Source: Acanthamoeba castellanii str. Neff (Eukaryota > Discosea > Longamoebia > Acanthamoebidae). From it: DNA of 64,000 nt. The translations under genes and the position numbers were made by a program. Positions 1 to 64,000 of this stretch are shown here, in pieces. Position 1 is the first letter of the stretch. Every line of letters begins with the position of its first letter. The notes under the pieces are model-generated. The model was not told the origin of the DNA. It worked only from the letters and a program-made list of their open reading frames with translations, and ran no database searches. The DNA is taken from positions 522,124-586,123 of the forward strand of contig NW_004457538.1 of the NCBI RefSeq assembly GCF_000313135.1, in the 5' to 3' direction.

Positions 1-3000
1 GATGGGGGCAGCTCGCCGGTGATCTTCCGCGGCAGCGGGATCGTGGGCAGCGAGCTCGACTGCTGCATCTGCAAGATGCCCTGCGCGCGCAGGTCGACCT
101 GTCCGCCCAGATTGGGCGAAGACTGGCTCGTCGCTGGCTGCGGCTCAGGGCTACGTGCGTGCGACTGTCCCGTGCGCGGTGGTACGTGTGCGTGTGCGGT
201 TGTGCGTGTCGTGCGGTGTGAGTGTATCGATCGTGCAGCGCAAAGGGAGCACGGTCGGCTGCCGCTGTACCTCGATGTACTGTGCGTTCTTGAGGATGAT
301 CTCGTACTCGAGGGAGATCTGGCGCGCGAGGAAGTCCATAATGCGCAGCTGGTAGAACTTGCGCTTGATCTTCTCCGTCTTGTGCTCGGCGAAGCACAAC
401 AGAATCTGAAGTAATTACATTCAACCAGTCAATACAAATCGCACACGCACGCATATCCACGAACGCGCACTGCACACGCATAGGAATAGAGTAGGCGCAA
501 GAGACGCAGTAGCGAGATGTACGAACCTGCAGGTGAAGGGCGCACAGGGAGAGGGTGGACGAGTCGAAGCCGTCGCTATTGTACAGTTTGAGGAAGGTGA
601 GGTAGTGGTGGCTGATGAAGAACTCCGTGTAGGCCTTGTTGCAGGCGAACGGGTTGCACGGCGTCATCAGGATCTGCCCGAACAGCTGCAGCATAACCTT
701 CTTGACCTGCATTCCACCCATTCCAGCCACCATATATTTCATTTAAAGAACAAATAACAGAAAGCAACAGAAAGCACAGCGAACATCACATTTCAATAAT
801 AAACAATAAAAACAATACATTGGGATTTTACCTCAAAATTGGTGAAGTGGTTGCCCTGGCCGAGGAACCGCATGAAGTAGCCGGTCTGCGGGCTGATGAG
901 GAAGCCCAGCTGCTCCAGCAGGCAGACGCACCACGCCGTATCACTGGGATTGGTGTCAGCAACGCAGCCCATGTTTTTCGCTGCGAAGGGGGGCATGGCG
1001 TACTTGTCCTCCTCCTTGTTGCTCTGGGCGACGTCCTCCTCGGCGCTGTTGATGCGGGTGAGCTGCGGCAGGCTGAGCGCGGCAGAGCCGGACAGATGAA
1101 GCGGAGACGTGGGGAACTTGCGCTCCTCGATGTACTTGAGCTTGGCACCCACCAGCGACACCAGCGAAGAGAACAGCTTGATGATCTGTCACACAATTAA
1201 GATGAGTTGGGTGGCGTTGGTGTTCAATTTGAAAAGGGAAAACGCTGGAGTGTTGTTAGAGGCGCACCTGCAGGCGGTATTCGGTGAGGGTCTCTTTGCT
1301 CTCGTGGGAGGTGATCTCTTGTATGGTCTGATCACTGAACAGTATGCGCTTGGCATAGCCCCTATCGTACATGACACGCAACACGCAACACGCAACACGC
1401 AACACGCAACAATGTGAGTCGGTGAGATGTGTGGCACAGAGCACAATGAACGAGGTGAGGTATGTACCGGAAGAAGAGGACGGTCTCGTTGGTGCCCAAC
1501 AGCAACTGAAGAAGGAACACTAGAGTGCCCTCGTGCTTGGTCTGGGCGCACAGCTCTTGGAACACTCGCACCAGGGAATGGGTCTGTCTCACACGCCGAA
1601 GGCCTATGTGAGCAAAAGAGCAGATGTGTGCACGCGCGCAGGCCGATCGTACCAAACGGATGTGCTGAATTCTCATATCTTCGGACAGGGACTCGGGCAC
1701 CATGTTGAACACCAGGAACTGCGATTTATGTGGTCAGCCATAATATGCATGCCATTATTATTATTATATTATTATTATTCAGAGAGTTTGTACCTTGACG
1801 TGCAGGAGCGTCTCCATGGCGACGTCGATGACCTGCGAGGCCATGACGCGCGTGGGGCAGAAGTGGAGATAGTCGCCCAGCATGACCAGGCACAGCTCGA
1901 GATCGGCCAAGTTCTGGCGGGACAAGGCATCACACAGCTGCGAGTGCACGCGGCATAGGAATTTGTCCAAGCCGCGCCTGAAATCCATTTTTCTATGTTT
2001 GTTCGGTTTTAGTAGCGCGTCATGTGTGCGCCGTGTACGTCGCGCGCGTGTGCGTCGCGCGTGTGCGGTGATGTAATGCGAGTGCGAACCTTTGTACAGA
2101 CATAGGCCGCGTTTCGTGCTGCCACGCGATCCGATGGCAGTACTCCACACGGTCAGACACGGGCTGCAGCACACTGAAGAGCCTGTACGTTTGAATGCAT
2201 TCCACCCACATTCCACAAGGTCAGCACCCAAGAAAGAGTGCGCTGATTCGCATTGCGGGCGAATGGGGCGCGTACAGGGCGCGGAAGGGTTGGTCGATCT
2301 TGAGCAGGCCGTTGGCGAGCGCCTTGTTGAGTTCGGTGAAGATGAGGTTGACCGGGCTGCGCACGTAGGCGTAGAGGTGCGGCAGGGCGATGATCTTGGC
2401 CAGTGCCTTGAGGATCATCGTCTTGATTTTATAGGGCGCCGTCGACCGGAAGGACGACGCCTCCGGCTTGAGCTGGCCCGGTTTGAAAATGGCCTGCGCG
2501 AATGTCGTGCGTGAGAACAGCCGTCGAACCGCACGACACGCACGACACACACAACACACCACACACACGACGCAGACTGTACGAGAGAGTTGTGAAGATT
2601 GGACAGCGAGGTGGAGAGGCGCTTGGATCGCCGCTTGTTGCGGGCCTCGGCAGAAAGATCGGTGGGCTCGTCGGGATTCCCCACGCCCGTCTTGTACCGC
2701 ATCAGCGCTGTCAGATCGGCCGCCACCGCCTGTACGCACGACACGCAACACCGCACACGCCCCATCGCACACAAACCCAGGAACAAGGTCAGGGCTCCCG
2801 CGCCGTAAGCCAGAGAGTTGCGGTGTGTGTGGACACGGCACCGTCTCGCCGAGATTGAAGGCCAGCTTGGTGAGCTGGATGGAGGGCGTGATGTAGAAGG
2901 ACGTGTTGCGCCCGAGCTCCTTGCCAAACGATCCACGTCCACTCGTCGGTGTGCGCGGCGTTTCGTCGTTGATTCCTCTGCCGTGTATGACGAGAGGCAG

Positions 3001-4330
3001 TGAGTACTTGAATCGTTCTTTTTCGATGATGCGTTGTGTGCGGTGAGAAATGCGGTACCGGCGCCGAGAAAAGCGGGACTGGGCCGACGCGAGCCCGTCG
3101 TCCTTCGTCTTGGTGGCCGCGGAGCTGAGCGAGAGCGCCGGAATGACGGGACGCGGCGACGAGCCTGCCCAACAAAAAGTACAAAGAACGAAAAACGACG
3201 AAGAGAACACGAAGGTGAAAAAGAACGAAAAAAAAAGAAAAAGAATGGAGGAGGAATGCAAAGGATGCGTACTGTCGACAGAGGTGCGGGGCGTGGAGAA
3301 TTCCACGGATGTGTTCAGCTTTACACCCTTGCCCTTGTTCTTCTCCCCCTCCGCGTCTTCCTTCTCCTTCTCCTTCTCCTTTCCTTCTCCTTCTCCTTCT
3401 CCTTTCGTGTCGGTGGGGGGCGTCTCCTTGATGTCGCTGTGCTGGTCCTTCTTGTACTCCTTCTTGTTGTGCGTCTTGAACCGCTTCTTCATCTTCCTGA
3501 TCTTGCCCCGCTTGATGACCAGCGGCGGCGGGGGCGGGGGCGGCACCGGGATGTGGTAGTTGGCCGGCGCCGCCAACGCCGCACTGCCGCCTCCCGAATC
3601 GAAGAGCCCCGACGAGGCGCCAGGTCCGCCCGCCGTTCGATGTGCTCCTTCCTCCATCTGTTTCCAAAATTAAACACAAAACGTTTAGATTTACAACGCA
3701 CACGCACACAACACACGCCACAACGCGCACGACGCGCACCACACGCACACAACATACGACACGACACGCATGGATAGATGCGAGTACCCGCTTGAAGAGG
3801 GCCTTTTGGAACTCGGCTTCGGCGGCACTATCGGCTTCAATTCGATTTGCCGCATCATTATACACCTCCAGCATCCGATTCACGCCCAACTCTTGCACGA
3901 ATATCTACACACCCCGCACACACATCAGCTCGCATGCGTGTGCGCGCGTGTGGTGGTGCGTGTGCGGCGTGCGGCGTGTGGGTGGGTGTACCGTCGGGAA
4001 GGGTTCAATGTCGGTGGAGCGGATGAGGACGGAAAGGAGGGTGAAGAGGCCCACGCACTCACCCCACGGGAACTCTGAGTCTTCCTCGCGCGCCTTCTTC
4101 AGCATTTCGCCCATGAGCTTCACGAACTCGCGACAACCCTCGGCGTTGTTGCTCAGCAGATGCCGCAGGATCTTGCCCACGAGCATGTCCCTCTTCTGCG
4201 GCGGCGAGAGGGTGGTCGTGGGTCCATCCAGCTGCAGATCGGACGTAAACTCGGCGATCAGCCCACTGTGCACACGACACACACGACAAACACACACACA
4301 CGATGCGACACACACAACACGACACGCACA

Positions 4331-4362
<32 letters not shown>

Positions 4363-6764
4363 TACGAGACAGACACTAGCTTTAGTATGACGGCACTATG
4401 ATTGTGGGTAAGAGGGCTATGAAGCGCACCTGGCGACCAGGGCGTCGAACAGGCCGCGCCGGATCCAGTCCATCTTCTCGTTGGCCAACTGGCCCACTTT
4501 GACAGCATCGAAGAGCTCCTTGAGGAACGTGTTGAGGCCTTCGCGCGGATCCGTGTACTTGCGTTGCTGTGTTGCCAAAGAGAGATAGAGAAAAAAATAA
4601 GTTGAAGGAGGAAACCATTTTACATACAGGCGACACAGTGAAACAGTGCAATTACCGATCGAGTCGAACTGCTGCCCGAATCCGCGATGTCGATTGTTTG
4701 CTCGCCGGCTGATAATATAATAATAACATGTGGTAAGTTGAGAGGCCCGAGCGTATGTGCTTCTTAGGGGACCCGCACCTTTCTTCAGCCGCTCGATCAC
4801 CGCCGACTTCTCTTTACCGGTGAACGCGAGCACGTCAAACTGGCCCTGCAAAGACCGTACGCGTTCGAGTCAGCTTCGGTCCCTCAGGGGCATCAAGGCC
4901 CGTGTGCGAAATACGGCTGACGCACCTTCTTCCCGGCCTTGCCGTGCATGGGCAGCAGGCGAGGCGAGGGGATGTGAAGTCGCGAGGGATTGGCCCCCGA
5001 CGAATCGGACAGGTTGGCGGGCCGGCTCGACGACTGAATGGACACGCCCAGGGCCTTCATCTGCGGCTCTGTCGCCTCCTCCATTCCCAGGAATTCTGAA
5101 GTCGCATATTAGCGCAATGCACTCGTGCGGTTGTGTGCGTGTGCGTGTGCGTGTGCGGTGGTGCGTGTGCGGTGGTGCGTGTGCGTGTGCGTGTGCGTGT
5201 GCGTGTGCGTGTGCGTGTGCGTGTGCGTGTGATCAAAAAAGACACATACCGAGAAGGAACTCGTTGAAGGTGTTGATGGATTTGATGTCCTCGCCCTTCT
5301 TGCCGAAGAAGGAGAGATTGGAGAAGACGATGCCCGCCTCTGCCGTCTCCACCTCATCCTGGTGGTGGCCAACACGAGAGAGGAGAGGTGTGAGGATTCT
5401 CGCTCTCGCCAGGTCTATCAGCTCACGTTGGGGCCGGGACTCGGTCGGTACCTCTTTCTTCTTTTTCAGGACCAGGCGAGTGCCGTTGGCAGGGAAGATG
5501 AGGTACTTCTTATAGTAGAGCTCGTTCTTCAAGTCGGGGCTGTACGAATCCAATGGTTTCTCTGCAATCCACACAAAAAAATGTAAGCTTATGAACGCTA
5601 TGTAGAACATTCATATATATATATTTCTATTATTAAGAAAGGTCTATAGAAATGTGACGTACCAACAAAGTTCTTGTTGGACACGAACTCGGCGATAAAC
5701 GACTGCAGCTTGGGCAGGAACTCGGCCGTGGATCGGATGTGTCTGATCGGCGACGAAAACGACGACAATGGTGATGATGATAGTTCACCCACGTCAGCTG
5801 TTGTACATGAAAAGGAGAGAGGGAGATGTAGAAGAGCGTACGAGTAGGAGTTCTTGTCGCATTGGCACAGGAGGATCTCCTTCTTGGAGGCCTTGACCCG
5901 CAGATGCGGCACTCGCAGTATTTGGGTGAACAGCAGCGCACCAAACTTGTAGGTCAGCAGCAACCTGGTTGCGAGCCATTGCAGCCCGGCGGCCGTAGAT
6001 GAGCCAAGAACAAGACGGAATACCCTATGTGGGGGTGTGCTGTGCGGGAGAAGTGGACGTACGGCGAGCGTGACCACTTTTCGATGAAGACCGGGTCAAG
6101 CCGAAGGATGCAGTACCCGGGCGGCTTGTCCTCGAACAGATTGACTGCAGTCAAAGGGATTACAACGATCATCGTAATGTTGCATTGATTAAAATAAATC
6201 GAGGCCGTTGAGATTGCAGATATGCAAAGAGGAGGGATAAAGAGAAGGAGCTGGGCAGCCACTGAAATGAGAAGTTGGAAATGTGCATTTGTTGTTTTTT
6301 TTTTTTTGATTATTATTTTTCCTTTTCGAGATCGTACCGATGGGAAATAATAAATAAATCAAGTCGCGGAAGAACGAAAAGAGAAGGGGGGGACGCACCG
6401 ACTTGTTCGGAGGAGGTGATGTGAAGGAAGATGGGAGCATCTTCCTTGCCTCGCACCAGGCCTTTGATTGTGGTCTTGCCCTTGGGCACCAACTTGCCCA
6501 CCGACATGAAGACCGTGAGGTTTTTACGATCGAGTCCAAATGTTTGTTTAGTTCCCTAGCACTCTAAGGCGTCTCAAGTAATCTACAATCATGTACGAGA
6601 TGAAACCAAAGGGCTTCCTCGTCTTCTGTGGTTTGTCTTGTTTTGTGTTGTATTTCTTCGTTATTAATTTTCTACTAACTCCGGTGCATACCCCACATTC
6701 CCTTCTCTCTGCGTTCACGTGAGACACACCTCTGGGCGTACTGCTCGCTAAAGTCGTCGATCAT
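1..6764 (-). CDS. Large multi-exon protein of unknown function, 3' end cut by the window edge
   Basis: At least 18 short exons can be chained on the minus strand. A candidate first exon begins at 6764 (MIDDFSEQYAQ), but its donor does not splice cleanly in phase to the next exon, so the start could instead be the Met at 6507 (MSVGKLVPKGKTT). Phase-consistent joins then follow through 6401, 6150, 6031, 5738, 5561 and onward. The middle (about 3650-3300) carries a proline run (IPVPPPPPPPLVIKRGK), then a lysine-rich and Glu/Gly/Lys low-complexity stretch. The rest is leucine-rich and looks helical, for example KRDMLVGKILRHLLSN near 4180 and KFYQLRIMDFLARQISLEYE near 350, which would suit an armadillo/HEAT-like solenoid. 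I do not recognise the family. The gene continues left of base 1, so the C-terminus is missing. Several introns hold (ACGC)n or (TGTGCG)n repeats. Confidence 0.6.
4324..4362. repeat. (ACGC)n microsatellite in an intron
   Basis: Tandem ACGC units in an intron of the large unknown minus-strand gene. Confidence 0.85.
5136..5231. repeat. (TGTGCG)n microsatellite in an intron
   Basis: About 95 bases of TGTGCG units with small interruptions, inside an intron of the large unknown gene. Confidence 0.85.
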
Positions 6765-6812
6765 AAATCAGCAAGTGGTGCCGTTTTTATTTTAATTGAG
6801 AAACACGGCACT

Positions 6813-7475
6813 CTAGTTCTTGTTGCTGTTGTAGACATCGCGTGCCAGGTAAGCCTTGACCCGCTCGCGCTGCGCCACCACGTCGACCAGCTTCTGCACC
6901 GCGGGGAAGGGCCCCAGCAGCGAGTCCTTGCTGCCCTCGACCCGGGCGAACACCAGCTGCAGCGCCACCCACAGACTCAGATCGGCGTAGCTCAGCTTCG
7001 AGCCCACCAGATACCCGTTGCTTCCGTTCCGCTGGAGCAGCTTCTCGAAGTGAGCCAGCTGCGGAGGCATGGTCTCCTTGACCAGCTTGGCCTTGGCCTC
7101 GGCCTGCTGGTCGGCCGGTGTGCCGAAGATGACCTTGGCGATGGCCGTGTACACGTCGGTCACGCCCTCCTTGGCCTGGTCGATGAGGGCCTCCTCGTGG
7201 GCGTTGCTGCCGTTGTAGCCGTACTTGCGAGCAAGGTGGCGGGCGATGGCCGCTGACTGGACCAGCGTGAGGCCGTCGGGCTCCTCGTAGAGCGGGGTCT
7301 GGCCGAAGGCGAGCTTGCCGGAGGCGGTCAGCTGGGACTTGAGCTCGGGCCAGTTGGTGACGGGCACGAAGTCGTAGTCGACGCCCGCGTCCTCGAGCAG
7401 GAGGCGCGGCACCTCGGCCCGGCCGAAAAGGTTGAAGTAAGTGAGGGTGGGCTTGGTCACAGTGGTGGTGGTCAT
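6813..7475 (-). CDS. Glutathione S-transferase, sigma-like
   Basis: Single-exon gene of 220 residues, the usual length for a cytosolic GST. The N-terminal thioredoxin-like domain (about 10-85) opens with PTLTYFNLFGRAEVPRLLLE. Tyr13 of this segment is the expected catalytic tyrosine that activates the glutathione thiol in alpha/mu/pi/sigma GSTs. QTPLYEE and QSAAIARHLARKYG follow, matching the glutathione-binding loop and the QS motif. The all-helical C-terminal domain has KLSYADLSLWVALQ, the conserved N-capping box region. The role is conjugation of glutathione to electrophiles in the cytosol; sigma-type members can also isomerise prostaglandin H2. It is unusual among its neighbours in having no intron. 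Assignment to sigma rather than another Tyr-type class is inferred from overall pattern. Confidence 0.9.
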   Translation of the reverse strand: MTTTTVTKPTLTYFNLFGRAEVPRLLLEDAGVDYDFVPVTNWPELKSQLTASGKLAFGQTPLYEEPDGLTLVQSAAIARHLARKYGYNGSNAHEEALIDQAKEGVTDVYTAIAKVIFGTPADQQAEAKAKLVKETMPPQLAHFEKLLQRNGSNGYLVGSKLSYADLSLWVALQLVFARVEGSKDSLLGPFPAVQKLVDVVAQRERVKAYLARDVYNSNKN

Positions 7476-7706
7476 GTTGGTTGTTGTGTGTGGTGCAGTT
7501 GTTGGTGATCAAGTTGTTGTTATGTTGTTGGAATCATGACTGGCCGCTTGGTTTTTGTTCCTTCCCCAATGAAAGCGGCGAGAGGAAATACATAAACGCC
7601 GATCGTCGAGTAGGATTGTGAAACGCCGGGGCGTCGGCGGCGGGCCATTGCTTTAGTATTTGGTAATAATTACCTTTTGGAGATATTACCCGCGGCGTTT
7701 CTTCTT

Positions 7707-9768
7707 CTAGGTCAAGGCGAGGGTGTGCCTGCCATTGGATGAAACACTCTGAATGGCAAACGGAGCCAACTTCTCGATCTTCTTCGGCGTGGTGACTGTG
7801 TCTGTGGTGCCATGGCCCAACCTGCAGCCCTCCCCAAACAGTGCTTGAATAAATTTCTGGATTCCTCTCCAATTTCAAACATGAATAGTTTAGAAAGATA
7901 GACGCACCGGTAGTGATCACCACAGCCAAAGCTATAAACGGAGCCATCTTCCATCACCACGAAACTGTGCTGCGCGGCTGCCACCAGGCCTTTCACCTTA
8001 CCGCCGTCACACAGACACTACCATCAACATGTGTGAGTGTACCATCGCCATGCTCATCTGGCGTAAGTACCTTGCTGATGTCTGTGAGTAGGTTCCCAAC
8101 CCGCTGAGTTGATGATGCTGGCTCAGCATCGGGTTCAAAGCCCAGCTGGCTGCGTGAGTTCATACCAAAGGTGAACACACAGCCATCCTCCGTGGCCACC
8201 AGACTGTGTGCTTCTCCTGGTGGTGCACACACGACATTCGTTGTTGTTTTTGGACTGCACGTCGTTGCCACGACCGAAACAAACCAGAGGTTTGGCCTTA
8301 CCGGCAGCAATGACAGTTGCCACTTTGTCAGCAAGCGCTGGGATCAGCTTGGGCTCGCACTGCGCGTCGGCGGTCACCGCATAACCCAATCGACCGTTCC
8401 CATCTCTGGTTTGGAGGGTGTTGAGTGTTGCGCTTGACGTGACATGGCCGTAAAGGAGGAAACATACGAATCTCGCCCGCAGGAGAAGACTTGACCGTCG
8501 TCGGTGAGGAACAGGTTGTGGAAGTCGCCGGCCGATGCGGCCACGACGCGCTTGGCCTCGAACGCGCCGCCAATGAGCATGGGCGTGGTCACGTCCTCGT
8601 TCACGGCGGGTAGGCCCAGTATGCCGTACGATCCGTCGCCCCAGGCATAGGCCCGGCCGGTCTTGGTCACCGCCAGGCTGTGCATGTTACCTCCGCTCAT
8701 TTGCACCACTTCCTCCCCTGCATCATGTGCCGTTGGTCGTGTGCGGTGCACGGCCAAAGAAAAGAAAGAGAGCGGCGGGGAGTGAACCACAAAGGCCAGT
8801 GATCAGAGTGGCAACCGAGCGGTCATTGGCGTCGCCTAAACCCAGCCGCCCGTTGCGACCGTACCCGAACGAATAGAGCTGAATTGTATTGGTAAGCATC
8901 AGCAGCGAGGCGACGAGTGCGCAGCGAAGGAGTGGAGGATCGTGAAGAGGCGCGTACGGTGCCGGTGCTGGTGAGCACCAGCGTGTGGAATGCGCCCGCC
9001 ACGACTCGTATGGCAGTCACGTCTTCCAAGCCCACCACCCTCCGCGGCTCGTGGAGGCTGGCGTCCGGCTTGTCCTCGCCCTGACCCAGCTTTCCCTCTT
9101 TACTGTTGCCACACGCGAACACCTGCACGTGCATAAATGAGACCTGTGGCACACGCCACAAGCTGCACACGCAACACATGCAACACAGGCCACACGCGCA
9201 ACCCAGGCCACATGGCTAACTGGAGTACCTCACCGCAGGCGGTAAGGAACACCGAGTGGTGCCAACCGGCAGCCACGCTCACGACCCGTATGCCCTGAAA
9301 CGCTTTAATGCGCGTAGGTGTGCTGCATCTCGCGACCTGCGGTGCTTTAATGCCCTCTCAGTGCCGGTCACTGCACAAGCACACGCACCACGCACACGCA
9401 TGCAGAGAAGGGCGGGCAGGTGGGGAGTACAGCGACATCGCGGGGGTGGCCAAGCGGTGAAGTCTCTTGTTGGCCACCGCAGGAGAACACGATGCCGGCG
9501 AGCATGGCCCGCCGCACGGCCTCGCTCTTGCACACCTCCCGCCACCGCCTAAGGCCATGTTGCCCCATATAGTGCCTCCACCAGGTCAGAGATGTGGTTT
9601 CGTTAACTGGAGAGGAGGAAAGAGGGGGGGGGGTTACCGACAAACGAGGGGCAGGATGCGGAGGTGGCTGTCGTTGAGGCATGCTGGCGATAAGAACACC
9701 AATTCTAGAAGCTCCTTGTCCACCAGCAGGGCTTCGATGCTGGACCCCTCCGCCCCTTCTTCCTCCAT
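7707..9768 (-). CDS. RCC1-repeat (seven-bladed propeller) protein
   Basis: Multi-exon gene starting at Met 9768 (MEEEGAEGSSIEALLV), with the first donor at 9637. The N-terminal exons read WWRHYMGQHGLRRWREVCKS, reminiscent of the end of an F-box-like helical module. Later exons each supply one RCC1 blade: VFACGNSKEGKLGQGEDKP, GRAYAWGDGSYGILGLP, GQVFSCGRDS, GCVFTFGMNSRSQLGFEP and GSVYSFGCGDH, alternating with HSLAVTKTG-type strands. The last exon joins in phase at Arg to give LGHGTTDTVTTPKKIEKLAP and ends NGRHTLALT followed by a stop at 7707. RCC1 repeats serve as GEF or protein-interaction platforms. No feature shows that this is the Ran exchange factor itself, so only the fold is assigned. 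It is divergent from the malate synthase-allantoicase gene with 233 bp between start codons. Confidence 0.85.
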
Positions 9769-10001
9769 CTCTGTGGCCGTAGTTCAAACAGTTTTTGAAA
9801 TGCGTTTCAGAGCTCTCAATTTTTTTCATAAACACCAATCATCGTTGGAGAACAACATCCTGCGCTATCTCACACGCCACAGCAACAGCGGTTGCTGTTT
9901 CCTTTCAAGACCCACCACAGCAGCTGCGGGAGGAGCACAAGCATAACCACCACCCACACCAGAGCCACGCACAAACACACGTAGGAGAAGGAGATATAAG
10001 G
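9769..10001. promoter_or_regulatory. Short bidirectional promoter region
   Basis: The 233 bases between the divergent RCC1-repeat and malate synthase-allantoicase start codons must hold both promoters and 5' leaders. No clear TATA box is visible. Confidence 0.4.
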
Positions 10002-13000
10002 ATGGCAGCAGCAGCGCAGGTCAGCAGAGAGGGTCCCATCCCGGCATTCGATGAGTACGTGCCGCCGGCGTACCTCGCCGCGTTGCGGAGCCACCCATCG
10101 ATGGTTACTGTGGGCGGCGTGGAGGGTCTGCAGCTCGCCACGGCCCCCGAGGCCTATGCGGATTTGCTGTCGCCTCAGGCCCTCAATTTCGCTGTCGATC
10201 TCTACCGCCGATCTCTCACCTTCCAGCATGCCCTACAGCCGGCCCTGGCCCACCGCAAGATGAAGAGGAACTGCCTCAATCGTGCCGCTTCTGCCCTCGC
10301 CGAGGCATCATCACAGCACAAGAATCAGGTAAATCCGGATTTTACAATTATGAGATTTAATTTTACGTTTTTGTTGATTTGATTTTATTATTGCAAAATT
10401 TTATCTTCAATGTGACCATAATAAATATTTAATATTTATCATTCTTTTTAAAACGCAGGCCAAGGTGGCGCTGCAAGATGTGCGGTTGGACGATGGTACG
10501 GTGGCGCTGGGCTACCGGCCCGACACCAAAGGGCTCCGCGACGACCTCTCGTGGAAGGTGGCCCCCATTCCGGCCTCGTTCGCGCGCTTCCACGACACCA
10601 TCACGGCCCCGCCTGCCGCCCTGCCCATCGCCAAGGCCCTCGGCTGCGGGGTGCACTTCCTCATGGTCGACTTCGAGGACTCGTCCACCGTCGCCTACGA
10701 GAGCCTACTGGCCGGCCTCCACGCCTGCACCCTGGCCAACCGCCGTCAGTTGGTCGCGACCAGCCCCAAGGGCAAGCGCTACGCGGTCACTGACGACGGC
10801 AAGCCTATCTCGACCGAGATGCTGCTGCGCTTCGAGGGCCTGCACCTCCCCAACGCCCACTTCCTGGTAGACGGCTTCCCCATGCCGGCCCACATCGTCA
10901 CCATCGCGCTCTACCTCTACCACAACTGGCAGCCGCTCCAGGTGCGCAAGCAACTGCTGTTTCCCTCTCGAGTCCGCGCTTTGCTAACCACACACGACAC
11001 GACACGACACGACACGACACGACACGACACGACACGACACGACACGACACGACACGACACGACACGACACGACACGACACGACACGACACGCACACAACA
11101 CAGCGCATTGGCAAGACGCCGGCGTTCTACATTCCGAAGCTGGAGACCTTCGAAGAGGCGGCCTACCTGGCGGAGCTCTTCCGGGCGGCCGAGGCGCAGC
11201 TGAGCACCGCGTCGCGCGGCGCCTACAGGCCGGGTGCCCTCCGCTGCCTGGCCATCGTCGAGAACGTGTTCGCGGCCTACCAGAAGGAGGAGATCCTGTT
11301 CGCCCTGCGCGACTACATCGTGGGCCTCAACTGCGGCTGGCACGACTACATGGCCTCCATCGGCGCCGTCCACCAGAACCTGCCCTCCTTCACCATGGCC
11401 CCCAAGTCCAACCTCAGGTCTTCATCCCACTACATCGTCATCATCACCTTCACCTTCACTTTCACTTTCATCTTCTTCATCGTTTTTCATGTGCTGACTG
11501 GGCATATTGTACATAATATGTTCGTATTATGTTCGTATTATGTACAACAGAATCGTGGTGGAGCACCTGGAGGCCTACCAGATGGGCGTGGTGGACGCGT
11601 GCAAGAGGCGCAGTGCGATCCCCATCGGCGGAATGAACGGTATGGTGCCGCCACGCGGCCCGCACGCCAAGGCCTCGTGGGAGAGGATCGTGCCGGCCTT
11701 CGCCCAGGACTTCAACGTCCAAGTTGACCGCGGGGTACGTTGGACGACACGACACACGACACGACCACGACCGATATGCTGACCAGTCGCGTGGGCTCCC
11801 GACAGCTCGAGGGCTGCTGGTTGGCTATGCCCAAGCTGGCGCCGGTGATCTTGAAGCTGATCGCCGACATGGAGGAGCGCAAGCGGAAGCAGTCGCCCGA
11901 GCAAAGGAAGGCCGAGCACATGAAGATCGTCGAGAGGATCAGGTGCGTGCGCCGTTGCTTTCCCGATGCTCCGCACAGTGAGCAACTCGTCGACGCGCTC
12001 CACTAACACACACGTTTGTTAACAGGCAAATCACGCACGAGAAGATGTTGGTGTCGGGTCTGGATTACGAGGTGTCCAAGGAGGAGGACTGCGAGCGCAA
12101 CCTGTCGGACGCTATCCAGTACCTCACCTCCTACCTCGCGGGCAACGGCTACGTGCCCATCACCAAGACCTTCCCCGACGGCGTGCCCGTCACGCTCGTG
12201 GAGGACGCCGCCACCCTGGTATGCATACCACAAACATTCCGCGCATTCCACCAGGGGCTGACGTCATCTTTGTGTCGACTGGGTGAATGTGCGAACAGGA
12301 GCGTTCTCGCAGGGAGCTGTGGAGCATGCTTCGCTACGGTAAGGAAGTGCTCCTGGCCAACGGCCAGAAAGTTCCGGTACCGTCGTAGTTTAATTGTTTC
12401 AATTCACATGATTGCTCACGACACACCACACACACACACGAATGATACGACGAATATGCAGCTGTCGAGGGAGCTGCTGGACAAGCTGGTGAAGCGCGTG
12501 GTGCAGAAGGTGAAGGCCAACAAGCTCGACGTGCCGTTCAATGCCCACACCAAGATCCCGCTCGACGTCGCCGTGCACATCGTGTACCAGCTCGTCACGT
12601 CGCCCCAGCCGGCCGACTACTTCACCGTGTTCGCCACGCGCTACCTACTCGCGCCGTTCAAGCTCGACCTCATGGAGGTGGAGCGTCTGGGCAACGTCGA
12701 CCGCTTCCCCTTCCTGCGCATGGACAACCTCATGAAGGGCGCCGAGCTGCTCTTCATCTCCAACGAGTCCTTCGCCCCCGCCTCCAACCTCCTCAAGGAA
12801 ACGTACGTCTGCATGGCTGTGTAGAGTTAAGGAGGCGTTCACTCACTCACACGCATTCCACACGCATTCCTGTCTCGACACAGGTACCCGATCTTCGTGC
12901 CTCACTCGTTCGGATCGGAGGGACAGATCTACGACGGCTGGGAGACAGTGCGACACAACATGTATCCTCCTGGTAAACCTCCCTGGCACCCTGTTACATA

Positions 13001-14590
13001 GAAAAACACGTGCATTTTGCTGAGCTTTCCTCGTTGTTTGTGCGCGCGCGTGGTGTGCCGTGTGCTGCGTGCGTTGTGTGCGTTGTGTGTGTGCGGCAAA
13101 CGCAAGATTTCGTGATTCTGAAGCTGGATGCGCCCTCGTTTGTTCACGGCGTCAACATCGACACGGCCCACTTCGACGGCAACTATGCCCCCGGTGGTTC
13201 GGTCGAGGGTCTCGTGCTTGTGGAGAGAAACAAGCGGTACCGACTTTTTCTCTCAGTCCCTCACTCCTTTGTGAGCGCGTGTGCGGCGTGTGTCGTGTCT
13301 TAAGTGCGTGTGCGGTCTCTAAGCGTTGTTGTTGTCGTCGTTCGTTCCGCTCTCTCCGCAGATTGCTGCAGAAGTGGGTGACGCTCGTTCCTCATTCCCT
13401 GCTGAAGGGCAACTCGCGCAACTACTTCGCCAGCATCGCCACTACCGTGCCCGTGGTGAGCGTCAAGCTCAACAACTTCCCCGACGGTGGTATCGCACGG
13501 TACCGTGCCCTTCATTCACTCGCACTTACGGCCAACCACACTGCGTCGTGCACTCACTGTCGTGTCGGTGGTCGGTGGTCGTCGTCGTGTGTGGATGTAG
13601 GCTTCAACTCTTTGGCGCCAAGACGGACGAAAAGGTGGCGGACATGTCCAACGCGGAGTGGACACACCTGGTGGCCCACGAATGGATCGGCAAGCTGCAG
13701 CCCACCACCGGCTTCCCCGCCCACTTCCAGCCGCCCGGTACACTACTCCCCGTCCCCGCCCCTCCAACGCAAGTCTCCCGGCCGGGCTGACTCGCCCCTT
13801 CTTGGCCGCCACAACAGAGAACTCGGCGCTCGACGTCGCTCCGCCGGCCCCCGTGACCGAGCGACAGCTCAAGGAGGCCCTGCCGTCTTCCTTCGCCTGG
13901 GGCAAGGGTAACACATACACACGTGTGCGATCCCAGCGAATGCCCACCCTCACACGTGCCGTGCGTGTTGTGTGTTGTGATGCAGGCGACGGGCTGGTGG
14001 ACGTGGTGAGCGTGGACGCGCCCGGCGGTGGCGGTAAGGTGGTGGCGAGCAGCAGCGCGCACTACAGTGTGCCGAGCAACATGCTCAAGGCGCCGCGCGC
14101 GCTGAACATGGGCGACGGCTGGGAGACGGCGCGCATGCGTGGACAGCCCGACTACGGTGTGTTCCACCTCGAGGGTCCCGTGCTGAGCGACTACAACTGG
14201 ACCCTCTTCAAGCTCAGCCAGGAGTGCGTGATCAAGAAGATCGGCGTCGACACGCTCCACTTCAAGCACAACAACCCCATCGCCTTCTCGCTCGAGGGCT
14301 GCTACGAACCCGGCCTCACCAAGGACAACTACCACTCTCGCGGCATCAAGTACACCCAATGCACTGTGTGTGCGTGCGTGCATGTGTGTGTGGTGCGGTG
14401 TCTAATAGTTTTTGCGTGGAATAGGTGGACGAGCCTGGTCAAGCCGAAGGCGCTCCAGCCGCACCTGGAGCACCCGTTTGATGCGGAGCACGAGGGGCGC
14501 GTGACGCACGTCCTCCTCAAGATCTACCCCTGCGGTGGCATCTCCCGCCTCCGCCTCTTTGGCAAGCCCGCCAAGGCCTCCGCCCTGTAA
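10002..14590 (+). CDS. Malate synthase-like / allantoicase fusion protein
   Basis: Fifteen exons splice in phase to 1056 residues: 10002-10328, 10459-10941, 11104-11417, 11551-11734, 11806-11942, 12026-12218, 12299-12376, 12462-12802, 12884-12972, 13107-13236, 13362-13499, 13601-13737, 13818-13907, 13986-14349, 14425-14590. Residues 1-640 are malate synthase type A: DFED at 180-183, IVEN with Glu323, VGLNCGWHDY at 343-352, and VEDAAT with candidate base Asp542. Residues 650-1056 are allantoicase with two repeats, including NESFAPASNLL, GWETVRHN, NIDTAHFDGNY, then MGDGWETARMRG, VDTLHFKHNN and GGISRLRLFG. Exon 8 carries both the end of the first enzyme and the start of the second without a stop. 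Allantoicase converts allantoate to ureidoglycolate and urea; ureidoglycolate gives glyoxylate, which malate synthase condenses with acetyl-CoA. The C-terminus ASAL is not a canonical peroxisomal signal. Some malate synthase motifs are altered, so that activity is uncertain. Confidence 0.93.
10988..11094. repeat. (CGACA)n pentanucleotide tract in intron 2 of the fusion gene
   Basis: About twenty perfect CGACA units inside intron 10942-11103. The intron has no stop codon in the reading frame of the flanking exons, so retention would keep the frame open. Confidence 0.92.
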
Positions 14591-14671
14591 CAGTTTATCT
14601 TCTCCCTCTGCAACACCCAACAAGCCAAAATGATGCCTGGCCGGCAACAACCACGACACAAGAAAAAGATA
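14591..14671. other. Short 3' intergenic sequence after the fusion gene
   Basis: Presumed 3' untranslated region plus the pol III terminator of the tRNA-Glu, a T run (TATCTTTTTC on the minus strand) directly after the tRNA. Confidence 0.4.
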
Positions 14672-14743
14672 TTCCGCTGCCGGGAATCGAACCCGGGGCG
14701 CATGGGTGAGAACCATAAATGTTACCGACTACACCACAGCGGA
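14672..14743 (-). tRNA. tRNA-Glu (CUC)
   Basis: A complete cloverleaf of 72 bases: acceptor TCCGCTG pairs with CAGCGGA with discriminator A, anticodon loop TTCTCAC gives CUC, and the T arm is CCGGGTTCGATTCCCGG. A T run follows on the minus strand as pol III terminator. Confidence 0.95.
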
Positions 14744-14772
14744 TTGGTTAAATAGAGTGGGTCTTTTTTTCG

Positions 14773-15248
14773 CATCCAACACCATCCCAACCCCACTGAG
14801 CAACCAAGGTAACAGGTAAAAACAGTAACACTTTCAAACAGAAGATCCAATCAAGAGAAGCACAGATTGGTGCCCATTGTCAGTGAGTGGTGCAGATTGT
14901 GATGCACAGCCTCAGTCCTTTTCACACTTTCCAGCTTACTGCCCTTATTGCTCAGTGCCAAGAGTGTTTAGACTCATCATGGGGAGGGAAGAAGAAATGT
15001 GGTGTGAACTCAATGAGCTGAAGAAGCATAAGGCTGACCATGTGCCCATCCCAAAGAGAAGAAATCCAGGAAGGTGGCCTATGCACTGATGATGAGGCTG
15101 GATGAGGCCCCACCAGAGTGCCCATGATTTACACCTTCATGTACTGCCCAGTGGGCAAGCAGGGCATTTACCACAAGCATGGCTCCCAGTCAGATTTGTT
15201 TCTGGTACTACAGCCACACCAAAAATCAGGATGGGACAGTAAAAAGAT
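14773..15248. other. CpG-free block between tRNA-Glu and tRNA-Phe
   Basis: No CG dinucleotide occurs in about 475 bases, whereas flanking genes are CpG-rich. A 70-codon open frame at 14877-15089 shows no recognisable domain and is probably chance. No gene is seen. Confidence 0.75.
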
Positions 15249-15266
15249 CGATTTTATGATTCTTCT

Positions 15267-15339
15267 TGCCCTCTGCCGGGTTTGAACCAGCGACCTCACG
15301 ATCTTCAGTCGTGCGCTCTACCAGCTGAGCTAAGAGGGC
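15267..15339 (-). tRNA. tRNA-Phe (GAA)
   Basis: The 73-base cloverleaf has acceptor GCCCTCT/AGAGGGC, a D arm with GCTCAGCTGGTAGAGC, anticodon loop CTGAAGA (GAA) and T loop TTCAAAC. It is identical to the copy at 23112-23184. Confidence 0.95.
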
Positions 15340-15465
15340 GGTTGAAAAAAGTGCAAGTTACTTTGTTGTCATTCAAAGTGCACAATACTGGGGCTAAGAA
15401 TCCTCTGGGCTCGAGCCAAAAAGAAATCAAGCAAGAAAGTGCAAAAGGTGAATGATGCTGGATTC

Positions 15466-15537
15466 CAGGCCTGCTGGGGGTCGAACCCAGAATCTCCTGA
15501 TTCGTAGTCAGACGCCTTTCCATTGGGCCACAGGCCT
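15466..15537 (-). tRNA. tRNA-Arg (ACG)
   Basis: The 72-base cloverleaf has acceptor AGGCCTG/CAGGCCT, anticodon loop CTACGAA (ACG) and T arm CTGGGTTCGACCCCCAG. It is identical to the copy at 29324-29395. A TTTT terminator lies downstream on the minus strand. Confidence 0.94.
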
Positions 15538-15611
15538 GTCGCTGATATTTCGTCCCCAATTCGCAGGCCTGGTGTGGTCCGCTGCCCAAGTGAAGGAAAA
15601 TAAAAAAGAAA

Positions 15612-15708
15612 TCCGGCTGCCCGGACTCGAACCAGGAACCGATAGATGACTACCGAGGTGATCAATCAAGACTACAGTCTACCGCGCTACCAATTGCGCC
15701 ACAGCCGG
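15612..15708 (-). tRNA. tRNA-Tyr (GUA) with intron
   Basis: A 97-base gene with acceptor CCGGCTG/CAGCCGG, anticodon GTA after the stem strand GTAGA, then an intron of about 24 bases placed one base 3' of the anticodon, and T loop TTCGAGT. The intron at this position is typical of eukaryotic tRNA-Tyr. A T6 terminator follows. There are three copies of the mature sequence in the window. Confidence 0.95.
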
Positions 15709-15923
15709 TTTGCTGACAGGTGCGATCTACTGTTGTTTTGCTCCTCTCCCCTGGGCAATCCCGGTGCACTGCCCTAGTACAGCGCAAGTCTTAATCGCAC
15801 TCGCCCAACAAACGTCTACTGACAAGGTACCGCAACCTGATGGTCCAGATGGGGACAAATGGGAGAGCGGTTGTGGGAGACTAAATCAAGTGTTTATTAT
15901 GTGCACAGTGGGGCTTGGTCAAT
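15709..15923. other. Intergenic sequence
   Basis: Ordinary sequence between tRNA-Tyr and the 3' end of the convergent secreted-protein gene. No gene seen. Confidence 0.4.
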
Positions 15924-16791
15924 CTACCACAGGAGGGAGACGAGGTGGGCGGCGAGCGAGAACAGGAAGCTCGAGGCCGACGAGGCGGCAGCGGTGGCCA
16001 CGGTCACCTGCGGGTCATACCAGATGCTCGACTCGGCCGCGCTGAAGGCCATCACAATGGCCACGTTGGAGCCCATGACCTTGGTGGTCACCTCGACCGC
16101 CTTCTCCTGCGAGTTGTCGTACGTCGCCGTCTTGGCAAACTGCAGCACAGCGGCCTCCTGTTTGTTTGATGATTGGTCGGTCAGCTCAAACAAAACAAAT
16201 CAAAGAGACAGGCGCGCGCAGATGAAAAAGGAGATGTACGTTGGTGTAGGAGAGGGTGTAGTTGGTGGCGTCCCACGAGGCCTTGTAGCTCGGGTGCTGG
16301 AGGCCCATGGTTAGCTCCAGCTTGTTGGCCGCGTTGGCAAACACCCAGCCGGACACGTTGACGGACCACTTGAAGGCGTTCTCAACCGCGTAGAAGGTCT
16401 GGTCGCCCACGGTGTAGTTGCCCGACTCAAGGAACACGTAGAGGTCGGCCGTGAGCTTGACGCCCGACTGGGAGCCGGTGGCGATGGTCGAGTCGAAGCT
16501 CACCAGCTTGGAGCTGATGTTGTTGAAGCTCACCGTCGCGGGCGTGGAGAAGGTGAACTCCTGGTTGGCGAACGTGTTGAGGCAGTCGCCGCCGCCGGTC
16601 TCGCATAGCGAATCGAAGGTGAGGGTGTACTTCTTGTCCGATCGTTCTGGGATCCAGAAGGTGATCTTGCCCGACGTGCCCTGCACGTTCACCGCCACGT
16701 CGCCGTTCGAGGCCGTCTTCTCGTCGGCCGCGGCCAAGGCCACGAGGGCGAAGAGAGCGAGTGCGATCGCGAAGAACAAAGTGGTCTTCAT
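15924..16791 (-). CDS. Secreted, probably GPI-anchored glycoprotein of unknown function
   Basis: Two exons (16791-16240 and 16157-15924) give 261 residues. The N-terminus MKTTLFFAIALALFALVALA is a clear signal peptide. The C-terminus SSASSFLFSLAAHLVSLLW is a small-residue patch followed by a hydrophobic tail, the layout of a GPI-attachment signal. The mature part is beta-rich with several N-glycosylation sequons (NNIS, NYTV, NVSG, NYTL) and two Cys near residues 63-70. The overall look resembles LAMP-like or other amoebal surface proteins, but no domain can be named with confidence. It would be exported to the plasma membrane or lysosome. Confidence 0.8.
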
Positions 16792-17180
16792 CTTGTAGTT
16801 GATGTTCTTGTCGTTGTAGTGGCTCGTGTTGGCAATGGGGCGAAGTGGTGTGCGCAGCGCCTTTTTGTGGTTTGCCCCGCATTGTTGCGGACAGTTGCCG
16901 CGGAGGAGTGTGCGGCGTGCGGCACCACCTCGTCCGTGTGACGAGCCTCTCAAACAACCTCCGGAGAGGTTGCCCCGCTGGCTGCGGCGGGGCTGACCGG
17001 AGACATCAGCCCGGGCTTTGCGGGCTGCATGAGAGACGTTGGACCAACGTTTTCGGACAAAGATGACATTGCTTGCGCCGCTTTGGACAACGAAAGTTGC
17101 CCAAGCCACGGCGGGGGTCAATGTACTCACTGGATCTTCATGTGCTCGATCGCTAAAAGAAGGAGAAGAAAAAGGAATGG
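16792..17180. promoter_or_regulatory. Upstream region of the secreted-protein gene
   Basis: This 390-base gap contains a perfect palindrome with one central base at 17036-17050 (ACGTTGG-A-CCAACGT), about 245 bases before the start codon, and GC-rich inverted segments near 16970-16997. No further gene is seen. Confidence 0.35.
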
Positions 17181-17277
17181 TCCGGCTGCCCGGACTCGAA
17201 CCAGGAACCGATAGATGACTACCGAGGTGATCAATCAAGACTACAGTCTACCGCGCTACCAATTGCGCCACAGCCGG
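17181..17277 (-). tRNA. tRNA-Tyr (GUA) with intron
   Basis: The same 97-base intron-containing sequence as at 15612-15708. Both flanks are shared in inverted orientation with the plus-strand copy at 22459-22555, so these two belong to one duplication. Confidence 0.95.
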
Positions 17278-17537
17278 TTTCGTGCTACATCACCTCCTCC
17301 TCTTGTTAGGAATAGTGTGGGCTGAGGGCTGGGCAGTCAGGGGAGGTTGTGGGTGAGGCCTTTATTGGGTCGCGTAATCAAAAAGAGATGTCTAAAGGCT
17401 GCGGTTGAGAAGAAGGTGGCTGCAGATGATACATGTAATAATAGCGCTGGAGAAAAGAGTGGCAAGAGGTGGAGGGAGAGGAGGACGGAATGGAAGGAGA
17501 AGAAGGACAGCGAGTATATCTTCGGCCTTCAGAGCCT
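17278..17537. other. Intergenic sequence, purine-rich on the plus strand
   Basis: Contains AG-rich sequence at about 17400-17510 next to the TM9SF stop codon. No gene seen. Confidence 0.35.
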
Positions 17538-20156
17538 TTAGTCGACCTTGATCGACGAATAGATCTGCCTCACGAAGTAGTAGCAAGCGAAGAAACCGAT
17601 CGTTCCTGGACGGTGCGAGAAACAGGCGTCAGCTCTGTAGGTAAGAATGCCCACAAGTAGGCGCAGTTGTTGTGTGTTGTGCTGTCAGTACCGGTGAGGA
17701 GGAAGAACTCGAGGGCCATGATGGCAGTGTAGCCCATGTAGAGCATGGCCGACACAAACTTGGTAATCTGAAGCCTCGAGAAGAAATAGAAGACCGAGTA
17801 GAGGAACACGTAAAGGGCCGACGCGCCCGAGGTGAGGAAAGCCCTCCACCACCAGTGGTAGTCCTGCGAAGAAGAAGAGGAAGAGCAAGAAGAAAGGTCG
17901 GTTTGATTCTTGTCTAGCCGGGGCTGCAAGTGAGCGATGCACGTACCTCAGAGCAGAGCTGGAAGTAGCACATCACGATGGTGATCTCGGCGCAGGTGAG
18001 GATCAGGATGACGAACACGATGAACAGGAAGCCAAAGAGGTAGTAGAACTTGTGCAGCCAGATCGAGGAGAGGATGAAGAAGAGCTCGATGAAGATGGCG
18101 CCGAAGGGGAGGATGCCGCCCATGAGGATGGACACGATGGGCTTCATGTACCACACCTGCTCGGGAATCTGGCGGGGGATCTGGTTGACGCGCACGGGGG
18201 GCTCGTCGACGGGCTTCTTCCAGCCGAAGTAGGCGCCGAGGAAGGCGAGCGGGACCGAAATGCAGAGCCACAAGCCGAGAACCTGCGCAAGCACACGGCG
18301 ATCAATGTCCGTGTCGTGTGCGCAAAACACACACACACACACACACACCACACACCACACACCACACAACACACACAACACACACAACACACACAACACA
18401 CACACAACGGCGTACCTCAAGGAGAGTGAGGAAGGGCACGGCGCCATAGGTCTTCTGGCCCATGATGATAGTGTTGAGGACGAAGAAGATGGTGAAGACG
18501 ATGGAGGGGTAGAGCATGGCGGTGGCGAGGGTGTTCCTCGTCAGGTTCTTGCCCTTGAACATCTTGTAGATGCGCGCCGAGTAGTAGCCGGAGCAGATGC
18601 CCATCACCACGAGGAGCACCACCTGTTTGCACCGACAAACGAAGACGTCAGCCACCACGAGATCCATCGTAGGACGGCATGATGACGAGGGGAGTGAGTG
18701 AGGGAGACGCACCATGGCGGTCATGAGGGCGCCACGGTTGGCGGGGGACAGGAAGCCGAGGACGGCGAAGATCATGGTGACGACGGTCATGGCGAACACC
18801 TGGACGCCATTGCCCACCGAGACGGCCAGCAGCATCGGGTGCGAGGGAGCGCGGAACACGTCGCCGTGCACAAGCTTCCAGCCAGTCTCCTCCTGCGCCT
18901 CCTCGGCGTTCTCGGCCATCTCACGGTAACGCCTGACGTCGGCGTGCAGGGTCCTCATCATGATCATGGCCACCATACCGGTGAGGAAGAGGACGATCAT
19001 CAGAGAGTTGATGATCGAGAACCAGTGGATCTGGTCGTCGGTCATCAGGAGGTACGAGTCCCAACGCGAGGCCCACTTGTGCTCGGACTGCTCCCACTTG
19101 ACAGAGTAGGTGAAGAGCACCTTCTGGCCCTCCTTGTCCTTCTCCAGGACCAGGGGGGCGGCGCCAGACTGAAATGAAACATGGCACGGGGAAACGGGAG
19201 GTGAGCACAACTGCGCATACACCAATGCCCATGCGCGGGAGATACCTGAGGAGGGCAGGTGGAAGGAGTGCCGTCCTTGGGGTAGTCGAGGTTATGAGCC
19301 ACGCTGTGAGCGCGCACTTCAAAGCCGACCACACGAGCGCCGGTGTAGTCCACGGGCTCCTCGTGGTAGAGGATCGTGATGTCCACGTGATTGTTCAAGA
19401 TGCTCGTGGGCTTGCCCTGTAGCACAAAAGATTGTGGATTAGATTAATTGCGCTCCCCTCTGGCTGCGTTCATCTTAAGATTGGTGGCTCTTCAGGGGGT
19501 TTTACCGCAGCGAGAACCGTCTCACCAACAGGGTGGCCAGCCTCGTACAAGGACTTGGGTTCGCCATTGGCGTCGGTCATCGACTTCTTGGTAGCCGAAG
19601 GCAAGCCATCCACGATCCTGCAAAGGGGGGTTGAAGTCAATTGCTCATCCTAGTAGGAATGGAAAGGCGAAGAGTCTTACCAGTGAACGCGGTACTCCTG
19701 CTCGATGGCTTCGATGAATGCGTTCGCCTCATCCTTGGTGAGAGTAACGGGGCACAGCACCTTGCACGATTCGGACTGCTTGGCCGCCAGCTAAGGAACC
19801 CAATGATGCATGTAACCAGATGAGAAGAGATTAGGAGAATTTCTCGAGTGGAAGCGCAAAACGAGGAGGGGGAAACAAATCAGTACCAGATAGGGGGAGT
19901 TCTCAATGCGATCACCGAGGAGAAGTTCGCCCAGGTTCTCTCTGTCATCCTCGATCGTCTCGGGCCGACAGAAGGGGAGGGTGTAGTAACGCATGGGGAG
20001 CTGGGTGTGGACGGAGGTGAGCTGATTGACCGAGAGGTACACGCGATCGCCCGTGTTGTATTCGATGGGGGCTACGCCCGGAAGATAGAAAGCGTGCGCA
20101 TAGCAAGCAAGGGCCAGCACGATCAGCACGGCTCGCAACAAGATGACTCGGGCCAT
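17538..20156 (-). CDS. Transmembrane 9 superfamily protein (nonaspanin)
   Basis: Roughly nine exons encode a nonaspanin. A cleaved signal peptide ([20 protein letters not shown], start at 20156) is followed by a lumenal domain ([34 protein letters not shown], the [16 protein letters not shown] motif) and then nine hydrophobic segments from about position 18,990 down to 17,540. Typical TM9 signatures include [43 protein letters not shown] and [19 protein letters not shown]. The C-terminus [10 protein letters not shown] ends with KVD, the K-x-D/E Golgi-retention signal of this family. Members act in the endomembrane system in sorting and surface display of membrane proteins; in Dictyostelium they influence phagocytosis and adhesion. 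It is closest to the TM9SF2/TM9SF4 group. Confidence 0.93.
18320..18410. repeat. CA-rich simple repeat in an intron
   Basis: (CA)n grading into CACACAA units in an intron of the TM9SF gene. Confidence 0.8.
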
Positions 20157-20840
20157 CTTCTCTGTATCAGGGCGTCAAATGATCAGGCGAGATGTCTGCC
20201 AAGCTGCGGCCGGTAAAGGTGTTGCCAACGTGGCGGCTTCACGCCCGGTTATTTCCTTCCTTTGTGATTTAGAAATCTCCACGCCCAAGTCCGGTCGCAC
20301 AACTCCTGTTTTTGTCTTTCGCCCCCAGACTGCAGTGGGCAACTTGGGCAACACACAAGCTGGTCCTCCTACAAAGCCCTGCCATTGGTGCTGTATTCAC
20401 TTTGAAGCATTTTCTCTGTGAATAGCTGCACCATTAATAACAGATGCCAAACAACACATACATGTATCTAGAACACACTATCTTGCACACAGTTGTAGGA
20501 GGTGTTGATGCCACAGTGTCTGTAAGTGCACAAACCGTTTGGCCAATAATCAGCATCGTCAAGGGCAACCATCACATGCCGCTTGGCATTGCTTTAAATT
20601 TCCGTCAGAAATGCGCGAAACTTCATTTGCCCAACGACAATAAAATCTGCATTCGCTGTGCTGCTCGCTATTCTTCCACCTCACCCACCCGAACACTCAT
20701 ACCCCTACTCGTACGTCTTCCGCCCACTCCCCCACCTCTTTGGAGGGAGCGAACGCCCCTGGCTGCACTCGAACTGTTTTTCTTTTGCCGTATGAGTCCT
20801 CTCTTCCAAATCACTCAATCAATCCACAGCTGCAGAAGAC
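20157..20840. promoter_or_regulatory. Divergent promoter region between TM9SF and CBS genes
   Basis: 684 bases hold the two divergent promoters. The stretch from about 20,326 to 20,530 has no CpG. No clear TATA box and no further gene seen. Confidence 0.4.
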
Positions 20841-22287
20841 ATGTCCACCACTACCACCACCTCCGTGCCCGAGCAGCTGCGCACGCTGCTCAAGGAGACC
20901 AAGGCTCGTCAGGTTCTTCCGCAGACATGGGACCTCCTCCACGTCAACTCCACGGACACCGTGGGCGCCGCTTTCCACGTACATACGCCCCGCGCTCCAC
21001 TCCCATCTACCCGCTACAACAATCTAATTCTTCATCCCAATTCCCATTGATATCAATCGATGTCGCGTAGAAAATGGCGGAGAAGAACGTCTACGCGGTC
21101 CCGGTCTTCGACAAGGCCAGCGACTCGTTCACGGGCTTCCTGGGGCTGAGCGACATCGTGCACCAGATCGTGCGCTTCTTCGTGGCCAAGGCCAAGCTGG
21201 CCCACCCCGACCTGGCCAAGGACGTCCACAAGCTCTTGTCCGCCTCCACCTTCAACCAGACCGACGCCGAGAACATTCACCACAAGGTCTTCAACCACCC
21301 GCTCGCCGACCTCGTCAGTACGTAGCTCGAGCCCCTACACTCGCCCTTGCCACGACCGACCGTCTAACCACGTCATTGCCTACTTTCCGCTGTAGACGTG
21401 TCGACCACCAACGGCTGGAACCCCGTCAGCGACGCCGCCTCGCTCCAGGAGGTGATCGACGTACTCACCAAGGAGAAGCTGTCCCGCGTGCCTCTCGTCA
21501 ACGCCGTACGTAGCCCCTTCCGGTCGCCGGCGAGCATGGAGTGGCCGACGGCGCTAACGGTCGGGCAATTGGTTGGTCATATCATTGTAGGAGGGACATG
21601 TGACGGCCATCGTGTCTGAGTCGGCGATCGTGCGCTACCTGGCCGCCCACATTGACCAGTTTGGCGACTTTGCCGAGGCGCCGCTGTCCGCCGCGCTGAA
21701 GCACTCGCCGCTCCTCGATGCCTCCGACATGGAGGAGAGCACCATCGCCTGCTTCGCCAAGCTCGATTCCCACAAGACCTCGCACCTCCCGCTCACCTCG
21801 CACGGCAAGTCCCAAGGTGCGTCGGCCGTTATCCCTTTCATTCGCTCTTATTGCTCAGCTTTGCTGACGGACGTGTGTGTGTGTATGTGTATGTGTGTGT
21901 GTGTGTGTAGGCAATCTGTCGGTGAAGGACATCAAGGCGGCGGACGAGTTCGAGAGACTGATCCAGCCCGTGGGCGAGTTCGTGGCCTACATCCGCCAGC
22001 AGAACATGAAGGCCGTCCACCCCTACATGCACGCCAACAACACCGACACAGTCGGCAGGACCTACGGCCGTTTTGCCGCCACGGTACGCCTGCTGCGACA
22101 ACCAACTGGCGCAAGCAAACTATTAGCGACACGCGATCATGATTTACTGATATATCGTTGTCTACAGGGCGTGCACACGATGTACCTCACCGACATGCCG
22201 CACGAGGAGCTGGAGAAGACCTCGTCCTACCCTCCCGTGGGCGTGGTCACCCTCCACGACCTCCTCGCACCCCTCGCCTCCAACTAG
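20841..22287 (+). CDS. CBS-domain protein (AMPK gamma/SNF4-like)
   Basis: Six in-phase exons (20841-20978, 21071-21317, 21396-21505, 21591-21816, 21911-22083, 22168-22287) give 337 residues. Several CBS motifs can be read: VGAAFHKMAEKNVYAVPVFD followed by FTGFLGLSDIVHQIV, LQEVIDVLTKEKLSRVPLVN followed by GHVTAIVSESAIVRYL, and a last module with TMYLTD and PVGVVTLHDLLAPL. Four CBS motifs forming two Bateman modules would suit an adenine-nucleotide sensor like the gamma subunit of AMP-activated kinase. The motifs are divergent, so this is better called a CBS-pair protein than AMPK gamma itself. It is probably cytosolic. Confidence 0.85.
21874..21908. repeat. (TG)n tract in an intron
   Basis: Short TG/TATG repeat directly before the acceptor of exon 5 of the CBS gene. 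Confidence 0.7.
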
Positions 22288-22458
22288 ACCTCCAGCCACA
22301 GATCAACATGCGTGGACCCACCCACCCTTCATCTTCTCTCCTTTCCTTTCATGTACATTGTCCCACACTGCCAACGACAGCGCTTGAAAAAACAAAGTGT
22401 CGCACCCCCACTGCTCACACTTATGCCAAACAAGAGGAGGAGGTGATGTAGCACGAAA

Positions 22459-22555
22459 CCGGCTGTGGCGCAATTGGTAGCGCGGTAGACTGTAGTCTTG
22501 ATTGATCACCTCGGTAGTCATCTATCGGTTCCTGGTTCGAGTCCGGGCAGCCGGA
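22459..22555 (+). tRNA. tRNA-Tyr (GUA) with intron
   Basis: The third copy of the 97-base intron-containing tRNA-Tyr. The upstream 29 bases and downstream 19 bases match the flanks of the minus-strand copy at 17181-17277. Confidence 0.95.
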
Positions 22556-22628
22556 CCATTCCTTTTTCTTCTCCCCACACCCAGGTGGCACCACAGGCCT
22601 ATCACTGATATATCATGCCTTTTGCACG

Positions 22629-23111
22629 TTTTCTGCCCCAAACTCTGCTACTTTCTTGTCATCCTTCTTTTGGTGCTTGCTGCTTACCTGGGACCCAAGA
22701 TGAATAAAGGAGCAGAAGATTTTTTAGCCTTTGCTTTTACCAATAGTTGAGCCTCCCCAGAAAAAGGGTTTCCCAAAACTCATGAGACCAAAAGCAGTTT
22801 GTCCAGGACTTGTGAGTCTTTGGTCTCTTTGCATTTGACACAGGTCTCAGTGTTCTGCAGTTTTGCCCTCTCCTCCTGCATGCCAGACATTCCCAAGTGG
22901 TTTCATGCCCACTGCTCTGGGGCACAGATATGAATTAACCCCACTTAATGGTAATTTTTTTCATATGTTGGTTTTCAATGGTGAAACTGTCCCTGGCTTG
23001 GGGTGAAAGCCATGGCAGGCATGGAATTCATGGTATTTATAGTGGTGGTTTCTGTGTGGGAAAAGATGTGCACACCACACAAAAAGTATGTCAATAGCAT
23101 TAAGCTGGAAT
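22629..23111. other. CpG-free intergenic block
   Basis: No CG occurs between 22,629 and the tRNA-Phe. AT-richer than the genes. No coding sequence recognised. Confidence 0.75.
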
Positions 23112-23184
23112 TGCCCTCTGCCGGGTTTGAACCAGCGACCTCACGATCTTCAGTCGTGCGCTCTACCAGCTGAGCTAAGAGGGC
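23112..23184 (-). tRNA. tRNA-Phe (GAA)
   Basis: Same 73-base cloverleaf as 15267-15339. Its own CpGs are intact although both flanks have none. Confidence 0.95.
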
Positions 23185-23185
23185 G

Positions 23186-24129
23186 ATTGATAAAAACAGG
23201 TGTCTAGTTTGTGAACCACAAAGTGTCCAGGTTGACAATGGGACATTGGAGCAAGAGGAGCACACACTGTCCAGCACCACAACAGAGGCTTCTGGTCTGT
23301 TTCCACCATCTCTTGAAGGTGTGAACCAGGCAGCAGGATACATTGGTGTCTGTGTGTTTTTATACTCTACACCCCATAAAATTCTTGGTATTCCTGGTTC
23401 TGTGGTAGCTGCAACCACACAAACACTAAAACAAAGTTGGGACAGGGTATTCAATGTTTTATCCTTACTTTTCCCTGTCCTTGTGTTTTGTTTTGGCATT
23501 TGTGTGTTTACAGCTACCACAAAACCAGCAACAAGCCTCTTCACTGCACACACACTTCCCTCTCCTCTCCTAGAAGAATACCTGTTTGTTGTCCTATATT
23601 TTAGCCCTGTCCTGCCCCAGAGAAGCACCAATAGGAATATCGCCACTCAGTGCAGATATTTTTGGATTATCCAGGGAGACATGTTTTTTGACAGTTGATG
23701 AAACAGTTGCAGCCAGGGAAAAGGGCAAAGAAAACACTATTCCAATCAGGTGTTTTCTTGACCCTTTCTTTACCCCTTTCTCTTTTTCTAAAACTGTCAA
23801 AATCATGATAAGCATTGGCTCAGTATCATATGTAACTGCACCAAGTGGTTACCCTGCAACCACACCCTTAGTGCTCCACTACACACAAACATGCCAAATG
23901 GGCTCACAAACACAGAGACAGCCAACCAAACAACAACACCCAACAAGCCAATAACTTGCAGCCATATGACATGAGAGGTCCAGTCATTTTGAAAAGTGAT
24001 TTTGTTTGTGAGTTTAAGCCCACATAAATGGTTTTGACAAAAATGGTTTTAATTTAAAAATAGCAAGACAAAATTGGGAGTATCTTGAGAAATGGCAGAT
24101 TAAAATACCATCATAATGAGAGATATCCC
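23186..24129. other. CpG-depleted, AT-richer block, possible decayed mobile DNA
   Basis: Only one CG (23,641) occurs in about 940 bases. Long open frames here have no recognisable domain. The block leads into the zinc-binding transposase-like remnant. Confidence 0.55.
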
Positions 24130-24339
24130 TTAGAAAATGGTAGTAATACTGCCAGAAGCTGTTATGGAAACAGGTTTCATTTCATTGCAGTGCTGTGAAA
24201 TGAGACAGGCACTGTGCTTGTGGGCAAAGCACTGTTCATGGATGTAGACAGGGCAAGAGATGTCAGTGGTGCACCCAGCGCAGATGAACCATGGTTTATG
24301 CTTGTTGCAGACAACACAGCACCCCTTCACCTTGACCAC
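24130..24339 (-). pseudogene. Zinc-binding C-terminal remnant, transposase-like
   Basis: A 69-residue frame has CCVVCNKHKPWFICAGC followed by CPVYIHEQCFAHKH: paired Cys, a third CxxC, then C-x-F-x-x-H. This spacing resembles the cysteine-rich domain at the C-terminus of piggyBac-type transposases and similar zinc ribbons. No catalytic core is found on either side, and the fragment lies at the edge of the CpG-free block, so it is called a relic. It could be a short zinc-ribbon gene instead. Confidence 0.4.
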
Positions 24340-24399
24340 ACAAATTCTACGGAGTTGCTCCCCAGCGTTCCGTAGAGGTCGGCGCCTGTCAAGCCCACA

Positions 24400-25330
24400 C
24401 CAAGCGTCAGCCGATTACTGGAGCGAGCACGTCTTGGTCGTGTTCTTGTTCTGGTCCCGCTTCATCGCCTATGCGCCGGCGCTCGAGGTGCCGGCTGCTG
24501 CCACTTGCCGATGAGGTCGAGAATGGAATGTCATGAGGTAGTCGTCGGTCGGATACGACGGCACGTGGTGCACCAGCCGCAGCACTGGCGGCCGTGGCTC
24601 TCCGTCGTGGTCGTCGTGGTGGCGGTGGTGGTACTCCTGTGGTATCGCAGCTGACCTCGCACCGGCGCCTCGTTCTCTTCGCGTTCTCCGTCTTCTCCAT
24701 CATCGGCTTCGCCCAGCCCGTAAAGCGACTTCTGCTTGCGCTGGTACTCGTTAAGGTCGCCCCACACATCGTAGTCGCCCTGCAGGAGTGGCCGCTCGGT
24801 GCCCCAATCGAACAAGGCGCCGCCGGACCCTGTGTGTAGCGTCGAATCACCACCGTCAGCGCCACACACAAGGAACGTACATGAACGGCCGGGACGGGAT
24901 GGAATCAGCGGCGGCAGGTGTACAAAGGGGTTGATCTCGACGATATAGACGTCCTGCATGTTGTTGACGAGCACAAAGTCGACGATGCAGGCCTGGTACT
25001 TGACCTGGTGCTTGACCTTCTGCCAGTACGCGCTGATCTTGCCTACGATCAGCTCCTGATTGATGATTGTCGTGTACACGCATCAGCTGAAGAACGAAGA
25101 AGAATGAAGAATGCAGAAGAGCGAGCACCTCCTTGCCCATCAGCTCGGGGTAGTAGTTGCCGTCGTTGTACTGGCTCAGCGCAGTGAGGTTGCCCTGGCA
25201 CACACGAAGTCCCGGAACTAGTCTTGAGCTGGCTTTGAGGCGAATGCGGCAGCGGCGAGTCGTTGACGATGCCCCATAGCGCCTGCTTGGCGTCGGTCAC
25301 GCGCAGAATCCGCCTTCGCCTTGTAGCTCT
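24400..25330 (-). pseudogene. CDC123/D123-like sequence, truncated and frameshifted
   Basis: Reading leftward, pieces of a D123-family ATP-grasp protein appear in different frames. The order is RVTDAKQALWGIVND (about 25,290), FRDFV (about 25,210), GNLTALSQYNDGNYYPELMG (about 25,195-25,135), IVGKISAYWQKVKHQVKYQ then ACIVDFVLVNNMQDVYIVEI (about 25,050-24,945), and GSGGALFDWGTERPLLQGDY (about 24,830). The VDF and EINPF motifs and the closing GALFDW are typical of the family, which helps assemble eIF2. Between the first three pieces the frame changes twice without plausible introns. The expected N-terminal half is absent: to the right, repeated promoter sequence of the next gene begins. It is either a broken duplicate or a region with sequence errors. 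Confidence 0.55.
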
Positions 25331-25404
25331 CGTCTTGCATCCCCACTGTCAAGGAGCACCAGTGCATCGCAATTTCCTCTGGTCAGACTCTTAAGTTAAA
25401 GCAG

Positions 25405-25535
25405 GTACCGGAGAAATGTGGGGTGGTTTAAGGGGATAAAGTAGCCAACGCCTGCCTCAGGAATAGTGTTCTATTCTCCTAGTAGGTTGGTGGTTAGGTT
25501 TCAGTGTTAAGTGAAGTCCTCTCCCCCCAGCCCGC
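25405..25535 (+). repeat. Extra partial promoter copy
   Basis: Starts CCGGAGAAATGTGGGGTGG and continues with GGGGATAAAGTAGCCAAC, matching the upstream regions at 25,563 and 27,511. No gene follows before the next copy, so this is an orphan third copy of the promoter-proximal segment. Confidence 0.75.
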
Positions 25536-25697
25536 CACATTGCACATTGTGTCGGTGGTGTATGCCGGAGAAATGTGGGGTGGTTTCAGGAGACAAAGTA
25601 GCCAACAAGAAAAATTTCCTGTCAGGAATAGGATTCTATTCTCCCGGCAGTGTTGGTGGTTCAGGGTTCAGTGAAGTCCTCGCCCCAGCCTGCCACA

Positions 25698-25705
25698 TAT
25701 AAAAA
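25698..25705 (+). promoter_or_regulatory. TATA box of copy A
   Basis: TATAAAAA lies 69 bases before the ATG, in a stretch conserved with copy B. Confidence 0.8.
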
Positions 25706-25766
25706 GGTCGCCACCCGGACAGTCACCACCATCACCCACCACCACCACCACCAACAACACCCAACA

Positions 25767-26191
25767 ATGGCCGCCAACTGCCCCTCACCGCCAGGAAGAG
25801 CCTCAAGGATGCTGAGCCCCAGAACGCCGAAGCCATCAAGAAGCTGGAGGCTGCCACTGGCACCACCGGCTGGACCTTCGAGGCCGACGGAGCGGCCATC
25901 CACGAGGCCCTGAAGAACGACGGCAACCTCGTCGGCAGGGTGATCAACCAGACCCTGTCCGGCCTGGTGGACAACATCATCAAGCTGTGCAAGAAGGACG
26001 AGATGTACAAGGAGGCCTTCGTCGAAAAGATCACGGCCAAGAAGATCAAGTTTGTCGTCACCAGCGAGGGTCCTGCCTACTGCCCCGGCGAGACCTCCTT
26101 CCCCGAGGGAGTCCTCCTGGTGACCATCCACCAGGAGAAGCCCTGGGTCAACGTCAACCAGACCGGCAACAAGATTGAGTCCCAGCTCTAA
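25767..26191 (+). pseudogene. Copy A of small unknown gene, frameshifted near the start
   Basis: The 425 bases from ATG to stop match the 426-base copy B, but one C is missing at codons 3-4 (GCCGCCAACTG against GCCACCCAACTG). The ATG therefore opens a 48-codon out-of-frame peptide, while the rest of the gene, in its own frame, is intact down to GNKIESQL and the stop. The near-perfect remaining frame suggests a recent lesion, an assembly error, or use of another start. Function is unknown, as for copy B. Confidence 0.75.
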
Positions 26192-26290
26192 TAAATCCAC
26201 CACCTTCCCCCCCCCCTTGCAGCTCCCTTCTTGCCCTCAGCACACAGCGCGCAAGCAGCAGCATATATCAGGAGTTAAGTTCAACATAGG

Positions 26291-26296
26291 TCAATA
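26291..26296 (+). terminator. Putative polyadenylation signal, copy A
   Basis: AATAAA about 100 bases after the stop, in the duplicated 3' flank. Confidence 0.5.
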
Positions 26297-26325
26297 AATC
26301 CGGACACCCCTTTATAATGATGGAC

Positions 26326-27505
26326 CTCGTTGCAGACGCGAGACACTGCGGTGGCCCGTGCTCAGCTGATTGCGCGACAGCGAGCGACTAGCGGCGAATG
26401 AGGGCGCGGGTCCGGGTTGACTGGGCAGCCTGCGCGCCAACGTCTCTGTCTTCGTTGCTGGCGTGGTGTTGCTGCGAATCCCAAAAAGCGAAACAGAGAC
26501 GCGCTGTGCAGAGCGAGCAAGCCGCAGCGCGAAACGCCAGGCAACGTTCGCGACTGCGCACAAGACTGGGGATGGCCGCCGTGATGTCCCAGGGCACGCC
26601 GCGCCGAGTGCGCCGCCGGTTAACGTTGGCACGACTCCATGATGCGTCGGCAGGCAGGGCAAGAGTGCGTCGCGCCACTTCCCACCGCTGACAAGATCAC
26701 GAACCCAGCTCGGCGCGAGTTCGATGCTCATTGCCTACTCGGAGCCGACACAAACCTTGGCTCGACACAAAATTTGGCCCGACGCAAAATTTGGCCCGAC
26801 CCAATACGCGCACCAAGAGATGCGATGCAAGTGGGCGACCGAGAGGCGGCGGCGGTTGTAGAGACAGCAGCGCGAGGGATGGTCGAGAAGCCACGCGCGT
26901 GTGCCGCTGGCATTTGGCAGTGTGTTTATTTTGGAAAGCGCAGCAGAGCGCACACGACAATAGACGACAGGGCTGGTCGGTTTGCAACGGCGACGACCCG
27001 GCATGGCTAGTGAAGGGACGAGCGCGTAGGATACAGGGGAGAGCTTGCTGACTCTCGCTGCTGACGCTAGCGCTACCAGAGGCGTTGGGCCAAGAGATTC
27101 TGGCGGTTTACTGCTGCCGCCAAGCCCGGCGCTGTCGTGTCTTGTTGCATGCTCGCGCGTGGTGGATCGGAAGGCGGCATAGGCGCAGACGCCCGCGGCC
27201 GACAGCGAGCGTGAGCAGCAGCAGCAGCGCAGGCAAAGACGACGACCAGAACACGGGGTCGACTTGGCGGCGTACGCGCTCCCGGTCGCTCGCATAGCGC
27301 GAAGCTACGTTAGCGCGGAGCCAGCCCCGCTGGCGTCGGCGTCGAGTAGGCGGCGGCATAAGCGCTCGCGCTCACGCTCGGTGGCGTGCGCTCACCTGCG
27401 CAGACACTCAGCGGTGACGACGGCCAGACGCCCACAGGCCGACGCTCGATGATTGACACAACCTTTCCTAATTCTCCTTTTGAGTGGCGGGCTCGGTGGA
27501 CTGAA
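26326..27505. other. CpG-rich non-coding spacer between the duplicated genes
   Basis: About 1.2 kb dense in CG dinucleotides, with open frames on both strands that match no family I recognise. It includes the 17-bp tandem repeat at 26747-26797. Copy B starts right after it. Confidence 0.45.
26747..26797 (+). repeat. 17-bp tandem repeat, three units
   Basis: Units at 26747-26763, 26764-26780 and 26781-26797. The last two are GACACAAAATTTGGCCC and GACGCAAAATTTGGCCC; the first differs at a few positions. Confidence 0.85.
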
Positions 27506-27627
27506 GTGAAAAAAGCCACCGGAGAAATTTGGTTTCAGGGGATAAAGTAGCCAACAAGAAAAATGTCCTCTCCAGGAATAGGACTCCTTGTGGTGGATTC
27601 AGTGAAGTCCTCGCCCAGCCTGCCACA

Positions 27628-27635
27628 TATAAAAA
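27628..27635 (+). promoter_or_regulatory. TATA box of copy B
   Basis: TATAAAAA lies 63 bases before the ATG. It is the clearest core promoter in the window and suggests strong expression. Confidence 0.8.
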
Positions 27636-27690
27636 GGTCGCCACCCGGACAGTCACCACCATCACCCACCACCACCAACAACACCCAACC

Positions 27691-28116
27691 ATGGCCACCC
27701 AACTGCCCCTCACCGCCAGGAAGAGCCTCAAGGATGCTGAGCCCCAGAACGCCGAAGCCATCAAGAAGCTGGAGGCTGCCACTGGCACCACCGGCTGGAC
27801 CTTCGAGGCCGATGGAGCGGCCATCCACGAGGCCCTGAAGAACGACGGCAACCTCGTTGGCAGGGTGATCAACCAGACCCTGTCCGGCCTGGTGGACAAC
27901 ATCATCAAGCTGTGCAAGAAGGACGAGATGTACAAGGAGGCCTTCGTCGAAAAGATCACGGCCAAGAAGATCAAGTTTGTCGTCACCAGCGAGGGTCCTG
28001 CCTACTGCCCCGGCGAGACCTCCTTCCCCGAGGGAGTCCTCTTGGTGACCATCCACCAGGAGAAGCCCTGGGTCAACGTCAACCAGACCGGCAACAAGAT
28101 CGAGTCCCAGCTCTAA
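27691..28116 (+). CDS. Small unknown protein, intact copy
   Basis: A single-exon gene of 141 residues, MATQLPLTARKSLKDAEPQN to NVNQTGNKIESQL. It has no signal peptide or membrane segment, is mixed helix and strand in appearance, and is rich in Lys, Glu and Ala. Cys occurs in KLCKKDEMYKEAF and AYCPGETSFPEG. The second half (KKIKFVVTSE, GVLLVTIHQEKPWVNV) reads like paired beta strands. I do not recognise the family. A TATA box, a C/A-rich leader directly before the ATG, uniformly C/G-ending codons and lack of introns point to a highly expressed cytosolic protein. It is duplicated at 25767-26191. Confidence 0.8.
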   Translation: MATQLPLTARKSLKDAEPQNAEAIKKLEAATGTTGWTFEADGAAIHEALKNDGNLVGRVINQTLSGLVDNIIKLCKKDEMYKEAFVEKITAKKIKFVVTSEGPAYCPGETSFPEGVLLVTIHQEKPWVNVNQTGNKIESQL

Positions 28117-28209
28117 TAAGTCCACCACCTTCCCCCTGCCGCTCCCTTCTTGCCCTCAGCACACAGCGCGCAAGCAGCAGCATATCAGGAGTTAAGTTCA
28201 ATATAGGCC

Positions 28210-28215
28210 AATAAA
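28210..28215 (+). terminator. Putative polyadenylation signal, copy B
   Basis: AATAAA about 95 bases after the stop, at the same place as in copy A. Confidence 0.5.
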
Positions 28216-28243
28216 TCCGGACACCCCTTTATAATGATGGACC

Positions 28244-28927
28244 TTGTTGCGGCGAGCGTTGTTCTCAGCGTTGGCGTCGCTACCGCATGTCCCGCTGCCT
28301 TGATGATGGCGTGCTGTCAGCGAGCGTCGTGCTTGGTGTTGGCGCTTGCTGCCGTCGCTATCGCTTTCGCAGTTGTCGGCGCACGCTGCTCTCGATGTCG
28401 GCAGAATGTTGTGCTAGGACAGTCGCGCGCCTTGGGCTGGCGAGGTTCTCGGTCCCACTTACGCGCTGCTCTTTCTGGTTTCAGTGTGGCTGGTTCAAAA
28501 CGAAAAATGCAAACCTGCCTACACCAGCAAAACTTGCCCCCGCCTCGAACGCGGCCCGACCCCGGCCCCCGTCGCTTCTGCCCGCAGACCAGGCATGCGC
28601 CCAGCTTCGACCGCCAGCACCACCGCCTCCCTATTCTGCTTGCGCAGACGTTACATCGCCACCGCCGCTCCCCTCGTCTCGCCTGCGCGCACCGACCTCC
28701 AGCGCCAAGAACCGCTGCAGCCTCTCGCCCCACTCAGTGCAGGCCAGAAGGGAGTGCGCAGCTCCAGTGTCGAGTTGGGTCTGGCCGCGTGCGCGCGGCG
28801 ACTGAGGCTCATGCAGCAAACACCTACCTGCACTTCTTGGCGCTGTGTCGCGCCCACGCGGGACCGGCACCAAAGAGGAGCCGAGCGTGTCCTCCTCGCG
28901 CCGCGTCGCCGCTGACTCGCGCCGCCG
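28244..28927. other. CpG-rich spacer without recognised gene
   Basis: High-GC sequence with overlapping open frames in several frames, none with a known domain. It abuts a CpG-free block at 28,928. Confidence 0.4.
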
Positions 28928-29259
28928 GCTAAACCTGGTCCCCTCTGGGGATGGGTGGTGTGGTGGAACTACCCACCTAAGTCACTTTGGTTTCCATGTT
29001 TATTTCTATTTTTCCAGGAAGTCAGTAATCCATTTTGGTTACCTTTTGGTGATCACCAAGTGTTGCCAGATGGGCTGCATCTTCTTTGTTGGTTGGGTTT
29101 GTTTGGCCACAACACAGCATAGCCCCACTGAAAGCTCTAGATGAGGGGCTCAGCCAAGGGAAGGGCCTTCAGAAACAGGGAGACAAGAAAAGTGAGAAAA
29201 AGAAAAGTGCAGAAGAGATATCCAGCCCAGCCTGAGGATGAACCTAGAACCTCCTGATC
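28928..29259. other. CpG-free block upstream of tRNA-Arg
   Basis: No CG in about 330 bases, with an abrupt change from the CpG-rich spacer on the left. No gene seen. Confidence 0.75.
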
Positions 29260-29323
29260 CGGCAGGTGTATCTTTTATTTCCTGAAGCACTACTTCAGAG
29301 GAAGAACAATAAGATGAGTGGTC

Positions 29324-29395
29324 CAGGCCTGCTGGGGGTCGAACCCAGAATCTCCTGATTCGTAGTCAGACGCCTTTCCATTGGGCCACAGGCCT
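29324..29395 (-). tRNA. tRNA-Arg (ACG)
   Basis: Identical cloverleaf to 15466-15537, anticodon loop CTACGAA. Confidence 0.94.
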
Positions 29396-29572
29396 GTCGC
29401 TTATTTTTTTTGCCAGCTGAAAGTTACACCGCTAATCTCAAGTCCTCCCACGCCGCTCCAGAACCTGCGGGCGCACATTATGTTGCGTGTCACTGTCTTC
29501 TTGCGACCCCTCACTGGAGTTTAGAATACTAAGTAAATGCAAAGTAGGTGGGATGTGCTGCCAACAAGCTCA

Positions 29573-31103
29573 TCAAGAGTTGATGGTGCTGTAGGAGAAG
29601 CGGGGCTGGTAGTAGCGCCGGTAGACGTAGAAGCCCACCAGTCCGCCGATCAGCAGCAGACCGCCACCCAGGCCGAACACGAGGCCCAGAGCCACGCCCA
29701 CGGCATCGCCGTCTTCCTTCTTGTGGGGGTGGGGCTTGGGGCGCAGAGCGCGGGCAATGTCCGGCACCACCTTCACAAACCCGTCAACAGACTCCTGCAC
29801 CGGCGATTCGGTCCAGTTGAGCCCGTCGTCGGTCGACACGGCGATCGTGCTGCGGCCCACGGCCATCAGCACGCCCCAGTGGGACTGGTGGGCGATGTCG
29901 TTCCAGTAGTTGTCGGTGTCGTTGCCGTTGACGTCGAGCGGCGCAAAGGTGCGGTTCCACGCCTCGCCCGAGTTGACAGAGCGCCAGATCTCGCCGCCCG
30001 AAGTGGTGAGCACCCAGGTGTCGGCGTCGAGGAAGACAAAGCCAGTCACATCGGCCGAGGCCGGGGTGAAGTCGGGCAGCGCCGGGCCGGCCTGCCAGTG
30101 GTGGCCCGAGTCGTGGGACTTGAGCATGAAGGTCAAGGCCAGCTGGGGCGAGCGGCCGAACACGACGGAGAGGTGGTGGTCGTGGATCGCCGCCTTAGTG
30201 AAGAACTCGGTGGAGTTGGCGGCGGTCTGGGCCCAAACCCTGCCATAGTCGAGTGTCCTGAAGATGCGGCCGCCCTCCACTACATTGTATTGTATATAAG
30301 CAGGCATAGAAAGAAAAATAGTTGAAAGTGGTGGAGTGAGGTACGCACCGGCGATTCCGTGTTCATACTTGAACGCGAGCGAAGCGCTGTGAAACAGTCC
30401 AGCAGGACCATAGTCGGTCACGCTCCAAGTCTTGCCGGCGTTTGCCGAGTGGAAGAAGGTGACGTTGCGCTGCTCGCCCATCGACAGACCCACAGCCGAC
30501 ACTTGCTGCAATGGCCAGAAGAGTTAACTTCAGGATTATACCAAACTAATTCATAATGATATATATCTTGGGATATGGAACAAGCAATTTCTAGTTACAA
30601 GTTCATTTCTTTTTTTATATAAGTAGCATCACCTTAAAAGGATCTATTAACAGGTAACTTGAAAGAGAAAGATGAAGAAGTGGTGTAAACACTGGGGGGG
30701 GGGTCGATCAAGATGTACATACCTCAGTGTTGTTGATGAAGAAGATATCGACCAGGGAGTACTTGTTAGCCCCAAAGTTGTGGATCACGTCGTACCCGAA
30801 CGATGGGCTGCCGTGGATCGAGGCCTTGGGCCTGCCCAGCGCGACCGTGGAGTTGGAAATCACCAGGAAGCCGCCCACCTTGAGGCCGCCGGCGGCCCCC
30901 GACACGGCGCTCTGATTGAGCGCGGCGAAGGGCAGGTCCAGCTTGAGCTGCGGCTCGAAGGTGGTCAGGGTGCTCTGATTGCTGAAGGTCCACACCGACG
31001 AGCGGGTCACCACCGTGAACCCGGTGGGGATGCTGACCGGGACGGCCGCGGCAAGGGCGACGGCGCACAGGAGAGCGAACAGGGAGAGGCCGCGCAGCAT
31101 CAT
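29573..31103 (-). CDS. Type I membrane protein with Asp-box (BNR) propeller
   Basis: Three exons (31103-30723, 30505-30349, 30279-29573) give 414 residues. Signal peptide MMLRGLSLFALLCAVALAAA. The lumenal part has repeated Asp boxes, S-x-D/N-x-G-x-x-W: SANAGKTW, SHDSGHHW, SVNSGEAW and STDDGLNW, typical of sialidase, sortilin/VPS10 and related propellers. Many N-glycosylation sequons are present. One membrane span (VALGLVFGLGGGLLLIGGLV) is followed by a short basic and aromatic tail, YRRYYQPRFSYSTINS, which could hold a tyrosine sorting signal (YYQP, FSYS). The arrangement resembles a small sortilin-like receptor, but the cysteine-rich 10CC module is not seen. It is divergent from the Arf-family gene, 322 bp apart. 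Confidence 0.85.
30530..30722. other. Intron 1 of the Asp-box gene
   Basis: AT-rich intron with a G run near 30,695. Nothing else seen. Confidence 0.5.
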
Positions 31104-31425
31104 GGGTCAGGGTCTCCGTCGATGCGAGAGAGGCACGATCAACGAAAAAAGAAAGAGAACAGAAGTGAGAAAAGGCCTGCCCGAGTGGGAAGCAAGTCTG
31201 TTGCAATGTAATCTGACTCGTGGGTCCACTCCACAGCTGCGGAGCAGCACTGGTGTAACACTGGTCGACAAATAAGAACTGCTGTAATTACAACAAATAT
31301 CTGAAAAACAAGAGAGACCGTTATTGTTGTTTGGCTGGATCTGATCGCCACCCCCAAGAAGAAGAAGACGCAGAGGGGAGAGCGGCGCGGGACACAAGGA
31401 CAGAAAACACTTTGCAATTGGGGAG

Positions 31426-32424
31426 ATGGGAAGCGCCTTCTCCAAATTATTCTCCAAATTGGGCAAAAAGCCCGTCCGCCTGCTCATGCTTGGTACCGAT
31501 CGATTTACCCCCCCCCTCAACAGCGTACAAAGATTCTAATTTGTGTGCATTAACCGCCCTTCACCAAGGTCTCGATGCAGCGGGCAAAACAACGGTCCTC
31601 TACAAGTTGAAGTTGGGCGAATTTGTACAAACAATTCCTACCATCGGTACTGCCCCAATCCACATCCTTTTCAATGAAGTCAAAAAAAGAGGATTACCTC
31701 GGGTGCCCGTTAAAGAGAGGTAATTCCTTCTCATCTGCGGCCATCACTGGACTTGAGCGCAGGCTTCAACGTGGAAACGGTCAAGTACAAGAATCTGCGA
31801 TTTGATTGTTGGGACGCTGGCGGTCAGGCCAAGTTCCGACGATTGTGGCACCACTACTGCCAGAACTCGCAGGTAACCACACACACACACGACACACACC
31901 AACCGCACACGCCACACGACACGCATGACGCTGACTCGTGTGTGCGGTGCGTGCTGTGTGTGCGGTGCGGGCGCGACAGGGCGTGATATTCGTGATCGAC
32001 AGCACGGACCACGATCGACTGTCAGAGGCGAGGGACGAGCTCCACCGAATAATGAAGGAGGACTCCCTCGAAAACACCCTCGTGCTCGTCCTCGCCAACA
32101 AACAAGGTGTGTGTCGTGTCGTGTCGTGTGGTGTGTGTCGTGTGCTGACTGAGGTGGGCACGCGCGCAGACATGCCCAAGGCCTTGTCGAAGGAGGAGAT
32201 CGCGGAGGCGCTGGAGCTGTCGTCGCTCAGCAAGAAATGGCACATCGAAGCCACCTGCGCCACAACCGGCGAAGGCAAAGCTCCCTCTCAGCAAGCTCCC
32301 TCTTTGCACTGCCTTCCTCGTACCTGTCTGACGTTCGATGTCGTGTGCGTGTTGCTGAGGCGCAGGTCTGTACGATGCTCTGGACTGGCTGGTGGCGGGC
32401 ATCCAATCCGGTTCCTCCAAGTGA
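31426..32424 (+). CDS. Arf-family small GTPase
   Basis: Six exons (31426-31492, 31569-31646, 31763-31872, 31980-32106, 32170-32274, 32366-32424) give 181 residues. Gly2 in [15 protein letters not shown] is a likely N-myristoylation site on an amphipathic helix. G1 GLDAAGKTT, switch I with PTIGFNVE, G3 WDAGGQ (Ala where Arf has Val), G4 ANKQD and G5 CATTGEG are all present. The protein ends [17 protein letters not shown]. Arf proteins cycle on membranes to recruit coats and lipid enzymes. WDAGGQ and the divergent N-terminus suggest an Arf-like rather than Arf1 orthologue. The last intron appears to use a GC donor (GAAG|GCAAAG at 32275). Confidence 0.93.
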
Positions 32425-32600
32425 ACCACCTAAAACACACAACACAGACGCCCACCTGTTACATAGCCACTTTTCATTATTTATTAAAACGCTCAGCACC
32501 GCACGACACGATATGCCACGACCATCTCACACGACACGACCGCACGAGTTCTGCGAATGATGTATTGTACAGCCCGCCGCAACGCAAGCGTGGGAGCTCG
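32425..32600. other. Convergent 3' intergenic region
   Basis: Short gap between the Arf-family stop and the lipase stop codon on the other strand, with CACGA repeats. No gene. Confidence 0.4.
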
Positions 32601-35600
32601 TCAGGAGTAGGCGAGGATGGTGCGCAGTACGGTCCAGTACTGGAAGTGGGCCTCGTGGCCGAACTCGTCGCGGCCGCCGCTCTTCGCGTAGAGTTGCTTG
32701 CTCGTGATCTCCACCACCGGCCCCGGCGCATACCACCCAAACTGCGCCCGCCAAAGTCAGCGTGTGTCGTGTCGTGTCGTGTCGTGTCGTGTCGTATGCG
32801 GCTTTGTGCCAGAGTGTGTGCGGTCGTGCATGCGTGCGTGTGTGGCGTACGAAGGGTGGCGATGGCGGCGATTTGGGGGTCTGGTCGCCCTCGAGGTGGA
32901 TCTGGAGGATGCGGCCGTTGAGCTGTTGGTTGAGCCAGCGGGCGAAGGTCTTGCGCGCGTAGCGCGGTGCCCCGAACTGAATCAGGAAGAGCCGTCGCCG
33001 CAGCTGCGGATATCGGTGGATCAGCTGAAACGCCGCCATCGCCGCCAGCGCCGCTCCCTGCGTGTCGTGTCGTGTCGTGTCGTGAGTGCGTGTTTGGGGG
33101 GGACACGGGGGGGGGGAGGCAGGGTGCCGTCGCGCACCATGCTGTGACCAGTAAAGACGATTCGCTTGTTGCTGTCGCCGGCCATAGCGGCCTCGCCGAG
33201 TCGCTGCACGATGCGCTCCACCAGGTCGCAGCCGTGCTGCTTCCAGCACCCCTTGCTGATGGCCTGTTTCCCCCCCTCCTTCGTTTGTGCGTGTATGTGT
33301 GTGCGCGCGCGCGTGTGTCGTGAGTGGGTCGTGTGTACCTTGTACATCTGCCAGAAGCCGCCGTGCACCTTCATGCCGCCGATCATGTTCTGGGGCACGA
33401 AGCCCTTGGCGATGCCCAGCAGGCTACTGCCCCGCTTGAAGTACGCCGCCTCCCACGGTCCCACCTCCATCTCCGCTGCGCAATGCCCCGCACCACCACC
33501 CGCGTCAGCCCCAGCGTCCCAGTCCCAGCCCAGCCGTTTCCAGGGAGGATGGCCGAACCTCTGCTGAGATTGGCGGCCACCTTGAGAATCATATCGTTGT
33601 CCTTCATCCCGAAGAACCGCACCACCAGCTCGCTGCAGCCCACCGCACGCACCGCACACACGCGTGACCGTCGTAAGCTTAGGGGAGCGACCCAGGAGGG
33701 GGAAAAGTGGTGGTGGCGGCGGCTCGGTACCCATCGTCGAGCTCGGGCTGTAGGGGCAGAGAGTCGGCCTGGACGCCGATCATGGAGAACGAGCGGGCCC
33801 GCTTCTGGGTCTTCTCGAGCTTCTCCTTCTTCCGCCGGTTCTTCTTCATCATCGTCGCCACCACCGACGAGCCCGCCTCGTTGCCGTTCCCGTCGCCGCT
33901 GGCGTGGCGGTCGTGATGCGCCAGCATGTGGTCCACCGCCGCCATCAGCGTCCATGACGACGACGACGACGATGGAGAAGACGATGAAGTTGACGACGAT
34001 GACGATGATGAAGAAGAAGATGAAGAAGATGATGATGAAGAAGACGATGTCTGATGATGGTGATGGTGGGTGAGAGAGATGTGTCGCAGGACCATGTCGA
34101 GCGACTTGGAGCGGGTCTTGCGTCGCTGCATGCGGGCCTCGTAGTTGTGGTCGCCGGCGAGCGTCGATCCGATGCCGGCCCGCGTTGTGGGCGGCCTCCG
34201 CGCGGGCAGCGTCCGCACGGCCTTCTTTAGCTTCCTTCGCTTCTCGGTCGCCTCCACCGCCGTTGCCAGCGTGACTGATCGCTTCTCGCTCTCGCTTTCG
34301 TTTTCGCTTTCCTTCTCTTTATGGTTGTCGTTGTCGTTTTCGTTCTCGCTTTCGCTTTCCTTCTCGCCGACTTCTTCGGTGGCCGAGGCGGAGAGGCTAC
34401 GTTGGCGCCGGCCGCCAAGCGCCACCGACCGCGCGCGGTGCAGGCTTTCATTATTGTCATCGCTTTCGCTTTCGCGTTGGCGTTCGTCTTCGCTCTCTCG
34501 TTCGCGTTCGTCTTCGCTTTCGCTTTCGCGTCGCTGGTCCTCGTCGCTGCTGGCCGGCTGCGGTGGTGAGCGCTGGTGCCCCTCGACCGGCTCGAAGCCC
34601 TGCGAGTCCAGCACCCCCAGCTCGTACTGTCTCCTACACTCCGCCGCCGCCGCCGCCGCCATCGTCAGCGCAAATCGTGTGTCGTGTGCGGTGGTGTGTG
34701 TGCGTGTGCGGTGTGTGTCGTGTCGTGTCGCGTGTACCGGAGCTCTTTGATCTCTTCCTCGAAGATGTTGCGCTTGACGAAGTGCGCCTGGGACTGGGTG
34801 AGGTGGGACGACGTCTTCCGGATCATCTCGTCGGTGGTGCCTCCGACAGCCTTGTCCATCTTCGCCGTCTGACGCGTTCATCCACCAAAGCAGCTACATC
34901 AGTACACGCCGTACGTGTGTCGCATGTGCCGTGATGCGCATGTAGTGCGTACCTTGAGAATCTCCACTCGGACGATGCTGCGTTTGAGCACACGTCAGCA
35001 GCCAAAATAAAAGAATAATTAATAATAATAGTAAAAATTATATGAATAGAAATAGAATAATAGGAAAATGAGGTGCCCGCGCACTTGTTGCTGTCCCGGA
35101 TGGCGATGCGTCCGTAGTAGTCCTTCTTGTCCTTGGCGGGCAGCCGCGGGTTGTTGCTGTGCTTGAAGCTGGCCCTATTCTGCAACGCACAGCCACATCA
35201 TAAACACACGCACCGCACCGCACACGCACACGCACACGCACACGGGCGGTGGTGTACGTACCATTCGTGTGAGGTGGGGCCACATTGTGTGGTCTCCGTC
35301 GCCGTCCTCGAACATGTACTCAAAGAAAAAGAAGACGTCGGCGAGCAGTCGCTTGGAGGCGGTCCACACCGGCAGCGGCTCATCCGTGAACTTGCCCGCC
35401 ACCTCCCCTGACCACGTTCGCACCACCACAACGTACAACGTTCCTCATCAGTCGAACACCGCACACCGCACACACCGCACACAGCGTACACGCCACACAT
35501 GTCGCACACACCGCACACACCGCACACACGGATGTGTGGAGGGTTACCGTATATGGGGGAGCGCATGACCTGTTGGCCGTAGCACTCGTGGAGGAGGGTG

Positions 35601-35951
35601 AGCACGGCCATGGGCACGGGCGGGGACAGCGTGTAGAGCTGACTCTTGCGGAGCCGCGTGGCCACGTCCACCATCCTGCAGTGGAGCAAGCATAAATAAA
35701 TAATATAAATGGGGAAACTATTATTGAATAATAATAGTCCTCCTTTTGTTAAAAAATATTCAATAATACAGGATTTATTTTGATTGAGGAAGGTAAGGGG
35801 TGTACGTGAATAGGCCCGCGTCGGTCAGGAGTTGGAGGAGCCGATCCATCTCATCCGCATCTTTTACGAACGGACCGTAGCGCTTCCGCAACAGTTTCGC
35901 CACCTCCTCCTTGTCCTCTCCCGCCCCATGCCCTCCCTTGGGCGCAAACAT
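32601..35951 (-). CDS. Class 3 (Mono/diacylglycerol-type) lipase-like alpha/beta hydrolase
   Basis: A many-exon gene starting MFAPKGGHGAGEDKEEVAKL and ending QYWTVLRTILAYS. The N-terminal half is helical (TRLRKSQLYTLSPPVPMAVL, NRASFKHSNNPRLPAKDKKD). A long low-complexity insert follows, with Glu/Ser/Arg runs at about 34,550-34,250 and a polyserine tract at about 34,060-33,950. The catalytic domain comes last: AYFKRGSSLLGIAKGFVPQN, MKVHGGFWQMYK, then RIVFTGHSM spliced to GAALAAMAAF. This gives GHSMG with the nucleophile Ser, followed by FLIQFGAPRYARK, IHLEGDQTP (likely the Asp region) and GHEAHFQYW (candidate His). Class 3 lipases cleave ester bonds of acylglycerols. No signal peptide is seen, so it is probably intracellular. 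Confidence 0.82.
32762..32796. repeat. (CGTGT)n repeat in an intron
   Basis: Seven CGTGT units in a lipase intron; a similar short run lies at 33,061-33,083. Confidence 0.8.
33955..34060 (-). repeat. Trinucleotide repeat encoding polyserine
   Basis: GAC/GAT/GAA-type plus-strand triplets read as serine codons on the coding minus strand, giving a tract of about 30 serines interrupted by Thr and Pro. Confidence 0.8.
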
Positions 35952-36156
35952 CTTTTTTGAATGCGTAAAAGAAAACAAACTACAAATAACAAAATGGGCG
36001 TTGCGGGCTCCTCGACAACCGAAACAAAGCTCTGTCGCCCGCACTGAGGCGGTAAGCCTCGTCCCACCGGTTCACTTGCATCTTCCTGACTGGAGCCTTC
36101 ACTTTCTCCCCATCATGTTCACAATTTTATGATTGTTGTCTGGTTGGGTGGCCTCA

Positions 36157-36281
36157 TCCGTCTCCTTCGTCTTCGTCATTGTCTGCAATCCCACCATCAG
36201 CATCATCATCAGGATTGACATCCTCGTCGTCATCGTTGAAGATGTCCAGGAGGATGTCGTTGATGGTGTCAGGGTATGGGA
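36157..36281 (-). pseudogene. Fragment of the acidic C-terminal exon of the giant F-box gene
   Basis: On the minus strand the frame reads PDTINDILLDIFNDDDEDVN then IADNDEDEGDG and a stop. The plus-strand gene ends at 50,326-50,440 with PDTINDILDIFDDDDEDANP and SADNDEDEGDD. The similarity is at DNA level and stops on both sides, and no exon structure surrounds this copy, so it is a displaced duplicate of the tail. Confidence 0.6.
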
Positions 36282-36643
36282 TTGGTGAAAGTTTTTGGGT
36301 AAAAGTCTCGGAAACCCTCAATGTCGAAGGAGAGACTCGTCTCGTGTGAATGATGGTGCGAGCACATACCAGGGCAGGGTGAGTGAGTGGGCGGTGGTGG
36401 CGTTGGGCTGGGCCTGGCTGCGTCTGCAGAGACGTGCACGTGTGAGTTCTACGCCAGGCCTGTTGATGGATTGGCGCGAAGGGAAGGAGGGAATTGGTCT
36501 GGGTGCAAACTCTCCTATTACAATTGTGATCACCAGGACACAACTCCAACAGAAGGTGAAAGAGAATAGTGCTATCTACACGTGGGAAGCTAGAAGAAGA
36601 CGAAGAGAGAACACAGGGACGTGCACGACGGCCAGGACGGCGC

Positions 36644-38031
<1,388 letters not shown>

Positions 38032-38193
38032 CTTGCACGTCGTGGGTCTTGACAAGATGGCAGACTTTTTTCGGGGCGCTTTTCTTTTCTCTTTTGCCGC
38101 AGTAATGGAATTCCTTGATCGCCCGAGTATTTGTCGACTCGTAACAAGACGGGACCCCCTCACTTCACCGGTATCCAAGGATACACAGGCATT

Positions 38194-38298
38194 AGCAGAA
38201 TGTGGTTCAGCCTCTAGACCAATCGACATTCACTTCTGAATCTCGATTTTTGATTTCGCGCCACAGGATTGGTGCAGAAGCCTGAACCACATTCTGCT
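38194..38298. promoter_or_regulatory. Large inverted repeat between Rab2 and alcohol dehydrogenase genes
   Basis: AGCAGAATGTGGTTCAG at 38194-38210 is perfectly complementary to CTGAACCACATTCTGCT at 38282-38298. The arms extend imperfectly inward to CCAATC (38219-38224) and GATTGG (38267-38272). The loop is about 42 bases. It sits in the divergent intergenic region. Confidence 0.8.
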
Positions 38299-38299
38299 C

Positions 38300-38689
38300 A
38301 TACCAATGGCCCGGTGAAGTGTTCTCCAACTTCAAGCTCAAGCTCCTGGAGTAGTGGCCTGCTGCACTTGGCAGGCGAGGAAGATGAGCGGACTGGAGAC
38401 ATCTTCCACACGGCAACAGCCGAAGGGCCTCCCATTGGGCAAGCCTTTATGCATTTGGCTGATTTCTCCCGCACTCCTCCGCGAATGCAATGCAGGCCAT
38501 CTGTGCGCCAACAACAAAAGCCAACAGTTCCCCCACATACACCCAACAGTCCACAACCCAAACAACATCACAGCAGCAGCCTCAACATGCGCAGAACAGT
38601 CACCAGCCAGCATGGTATGCCACCGCTGCCCAGTGCCTGCGCATCATTGGTGCTCACAGTAGTTGTGGGGGGTTGGGCTCACAGCAGTC
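38300..38689. other. Upstream region of the alcohol dehydrogenase gene
   Basis: 390 bases of mixed sequence with CAACA-rich stretches. Open frames run into the gene but have no domain. No separate gene seen. Confidence 0.35.
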
Positions 38690-40037
38690 ATGAGCAGGGC
38701 CGCAGGAGCGACAGGACAGGTGGCCTCGCGCTCGTTGAAGTGCGCCATGCCCGCCCTGCAACAGCAGCCGCAGCGCTACTTGGCCACCAGCACCTCAAGG
38801 CCCAGCATTCCCACCACCATGCGGGCTGCCGTGGTGGAGAAGTTCGGCGCGCCTCTCGTCATCAAGAACGTCCCAGTCCCCACACCTGGCAAGGACGAAG
38901 TTCTCATCAAGGTGCGACACGTCACGTGTCGTGTTGCGTTTCGTGTGTTGTGCAACCTGACGCAGCGTGCGTGCAGGTGCATGCGTGCGGTGTGTGCCAC
39001 ACGGACCTCCATGCGGCCGACGGCGATTGGCCAGTGAAGCCCATTCTGCCGCTCATTCCCGGCCACGAGGGCGTGGGTGAGGTGGTGGCCGTCGGCTCCG
39101 GCGTGGAGCGCCTGAAGGTGGGCGACCGCGTGGGCGTGCCGTGGCTCCACAGCGCCTGCGGCTACTGCGAGCACTGCCTCGGCGGCTGGGAGACCCTGTG
39201 CCACTCCCAGCAGAACACCGGCTACTCGGTCCACGGCGCCTACGCCGAGTACACCGTCGCGCCGGCCAACTACGTGGGCGTCCTTCCCGATGCGCTGTCC
39301 TACGTCGAGGCCGCGCCCATCCTCTGCGCCGGCGTCACCACCTACAAAGGTACCCACCAACAGCAACAGCGACCCACCTGGAATTCCTGACTCAATGGAA
39401 TGTATGGAATGACAACCAGGACTCAAGGAGACGGGCACGCGGCCTGGGCAGTGGTGCGTTGTGTTTGGCGCCGGCGGCCTGGGGCACGTGGGCCTGCAGT
39501 ACGCCAAGGCCATGGGCTTCAACACGATCGCGATCGACATCAGCGACCAGGCGCTCGCGCTCGCCAAGGAACTCGGCGCCGACATGACCATCAACGCCGC
39601 CAAGCAGGACCCGGGCCAGGTCGTGTGGAAGGAAGTTGGCGGCGCCCACGGCTGCCTGGTCACCGCCGTCGCACCCAAGGCCTTCCAGGTACGCTCAACC
39701 TTTTTTAAAATTCTTGGTGAATTGTTTAATTAACTTGTTTATTGTTTGTTGCGAGTAGCAAGCAGTGTCGACTGTGCGACGTGGAGGCACGGTGGCGCTG
39801 GTGGGACTGCCGCCTTCGACCTTCCCGCTCGACATCTTCAACGTCGTGCTCAACAGGATCACTGTTCGGGGCTCCATCGTGGGCACCAGGCTGGATCTGC
39901 AGGAGTGCCTGGACATCGCGGCCAGGGGCAAGATCAGGGCGCGCATCGAGACCCAGCCGCTCGATAACATCAATGCCATCTTTGAGAAGATGAAGAAGGG
40001 CAAGCTTGAGGGCAGGGTCGTGCTCAGCCCGCTCTAG
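38690..40037 (+). CDS. Zinc-dependent alcohol dehydrogenase with mitochondrial-type leader
   Basis: Four exons (38690-38911, 38977-39349, 39420-39688, 39759-40037) give 380 residues. The start at 38690 yields [20 protein letters not shown] and a further Arg/Ser/Ala-rich stretch ending SIPTTM before the core [12 protein letters not shown], a leader suited to mitochondrial import. Catalytic zinc ligands are in [23 protein letters not shown] and [10 protein letters not shown]. Structural zinc is bound by [15 protein letters not shown]. The Rossmann motif is [20 protein letters not shown], with Asp of IAIDISD selecting NAD over NADP. It is closest in pattern to the tetrameric yeast/bacterial AdhP type that interconverts ethanol and acetaldehyde. 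An alternative start at the core Met would give a cytosolic form. Confidence 0.93.
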
Positions 40038-40236
40038 ATGAGCGCAGGTGCACATCTGTACAGTAAACCAAAAACAAACATTGCCACCCAAAGCCACCAG
40101 CGACGGAAGGCTCACATGCACCACCTCGACAGCAGGTAATTAGCTTAAAGCTGTGCAGGTGGTTGTGTTCAGGATCGGTCAGGACTTGCGCAGCAAGACT
40201 CCGCCAGCTTCTTGCGCTGTGATTGGCCCCTACACG

Positions 40237-40990
40237 CTTGCTTTGGCTCTATTGCCAGTACCCTGTCTGTCAGTCCTCATTCCATCTAACAGCATGAGAG
40301 CCATGGCTTTGAGTTTGCATCTGCTCTCTCTGGCCATTGAGTCATCTTGCCCCTGTTGTCTGTATGGAGGTAATGCATAAGCACCTACACTGCTCCACAA
40401 CCTTGGCAAGCTTATCACCTCCACCAGCAGGAGGCTGTTACTGACACCTTCCTTGTTGTTTATAATGGACAGTTTGACTGATGTCATTCTACTTCTCCTG
40501 GTGCCTCAACCCTTGGCCTGGAATGACTTGCATCTCTACAATCTGTGAACACCAACCTCTAACTTGCACTAATTTGAAATGAGAGGTCACATATGACCAT
40601 GGAAATTTTGTTGTGCTAAAATGTGATTTCTTGATGGCTGGCAGTTTTGAAGATTTGGAACTGCATCTGTGGTATTGACATAGACTGCCAAGTGATATTG
40701 GTAGGTCAAACATGTAGTCATTGTGTATGTGTATGGGATAAAGTAAGGGTCAGGTTTTAGAGTTTTAAACTGAGTATGGTGGGTCAAATGTGTAGTTCAC
40801 AATAAAGTAAGTGTCCAGTTTTATAGTTTTTGTGTTGCATACAGGTACACAACTTGAAGTTCCAAGATGGGTTGAGGTGAGAGCTTGTTATGGAGGTTCA
40901 ACAGATACATCAAGAGGTTTGCCCAGTCTGCCCAAGGGTCAGTGGAGTAAAGGCTGCTCCCTAACACAATCTGAAAGAAGATACCCCACT
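40237..40990. other. CpG-free intergenic block
   Basis: About 750 consecutive bases contain no CG. The block is AT-richer, has no recognisable gene or tRNA, and contains a degenerate internal duplication (GGGATAAAGTAAGGGTCAGGTT at 40,736 and AATAAAGTAAGTGTCCAGTT at 40,801, each followed by TTATAG/TTTAGAGTTTT). Confidence 0.75.
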
Positions 40991-41142
40991 CGAGCCAGCC
41001 CAAACCAATCAAAATGACCTGGACAAAAGAGAAATTCATTTTCCAGCTCCCATTTCTGACGACAAAATGAAGCAACTTCGAACGAACCAAAGCCCAAACA
41101 GACAAACAGAAGTCCAGACCAACAAACAAACATACCCCGACA

Positions 41143-44100
41143 ATGGAAGAGGAGGCGTGGGAAGAAGATGCCACAACCATGGGGTGGGCGTGCGATAAGT
41201 GCACCTTCATCAATGCCTTTGGCACACGCCAATGCGCCGTTTGCGAGTACTGTTGCCCTTGCCAACTACTTCTTGGTGTGTTTGTCTTGCCCCACCCAAC
41301 TCACCTCGCTCGCGCCATGCAAGGTGGGCCGCACCACCAATACCGCCGAAGAAGAGTAGCAGCAGCAGCGCCCCGTGCTGGAAGTCACAGGGCCAGGACC
41401 AAGCTTCGCCGCCTGTGGGCCGCGTGCCTCCCGCCGCGCGCTTCATGCCCACGCCATGGAGCGTGGTGGGCAACCCAACAGGCAGCCAGAGGCTTCGACC
41501 CGTGGCCCCACCTGCCCAACGAAATTAAGGCATCGCCCACTCTTTCGGCTACGCTCAATTTTTCAATTCAGTTATTATACGTATTTTCTGTTATTGCTTT
41601 TTATTCCCTTTTTACCCTCTTTTGGGGGGGGGGCAGGTGGCCGTTCTGTCGTGGCTGCCGTTGCGTGATGTGGGCGCGTGCGCCAGTGTCAGCCACGACA
41701 TGCACGCCCTCACCAAGGTGCGCACACCACCAACACCAACACACACTTGGCTTCACTACATTCCTGGAATTGATGGCGAACCGGCTGGCTGGGGGGGGGG
41801 TGCTGCAACTACGTCTCCGACCACCAGGAACCGTTGCTGTGGAGTACGCTCGCAGCTCGTCGGTGGGGAGACTCCGTGGACCAGCTCTCGCACGGCATTG
41901 CCAATGATGGTATTACAGCCCCCCCTCCCTCCCCTTAGTGCTCCACTCTGCCATCGCCTTCAACTCCTGACCCACTCTTCGCTTGGCGTCACCAGATTTG
42001 GTGCGCGAGTGGAACGCCATCAGCGACAAGCAAGCGCGCTACAAGCTCAGGTGCGGGTCTTTACAACATCATTTGACAGGGCGGTCAACATACACACAAC
42101 ACACGACACGCAACACATGACACGGGCTGCTAAGTCTCTTACGTGATGTAGGCACACGCACCTGGGCGACTGGGTGTTCGGTCGGTACGCTCTACGCTCG
42201 TTCGGCGAGTCCACCGAAGACATTGGCGGCGGTTCGGGTATCGCCGCCATGGAGTACATCGAAGAGGACCATGTGGTCATCCTTGGCTACCAGGCCGGCT
42301 ACATCGAGATTTGGTACCGCGCTGAGACTGGACTCATTGTGGTGAATGTTGCTGACTGGTTGATCTGGTGCGGGTGGTGATGGTGGTGGCCGAACTGGTG
42401 CAGGGACATGCACACGGCATCGTGCCTCGCTACGCGGTATCTCATGATGCCAAGGTGCGCCACGTCACATAACGGACGACGGGTGTTGCTGAGAACAACA
42501 ACAACAATTAGTTGTGTTCAAGGCTCACATTGTGACGCGCGTGCGCTCATGCAGGAATATGAGTGGTGGTCCCATCCAAAAGATGCTGATCCGCAAGTAC
42601 AAAGTCGTGACGGGCTTTTCGAACGGGTACTCTTCTCGCCTTTTGTGGGCATTCATGCGCATCACTAACGCGCACACGCACACGCACACGCACCCGCACA
42701 CGCACACGCACACGCACACGCACACGCACACGCACACGCACAAAACAGGGTTGTGGTGCATGCTGTGGTCAAGGACTCCAGGAAGCCGTTTGCCCTCCCG
42801 TACGAGATCGAGACAACATCCTATTTCTGCTGTACGCCTCCACCCACTCCACCCTATTTTCCCTTTTCTGGTTCGGCATTTTGACCGTGCGTGCGACATC
42901 ACGTGGACCAGACGCGTCGGGATACAAGGCCAAGGAGACCCTGCCCTTGTTCGATGAGACCCTCGCCATGTCCGCCTGCTCGGTACGGACACACAATGCA
43001 ACACACACACACACACACATGATACTGTGACAGATTGTGGATCGTTTTTATTAACGAAACGAACGTTTTTCACGCACAGTCTGCGGTGGCGTGTTTGCAC
43101 AGCAACGCCAAGTTTTTGTTCCTGTTCAACGAGACCATCAACCCTGAGACGGGCGAGGCGGCGGTCACGCGCATCCTCCTCGGTACCGGCCGCCTTTCGC
43201 GCTCGCAAGCGCTGCTCACCTCTGCGAGACACACCCGCCACGCACGCACGGCTGACACGACACTCACACACCACAGGCAACAACGCGGCCAACGAGGTGC
43301 TGTTCCACCTGGACGCCGTCGAGTTCCGGGGTCAGCGGGAGGTGGTGCGCGTGGTCATGTTCATGAAGCAGACCCGCAACCTGCACGTCTTCCACATGCC
43401 CGACCTGCTCAAGCCGCCTGTTCACCGCGTCGTGCCCTTGGTCGGCGTACGACCCTCAGTTCAGCATTCTTTTTTCTCAATTATTTTTATTTCTTTCAGT
43501 ATCAGGAAATTGTTATGTTTTGGTGGATTAACAATCCCAATAATACTAATATAATACTAATAAAAATACTAATAGCAGGTGGGCATGGATCCGCGAGAGG
43601 TCAAGGTGTCGGGCAACGTGGTGGCGCTGCTGGGACTCACCAAGACTGTACACATCTCTCCACCCACCAGGTCTTGAGTGATTGCATTCATTGAAGGCTT
43701 GATCAATGGTTCATCTGATTTTTTGATGGTTGTCACGATGTGCAGTACGTGGTGAATCTGGACAATGCGGGCTTCTTCCAAGTCATCCAATCAACGCTGG
43801 ACTACACCAGCCCCAGGTCAGTTTCATTTAAACAATTCCAGTGTCCTATTTTGTGTGTACGCTGACTTGCATTCATCATCAACCACCACCTCACTATTTC
43901 ACTTCACAACGAACCCAACACCACAGCCTGACGTCGGCCTTCGAAGGCGGCAAGCTCCTGGAAATGACCCGAAACGGCTTGATCGGTCCGACTTCACCTC
44001 TCTTTTTCGATACATTTATTGCCGCGATGTGTTATTGACCGCCTTGACGGCGTTGATCGTCTGCAACAGTGCTGCACAGCACCAGGAGGACGGAGCTGGT

Positions 44101-44897
44101 GCTGAGCGTGGACGACTTCTACGTTCCCCAGCCGCCAGCCGTGCCCGCCCTGGTGGAGCCTGATCTGCGTTTACGCACCAAGTACTCGATGGCCCGCTTC
44201 TACAAGTGTACGCCGACCGATTCTTGCTACACATTTGCTCATGAGGCCATGGCCCCACTTGCTCGACGCTCATACTCTGACGCCGCACCGCGCTCTGCAG
44301 CTCGTTTGCTACTGCTCACCGAGGACGGCGTCGTTCGGTTGGTCGACTGCGCGCCATCCGACGCGGCCATGGCGCACCAAATCGAGCGCTTCCAACAGAG
44401 ACTCGAGCGCGCACCCAAACGAGGTTTAAATCCCAGCCCCCACTTTCCTCGCCATGTCAACCCTTGCTCAGCCAACACGCCGTGTGGTTGTGTCGTGTGT
44501 CGTGTGTCGTGTGTCGTGTGCGGTCGTGTGTCGTGTGCGGTCGTGTGTCGTGTGTCGTGTGCGTGTGCGGTCGTGTGTCGTGTCGCGGGCTGACATGAAT
44601 CCATCAGGCATCGGTGCGTTGATTGCATTGGAGGGTGCGCAGGTGAGGGACGACTGCACGCTCTTCCTGGTCGACTTGCTGCGCAAGGCCAAGCACAGAG
44701 TCGACGAACTGGAAAAGAGCTTGCAGCTGGCCTCCAGCAACACCAACAAGGAGGCACTGGCCGCAGCACGCAAGTCCCTGAATGTCATCGTCTCCGAAGG
44801 TAATGCGTCCCTTCATCCTTTGGCTGTCGTAGTGGCTCGGGTAGTGGTGGTGGCAATCAGACCTGATACACATCACTGCGGACCGTGTTGCGTTACC

Positions 44898-44950
<53 letters not shown>

Positions 44951-47900
44951 TGTGGGATGTTATAGCGATCGAGACAGCGGACAGGGCGCTGGGCTATATC
45001 AACAACCAGGTCACGCTCAACACCGTCCACATCCTCTACAGGTTCTCCCCTCCACTCTGTACTTTTATTGATGTGTATCTACCCACAAGATTGATTCATG
45101 TTTTTGCAGCAAGCTCAAGGCACTTCTGGAGGCCGACCAGACCATCACGGCAATGTGCAACCAAGTGCGCGAGATCGATGCGGCTCTGCCTTCTGCATGT
45201 ACGCACAGCAAGTCGACCTCACAGCCGCTTCAAGCTGGCGGGAGCGCTGCCTCTGGGACTCACCGCCACCACCGCACACGCGCACATGCAGATGAAGACG
45301 ACGACGATGATGATGACGACAAAGAAGAAGAAGAAGCGGAAGAGGGTCACGGAGGGATCTTGCGGACGGTCCGCCAGTCGAACAGGATCGATGAGATGTG
45401 GGCCGCCGGCGAGCGCATCATCGCACTCAGTCGCGCCGTGAACGAAAAAATCGCCCAAGCGTCGAAAGCCGCGAGTTCGTCTTCGATTCTCGGTAAGCCC
45501 TCGCTTTCCATCGAAACAGTGGTTGGTGGTGGAGTTCTAACGGCCCTTTCGTTCGACCCCTCTTCTTTGATCAGAGGCGCAGAGCTGCGACTTGGTCGAG
45601 ACGGTGGGCGAACTGGAGAAGCGTATCACGGCGCAGCTGGAGACGGCGCTGCTGGATTTGATTGGCGATCAGGCCAGGTGGAGCAGGCAGCATCCGCAGC
45701 ACGAGTGGACCGACGCGACGGCCATCTGCGCGCAGTCGCTGGGCAGCATCCTCCAGCGCCAGCTTCGCAACGCTCAGAAACACTCCGTACTGAGACACAC
45801 GACACACGACACGCGACACACGACACACGACACACGACACACGACACACGACACACGACACACGACACACGACACACGACACACGACACACGACACACGA
45901 CACACGACACACGACACACGACACACGACACACACGCAACGCATCATTTTGTCTGATGAGGCTGTGCAGTCGTGGTTAGGTCGCGCGCACGTGGAGGTTG
46001 CTCTCAAACAAGCCGAGGACAACATGCGCGCTGAGCTGATCGCCTACCAGCGCAAGCAGCTGTGTCTCAAGATCGCCTACGAGCCCGCTCTGCTCGACTC
46101 GCTCGAGGCAACGCACGACAAGCTGGTCGAGCTCAAGAACTATCACAACCTCCAGGACACCTACCGCGGGTACCAACCAACCACTCCCGCAACACCGCGC
46201 ACGACACACGGGAACAGGCGCGCACGCACGCACAACACGGCACACGCAACACGATACAACACATGCAGTTGTGTTTAACATTCGACCAATACGACGCAGG
46301 CTCCAGCAGTCGGATATGGCGATCCTAGAGAAGGTGATCCAGGAGGTCAGCACGCGGTTGGAGCAGCACGTCGCGCTGCGCAGCATCCAGTGCTGGCAGC
46401 AGATCACACGCGACCCCGCCTTCTCTTCGCCCGAACAGTACCGCTCCGACCCAACGCAATGCGCGCGTAAGATAATAATAATAATAACAATAACAATAAT
46501 TGGGCGGTGCTCACACCTACGCGACTGATTGGTGTGCAGGGTGACGACCTTGGCTGAGTCATTGCTCGCGGCCGTCAACCACTGCAAAGACGTTCTGCCC
46601 TCCCAACAACCGAGCCACATCGAGCAGTAAGTCCCTTCCCGCCGTACAGCGAAGCCTTTAAAAGCGTATTTGAGACTTATGTTTGCCGCGTGTGCCGTGT
46701 GTGTTGGTGCCGGCCAGGCTCATTGCGGCGGCTCGGGAGGCGGAAGAATGGGTGTTCGCGGTGACCGAGGTGCCTCAGAGCGTCTACGAGGTGGAAACCA
46801 ACCTGCAGCGCGCCCAGGAGCTCGAAAGGCAGCTGACCAACAATCTCCACGCCTACCGTATTAGCCACACCTCATCCAGAACCACCGCGCAGATGACCTT
46901 CATTCCAATGACTAACTGAACGCGCACGCACCACATCACCGCACACGCACACGCACACGCACACGCACGCATAGAGGAGATGCCAACCTGGAAACGACTG
47001 GCGGCCAGAAAGGAGGCTCTGGCCAACAGCCTGGCCCAGGCGCGGCGGCACGAACTGGAGATGATCCACCAGGAGCTGGAGCACATCGACGAGTGGCTCG
47101 ACCAGCAGCGCAGGCAGCTCGACGCCCTGCTCCCGGGAGGCCAGCCGGTTTTTGACCAGCCTGAGACAGAGACCAAGGCCCAGACCGAGGCCGAGCTCCA
47201 ACAGTCCAGGGAGCGACCGGTGCACGATGAAGCGGCGTCGGCGGCGGTGGAGCAGCTGATCGAGGCGACCCTCGGCCAAATTCGCGCGCAGATCCGCCAC
47301 TTGACCCACCACAAAGCCCGATCGACGGTACGCCGGCTTGTGTGCAGCGTGTGGGGCCAGGTTTGGGTTGGGTTGTTGTAGTGGTTGATGGCAATGACGA
47401 TGAGGATGGTGATGATGACGATGTCATGGTGCAGGCGTGGTTCAAGCTCGAGGAGAGAGGCTTGAAGAAGATGGACGATGTAGTCGACCGCCTGAAGCAA
47501 GCTGTTATCGACGTCCGCACGCAGACTTGGATCACCCGCATCGTACGCCACTCACCTCTGCTACACACACACACACCCGCACACGCACTCACACTCGCAT
47601 GGCCCACCACGAAACAACAGGAACGCGCACATGAAGTGGTGGCGGCGCTACCACTCGAAGACCTGCTCGACCAATACGAACGCTTCACGAGCATCCGCTG
47701 CAGAGCCGACGAGCCGCACTGGCTGGCGGGCGACCTGCGGTGTCGGCTGGACGACTTTGCAAACGGCGAGCTCAGGTCGCTCATCGCCGACAAGTTCGAG
47801 GCCGCCACGGTCGACCAGCTCGACCGGTTCGCCGCAGCCGCCGACGCCCTCGACAGCGTCCACGACCCTCATCACGCGGACCGCGACGCTGAGGCCACCA

Positions 47901-50499
47901 CCAAGAGGCAGAAGAACGAAGCCAAGGCGGAGCTGGTTCAGTCGGTGAGCGCATACGAGAGCTTGCTGAAGCACATCGGGCTGCGCGAGAGCTGCCACGA
48001 CCTGGTGGAACTGGTCCAGCTGGTACGTCGCGCCTCACCCAAGAGTAAGGTTCGTTCACCAGTGATCTCATACGCGGTGAACCGCGGCCTGTGTGCAGAC
48101 GCTGCGGAGTGATGCGATGATGAGCGGAGTCATGCCCCGGATCAGGCGGCTCTTGGTCGACCCGCAGCAGACGCCACCCCTTGACTGGTTCGTGCTTTGC
48201 TTTGCTTTGCTTATCTTAGCTTTGCTTAGCTTTGCTTTGCTTAGCTTAGCTTTGCTTTGCTTTGCTTTGCTTTGCTTTGCTTTGCTTTGCTTTGCTTTGC
48301 TTTGAGTAATATTGTTGTTTTTTTATGATGGCGCAGGCTGCGCGTGTTGTCGCAGGATTGTGAGAAGCACACGGCCAAGCTGCGTGAGCTCACCCATCTT
48401 GCCACACTGACCACCACCACGAGCCACCACCTGGCCATCGTGACGCGCATCGAGGCCTTCGTGCAGCTGGTCGGCCAGACCATCAAGCAACTCCAGGAGC
48501 AGGCGTTGGCCCAGTACACCAGCGAGCTCGAGGCAGTCACCACCTGGGTCTCGGAGCAGAGGGCACCAGGCAGAGCCGACGCCCAACCCAAGGTGTGTGC
48601 GCATGTGTGTCGCGTGTGCCGCGTGTGTGTCGTGTGTGCGAGCTGACACTTGGTGAATCAGGCGGATCTGCAGAGTGCGTACCACCAGCTGGCCAGGCTG
48701 CGCGACTGCTCGGCCAAACTCCAACTCTACGGCCTGGTACGCTCGTGGAGACCTTTTTTAGCCAATCTCTCTCTCTCTCTCTTTTGGTGTTGTCTCACAA
48801 CTGTGGCTTCTTCTGCGCTGGTGTGCGACAGTCGCCAAGCAACAGTGACGACCTGCATGGCCAAGTGCAGCAGCTGACCCGACAGCATTTCCTGGCCTAT
48901 CTCACAGTTCTTGACGCCAAGTACGTGCACTGCACTGCACTCCCCACAGTTTATTTTGTTTTTCATCATTCCCTATTATTATGAAATGTTAGGGCCATGG
49001 ATGCGCCAACGCGCCACGCCATCGAACGGCTCAGCCGCGATCGACTCAAGAATCGCCACGACCGTTACACCATCAACTGCACGTACGGACTCGCCTCGCC
49101 TGCCCACAAAAATGCGGTCAGCGGGCCTCAACTTTTGGCTCCCCCTGTTGTGTGGGCACACAGGCTTTCGTGTCAGAAGGAAGTGGACGACCTACGGGAG
49201 CGAATGCAGGCGATGATCGACCAGAGGATGCGCAAGTCAAGAGTCGGTACTGTGGTACATACGCCCCCCCCCCTGCCACTCTTCACCGGTGTAATCCTAC
49301 CTCACCTGGACCGCACTCGACACGACACGACTTTACAGCCCAATCGGGCAGAGGAGATGCTGCAGCAGCCTGAGCTGTTCGACTTAAGCGACTTTGCCAA
49401 GTACGTAGTGGTCACCTGCACAGCCACAAATTAGATGACTCACACCTTGTAATAACGCCACGCAGGCTCTATCACGAAATCTCGAGGCTGCTCGATTACA
49501 AGAAGCAGCCCCTGGACGAAGCGACCACCGCAAACTTGATGTGGCTCCAGGTATGTGTGCATTCCCCCCATCGTCGTTCACCGCGCGCGGGCTAACGCTA
49601 TCAACGACGCTGCAGGAACGGCTGAACGCCTGGACACTGGTGGCCTACGACACCGCGCTCACCGCAGACATCTTGAGCGCAGAGAACTATTCCAGTGACC
49701 AGGCGGCTCTGTTGTTCCATCCCTCGGGGGTGCGTTCCTCGATTCATTTATAGCGAACATCACGGGATCACACTCTCATCTCATACGCACCGCACCGCAC
49801 ACGACACACACGACACACACGACACACATGACACACAGCTGCCCGACATTGAGACTGCGGTGATGAAGATCACTTATTGGTATCGGGCAGGCCGCAACCG
49901 CATGTCAAACGCGAGTACGTACACACCGCGGCACCGTGCTGACCATCATTTGGTACAACACAAGCAGTGCACTGACTGACGACGCGTCCGCCTCACATGA
50001 CACAACACAGTGACGGTCGACGAGCAGATCGAGCGCCTGGGCGATTTGCGCACCAAGCTGGGTACGCCAAAAAACTTGTGCACGTCACACCGCACACGAC
50101 CACACGACCACACGATCATACGACCACACGACCACACGACACGACACGGCATGAAACGACACACACGACACACGACACACGACACACATACGACACATGC
50201 AAAAAAGCACCACCCACACTGAATCGCGAATAACGACAGAGGAGTACTGTCACGAGGACAACTACTTGCGCCTGGCCGATACCATGCACGACCTGGAGCG
50301 CAAGCTGTGCGGTTGGGTTGAGAGTGAGCCTGACACCATCAACGACATTCTGGACATCTTCGACGATGACGACGAGGATGCCAATCCTGATGATGGCGAT
50401 GACGACGGAATGAGTGCAGACAATGACGAAGACGAAGGAGATGATGCCACCGAATCAGATGACGATCATGATGATCATGATGATGGGGAGGCTCTCTGA
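41143..50499 (+). CDS. Giant multidomain protein: RanBP2 zinc finger, F-box, propeller-like region, long helical region, acidic tail
   Basis: More than thirty exons. The start MEEEAWEEDATTMGWACDKC leads into a RanBP2-type zinc finger (W-x-C-x2-C ... N ... C-x2-C). An F-box follows, PWPHLPNEI joined to VAVLSWLPLRDVGACASVS across an apparent GC-AG intron. Beta-propeller-like segments come next (AAMEYIEEDHVVILGYQAGY, LLLLTEDGVVRLVDCAP). From about 44,350 to 50,300 the product is almost wholly helical with spectrin/coiled-coil-like spacing, for example KHRVDELEKSLQLASS, MIHQELEHIDEWLDQQRRQL and LVGQTIKQLQEQALAQ. The tail is acidic, PDTINDILDIFDDDDEDA to the stop. Phase is preserved across the 44,210-44,300 junction (KS then RLLLLTEDG), which supports one gene. 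It could be an SCF substrate adaptor with a scaffold region. Gene unity is inferred, not proven. Confidence 0.65.
42667..42752. repeat. (CACACG)n repeat in an intron
   Basis: About fourteen CACACG units directly before an acceptor site. Confidence 0.9.
44904..44952. repeat. (TG)n repeat in an intron
   Basis: About two dozen TG units. Confidence 0.9.
45790..45934. repeat. (ACACGAC)n-type repeat in an intron
   Basis: About 145 bases built from ACACGACAC units with open frames in several phases on both strands. Confidence 0.9.
48187..48303. repeat. (CTTTG)n pentanucleotide repeat in an intron
   Basis: About 115 bases of CTTTG units with CTTAG variants, all within one intron of the giant gene. 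Confidence 0.92.
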
Positions 50500-50524
50500 A
50501 AGATAAATGGCTTTTATTTTCTGA

Positions 50525-51078
50525 TCAGTAAAGCGGCGCCAGCTCTTTCGCGATACCTTCCTCGACGAGAAGCATCCTCTCCTCAAAGTCTGGGGCCTCC
50601 GTTCGACAAAGCCGTGCACCCAAGGACTCTCCGGCGCTGCCCGATCGACGCCTCGTAACCGACCGGACTCCTTCTTCTGCTCGCGTGTTGGTCTTGTCCC
50701 AGTGGTGACGCAACGTTTGAATACACAACTTTAGTAGAAGTGATTGCACGACGCCTCCTCCGTCGTCACCCTCGTCGGGTGGAGCACTCCTGCGGCAGAA
50801 AACAGAAAATCAGAGGCAAAAAAGAAATGATTGCAGGAAAAGTGCGAAGAAAAGTCAAAAGAAACAGCCGAAGAAGGGAGTGTTCTGCCGAACGACCCAA
50901 GTCTTACTTTCCAGGATGCAATTTCTGCTACTTCGTCCGGGGACTGCACTCGGTTATGCTGCCACGAGGTATGCTCCAGCGGAAAGGCAATGACCCTTAT
51001 GAACTCAAACAAAACATCCAAACCACAAACCGATTGCCACCGATTATTCGTGCCGCTCCTTCTTGCTCTGCTCGTCAT
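50525..51078 (-). CDS. Possible small two-exon gene, uncertain
   Basis: On the minus strand one open stretch ends MLLVEEGIAKELAPLY with a stop at 50525, and another upstream gives SPDEVAEIASWK directly before a good donor (GTAAGA). An acceptor (CTGCCGCAG) precedes the last exon, but the phases of the two pieces disagree by one base, and I see no alternative site that fixes it. No domain is recognised. It overlaps the 5' end of the divergent hydrolase gene. It may be non-coding or contain a sequence error. Confidence 0.25.
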
Positions 51079-53009
51079 TGTCGCTACTTACTCTCACCAC
51101 AGAGCTCTCAACTACCGTATGGAGGTACACTCCCCCCCTTGATTTACAACAATCAATCTTGTTTTTTTTTAACAACGCCGTGTTAGGACGAAGCACTAGC
51201 CCAGCTGCGACGAGTGCAGCGCGGTCTGCATCGCGACGAGTCATTTGGAGACGATCTGGGGTGGCGAGGGCCGCCGACCAACCTCACCGTCATGAGCTAC
51301 AACCTGCGCGCAAGCCACATCGACAAGGAGGTCAATACGTGGTGGCACCACAGGCGCGAGGTTCTAGCCGGCACCGTGCTCAAGTACCAGCCCGCCGTCA
51401 TCGGCACACAGGAGGGCCTTCGCGACCAACTGCTGGACCTCCTGTCCCTCCTGCCTCCGTCGTGGCGCCTCTTTGGCTGCAGCCGTAGAGGCGAGTACGT
51501 GTGGCCAGCCCTTCCCAGAGCGCTATAGCGATCGTATGCGAGTTGCGAGTGGCCGGAGCTTAGTAGCTGCTTACGTACTCCCACAACCTCTGTTCTCAAT
51601 AACAACAGATCCGAAGACGACGAGCACTCGGCGCTCATCTACAACACGGACGAAGTAGAATTCAGGAAAGGTACTGTGGTCGAGCATTGCAGCAGGCCTG
51701 ACTAGGTGAACGTGTTGGCTGATGATTGTGATCACGATGGTAATGATGCTAATGATGGCTTGCTTGGTCTCGCATTCGTGTGTGAAGCACAGGCGGCGAT
51801 TTCTGGCTCTCGCCGACGCCAGACGTGCCAGGCAGCAGCGCCTGGGGGTCCTGCTTCCCTCGCATGGCCACATGGGCGGTACGTGCCATTGCTCAGGGTC
51901 TCACACGACTCGTCGCCCGTGTGTGCACTTATACCACTGTATCTACCACATACGCAGAAATTTAAACAGCTATCAACCGGGCACCTGTTCTACATAGTGA
52001 ACACGCACATGGACCACGTCTCCGAGCAGGCTCGTGTAGAGGGTACCATGTTCTGTTAAATTGGCAATTCGAATTGAGTGTAGTTGGTGGGATGGGTGTT
52101 AAACGTTCATGAACGTTACGTGCATCACAGGTGCCAAGGTACTGCTCAAGACCATCGAAAAGCTGCGAAGGAAGAACAGAGCGGTGATCGTCACTGGCGA
52201 CTTCAACGCCGCTCCCGGCCAAGGATCATATGAGGTCCTGCGCGATGGTACAGCTGCTGGCTTAAGAACAACGTGAACGCTGAGATGACGATGATGGCTC
52301 ACCCTGAGGGCGGTGCGCTGCCCGAGTGCGTCTAGGAGGTTTTGAGGACGCGTGGAGCAAGTGTAACGAGATGGACACCATCCTGCACCGAACACATACG
52401 ACCTTTCACCACTACATGGGCACCAAGCTCGAGACATGGTACTGTAGCATGGCCCTCTACGCAGGTACAGCACACGTGAGCTCCTTTCTTCTTCCTTCTT
52501 CTTCTTCCTTCGCTTCAGCCTGACCCAACGTTGCGCGTTCAGGCTTTCGCTGGCACGCTGGTCGGTTCCCCCACTTCGGCCGGTACCACGTCGACTGGAT
52601 ACTGTACATGAACGACCAACCACGCGAGAACAGCGACGAACGCGAGATTGCTGATCGCTGCCGAGCCGAGGGAAAGAGGGAGAAGAAGAGCGACGACCAG
52701 GGAGACACTGCCGCCGCCGCGATCGTCGTCGACTGCGACGTTGAGGGCAAGCGTCGACCCGAAGACGCGGTGGAGCAGCCGCCCGCCACCACCGTCGAGC
52801 CGCTGTGCGCCATGGTATGTACGGACGCGACCGCCGAGGGCCAGTACCCCTCCGATCACTACGCCCTCCTCGCCGTCTTCCGTCTCGCGTACCGCCCGGC
52901 CAAGGGCCTGCCGGAGGCCTATGATGCTGAAGAAGAAGATGAGGTGGGCGAACGAGATGATGATGATGGCGACGAAGCTGAAGTGGCCACGATCGCCGAG
53001 TTCCGATGA
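50990..53009 (+). CDS. Membrane-anchored endonuclease/exonuclease/phosphatase-fold hydrolase
   Basis: A multi-exon gene. A Met at 50990 or 50999 (MNSNKTSKPQTDCHRLF) precedes a single hydrophobic segment, VPLLLALLVIVATYS, so the product is probably a type II membrane protein. The EEP-fold motifs follow in order: TVMSYNLRAS, VIGTQEGLRDQLLDLLSLLP (metal-binding Glu), DEHSALIYNTD, GGDFWLSPTPDVPGS, YIVNTHMDH, VIVTGDFNAAPGQ and HVDWILY, closing with YPSDHYALLAVF. The pattern FWLSPTPDVPGS is that of the bacterial-like secreted EEP family rather than APE1 or synaptojanin. The substrate is not evident; phosphodiester or phosphate-ester hydrolysis is expected. Between HVDWILY and the last motif is an amoeba-specific acidic, low-complexity insert, and the C-terminus is also acidic. 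Confidence 0.8.
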
Positions 53010-53128
53010 CGTCAGCCAACGAGTTGACTAAGAACCGCTGCACCTTGTGGGCCACGGAACCAAAACAAAAGAAAAATAATTCAAAAAAAACAAAAACAAA
53101 AAACAAAAAAAAACAAAAGATCAGACAG

Positions 53129-54407
53129 ATGGAGGCGAGCAGCACGCCAGACAAATCGCTGGAGCGGCTCCTCAACGAGGGCAAGCGCTATGCAGACAAG
53201 GCCAAATGCCGCCAGACCTCGGTACATAGGAATCACCACTGTTGCTAGAGAAGCATTAGATGAGATAAGATGCACTTACTGTGCCCCAACTCTTCTTTTT
53301 GGCCCATATTCAGGGCTTTGAAGCGGATTGTGTGGAAGGCGACCCGTACCATTGGCACGTACGTGCTCACCAATCTCGGCACCACTTGCATCTCTCAATC
53401 TTTCCCTTGCTGACGTGGCAGGGGTGCAGGTGAAGATCTACGACTTCTTCGGCGACAGCACGGTGGCCAAAGACCTGGCACACCTCAAAGAACAGCAGGG
53501 TGTGGTGCGTCTTCTTTGTCACCAATGCACATTATGTGCGTGTGCGGTCATGGGCGGTCGTGTGCGTGTGCGGGTCATGCAACTTACGCACACCCGCAGG
53601 ATCATGTCTTGGTGTCCTTCCGCTTCACGACCGAGTACCCGCTCAAGCCTCCCACCGTCCGCGTCTTGTACCCTCGTTTTGCGCCGAGGAGCACTGGCGG
53701 CGTCGTGTCCACGGGCGGAACGGTGCAGCTCGCCCTCTTCACCTACCAAGAGTGGAGCCCAAGTGCGTGGTCCCCTCTTTGCGCTCCGCTACTTCGATTG
53801 ATGATGTCTAAGTGTGCTTGCATTGGCTGACGACGGCACGTAACGCGCGCGTGCGTGTTCTTTCGTTAGTCAATACGATGTCGTCTATCGTCACGCACCT
53901 CAAGAACAAGCTCGTCGAAGCAAACGCCCGTATCTACGTGACCAACCCGTTGCCCTACACCGACGAAGAAGTCGCCTCCGCAACGACCGGGTAACACACG
54001 CACACACCACACACCACACACAAAGCTTAGGCATGTTACTAAACCGTTGATCAGCTTCTACACCACATATGTTTGCAACACGCCGGCGTTCATTGGACGC
54101 CCGGAACTCAATTACGGCGGCAAGAGTACGTCCACGCATTGCCCCAAATTCAATTCTGAGAACGACCACTGACAGCTGCGATGGACCGGCCGTCGGTGTG
54201 TGTGTGTGTGTGTGTGTGTGTTTTAGTCCTGCTGCCCGCGTCGGCGCTCCAGGAGATCGTGAGCAAGGACGTGGCAGGCAAGCAGTTCCTTTCCGACTCC
54301 CCGCTCGTGTTTGAGCTCTCAAACCCGGCCAATGGCAAGAAGACCTACGCCGGTATGCAACCTCTAGTTTGCGTGTGCGTGTGCGTGTGCGTGTGCGGTG
54401 CTGCGTG

Positions 54408-54439
<32 letters not shown>

Positions 54440-56242
54440 CACTCACTTTTTCCCATAGGTGTGATGGAGTTTCTGGCGGAAGAGGGTCATGCCAATGCGC
54501 CATTCTGGCTTATGCAACATCTCGAGCTCACAGAGGTTATTCGCCTCCCCTCACCGCCAACAACAGCAAAAGAAGAAGGCTGATAGACCATGTTTTCTTC
54601 ATCGCCATCATCATCATCTGATAGGGAGATGATGTGAATGTGCGCTTGGTCACGCTGCCCAAGGGTACCTTCGTCAAGTTCAAGGCCCACGATTCCCACT
54701 TCTTCGTGCGCTACCCCGATCCCAAACCCATGTACGTCCAACGTTTGTTTTGCTTCTTCTTTGGGTTATATCGTGCAAGTTTGGCTCGAACTCAACGATC
54801 GTATCGTTATGTGTGTGTGCCCGGTTTGTAGTTTCGAGACGGTGCTTCGCAACTTTGCCGCGCTGAGCCAGGGTGATCACATCGACATCACTTTTGACGC
54901 CATCACCTACCACTTCGAGGTACCGCGCACGACACACGGCACACAACACACACAACATACACGGCACACGACACATACGACGTGACGGTACTGATGACAT
55001 CAAGTACTGACCATAAATTGGCAACAACAAGGTGCTGGAGACGCAGCCGCACACGGCGATCGACATCAACAACGTGGACATTGAGGTCGAGTTCCAGCGG
55101 ACGCTGACCGAGGAGGAGCAGCTGCGCGAGATCGCACGAATCAAGCGGGAGCGCGAGGCCGCAGAGACTGACGGCGCAGACGGCGAGGGCGTCAAGGACA
55201 AGGGGAAGGAGAAGGAGCAACTCGGTAGGAGACTGGACGAAGAGACCGAAGACGCGGCTCCTCAAGCCGACACCACCCTCTGCAAGAACTGGTACCTGGA
55301 ACCCTATAGTCGACCAATTTTCCAGTTACTGGCGCGCTGACTGGCCACGTCACCTGTGTCGACACTTTCAGCCAGCGAAGAGTGCCAACTGCCGCGTTTA
55401 CCATGCATTCGGCCTTCTGTGAGGTGCCTTTTTCACACGACACGACCAACGACACGACACACAGCACAAAGACACATAGGCTGACGTCTTTTTTTTTCTG
55501 TGCGCGCCATCACCTGCAGCGGAACAACGTGTGTTGCATGAAATGCGGCCGAGCGGTCAAGGTGTCGGAGAAGGAGAAGCACGACCAGGAGTTCCATGCG
55601 CAGGTCCGTACGCCGGTTGACTGGTTGGTTGTCCAAGGGCACGTCTCACACTTTTCTGTGCTGTGCCCCCCCCCCAAGGTCGAGTGCGGCGAGTGTGGGG
55701 CCACGGTAGAGTTGACCGAGCTCGGCGCTCACCTCGAGAAGTACGCACCACTCAATCTCTGAGCCGACAGCTTCTGTATGACCATTGCCCCAATCTCCAG
55801 TTATTGCCCGCAGCGAAGCGTGCCCTGCCACTATTGCGGTCTGATGACCAAGGCCACCCAACTCGACGAGCACCAGGTGACTGGAAGCCCGCCACGCCCG
55901 CGCCACGAGGGCATCCGTCTCCTTGCTGCACACTCACACAGTTTGCCCCCGTATGCGACATCTCTAGGAGTACTGTGGGACCCGCACGGAGGAGTGCGAA
56001 AAGTGTCGGCGCTGCATCATGTACAAAGGTTCGCTTCTTCTCCTCTGTGCTCATGCACGATCTCTCACCTTCTCCCACTTTTTATCGCTGACTGTGGACA
56101 CACTTCCAACCACCTCTTTGGGGCGTGACCAGATCTGCCGCAGCACATCGGGACCGATTGCGGGTACCCGCCGGCGCCGCAGCCCGTCCGACCCGGCAAC
56201 GCCCTCCTCTCCTACCTGGGCCTCGGCGGCTGGGGCAAGTGA
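53129..56242 (+). CDS. UEV (UBE2Q-like)-UFD1-TRAF zinc finger fusion protein
   Basis: A many-exon gene from Met 53129 (MEASSTPDKSLERLLNEGKR) to GLGGWGK. Residues about 30-170 form an E2-like fold: VSFRFTTEYPLKPPTVRVLY, PRF, STGGTVQLALFTYQEWSP and IVTHLKNKLVEANARIYV. This matches the UBE2Q type, but the active-site Cys position (GGAIC in active enzymes) reads GGTVQ, so it should be an inactive UEV. A full UFD1 N-domain follows: PELNYGGKILLPASAL, GVMEFLAEEGHANAPFW, LVTLPKGTFVKFKAHD and TVLRNFAALSQGDHID. The C-terminus holds TRAF-type zinc fingers (CCMKCGRAVKVSEKEKHDQE, VECGECGATVELTELGAHLE, VPCHYCGLMTKATQLDEHQ). UFD1 works with p97/Cdc48 to handle ubiquitinated proteins; the added UEV suggests ubiquitin binding or partner choice. 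Confidence 0.88.
54194..54222. repeat. (TG)n repeat in an intron
   Basis: Short TG tract; another lies at 54,412-54,438. Confidence 0.8.
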
Positions 56243-56452
56243 GAGCCGCGGGCCAGCCCCGGCCCCGACCATGTCGCCCAATTACCTACATGTGTGCGGT
56301 CGCTCAAGACCTCTCGCTGAAGAGGTTGGATGCGGGCATCAGGAGAGCGTGACCACTCGCACGACGTCACCCAGGCACTATTTACAGTACAAAGGAATTA
56401 TTTACTACTGATTAAGTTACATCGCTCGCACAGCATCACGGCTCCGTCGTGT

Positions 56453-56491
56453 GTTGTTGTTTGTTGTTGTTGTTGTTGTTGTTGTTGTTCT
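56453..56491. repeat. (GTT)n repeat in 3' flank
   Basis: About ten GTT units just downstream of the stop codon of the 75-residue minus-strand gene. Confidence 0.85.
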
Positions 56492-56937
56492 TTACGGGAG
56501 ATCGGTGAGACTCTTCTTGGGTGGCAGCTGGCCTTCCGCGTACCTGGTTTGCTTCTTTGTCTGCGCCGAATACCCGGTCTGTCGCGTTGAACCAATGAAT
56601 TAGTGTTTTTTCTCTAATTGGCGTTTTTTTAATTTTGTTTTTGTTTTTTGTTTTTTGTTTTTTTTTTGGCCTTTTGATGGCGGACGAGGGTGAGGGACGT
56701 ACGGCGTTGTGGGCGCCCGTGGCGCCGTTGTTGGTGGGGGTCCACTCCCTCTGCTTCTGGGGCTTCTTCGGCTTTTCAGGAACAGCGTTCACCTCCTGCA
56801 GCAAGCCCCCCCCCACAAACAAACAATTGAATGCCCTTCAGCACAATCCAATCATTAATCATTTAGACAAAGATTGACAAGGTGCGTACCTGAATTTGCT
56901 GCTCAAATTTATTCTTCAGACTGCTCGCAGTGCTCAT
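56492..56937 (-). CDS. Small 75-residue basic protein, three exons
   Basis: Exons 56937-56890, 56795-56703 and 56578-56492 join in phase 0 throughout. The product begins MSTASSLKNKFEQQIQEVNA and ends QLPPKKSLTDLP. It is basic, rich in Lys, Gln, Thr and Pro, with a short N-terminal helix and otherwise disordered. No domain is recognised. Consistent splice sites (donors GTACGC and GTACGT, acceptors CTGCAG and CGACAG) and matching phase make it a believable gene despite its size. It is divergent from the lyase gene, with 383 bases between start codons. Confidence 0.65.
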
Positions 56938-57138
56938 CCTCTTCTGCTTCTGTGTCGGTAGCTGGACTGGCCCAGGCCAGCTGGAGATCTCCAGAAGGGG
57001 CATTTCCTGCTCGCGCTTGGGCAACACGGCATTTCGGGTATGTGAACCAAACGGTGCGCCGCCGCCAACAGGAAGCATAGTGTCCCAACCAATAACTTGT
57101 TTTTCCGAGTTTTATTACGGTGAACAAGCGCAACACAT

Positions 57139-57186
57139 GCATGCCCGCCATTGGCGCATCGGCACACGCATGCCCGCCATTGGCGC
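57139..57186. promoter_or_regulatory. 19-bp direct repeat with CCAAT-type motifs
   Basis: GCATGCCCGCCATTGGCGC occurs at 57139-57157 and 57168-57186, each containing ATTGG (reverse CCAAT). It lies in the divergent promoter region between the 75-residue gene and the lyase gene. Confidence 0.7.
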
Positions 57187-57320
57187 CTCGGCACCCGATC
57201 GGGAGCACAACAACAACAAGACAACAGAACACACAACCCGAACACACAACCCGAACGAACATTCTGCATCCCGCCCTCGGCACCGAACAAGCGCCCCAGC
57301 ACACTACCAACATCATCGTC

Positions 57321-60300
57321 ATGGGTCGTAAGGGTACAAGGCTGCTCCTGGTTCTGCTGGCGGTGGTGGCCGTCTCTGTGAGCTGCGTGGCCGCTTCGGC
57401 CGACACGCAGACGGTAGACGCACGCCTCACTGCCAACTTTGTCACCGGCTACTCCATCACCCAGTACTCCACACCTCCCATAGATAGCGCTATATATATA
57501 TATTATATATATCTATTGATTAAATTGTTTTCTATTGTCCGCTGTAGGGCGAGAACGTACTTGAACAGCATCCAAGCTGATGGGACCTGGTCTGGTACGT
57601 TGTTTTGCCTCGCCCACCACTGGTCGCGTGTCTCTCTACTCAAACTACACATCTTGTAGACGTCGACTACACGGCCGGATGCAGCGCCGACCCATCGAGC
57701 TGGCCTGCCCTGGTTCACCTGACCCGCGTTCTCAGTACCGAAGCGCTGGCTCCATTTATTTATTTTGTTTATTTTTTATTTTTTATTTACATATTGCTAA
57801 CCCTCACTTTGTGGTGCATTTTTTGTAATATTAAAATTCAGAGATAACGCAGGCGTGGTATGCGGTCCCGGCTCTGCGCTCCAACGCGACGGTGCTCGGC
57901 GGGATCATGCTCGGGCTCGACTATTGGCTCGACAACGACTACGCCAACGAGTTCTGCACCAACCGCAAGAACACCACCGCCTGCCCCTGCTCCACCCCTG
58001 GTACCCAGTCTGGTGTCCCCCACCACTCGTGCGTGCGTGCGGTGCGTGCGGTGTGTGCGGTTAGTGCGGTGTGTGCGGTTAGTGCGTGTGCTTACAATGA
58101 GTGCAGGGCTGTGGAACACGAACTGGTGGGCGAACATGATTGGCGTGCAGCTCCAACTGGGACCAACGTGCCTGCTGCTGCGCTCGGCGAGCTCGTCGGT
58201 CTTCACGGCCGAGCACAAGTCGCACTGCGCCAAGATCCTGGGTCGCGCCAACTGGACCGGCTTCACGGGCGCCAACACGCTGTGGCTCGCCCAGGGAGCC
58301 GTCTACGCGGGTCTTCTCACGCAGAACGACACCGCAGTCGCCGCAGCCTTCGCGGCCAGCAACAACGAGCTGTACTACTCGTCTGGTTCCGATGTACGTT
58401 TTGTTGTATTGCGTGTGTCGTGTGTGTTGCGTGTGTTGCGTGTGCTGCGTGTGCTGCGTGTGTCGTGTGTGTCGCGTCGTACGTTTCCTGTAAATGGCTG
58501 ACCGCACGACCTCTAGGACGGTATCAAGCCGGACGGCAGCTTTCTGCAGCACAGGGGCCTCCTCTACACCGGCGGCTATGGGTTCGTATGATTTATTCTT
58601 TTCTACGACTTATTACTTTTAAATTTATCATTAAAATGCTATTATGGAAATTAATAGAGTTATTTATTTAAATTCAAATTTATTTATATATTCTGTGGCG
58701 TGTTGCAACATAGTGACTCGTTCATGGCGACGTACGTCGACATGTTCGTGTCGGCCGTGGGTACCGCGTTCGCCTCCACCGCCGCGCAGCGCGAGGTGTT
58801 CGCCAGGTTCGTGCTCGACGGACTGCAGTGGATGATGGTCTACTCGCCCGGCAAGAACATCTACGACCCGTCGGTGGTGGGCCGGGCCATCTCCCGCAAG
58901 GTCGGCCTCGTCGCCTCCCTCGACACCAACTCGCTCACCAACCTCACCGCCGGCTGGTACGCATCGCACACGCCCGACCGCACACACCGCACACCGCACA
59001 TGCGCGACCGCACGCACCGCACACCGCACACACGCGATTAATTGAGTGAACAGGTCGCGCCAGAAGGAGTTCGAGGCGTTCGTGGAGGTGGTCACGTCGA
59101 ACAACGGGTCGCGGCTGGTGGGCAACCGCATGTACTGGGCCTCTGACTACATGGTCCACCGCCGCGCCCACTACGTCGTCAGCGTCAAGGGCTTCTCCAC
59201 CCGCATCGCCAACTCCGAATGCGTCAATTCAGAAAATTTACTCGTACGTGTGTGCGGCGGGTGTGTGCGGTGGGTGTGTGCGGTGTGTGCGTGTGCGGTC
59301 CGTGCTCACAAGTGAAGGACAGGGACTGCATTTGAGCGACGGCGCGATGTACGTGCACCAGTCGGGCAACGAGTACGGCCGCGTCAACGACACGGCCGAC
59401 CGGTCCGTGTTCCCCCTGTGGGACTGGAACCACGTGCCCGGCATCACCGTCGACTACGGCGTCGGCGCGCTGACCTGCGCCAGTCTCTACGCCAAGGGCC
59501 AGGCCGGCGGCTTCGTCGGCGGCGCGTCCGATGGCACCTACGGCGCCTTCGCCATGCGCTTCGTGTCGCCCTTCACCCGCAACCTCAGCTTCCAGAAGGC
59601 GTGGTTCATGTTCGACGACGAGGTCGTGGTGCTGGCGGCCAACATCACCTCGCTCGACCCGGCCGCCGCCGTGCACTCGGTGCTCGACGCCAAGGTGCTC
59701 AACGGCCCCGTGACGTCGAGCGTCGCCGGCGCACCGATCGCCGTCGGCAGCGGCACCTCCCAGCCCTGGTGGCTCCACCACGACTCGGTGGGCTACGTTT
59801 TCCCAGAGAACCGCGGCGTGGCCGCCGCCAATGGCTCTGTGACGCTGCATCTGGAGACGGCGAGCGCGTCGAGCGGGTCGTGGAGCACGATTGGTGAGGA
59901 CTCGGGCACGATCGCGCTCCCCACGTTCAACGCGTGGCTCACCCGGCAGAGCGCGCCGGTGGTCAACGACTCGCTGGCCTACGTGGTGGTGCCGGGCGTG
60001 TCGGCGGCGGCGTTCGACCCGGCCGCGACACTGGCGGCGGTCGAAGTGGTGGCCAACACGCCCCACGTCCAGGCCGTGTTCCACACCAAGCTGCGCCTGC
60101 TGGGCGCCGCGTTCTGGTCGACGACCGAGGCCGATCAGTCACTGCAGTCGCCGGGCCGGCGCGGGTGGCGCGTGCGTGTGGACCAGCCGTGCGTGGTGCT
60201 GGTTCAGGAGGTGGACGACGGAACGCGGCTCAAGGTCACCGTGTCAGACCCGACGCAGGCCTTGAGTGGTGTCAACGTCACGATCGACAGAGCGGTGGCG

Positions 60301-60465
60301 TGCGCGGCGTGCCTGATAGCGAGCGACCAGGCCAGCACGACCATGAGCTTCAGCCTCACGGCCGGCAGTGGTGCCTCAGCCTCGACTATTGTCACTTCCA
60401 CTGATGCCTCTGCCGCGTCCACACTAGGCACTCACTTGTCTGGCCTTGTCGCCCTTCTTCTGTAA
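57321..60465 (+). CDS. Secreted polysaccharide lyase family 8 enzyme
   Basis: A multi-exon gene of PL8 type (hyaluronate, chondroitin or xanthan lyase family). Start MGRKGTRLLLVLLAVVAVSV gives a signal peptide. The alpha/alpha-toroid domain contains LWNTNWWANMIGVQLQLG (catalytic Asn region) and IKPDGSFLQHRGLLYTGGYG with the His and Tyr of the catalytic set. The central beta domain has YMVHRRAHYVVSVKGFSTR, LHLSDGAMYVHQSGNEYG and a long supersandwich, with NHVPGITV. The C-terminus ends in Ser/Ala/Thr-rich sequence and a hydrophobic tail (THLSGLVALLL), so it may be GPI-anchored. The family cleaves uronic-acid polysaccharides by beta-elimination; the exact polymer cannot be told. It is mostly bacterial and fungal in known distribution. 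The last exon (about 59,318-60,465) is unusually long for this genome. Confidence 0.9.
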
Positions 60466-60506
60466 TTTTAAATGTGGGAACTGAAGCCCAACGAAGTTGG
60501 TTCTTC

Positions 60507-62844
60507 TTAGTCCTCCTCCTCACGGGTGTAATCATCCGGGCCACTGTAATCCTCTTCCGCGCAGTCCGGTTCTGCTTGCTGCTGTCTTCGTTGCCACGGA
60601 GGGACGTAGGCCTGGCTTGTCATTGACATCAGCGAGGCTTCTGCATTGTCCTGCTCCTCCACCCACCGGATCGATTGACCACTTCGCCCAAAGTCGCACA
60701 CCAGCACCTTGCAGTCCCACTGTTGTGTGTTGTGTGGTGTGTGGTGTTGTGTGTTGTGTGGTGTTGTGTGGTGTGTGGTGTGTGGTGTTGTGTGTCATGT
60801 GAGCACTCGAGAATGTGGGACGACCAGGTGAGAGGTGTGTGTTGGGCGAGGAGTGCGTACGGTGGTGGCGACAAGGTATCGGGCGGACACGGCCAGGGAG
60901 AGAATGCCCCTGACGCCCTCGGTGGCTTCACTGTGAAGGCTCGCCGCTCGCTCGCCCAGGGCGTCCAGCCCCCACAGCCGCACACCACTGCTCACCTTCC
61001 CCGTGTTCCCTGTACCACACGTCGTTCGTCAGCCCAACCTCACACGACACACGACACGACACACACGACACACACGACACACCACACACGACACACAGTA
61101 GCCGAGCCTCACCTGAAATGAGGGTTGTCACTTCGGGTCGAGTGGCGTAGTGCTTCGTTTGCATGGAGATGACCTCGTTGACGGGCCTCGAACGACTACC
61201 GACCACGTGACCGGTTTCACTTCGCTTGGCCAGTGTCTGGATACAGCTGCCCTGCGCGCGAGACCACACCCGCACGGTACCATCTATGAAGCGCGTAAGG
61301 CTCAGTCAGTCAGTGCGTGCGTGTCGTGCGCGTCGTGCGCGTCGTGCGCGTCGTGCGTGTCGTGCGTGTCGTGCGTGTCGTGCGATAAGAATGAGGTACC
61401 GTTGCTGCAGCTGACGATCCGCTCGTTCTCTGGACCGAATGCAAGAACTGCGTTGACGTCGCTCGTGTGCCCCACGAAGACATGCGCCGGCTGGCCCGTG
61501 CGCAAGTCCCAGTCGATCACCTTGCGATCGCCTGTGATGTGCGTTTTTTAGAATGAAAACAATTCAACAAGTAAAACAATAAAACAAAATAAAACAATAA
61601 AATAAATAAAAATAAATAAGGGTAATTTGTACAGGAGCCGGAGACGAGCAAGCCCGGGCGCATATGGAGGCTGGTGATCCAGTGGGTGTGGCCCGACAGC
61701 ATCTGGACCACCTGGCCGGTCTCCAGACACACGAGTGCGATGGACCCGTCGGCGTAGCCCACCGCAGCGGTCGTGTCATTGGCCTCGATCGCGTGCGCCA
61801 TGCAAGTGTTGCCCGAGGCCATGGTGTGTCCTGTAGAGTGCGCACACAGTTTGCGTTAACCACAACCGCGGGCCAGAGCAGAGATGCGAGATCAGAGCGC
61901 TACACGTACGCAGCGAATGCAGCAGCTGGCCCTTATCTGCGTCCCAGATCTATTGCAACTGCAGTTAGCACACCGCACACGACACACGCGACGTGCAACA
62001 CAACACGACACACACGACACACACGACACACACGACACACACGACACACGGTGTACCTTGACTGTGTGATCTCTTCCGGCAGAGAGGAGGATGGTGGCGG
62101 AGGAGGTGGTGTCGCTGTTGTGGGCCGCGAACGCCAGCACGCGCACGCTGTCGGTGTGGCCGGTGAGGGTGTGTAGGCACTCGAGCGTCTCGGCGTCCCA
62201 CACGCGCACCGTGTGGTCGTTGGACGCCGATGCGAGGAGGCGGCGGTCGGGCGACATCTTGAGCGCACGCACAGCGTCGCGGTGCGCCTTGTGCAGGGGC
62301 TGTGCGGCGGTCCGCTCGCGCAGCTGTGGCTCATCGATGCAATCAGTGTCTTGGCCTTCGCTGCCAGGCAGGTCCACCAGCTCCAGCGTGGTGGCCATGG
62401 TTCTGCTCCACAACAAAATCATCAGTGCCGCTACACAAATTACAATTGGAAATTGATTGAGGCGCACCCTAAGATGAGGCGATGGCGAGGCTCGTCGAGG
62501 AGGGAGCAGGGGACAGCATGACCCAAGGGCAGCTGCACCACGGTGAGCTTGCAGGTGCCCCGGAGCCAGTTGGCCTCGACCCTTGCCAGCTCGGCCCATG
62601 CGCGCTTCAAGGGGGCGGCTTGCGTGAGATTTGGGGAAATTGGTTGATGGTCCCGAAGCCAAGTGGTGGCGATGGACGAAGAGGCGAAAAAGGGACTCCA
62701 CAGCATATCATCTTCGCTGATGGTTCGCCATCGTGTGCAGACCAGCGCCAATTGGGCTAACTCTGCGGGGCGATCGAGAAATGCGAAGATGTGAACCCAG
62801 ATTTCTGAGGGGAGGGAAGCCGATGTGATTGATTCTAGGTTCAT
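60507..62844 (-). CDS. F-box/WD40-repeat protein
   Basis: A multi-exon gene. The start MNLESITSASLPSEIWVHIF opens an F-box (LPSEIWVHIFAFLDRPAELA, VCTRWRTISEDDMLW). WD40 repeats follow: AVRALKMSPDRRLLASASND with HTVRVWDAETLECLHTLTGH, ILLSAGRDHTVK, GHTHWITSLHMRPGLLVSGS, VIDWDLRTGQPAHVFVGHTS and CSNG joined to DGTVRVWSRAQGSCIQTL. The C-terminus is acidic (DCAEEDYSGPDDYTREEED). It is expected to be the substrate-recognition subunit of an SCF ubiquitin ligase. An in-frame Met at 62946 would add about 34 residues. Introns near 60,720-60,800, 61,315-61,385 and 61,980-62,050 are CGTGT/ACACG simple repeats. Confidence 0.9.
60718..60800. repeat. TGTTGTGTGG-type simple repeat in an intron
   Basis: Irregular TGTGTTG/TGTGG units in the last intron of the F-box/WD40 gene. 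Confidence 0.75.
61316..61383. repeat. (GTCGTGCGC)n-type repeat in an intron
   Basis: GTCGTGCGC units turning to GTCGTGCGT. Confidence 0.8.
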
Positions 62845-63092
62845 TGTAATGAGACTAAGAAAGATTGACTCCAAAGCATGAGGTTCCTCTTCGCAGAAGA
62901 CAACAAAGTTGAGAAATCCCCAGCAATCCTGGCTTCGGTGGAACACAAACCGGCCTTATCACCACATACAACCCACTCGATGATAAGCTACGGATCACTC
63001 GGTGCTCAGTAGTGGTATGGTGGGCGACGTCACTGCCCATCACTCCTCCTCATCTGAGCTGGGTGAACGACTAAGCAGCTAAACGTTGTGAG
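62845..63092. promoter_or_regulatory. Divergent region between F-box/WD40 and Rho genes
   Basis: Holds both promoters. No TATA box seen; no separate gene. Confidence 0.35.
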
Positions 63093-63112
63093 GAGTGCTT
63101 TAGCCGAAGGAC
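63093..63112 (+). promoter_or_regulatory. 20-bp element upstream of the Rho-like gene, first copy
   Basis: GAGTGCTTTAGCCGAAGGAC recurs exactly at 63953-63972; both copies are followed within about 20 bases by ATTCGCCGCAC. This copy lies 73 bases before the ATG. Confidence 0.75.
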
Positions 63113-63184
63113 TGCCATTCGCCGCACCACGTTCTGTTGTCGTTTTTATTGGTGTTTTACTTCTTTATTATATTTTTAACCAAC

Positions 63185-63585
63185 ATGTCGAAGAGAGAGC
63201 GCAGGACGCACGCACTCAAGTGTGTGGTGGTGGGTGACGGTGCCGTGGGCAAGACGTCCCTCATTACCACCTACGCCACCAACCGCTTCCCCGACAATCA
63301 GTACGTCTCGGGGGGGTTTGACCCCACCCCCTCCGTCAAGACCGTGTTCGGCAACAAGACCATCGACCTCGCGCTGTGGGACACCGCCGGCCAGGACGAC
63401 TACGACCGGCTGCGGCCGCTGGACCTACCCCGAGACCGACGTCTTCCTCATCTGCTTCTCCGTCACCTCGCCCACGTCCTACGCCAATGTGCGCACCAAG
63501 TGGCACCCCGGAGCTCACCCACCACTGCCCAACGTGCCCACGCTGCTGGTCGGCACCAAGACCGATCTACGGCGCGACGAAGACC

Positions 63586-63617
<32 letters not shown>

Positions 63618-63826
63618 CGGACAACGCAGCTGCACATAAGGGCGGAGCAGGGCGAGCAACTGGCCAAGATATCGGGGCCTTCATGTACGCGGAGTGTGCA
63701 GCCAAGACCCAGGAGGGCCTGCAGAACCTGTTCCACGAGGCCATCCGAGTGGCGCTCAACCCGGCCTGCAACAACGGCAAGACCGGCTTGGGCAACAAAG
63801 AAACGAAGACGTGTTCTCTCTTCTGA
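63185..63826 (+). CDS. Rho-family GTPase with compensating frameshifts
   Basis: No intron is seen. The reading frame gives [40 protein letters not shown] and [18 protein letters not shown], all Rho/Rac-like. After RLRPL an extra G (about 63,433) shifts the frame, and [20 protein letters not shown] plus [20 protein letters not shown] continue in +1. A missing base near 63,676 restores the first frame for [20 protein letters not shown] and the CaaX end CSLF. An additional local +1/-1 pair lies near 63,510-63,528. The whole Rho protein is thus present but split between two frames, either a young pseudogene or sequence errors. An Asp tract sits in the Rho insert region. As written, no full-length GTPase is encoded in one frame. 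Confidence 0.75.
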
Positions 63827-63952
63827 TAATGACTCCCTACACCTTGTACAAACCTACATTTAGGCTTCATGTAATCAAAAACACCGACGTGCACCCGCCA
63901 ACACTCTCACGCGCACCGCCAAAAGCGCGGGTTCTTGTTGGCTGACTGCAAA

Positions 63953-63972
63953 GAGTGCTTTAGCCGAAGGAC
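63953..63972 (+). promoter_or_regulatory. 20-bp element, second copy at the right edge
   Basis: Exact copy of 63093-63112, followed by ATTCGCCGCAC. It probably belongs to the promoter of a gene that starts beyond the window. Confidence 0.65.
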
Positions 63973-64000
63973 CAACGGGCAAATTCGCCGCACTCCTTTC

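Follow-up and report, generated by a model that had tools for sequence, protein, structure and literature searches.

The locus described here lies within a window of 64,000 nucleotides of the Acanthamoeba castellanii str. Neff genome (contig NW_004457538.1, positions 522,124 to 586,123), and it raises the question of whether a malate synthase (MS) and an allantoicase are truly encoded as a single protein and, if so, what that protein would do. The first-pass annotation had placed both enzymes in one reading frame of 15 exons joining in phase to 1056 residues, and scripted splicing of the window reproduced this: the joined exons comprise 3171 nt and translate to 1056 amino acids followed by TAA. 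The gene extends over 4589 bases, its ATG starting at 10002 and its TAA ending at 14590, and inspection of donors and acceptors showed that 14 of 14 introns are GT..AG. Its features are given below, where MSG is malate synthase G of E. coli.

10002..14590, + strand: whole gene, ATG to TAA, 15 exons, 1056 aa (scripted splicing; near-identical spliced protein P0001)
10002..10328, + strand: exon 1, aa 1-109, N-terminal part of the MS half; Pfam MS_N unmatched at E 0.001 (splicing, Pfam)
10459..10941, + strand: exon 2, aa 110-270, with R233 aligned to catalytic Arg 338 of MSG (splicing, alignment)
10942..11103, + strand: intron 2, about 22 ACACG copies, 162 nt, free of in-frame stops, missing from spliced protein P0001 (splicing, comparison with P0001)
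11104..11417, + strand: exon 3, with E323 and D351 aligned to the MSG Mg ligands Glu 427 and Asp 455 (splicing, alignment)
11551..11734, + strand: exon 4, MS (splicing)
11806..11942, + strand: exon 5, MS, with W441 (splicing, alignment)
12026..12218, + strand: exon 6, with D542 aligned to the MSG catalytic base Asp 631 (splicing, alignment)
12299..12376, + strand: exon 7, MS C-terminal domain (splicing)
12462..12802, + strand: exon 8, fusion junction, end of MS and start of allantoicase repeat 1 in an unbroken frame (splicing, Pfam)
12884..12972, + strand: exon 9, allantoicase repeat 1, GWETxRHN stretch (splicing, family comparison)
13107..13236, + strand: exon 10, allantoicase repeat 1, DTAHFDGN stretch (splicing, family comparison)
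13362..13499, + strand: exon 11, allantoicase repeat 1, PDGG stretch (splicing, family comparison)
13601..13737, + strand: exon 12, end of repeat 1 and linker (splicing, Pfam)
13818..13907, + strand: exon 13, linker joining the allantoicase repeats (splicing)
13986..14349, + strand: exon 14, allantoicase repeat 2, MGDGWE stretch (splicing, family comparison)
14425..14590, + strand: exon 15, end of repeat 2, C-terminus ASAL, a weak PTS1-like tail (splicing, family comparison)

The junction exon contains both TVFATRYLLAPFKL, which belongs to malate synthase, and LLFISNESFAPASNLL, which belongs to allantoicase, with no stop, as had been claimed for it. The length of intron 2 is divisible by three and it contains no in-frame stop, so its retention would leave the frame intact. 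An alternative end of exon 14 at 14365 was rejected because it puts the last exon out of frame, which the end at 14349 restores.

In an intron-rich locus such as this one, two neighboring genes might be merged by faulty exon joining or by an assembly error, with the real products being separate proteins. Relatives of the predicted protein were sought among approximately 5.8 billion proteins, of which the 7997 candidates sharing the most words were scored. Eleven proteins were returned, and seven of these contained both malate synthase and allantoicase domains (P0001-P0007). P0001 is also 1056 aa long, with a single substitution relative to the window protein (S396G). The contig that encodes it measures 3280 bases, against 4589 for the gene, and must therefore derive from spliced RNA. 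Its source tag, 'lgn', presumably denotes assembled public reads. P0002, with 89% identity to the window protein, is found on a 3289-base contig and is likewise read as spliced RNA. P0003-P0007 share 44-48% identity with the window protein and have both domains, although the MS C-terminal domain is absent from the precomputed annotation of P0006. In P0007 (908 aa), which comes from a contig of 12105 bases, the open frame is unbroken across the junction before running into intron-like sequence, and most of allantoicase repeat 2 is missing.

A further MS fragment, P0134, comes from a contig of 3559 bases; another frame of its tail is codon-compatible with the allantoicase P0013 (95 of 97 positions), with P0014 (86 of 87), and with P0015 (84 of 87). 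The highest fraction reached by 200 shuffled tails, in two frames and against P0014 only, was 0.49. This compatibility indicates that another lineage also has both domains in series, and P0134 was accordingly no longer read as a stand-alone malate synthase, a reading that may still hold for P0132, P0133, P0135, and P0136; the break between the two parts of P0134 is probably an intron. The assembly break that the first-pass annotation had named as fatal to its reading is contradicted by the spliced 3280-base contig, which covers both domains without introns. Together with the presence of both domains in P0002-P0007, the uninterrupted junction of P0007, and the tail of P0134, this makes a merger of separate genes very improbable, and an artifact of assembly or splice prediction is excluded by the spliced-size contig and the two-domain relatives. 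The domain pair, a search for which in amoebozoan proteomes had been proposed as a check, is thus a conserved family beyond the Acanthamoeba genome.

Domain analysis with Pfam identified the malate synthase barrel (PF01274) at aa 230-473 (136.2 bits, cut-off 26.4), the malate synthase C-terminal domain (PF20659) at aa 500-627 (44.9 bits, cut-off 23.1), and allantoicase (PF03561; 242.7 bits, cut-off 27) in two stretches, the best at aa 665-812. The malate synthase N-terminal domain (PF20656) had no match in the window protein at E 0.001, and it was annotated in none of the seven proteins P0001-P0007 in the database. Scores against the malate synthase A model (TIGR01344, cut-off 594.5 bits) were 252.2 for P0001, 225.7 for P0003, 267.9 for P0004, and 203 for P0005, compared with 822.6 bits for the ordinary malate synthase P0008. 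For the allantoicase half, P0001 reached 273.9 bits, 4 bits short of the TIGR02961 cut-off of 277.9, and P0003-P0005 scored 247.7, 214.9, and 230.4 bits. Conserved allantoicase motifs were retained in the C-terminal half.

Alignment showed that R233, E323, D351, and D542 of the fusion match Arg 338, Glu 427, Asp 455, and Asp 631 of MSG, the roles of which are given in the consulted part of PMC3112382. All four are invariant across fusion lineages that share 45-51% of their MS residues. At position 235, 12 of the 12 fusion-family rows in a 30-row alignment have Glu and 18 of the 18 ordinary MS rows have Arg. The MS half is 27-30% identical to four ordinary MS rows, and it differs from malate synthase A (E. 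coli AceB, PDB 3cuz/3cv2) in forming its own clade, in Glu235, in the missing PF20656 match, in falling below the TIGR01344 cut-off, and in its attached allantoicase. By sequence, the fusion MS clade is divergent: it is under the isoform A cut-off and only weakly like isoform G, these being the two isoforms compared. The low TIGR01344 scores, the missing N-terminal domain match, and Glu235 indicate that a shift in substrate is possible.

The Acanthamoeba genome encodes two further malate synthases, a plain one on contig C48 and one on C189 that, on the reading of that locus (L013), appears to be fused to isocitrate lyase. With these two genes present, malate synthase activity in the fusion could be redundant, and the low scores of the MS half against MS models would also suit a non-enzymatic role as a scaffold or regulator of allantoicase, for example as a sensor of acetyl-CoA or glyoxylate. 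Such a role is improbable: the invariance of four catalytic and metal-binding residues at 45-51% MS identity is hard to explain without catalysis.

The fusions fall into five deep branches (P0001/P0002, P0003, P0004, P0005/P0006, and P0007), between which the MS halves are 45-51% identical and the allantoicase halves 37-53%. A tree of 30 MS rows was made from the seven fusions, five fragments, 12 of 15 other matches from a second database search (again with 7997 candidates scored), four matches from the first search, and the two Acanthamoeba paralogs; P0149-P0151 were omitted. The seven fusions and the fragments P0132-P0136 formed a single clade with support of 100/100, outside of which fell all 18 ordinary rows, including both Acanthamoeba paralogs. 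The allantoicase tree had 41 rows, the seven fusions and 34 of the best 120 of 3133 matches, obtained after 7994 candidates had been scored. In this tree the fusion halves, P0013-P0015, and six fragments formed one clade (100/99), apart from 25 others. Both trees were midpoint-rooted for drawing only, and branching inside the fusion clades was partly unresolved. Since both halves agree in forming their own clade, a single fusion event is indicated, and the data point to one old event and a family conserved in several lineages. Two MS-half motif patterns found only one relative, at 29% identity, in a collection of 84,980 prokaryotic species, and a motif scan of viral contigs found none; both scans have low sensitivity, and at that sensitivity this near-absence suggests that the family is eukaryotic.

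Whether the two activities form a pathway depends on the rest of purine degradation, and pathway genes were therefore sought exon by exon in the Acanthamoeba genome (38.4 Mb, 250 contigs), a search that intron-split short genes could escape. The profilin encoded in this assembly matches profilin II of Acanthamoeba castellanii (PDB 1f2k/2acg) at 125 of 125 residues, which fits the genus; an Acanthamoeba rDNA primer had no match, perhaps because the assembly lacks rDNA. Uricase was found on C161, OHCU decarboxylase on C44, and an allantoinase-like gene best on C207, with no single exon over the equivalog cut-off. No second allantoicase was found by this search beyond the fusion gene. The same exon-by-exon search did not find ureidoglycolate lyase (PF04115, a profile that detects 1 of 14 control genomes, E. 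coli), ureidoglycolate amidohydrolase (TIGR01879, which detects 11 of 14), or urease (PF00449, which detects 4 of 14). There were eight M20 peptidase matches in the genome, so the failure of TIGR01879 is not due to blindness to the fold. For ureidoglycolate dehydrogenase, a possible other sink, there were PF02615 matches at three places. At two of these, the first exons scored higher as L-sulfolactate dehydrogenase than as AllD (161.5 versus 117.2 bits and 152.2 versus 106.1 bits), all under cut-off, and the nearest solved structure to one of these two genes was a malate dehydrogenase. As far as sequence searches indicate, the fusion joins the steps on either side of ureidoglycolate cleavage, the canonical enzymes for which were not found, and this skipped middle step is the unusual feature of the fusion.

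The gap admits the explanation that the MS-like half has changed its chemistry, and that this half, or the pair, cleaves ureidoglycolate. The protein would then be an allantoicase-ureidoglycolate lyase that stands in for the missing lyase and might make malate as well. The earlier pathway enzymes were found and PF04115 and TIGR01879 were not, the MS half forms a distinct clade on a long branch and carries the diagnostic Glu235, and a fungus fuses its allantoicase to a lyase/hydrolase (Cryptococcus DAL2,3,3; excerpt of PMC3646786). However, the fusion keeps the residues for Mg and glyoxylate binding and for enolization of acetyl-CoA, which would be needless in a pure lyase, the exon-by-exon search could have overlooked a short, intron-split lyase gene, and ureidoglycolate decomposes by itself according to the available part of PMC6320678. 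Such a change in chemistry is a serious but unlikely alternative.

The reading preferred here, with a probability of roughly 80%, is that this is a real nuclear Acanthamoeba gene coding for one bifunctional enzyme of purine catabolism, with both activities predicted from sequence. The 'purine-salvage' label given to the protein by the first-pass annotation does not fit, because the pathway is catabolic. The C-terminal allantoicase half, with its two repeats, would convert allantoate to urea and ureidoglycolate; ureidoglycolate would lose a second urea to give glyoxylate; and the divergent N-terminal MS half would condense glyoxylate with acetyl-CoA to form malate. Glyoxylate is toxic. Having both halves on one chain would trap this intermediate, perhaps by channeling glyoxylate between the halves, and the two carbons remaining from the purine ring would end up in malate. 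In this way the fusion would link the last stage of purine degradation directly with central carbon metabolism.

The metabolic argument offered for the pairing held in part. Yeast Dal7 is a malate synthase assigned to the disposal of allantoin-derived glyoxylate (excerpts of PMC3646786 and PMC3743077), although it is a separate protein encoded in the yeast DAL cluster, unlike the fusion. The two fused enzymes are not adjacent in the pathway, however, as ureidoglycolate cleavage intervenes. Most likely the loss of the second urea is either spontaneous or takes place at the allantoicase half, and the glyoxylate is then captured by the MS half. This is favored because no cleaving enzyme was found and because of statements in the consulted portions of three papers: ureidoglycolate also decomposes spontaneously (PMC6320678), the title of a paper cited in PMC3646786 names ureidoglycolate as an allantoicase substrate, and in some animals allantoicase activity gives urea and glyoxylate (PMC3743077). 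A more tentative and rather doubtful proposal is that the single polypeptide carries out the whole conversion of allantoate and acetyl-CoA to malate and two urea (plus CoA), with ureidoglycolate cleaved inside the fusion, either at the allantoicase half or at a re-tuned MS site. If that is true, then a conserved and at least partly eukaryotic group needs no separate ureidoglycolate lyase, and glyoxylate stays on the enzyme. According to the part of PMC6320678 consulted, orthologs of ureidoglycolate lyase and amidohydrolase were likewise not found in Nephromyces, and a different amidohydrolase was proposed there; the fusion is a candidate for filling the ureidoglycolate-cleaving gap in Acanthamoeba.

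No description of an MS-allantoicase fusion was found by searches of 5.39 million open-access papers, eight of which name both enzymes, including the available parts of PMC7737231 and PMC7710942, in agreement with the first-pass annotation, to which no such fusion was known. The fusion is apparently undescribed so far; fused purine-catabolic enzymes and MS-isocitrate lyase are already known. In Cryptococcus DAL2,3,3, allantoicase likewise shares a chain with an enzyme that acts later in its pathway, and channeling was proposed (excerpt of PMC3646786), but the partner there is the next enzyme, whereas that in Acanthamoeba acts one step later. The malate synthase-isocitrate lyase of nematodes and of Euglena (excerpt of PMC1630690; such a fusion is also reported in part of PMC4921024), and apparently of the Acanthamoeba C189 gene, similarly joins MS to an enzyme that yields glyoxylate, but the glyoxylate comes from isocitrate rather than allantoate, and the MS halves are in different clades.

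Compared with yeast allantoicase Dal2 (PDB 1sg3, 1o59), the fusion half is in its own clade, apart from the 25 other rows of the allantoicase tree, has a longer linker between repeats, and is placed C-terminal to malate synthase. The predicted orientation of its repeats differs from that of Dal2 or is uncertain (rmsd 19.4): taken as a whole, the predicted repeat arrangement was not superposable on yeast allantoicase (rmsd about 20 A), and Foldseek gave a TM of 0.42 by target, a poor match in overall arrangement.

The six complete C-terminal tails end in SAL (P0001 and P0002), AKL (P0003), AKM (P0004), GEQ (P0005), and ASL (P0006). The SAL of the window protein departs from the canonical PTS1. 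AKL and AKM in P0003 and P0004 and the weaker SAL, SAL, and ASL suggest that the fusion is probably peroxisomal and would act in that compartment, although P0005 is without such a tail.

A second malate synthase fusion, with isocitrate lyase, is encoded in the same genome (G000), at about 2680-7000 of L013, a stretch cut from one of its contigs (G000:C189:127500-136500), so this organism has two different malate synthase fusions. The N-terminal stretch of the malate synthase-isocitrate lyase protein resembles a mitochondrial presequence, as judged by eye. The genome also contains an unfused malate synthase gene, at about 3150-5610 of a second stretch, L012 (G000:C48:56500-65500). Its product was 60% identical over 504 positions to P0008, an ordinary malate synthase from the database, and 27% identical to the malate synthase half of the malate synthase-allantoicase fusion. 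The C-terminus of the unfused protein, read by eye, is HPRF, without a PTS1.

Among the 120 allantoicase matches listed, 39 proteins (P0017-P0020 among them) combined OHCU decarboxylase (PF09349) with allantoicase (PF03561), which is a further fusion within the same pathway. P0023, an allantoicase labeled Pseudomonas aeruginosa, clustered with Amphritea sequences in the allantoicase tree. No urease alpha was found in the own-genome search of G000, though the pathway would yield two urea; urea is presumably excreted.

Other features were found in the window around the malate synthase-allantoicase gene:

8823-9215 (-), RCC1-repeat frame
14672-15538 (-), also 23112-23184 and 29323-29396 (-), tRNA genes
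59050-60462 (+), reading frame of polysaccharide lyase family 8 (PF02278, PF02884)

The RCC1-repeat frame, upstream of the fusion gene and on the opposite strand, is possibly a gene oriented divergently from it. The five tRNA genes are Glu, Phe, Arg, Phe, and Arg; three of them are clustered immediately downstream, on the strand opposite to that of the fusion gene. Most of fusion-gene intron 2 is occupied by approximately 22 ACACG units (10992-11101), and shorter runs of ACACG on the other strand were found near 32764-33081.
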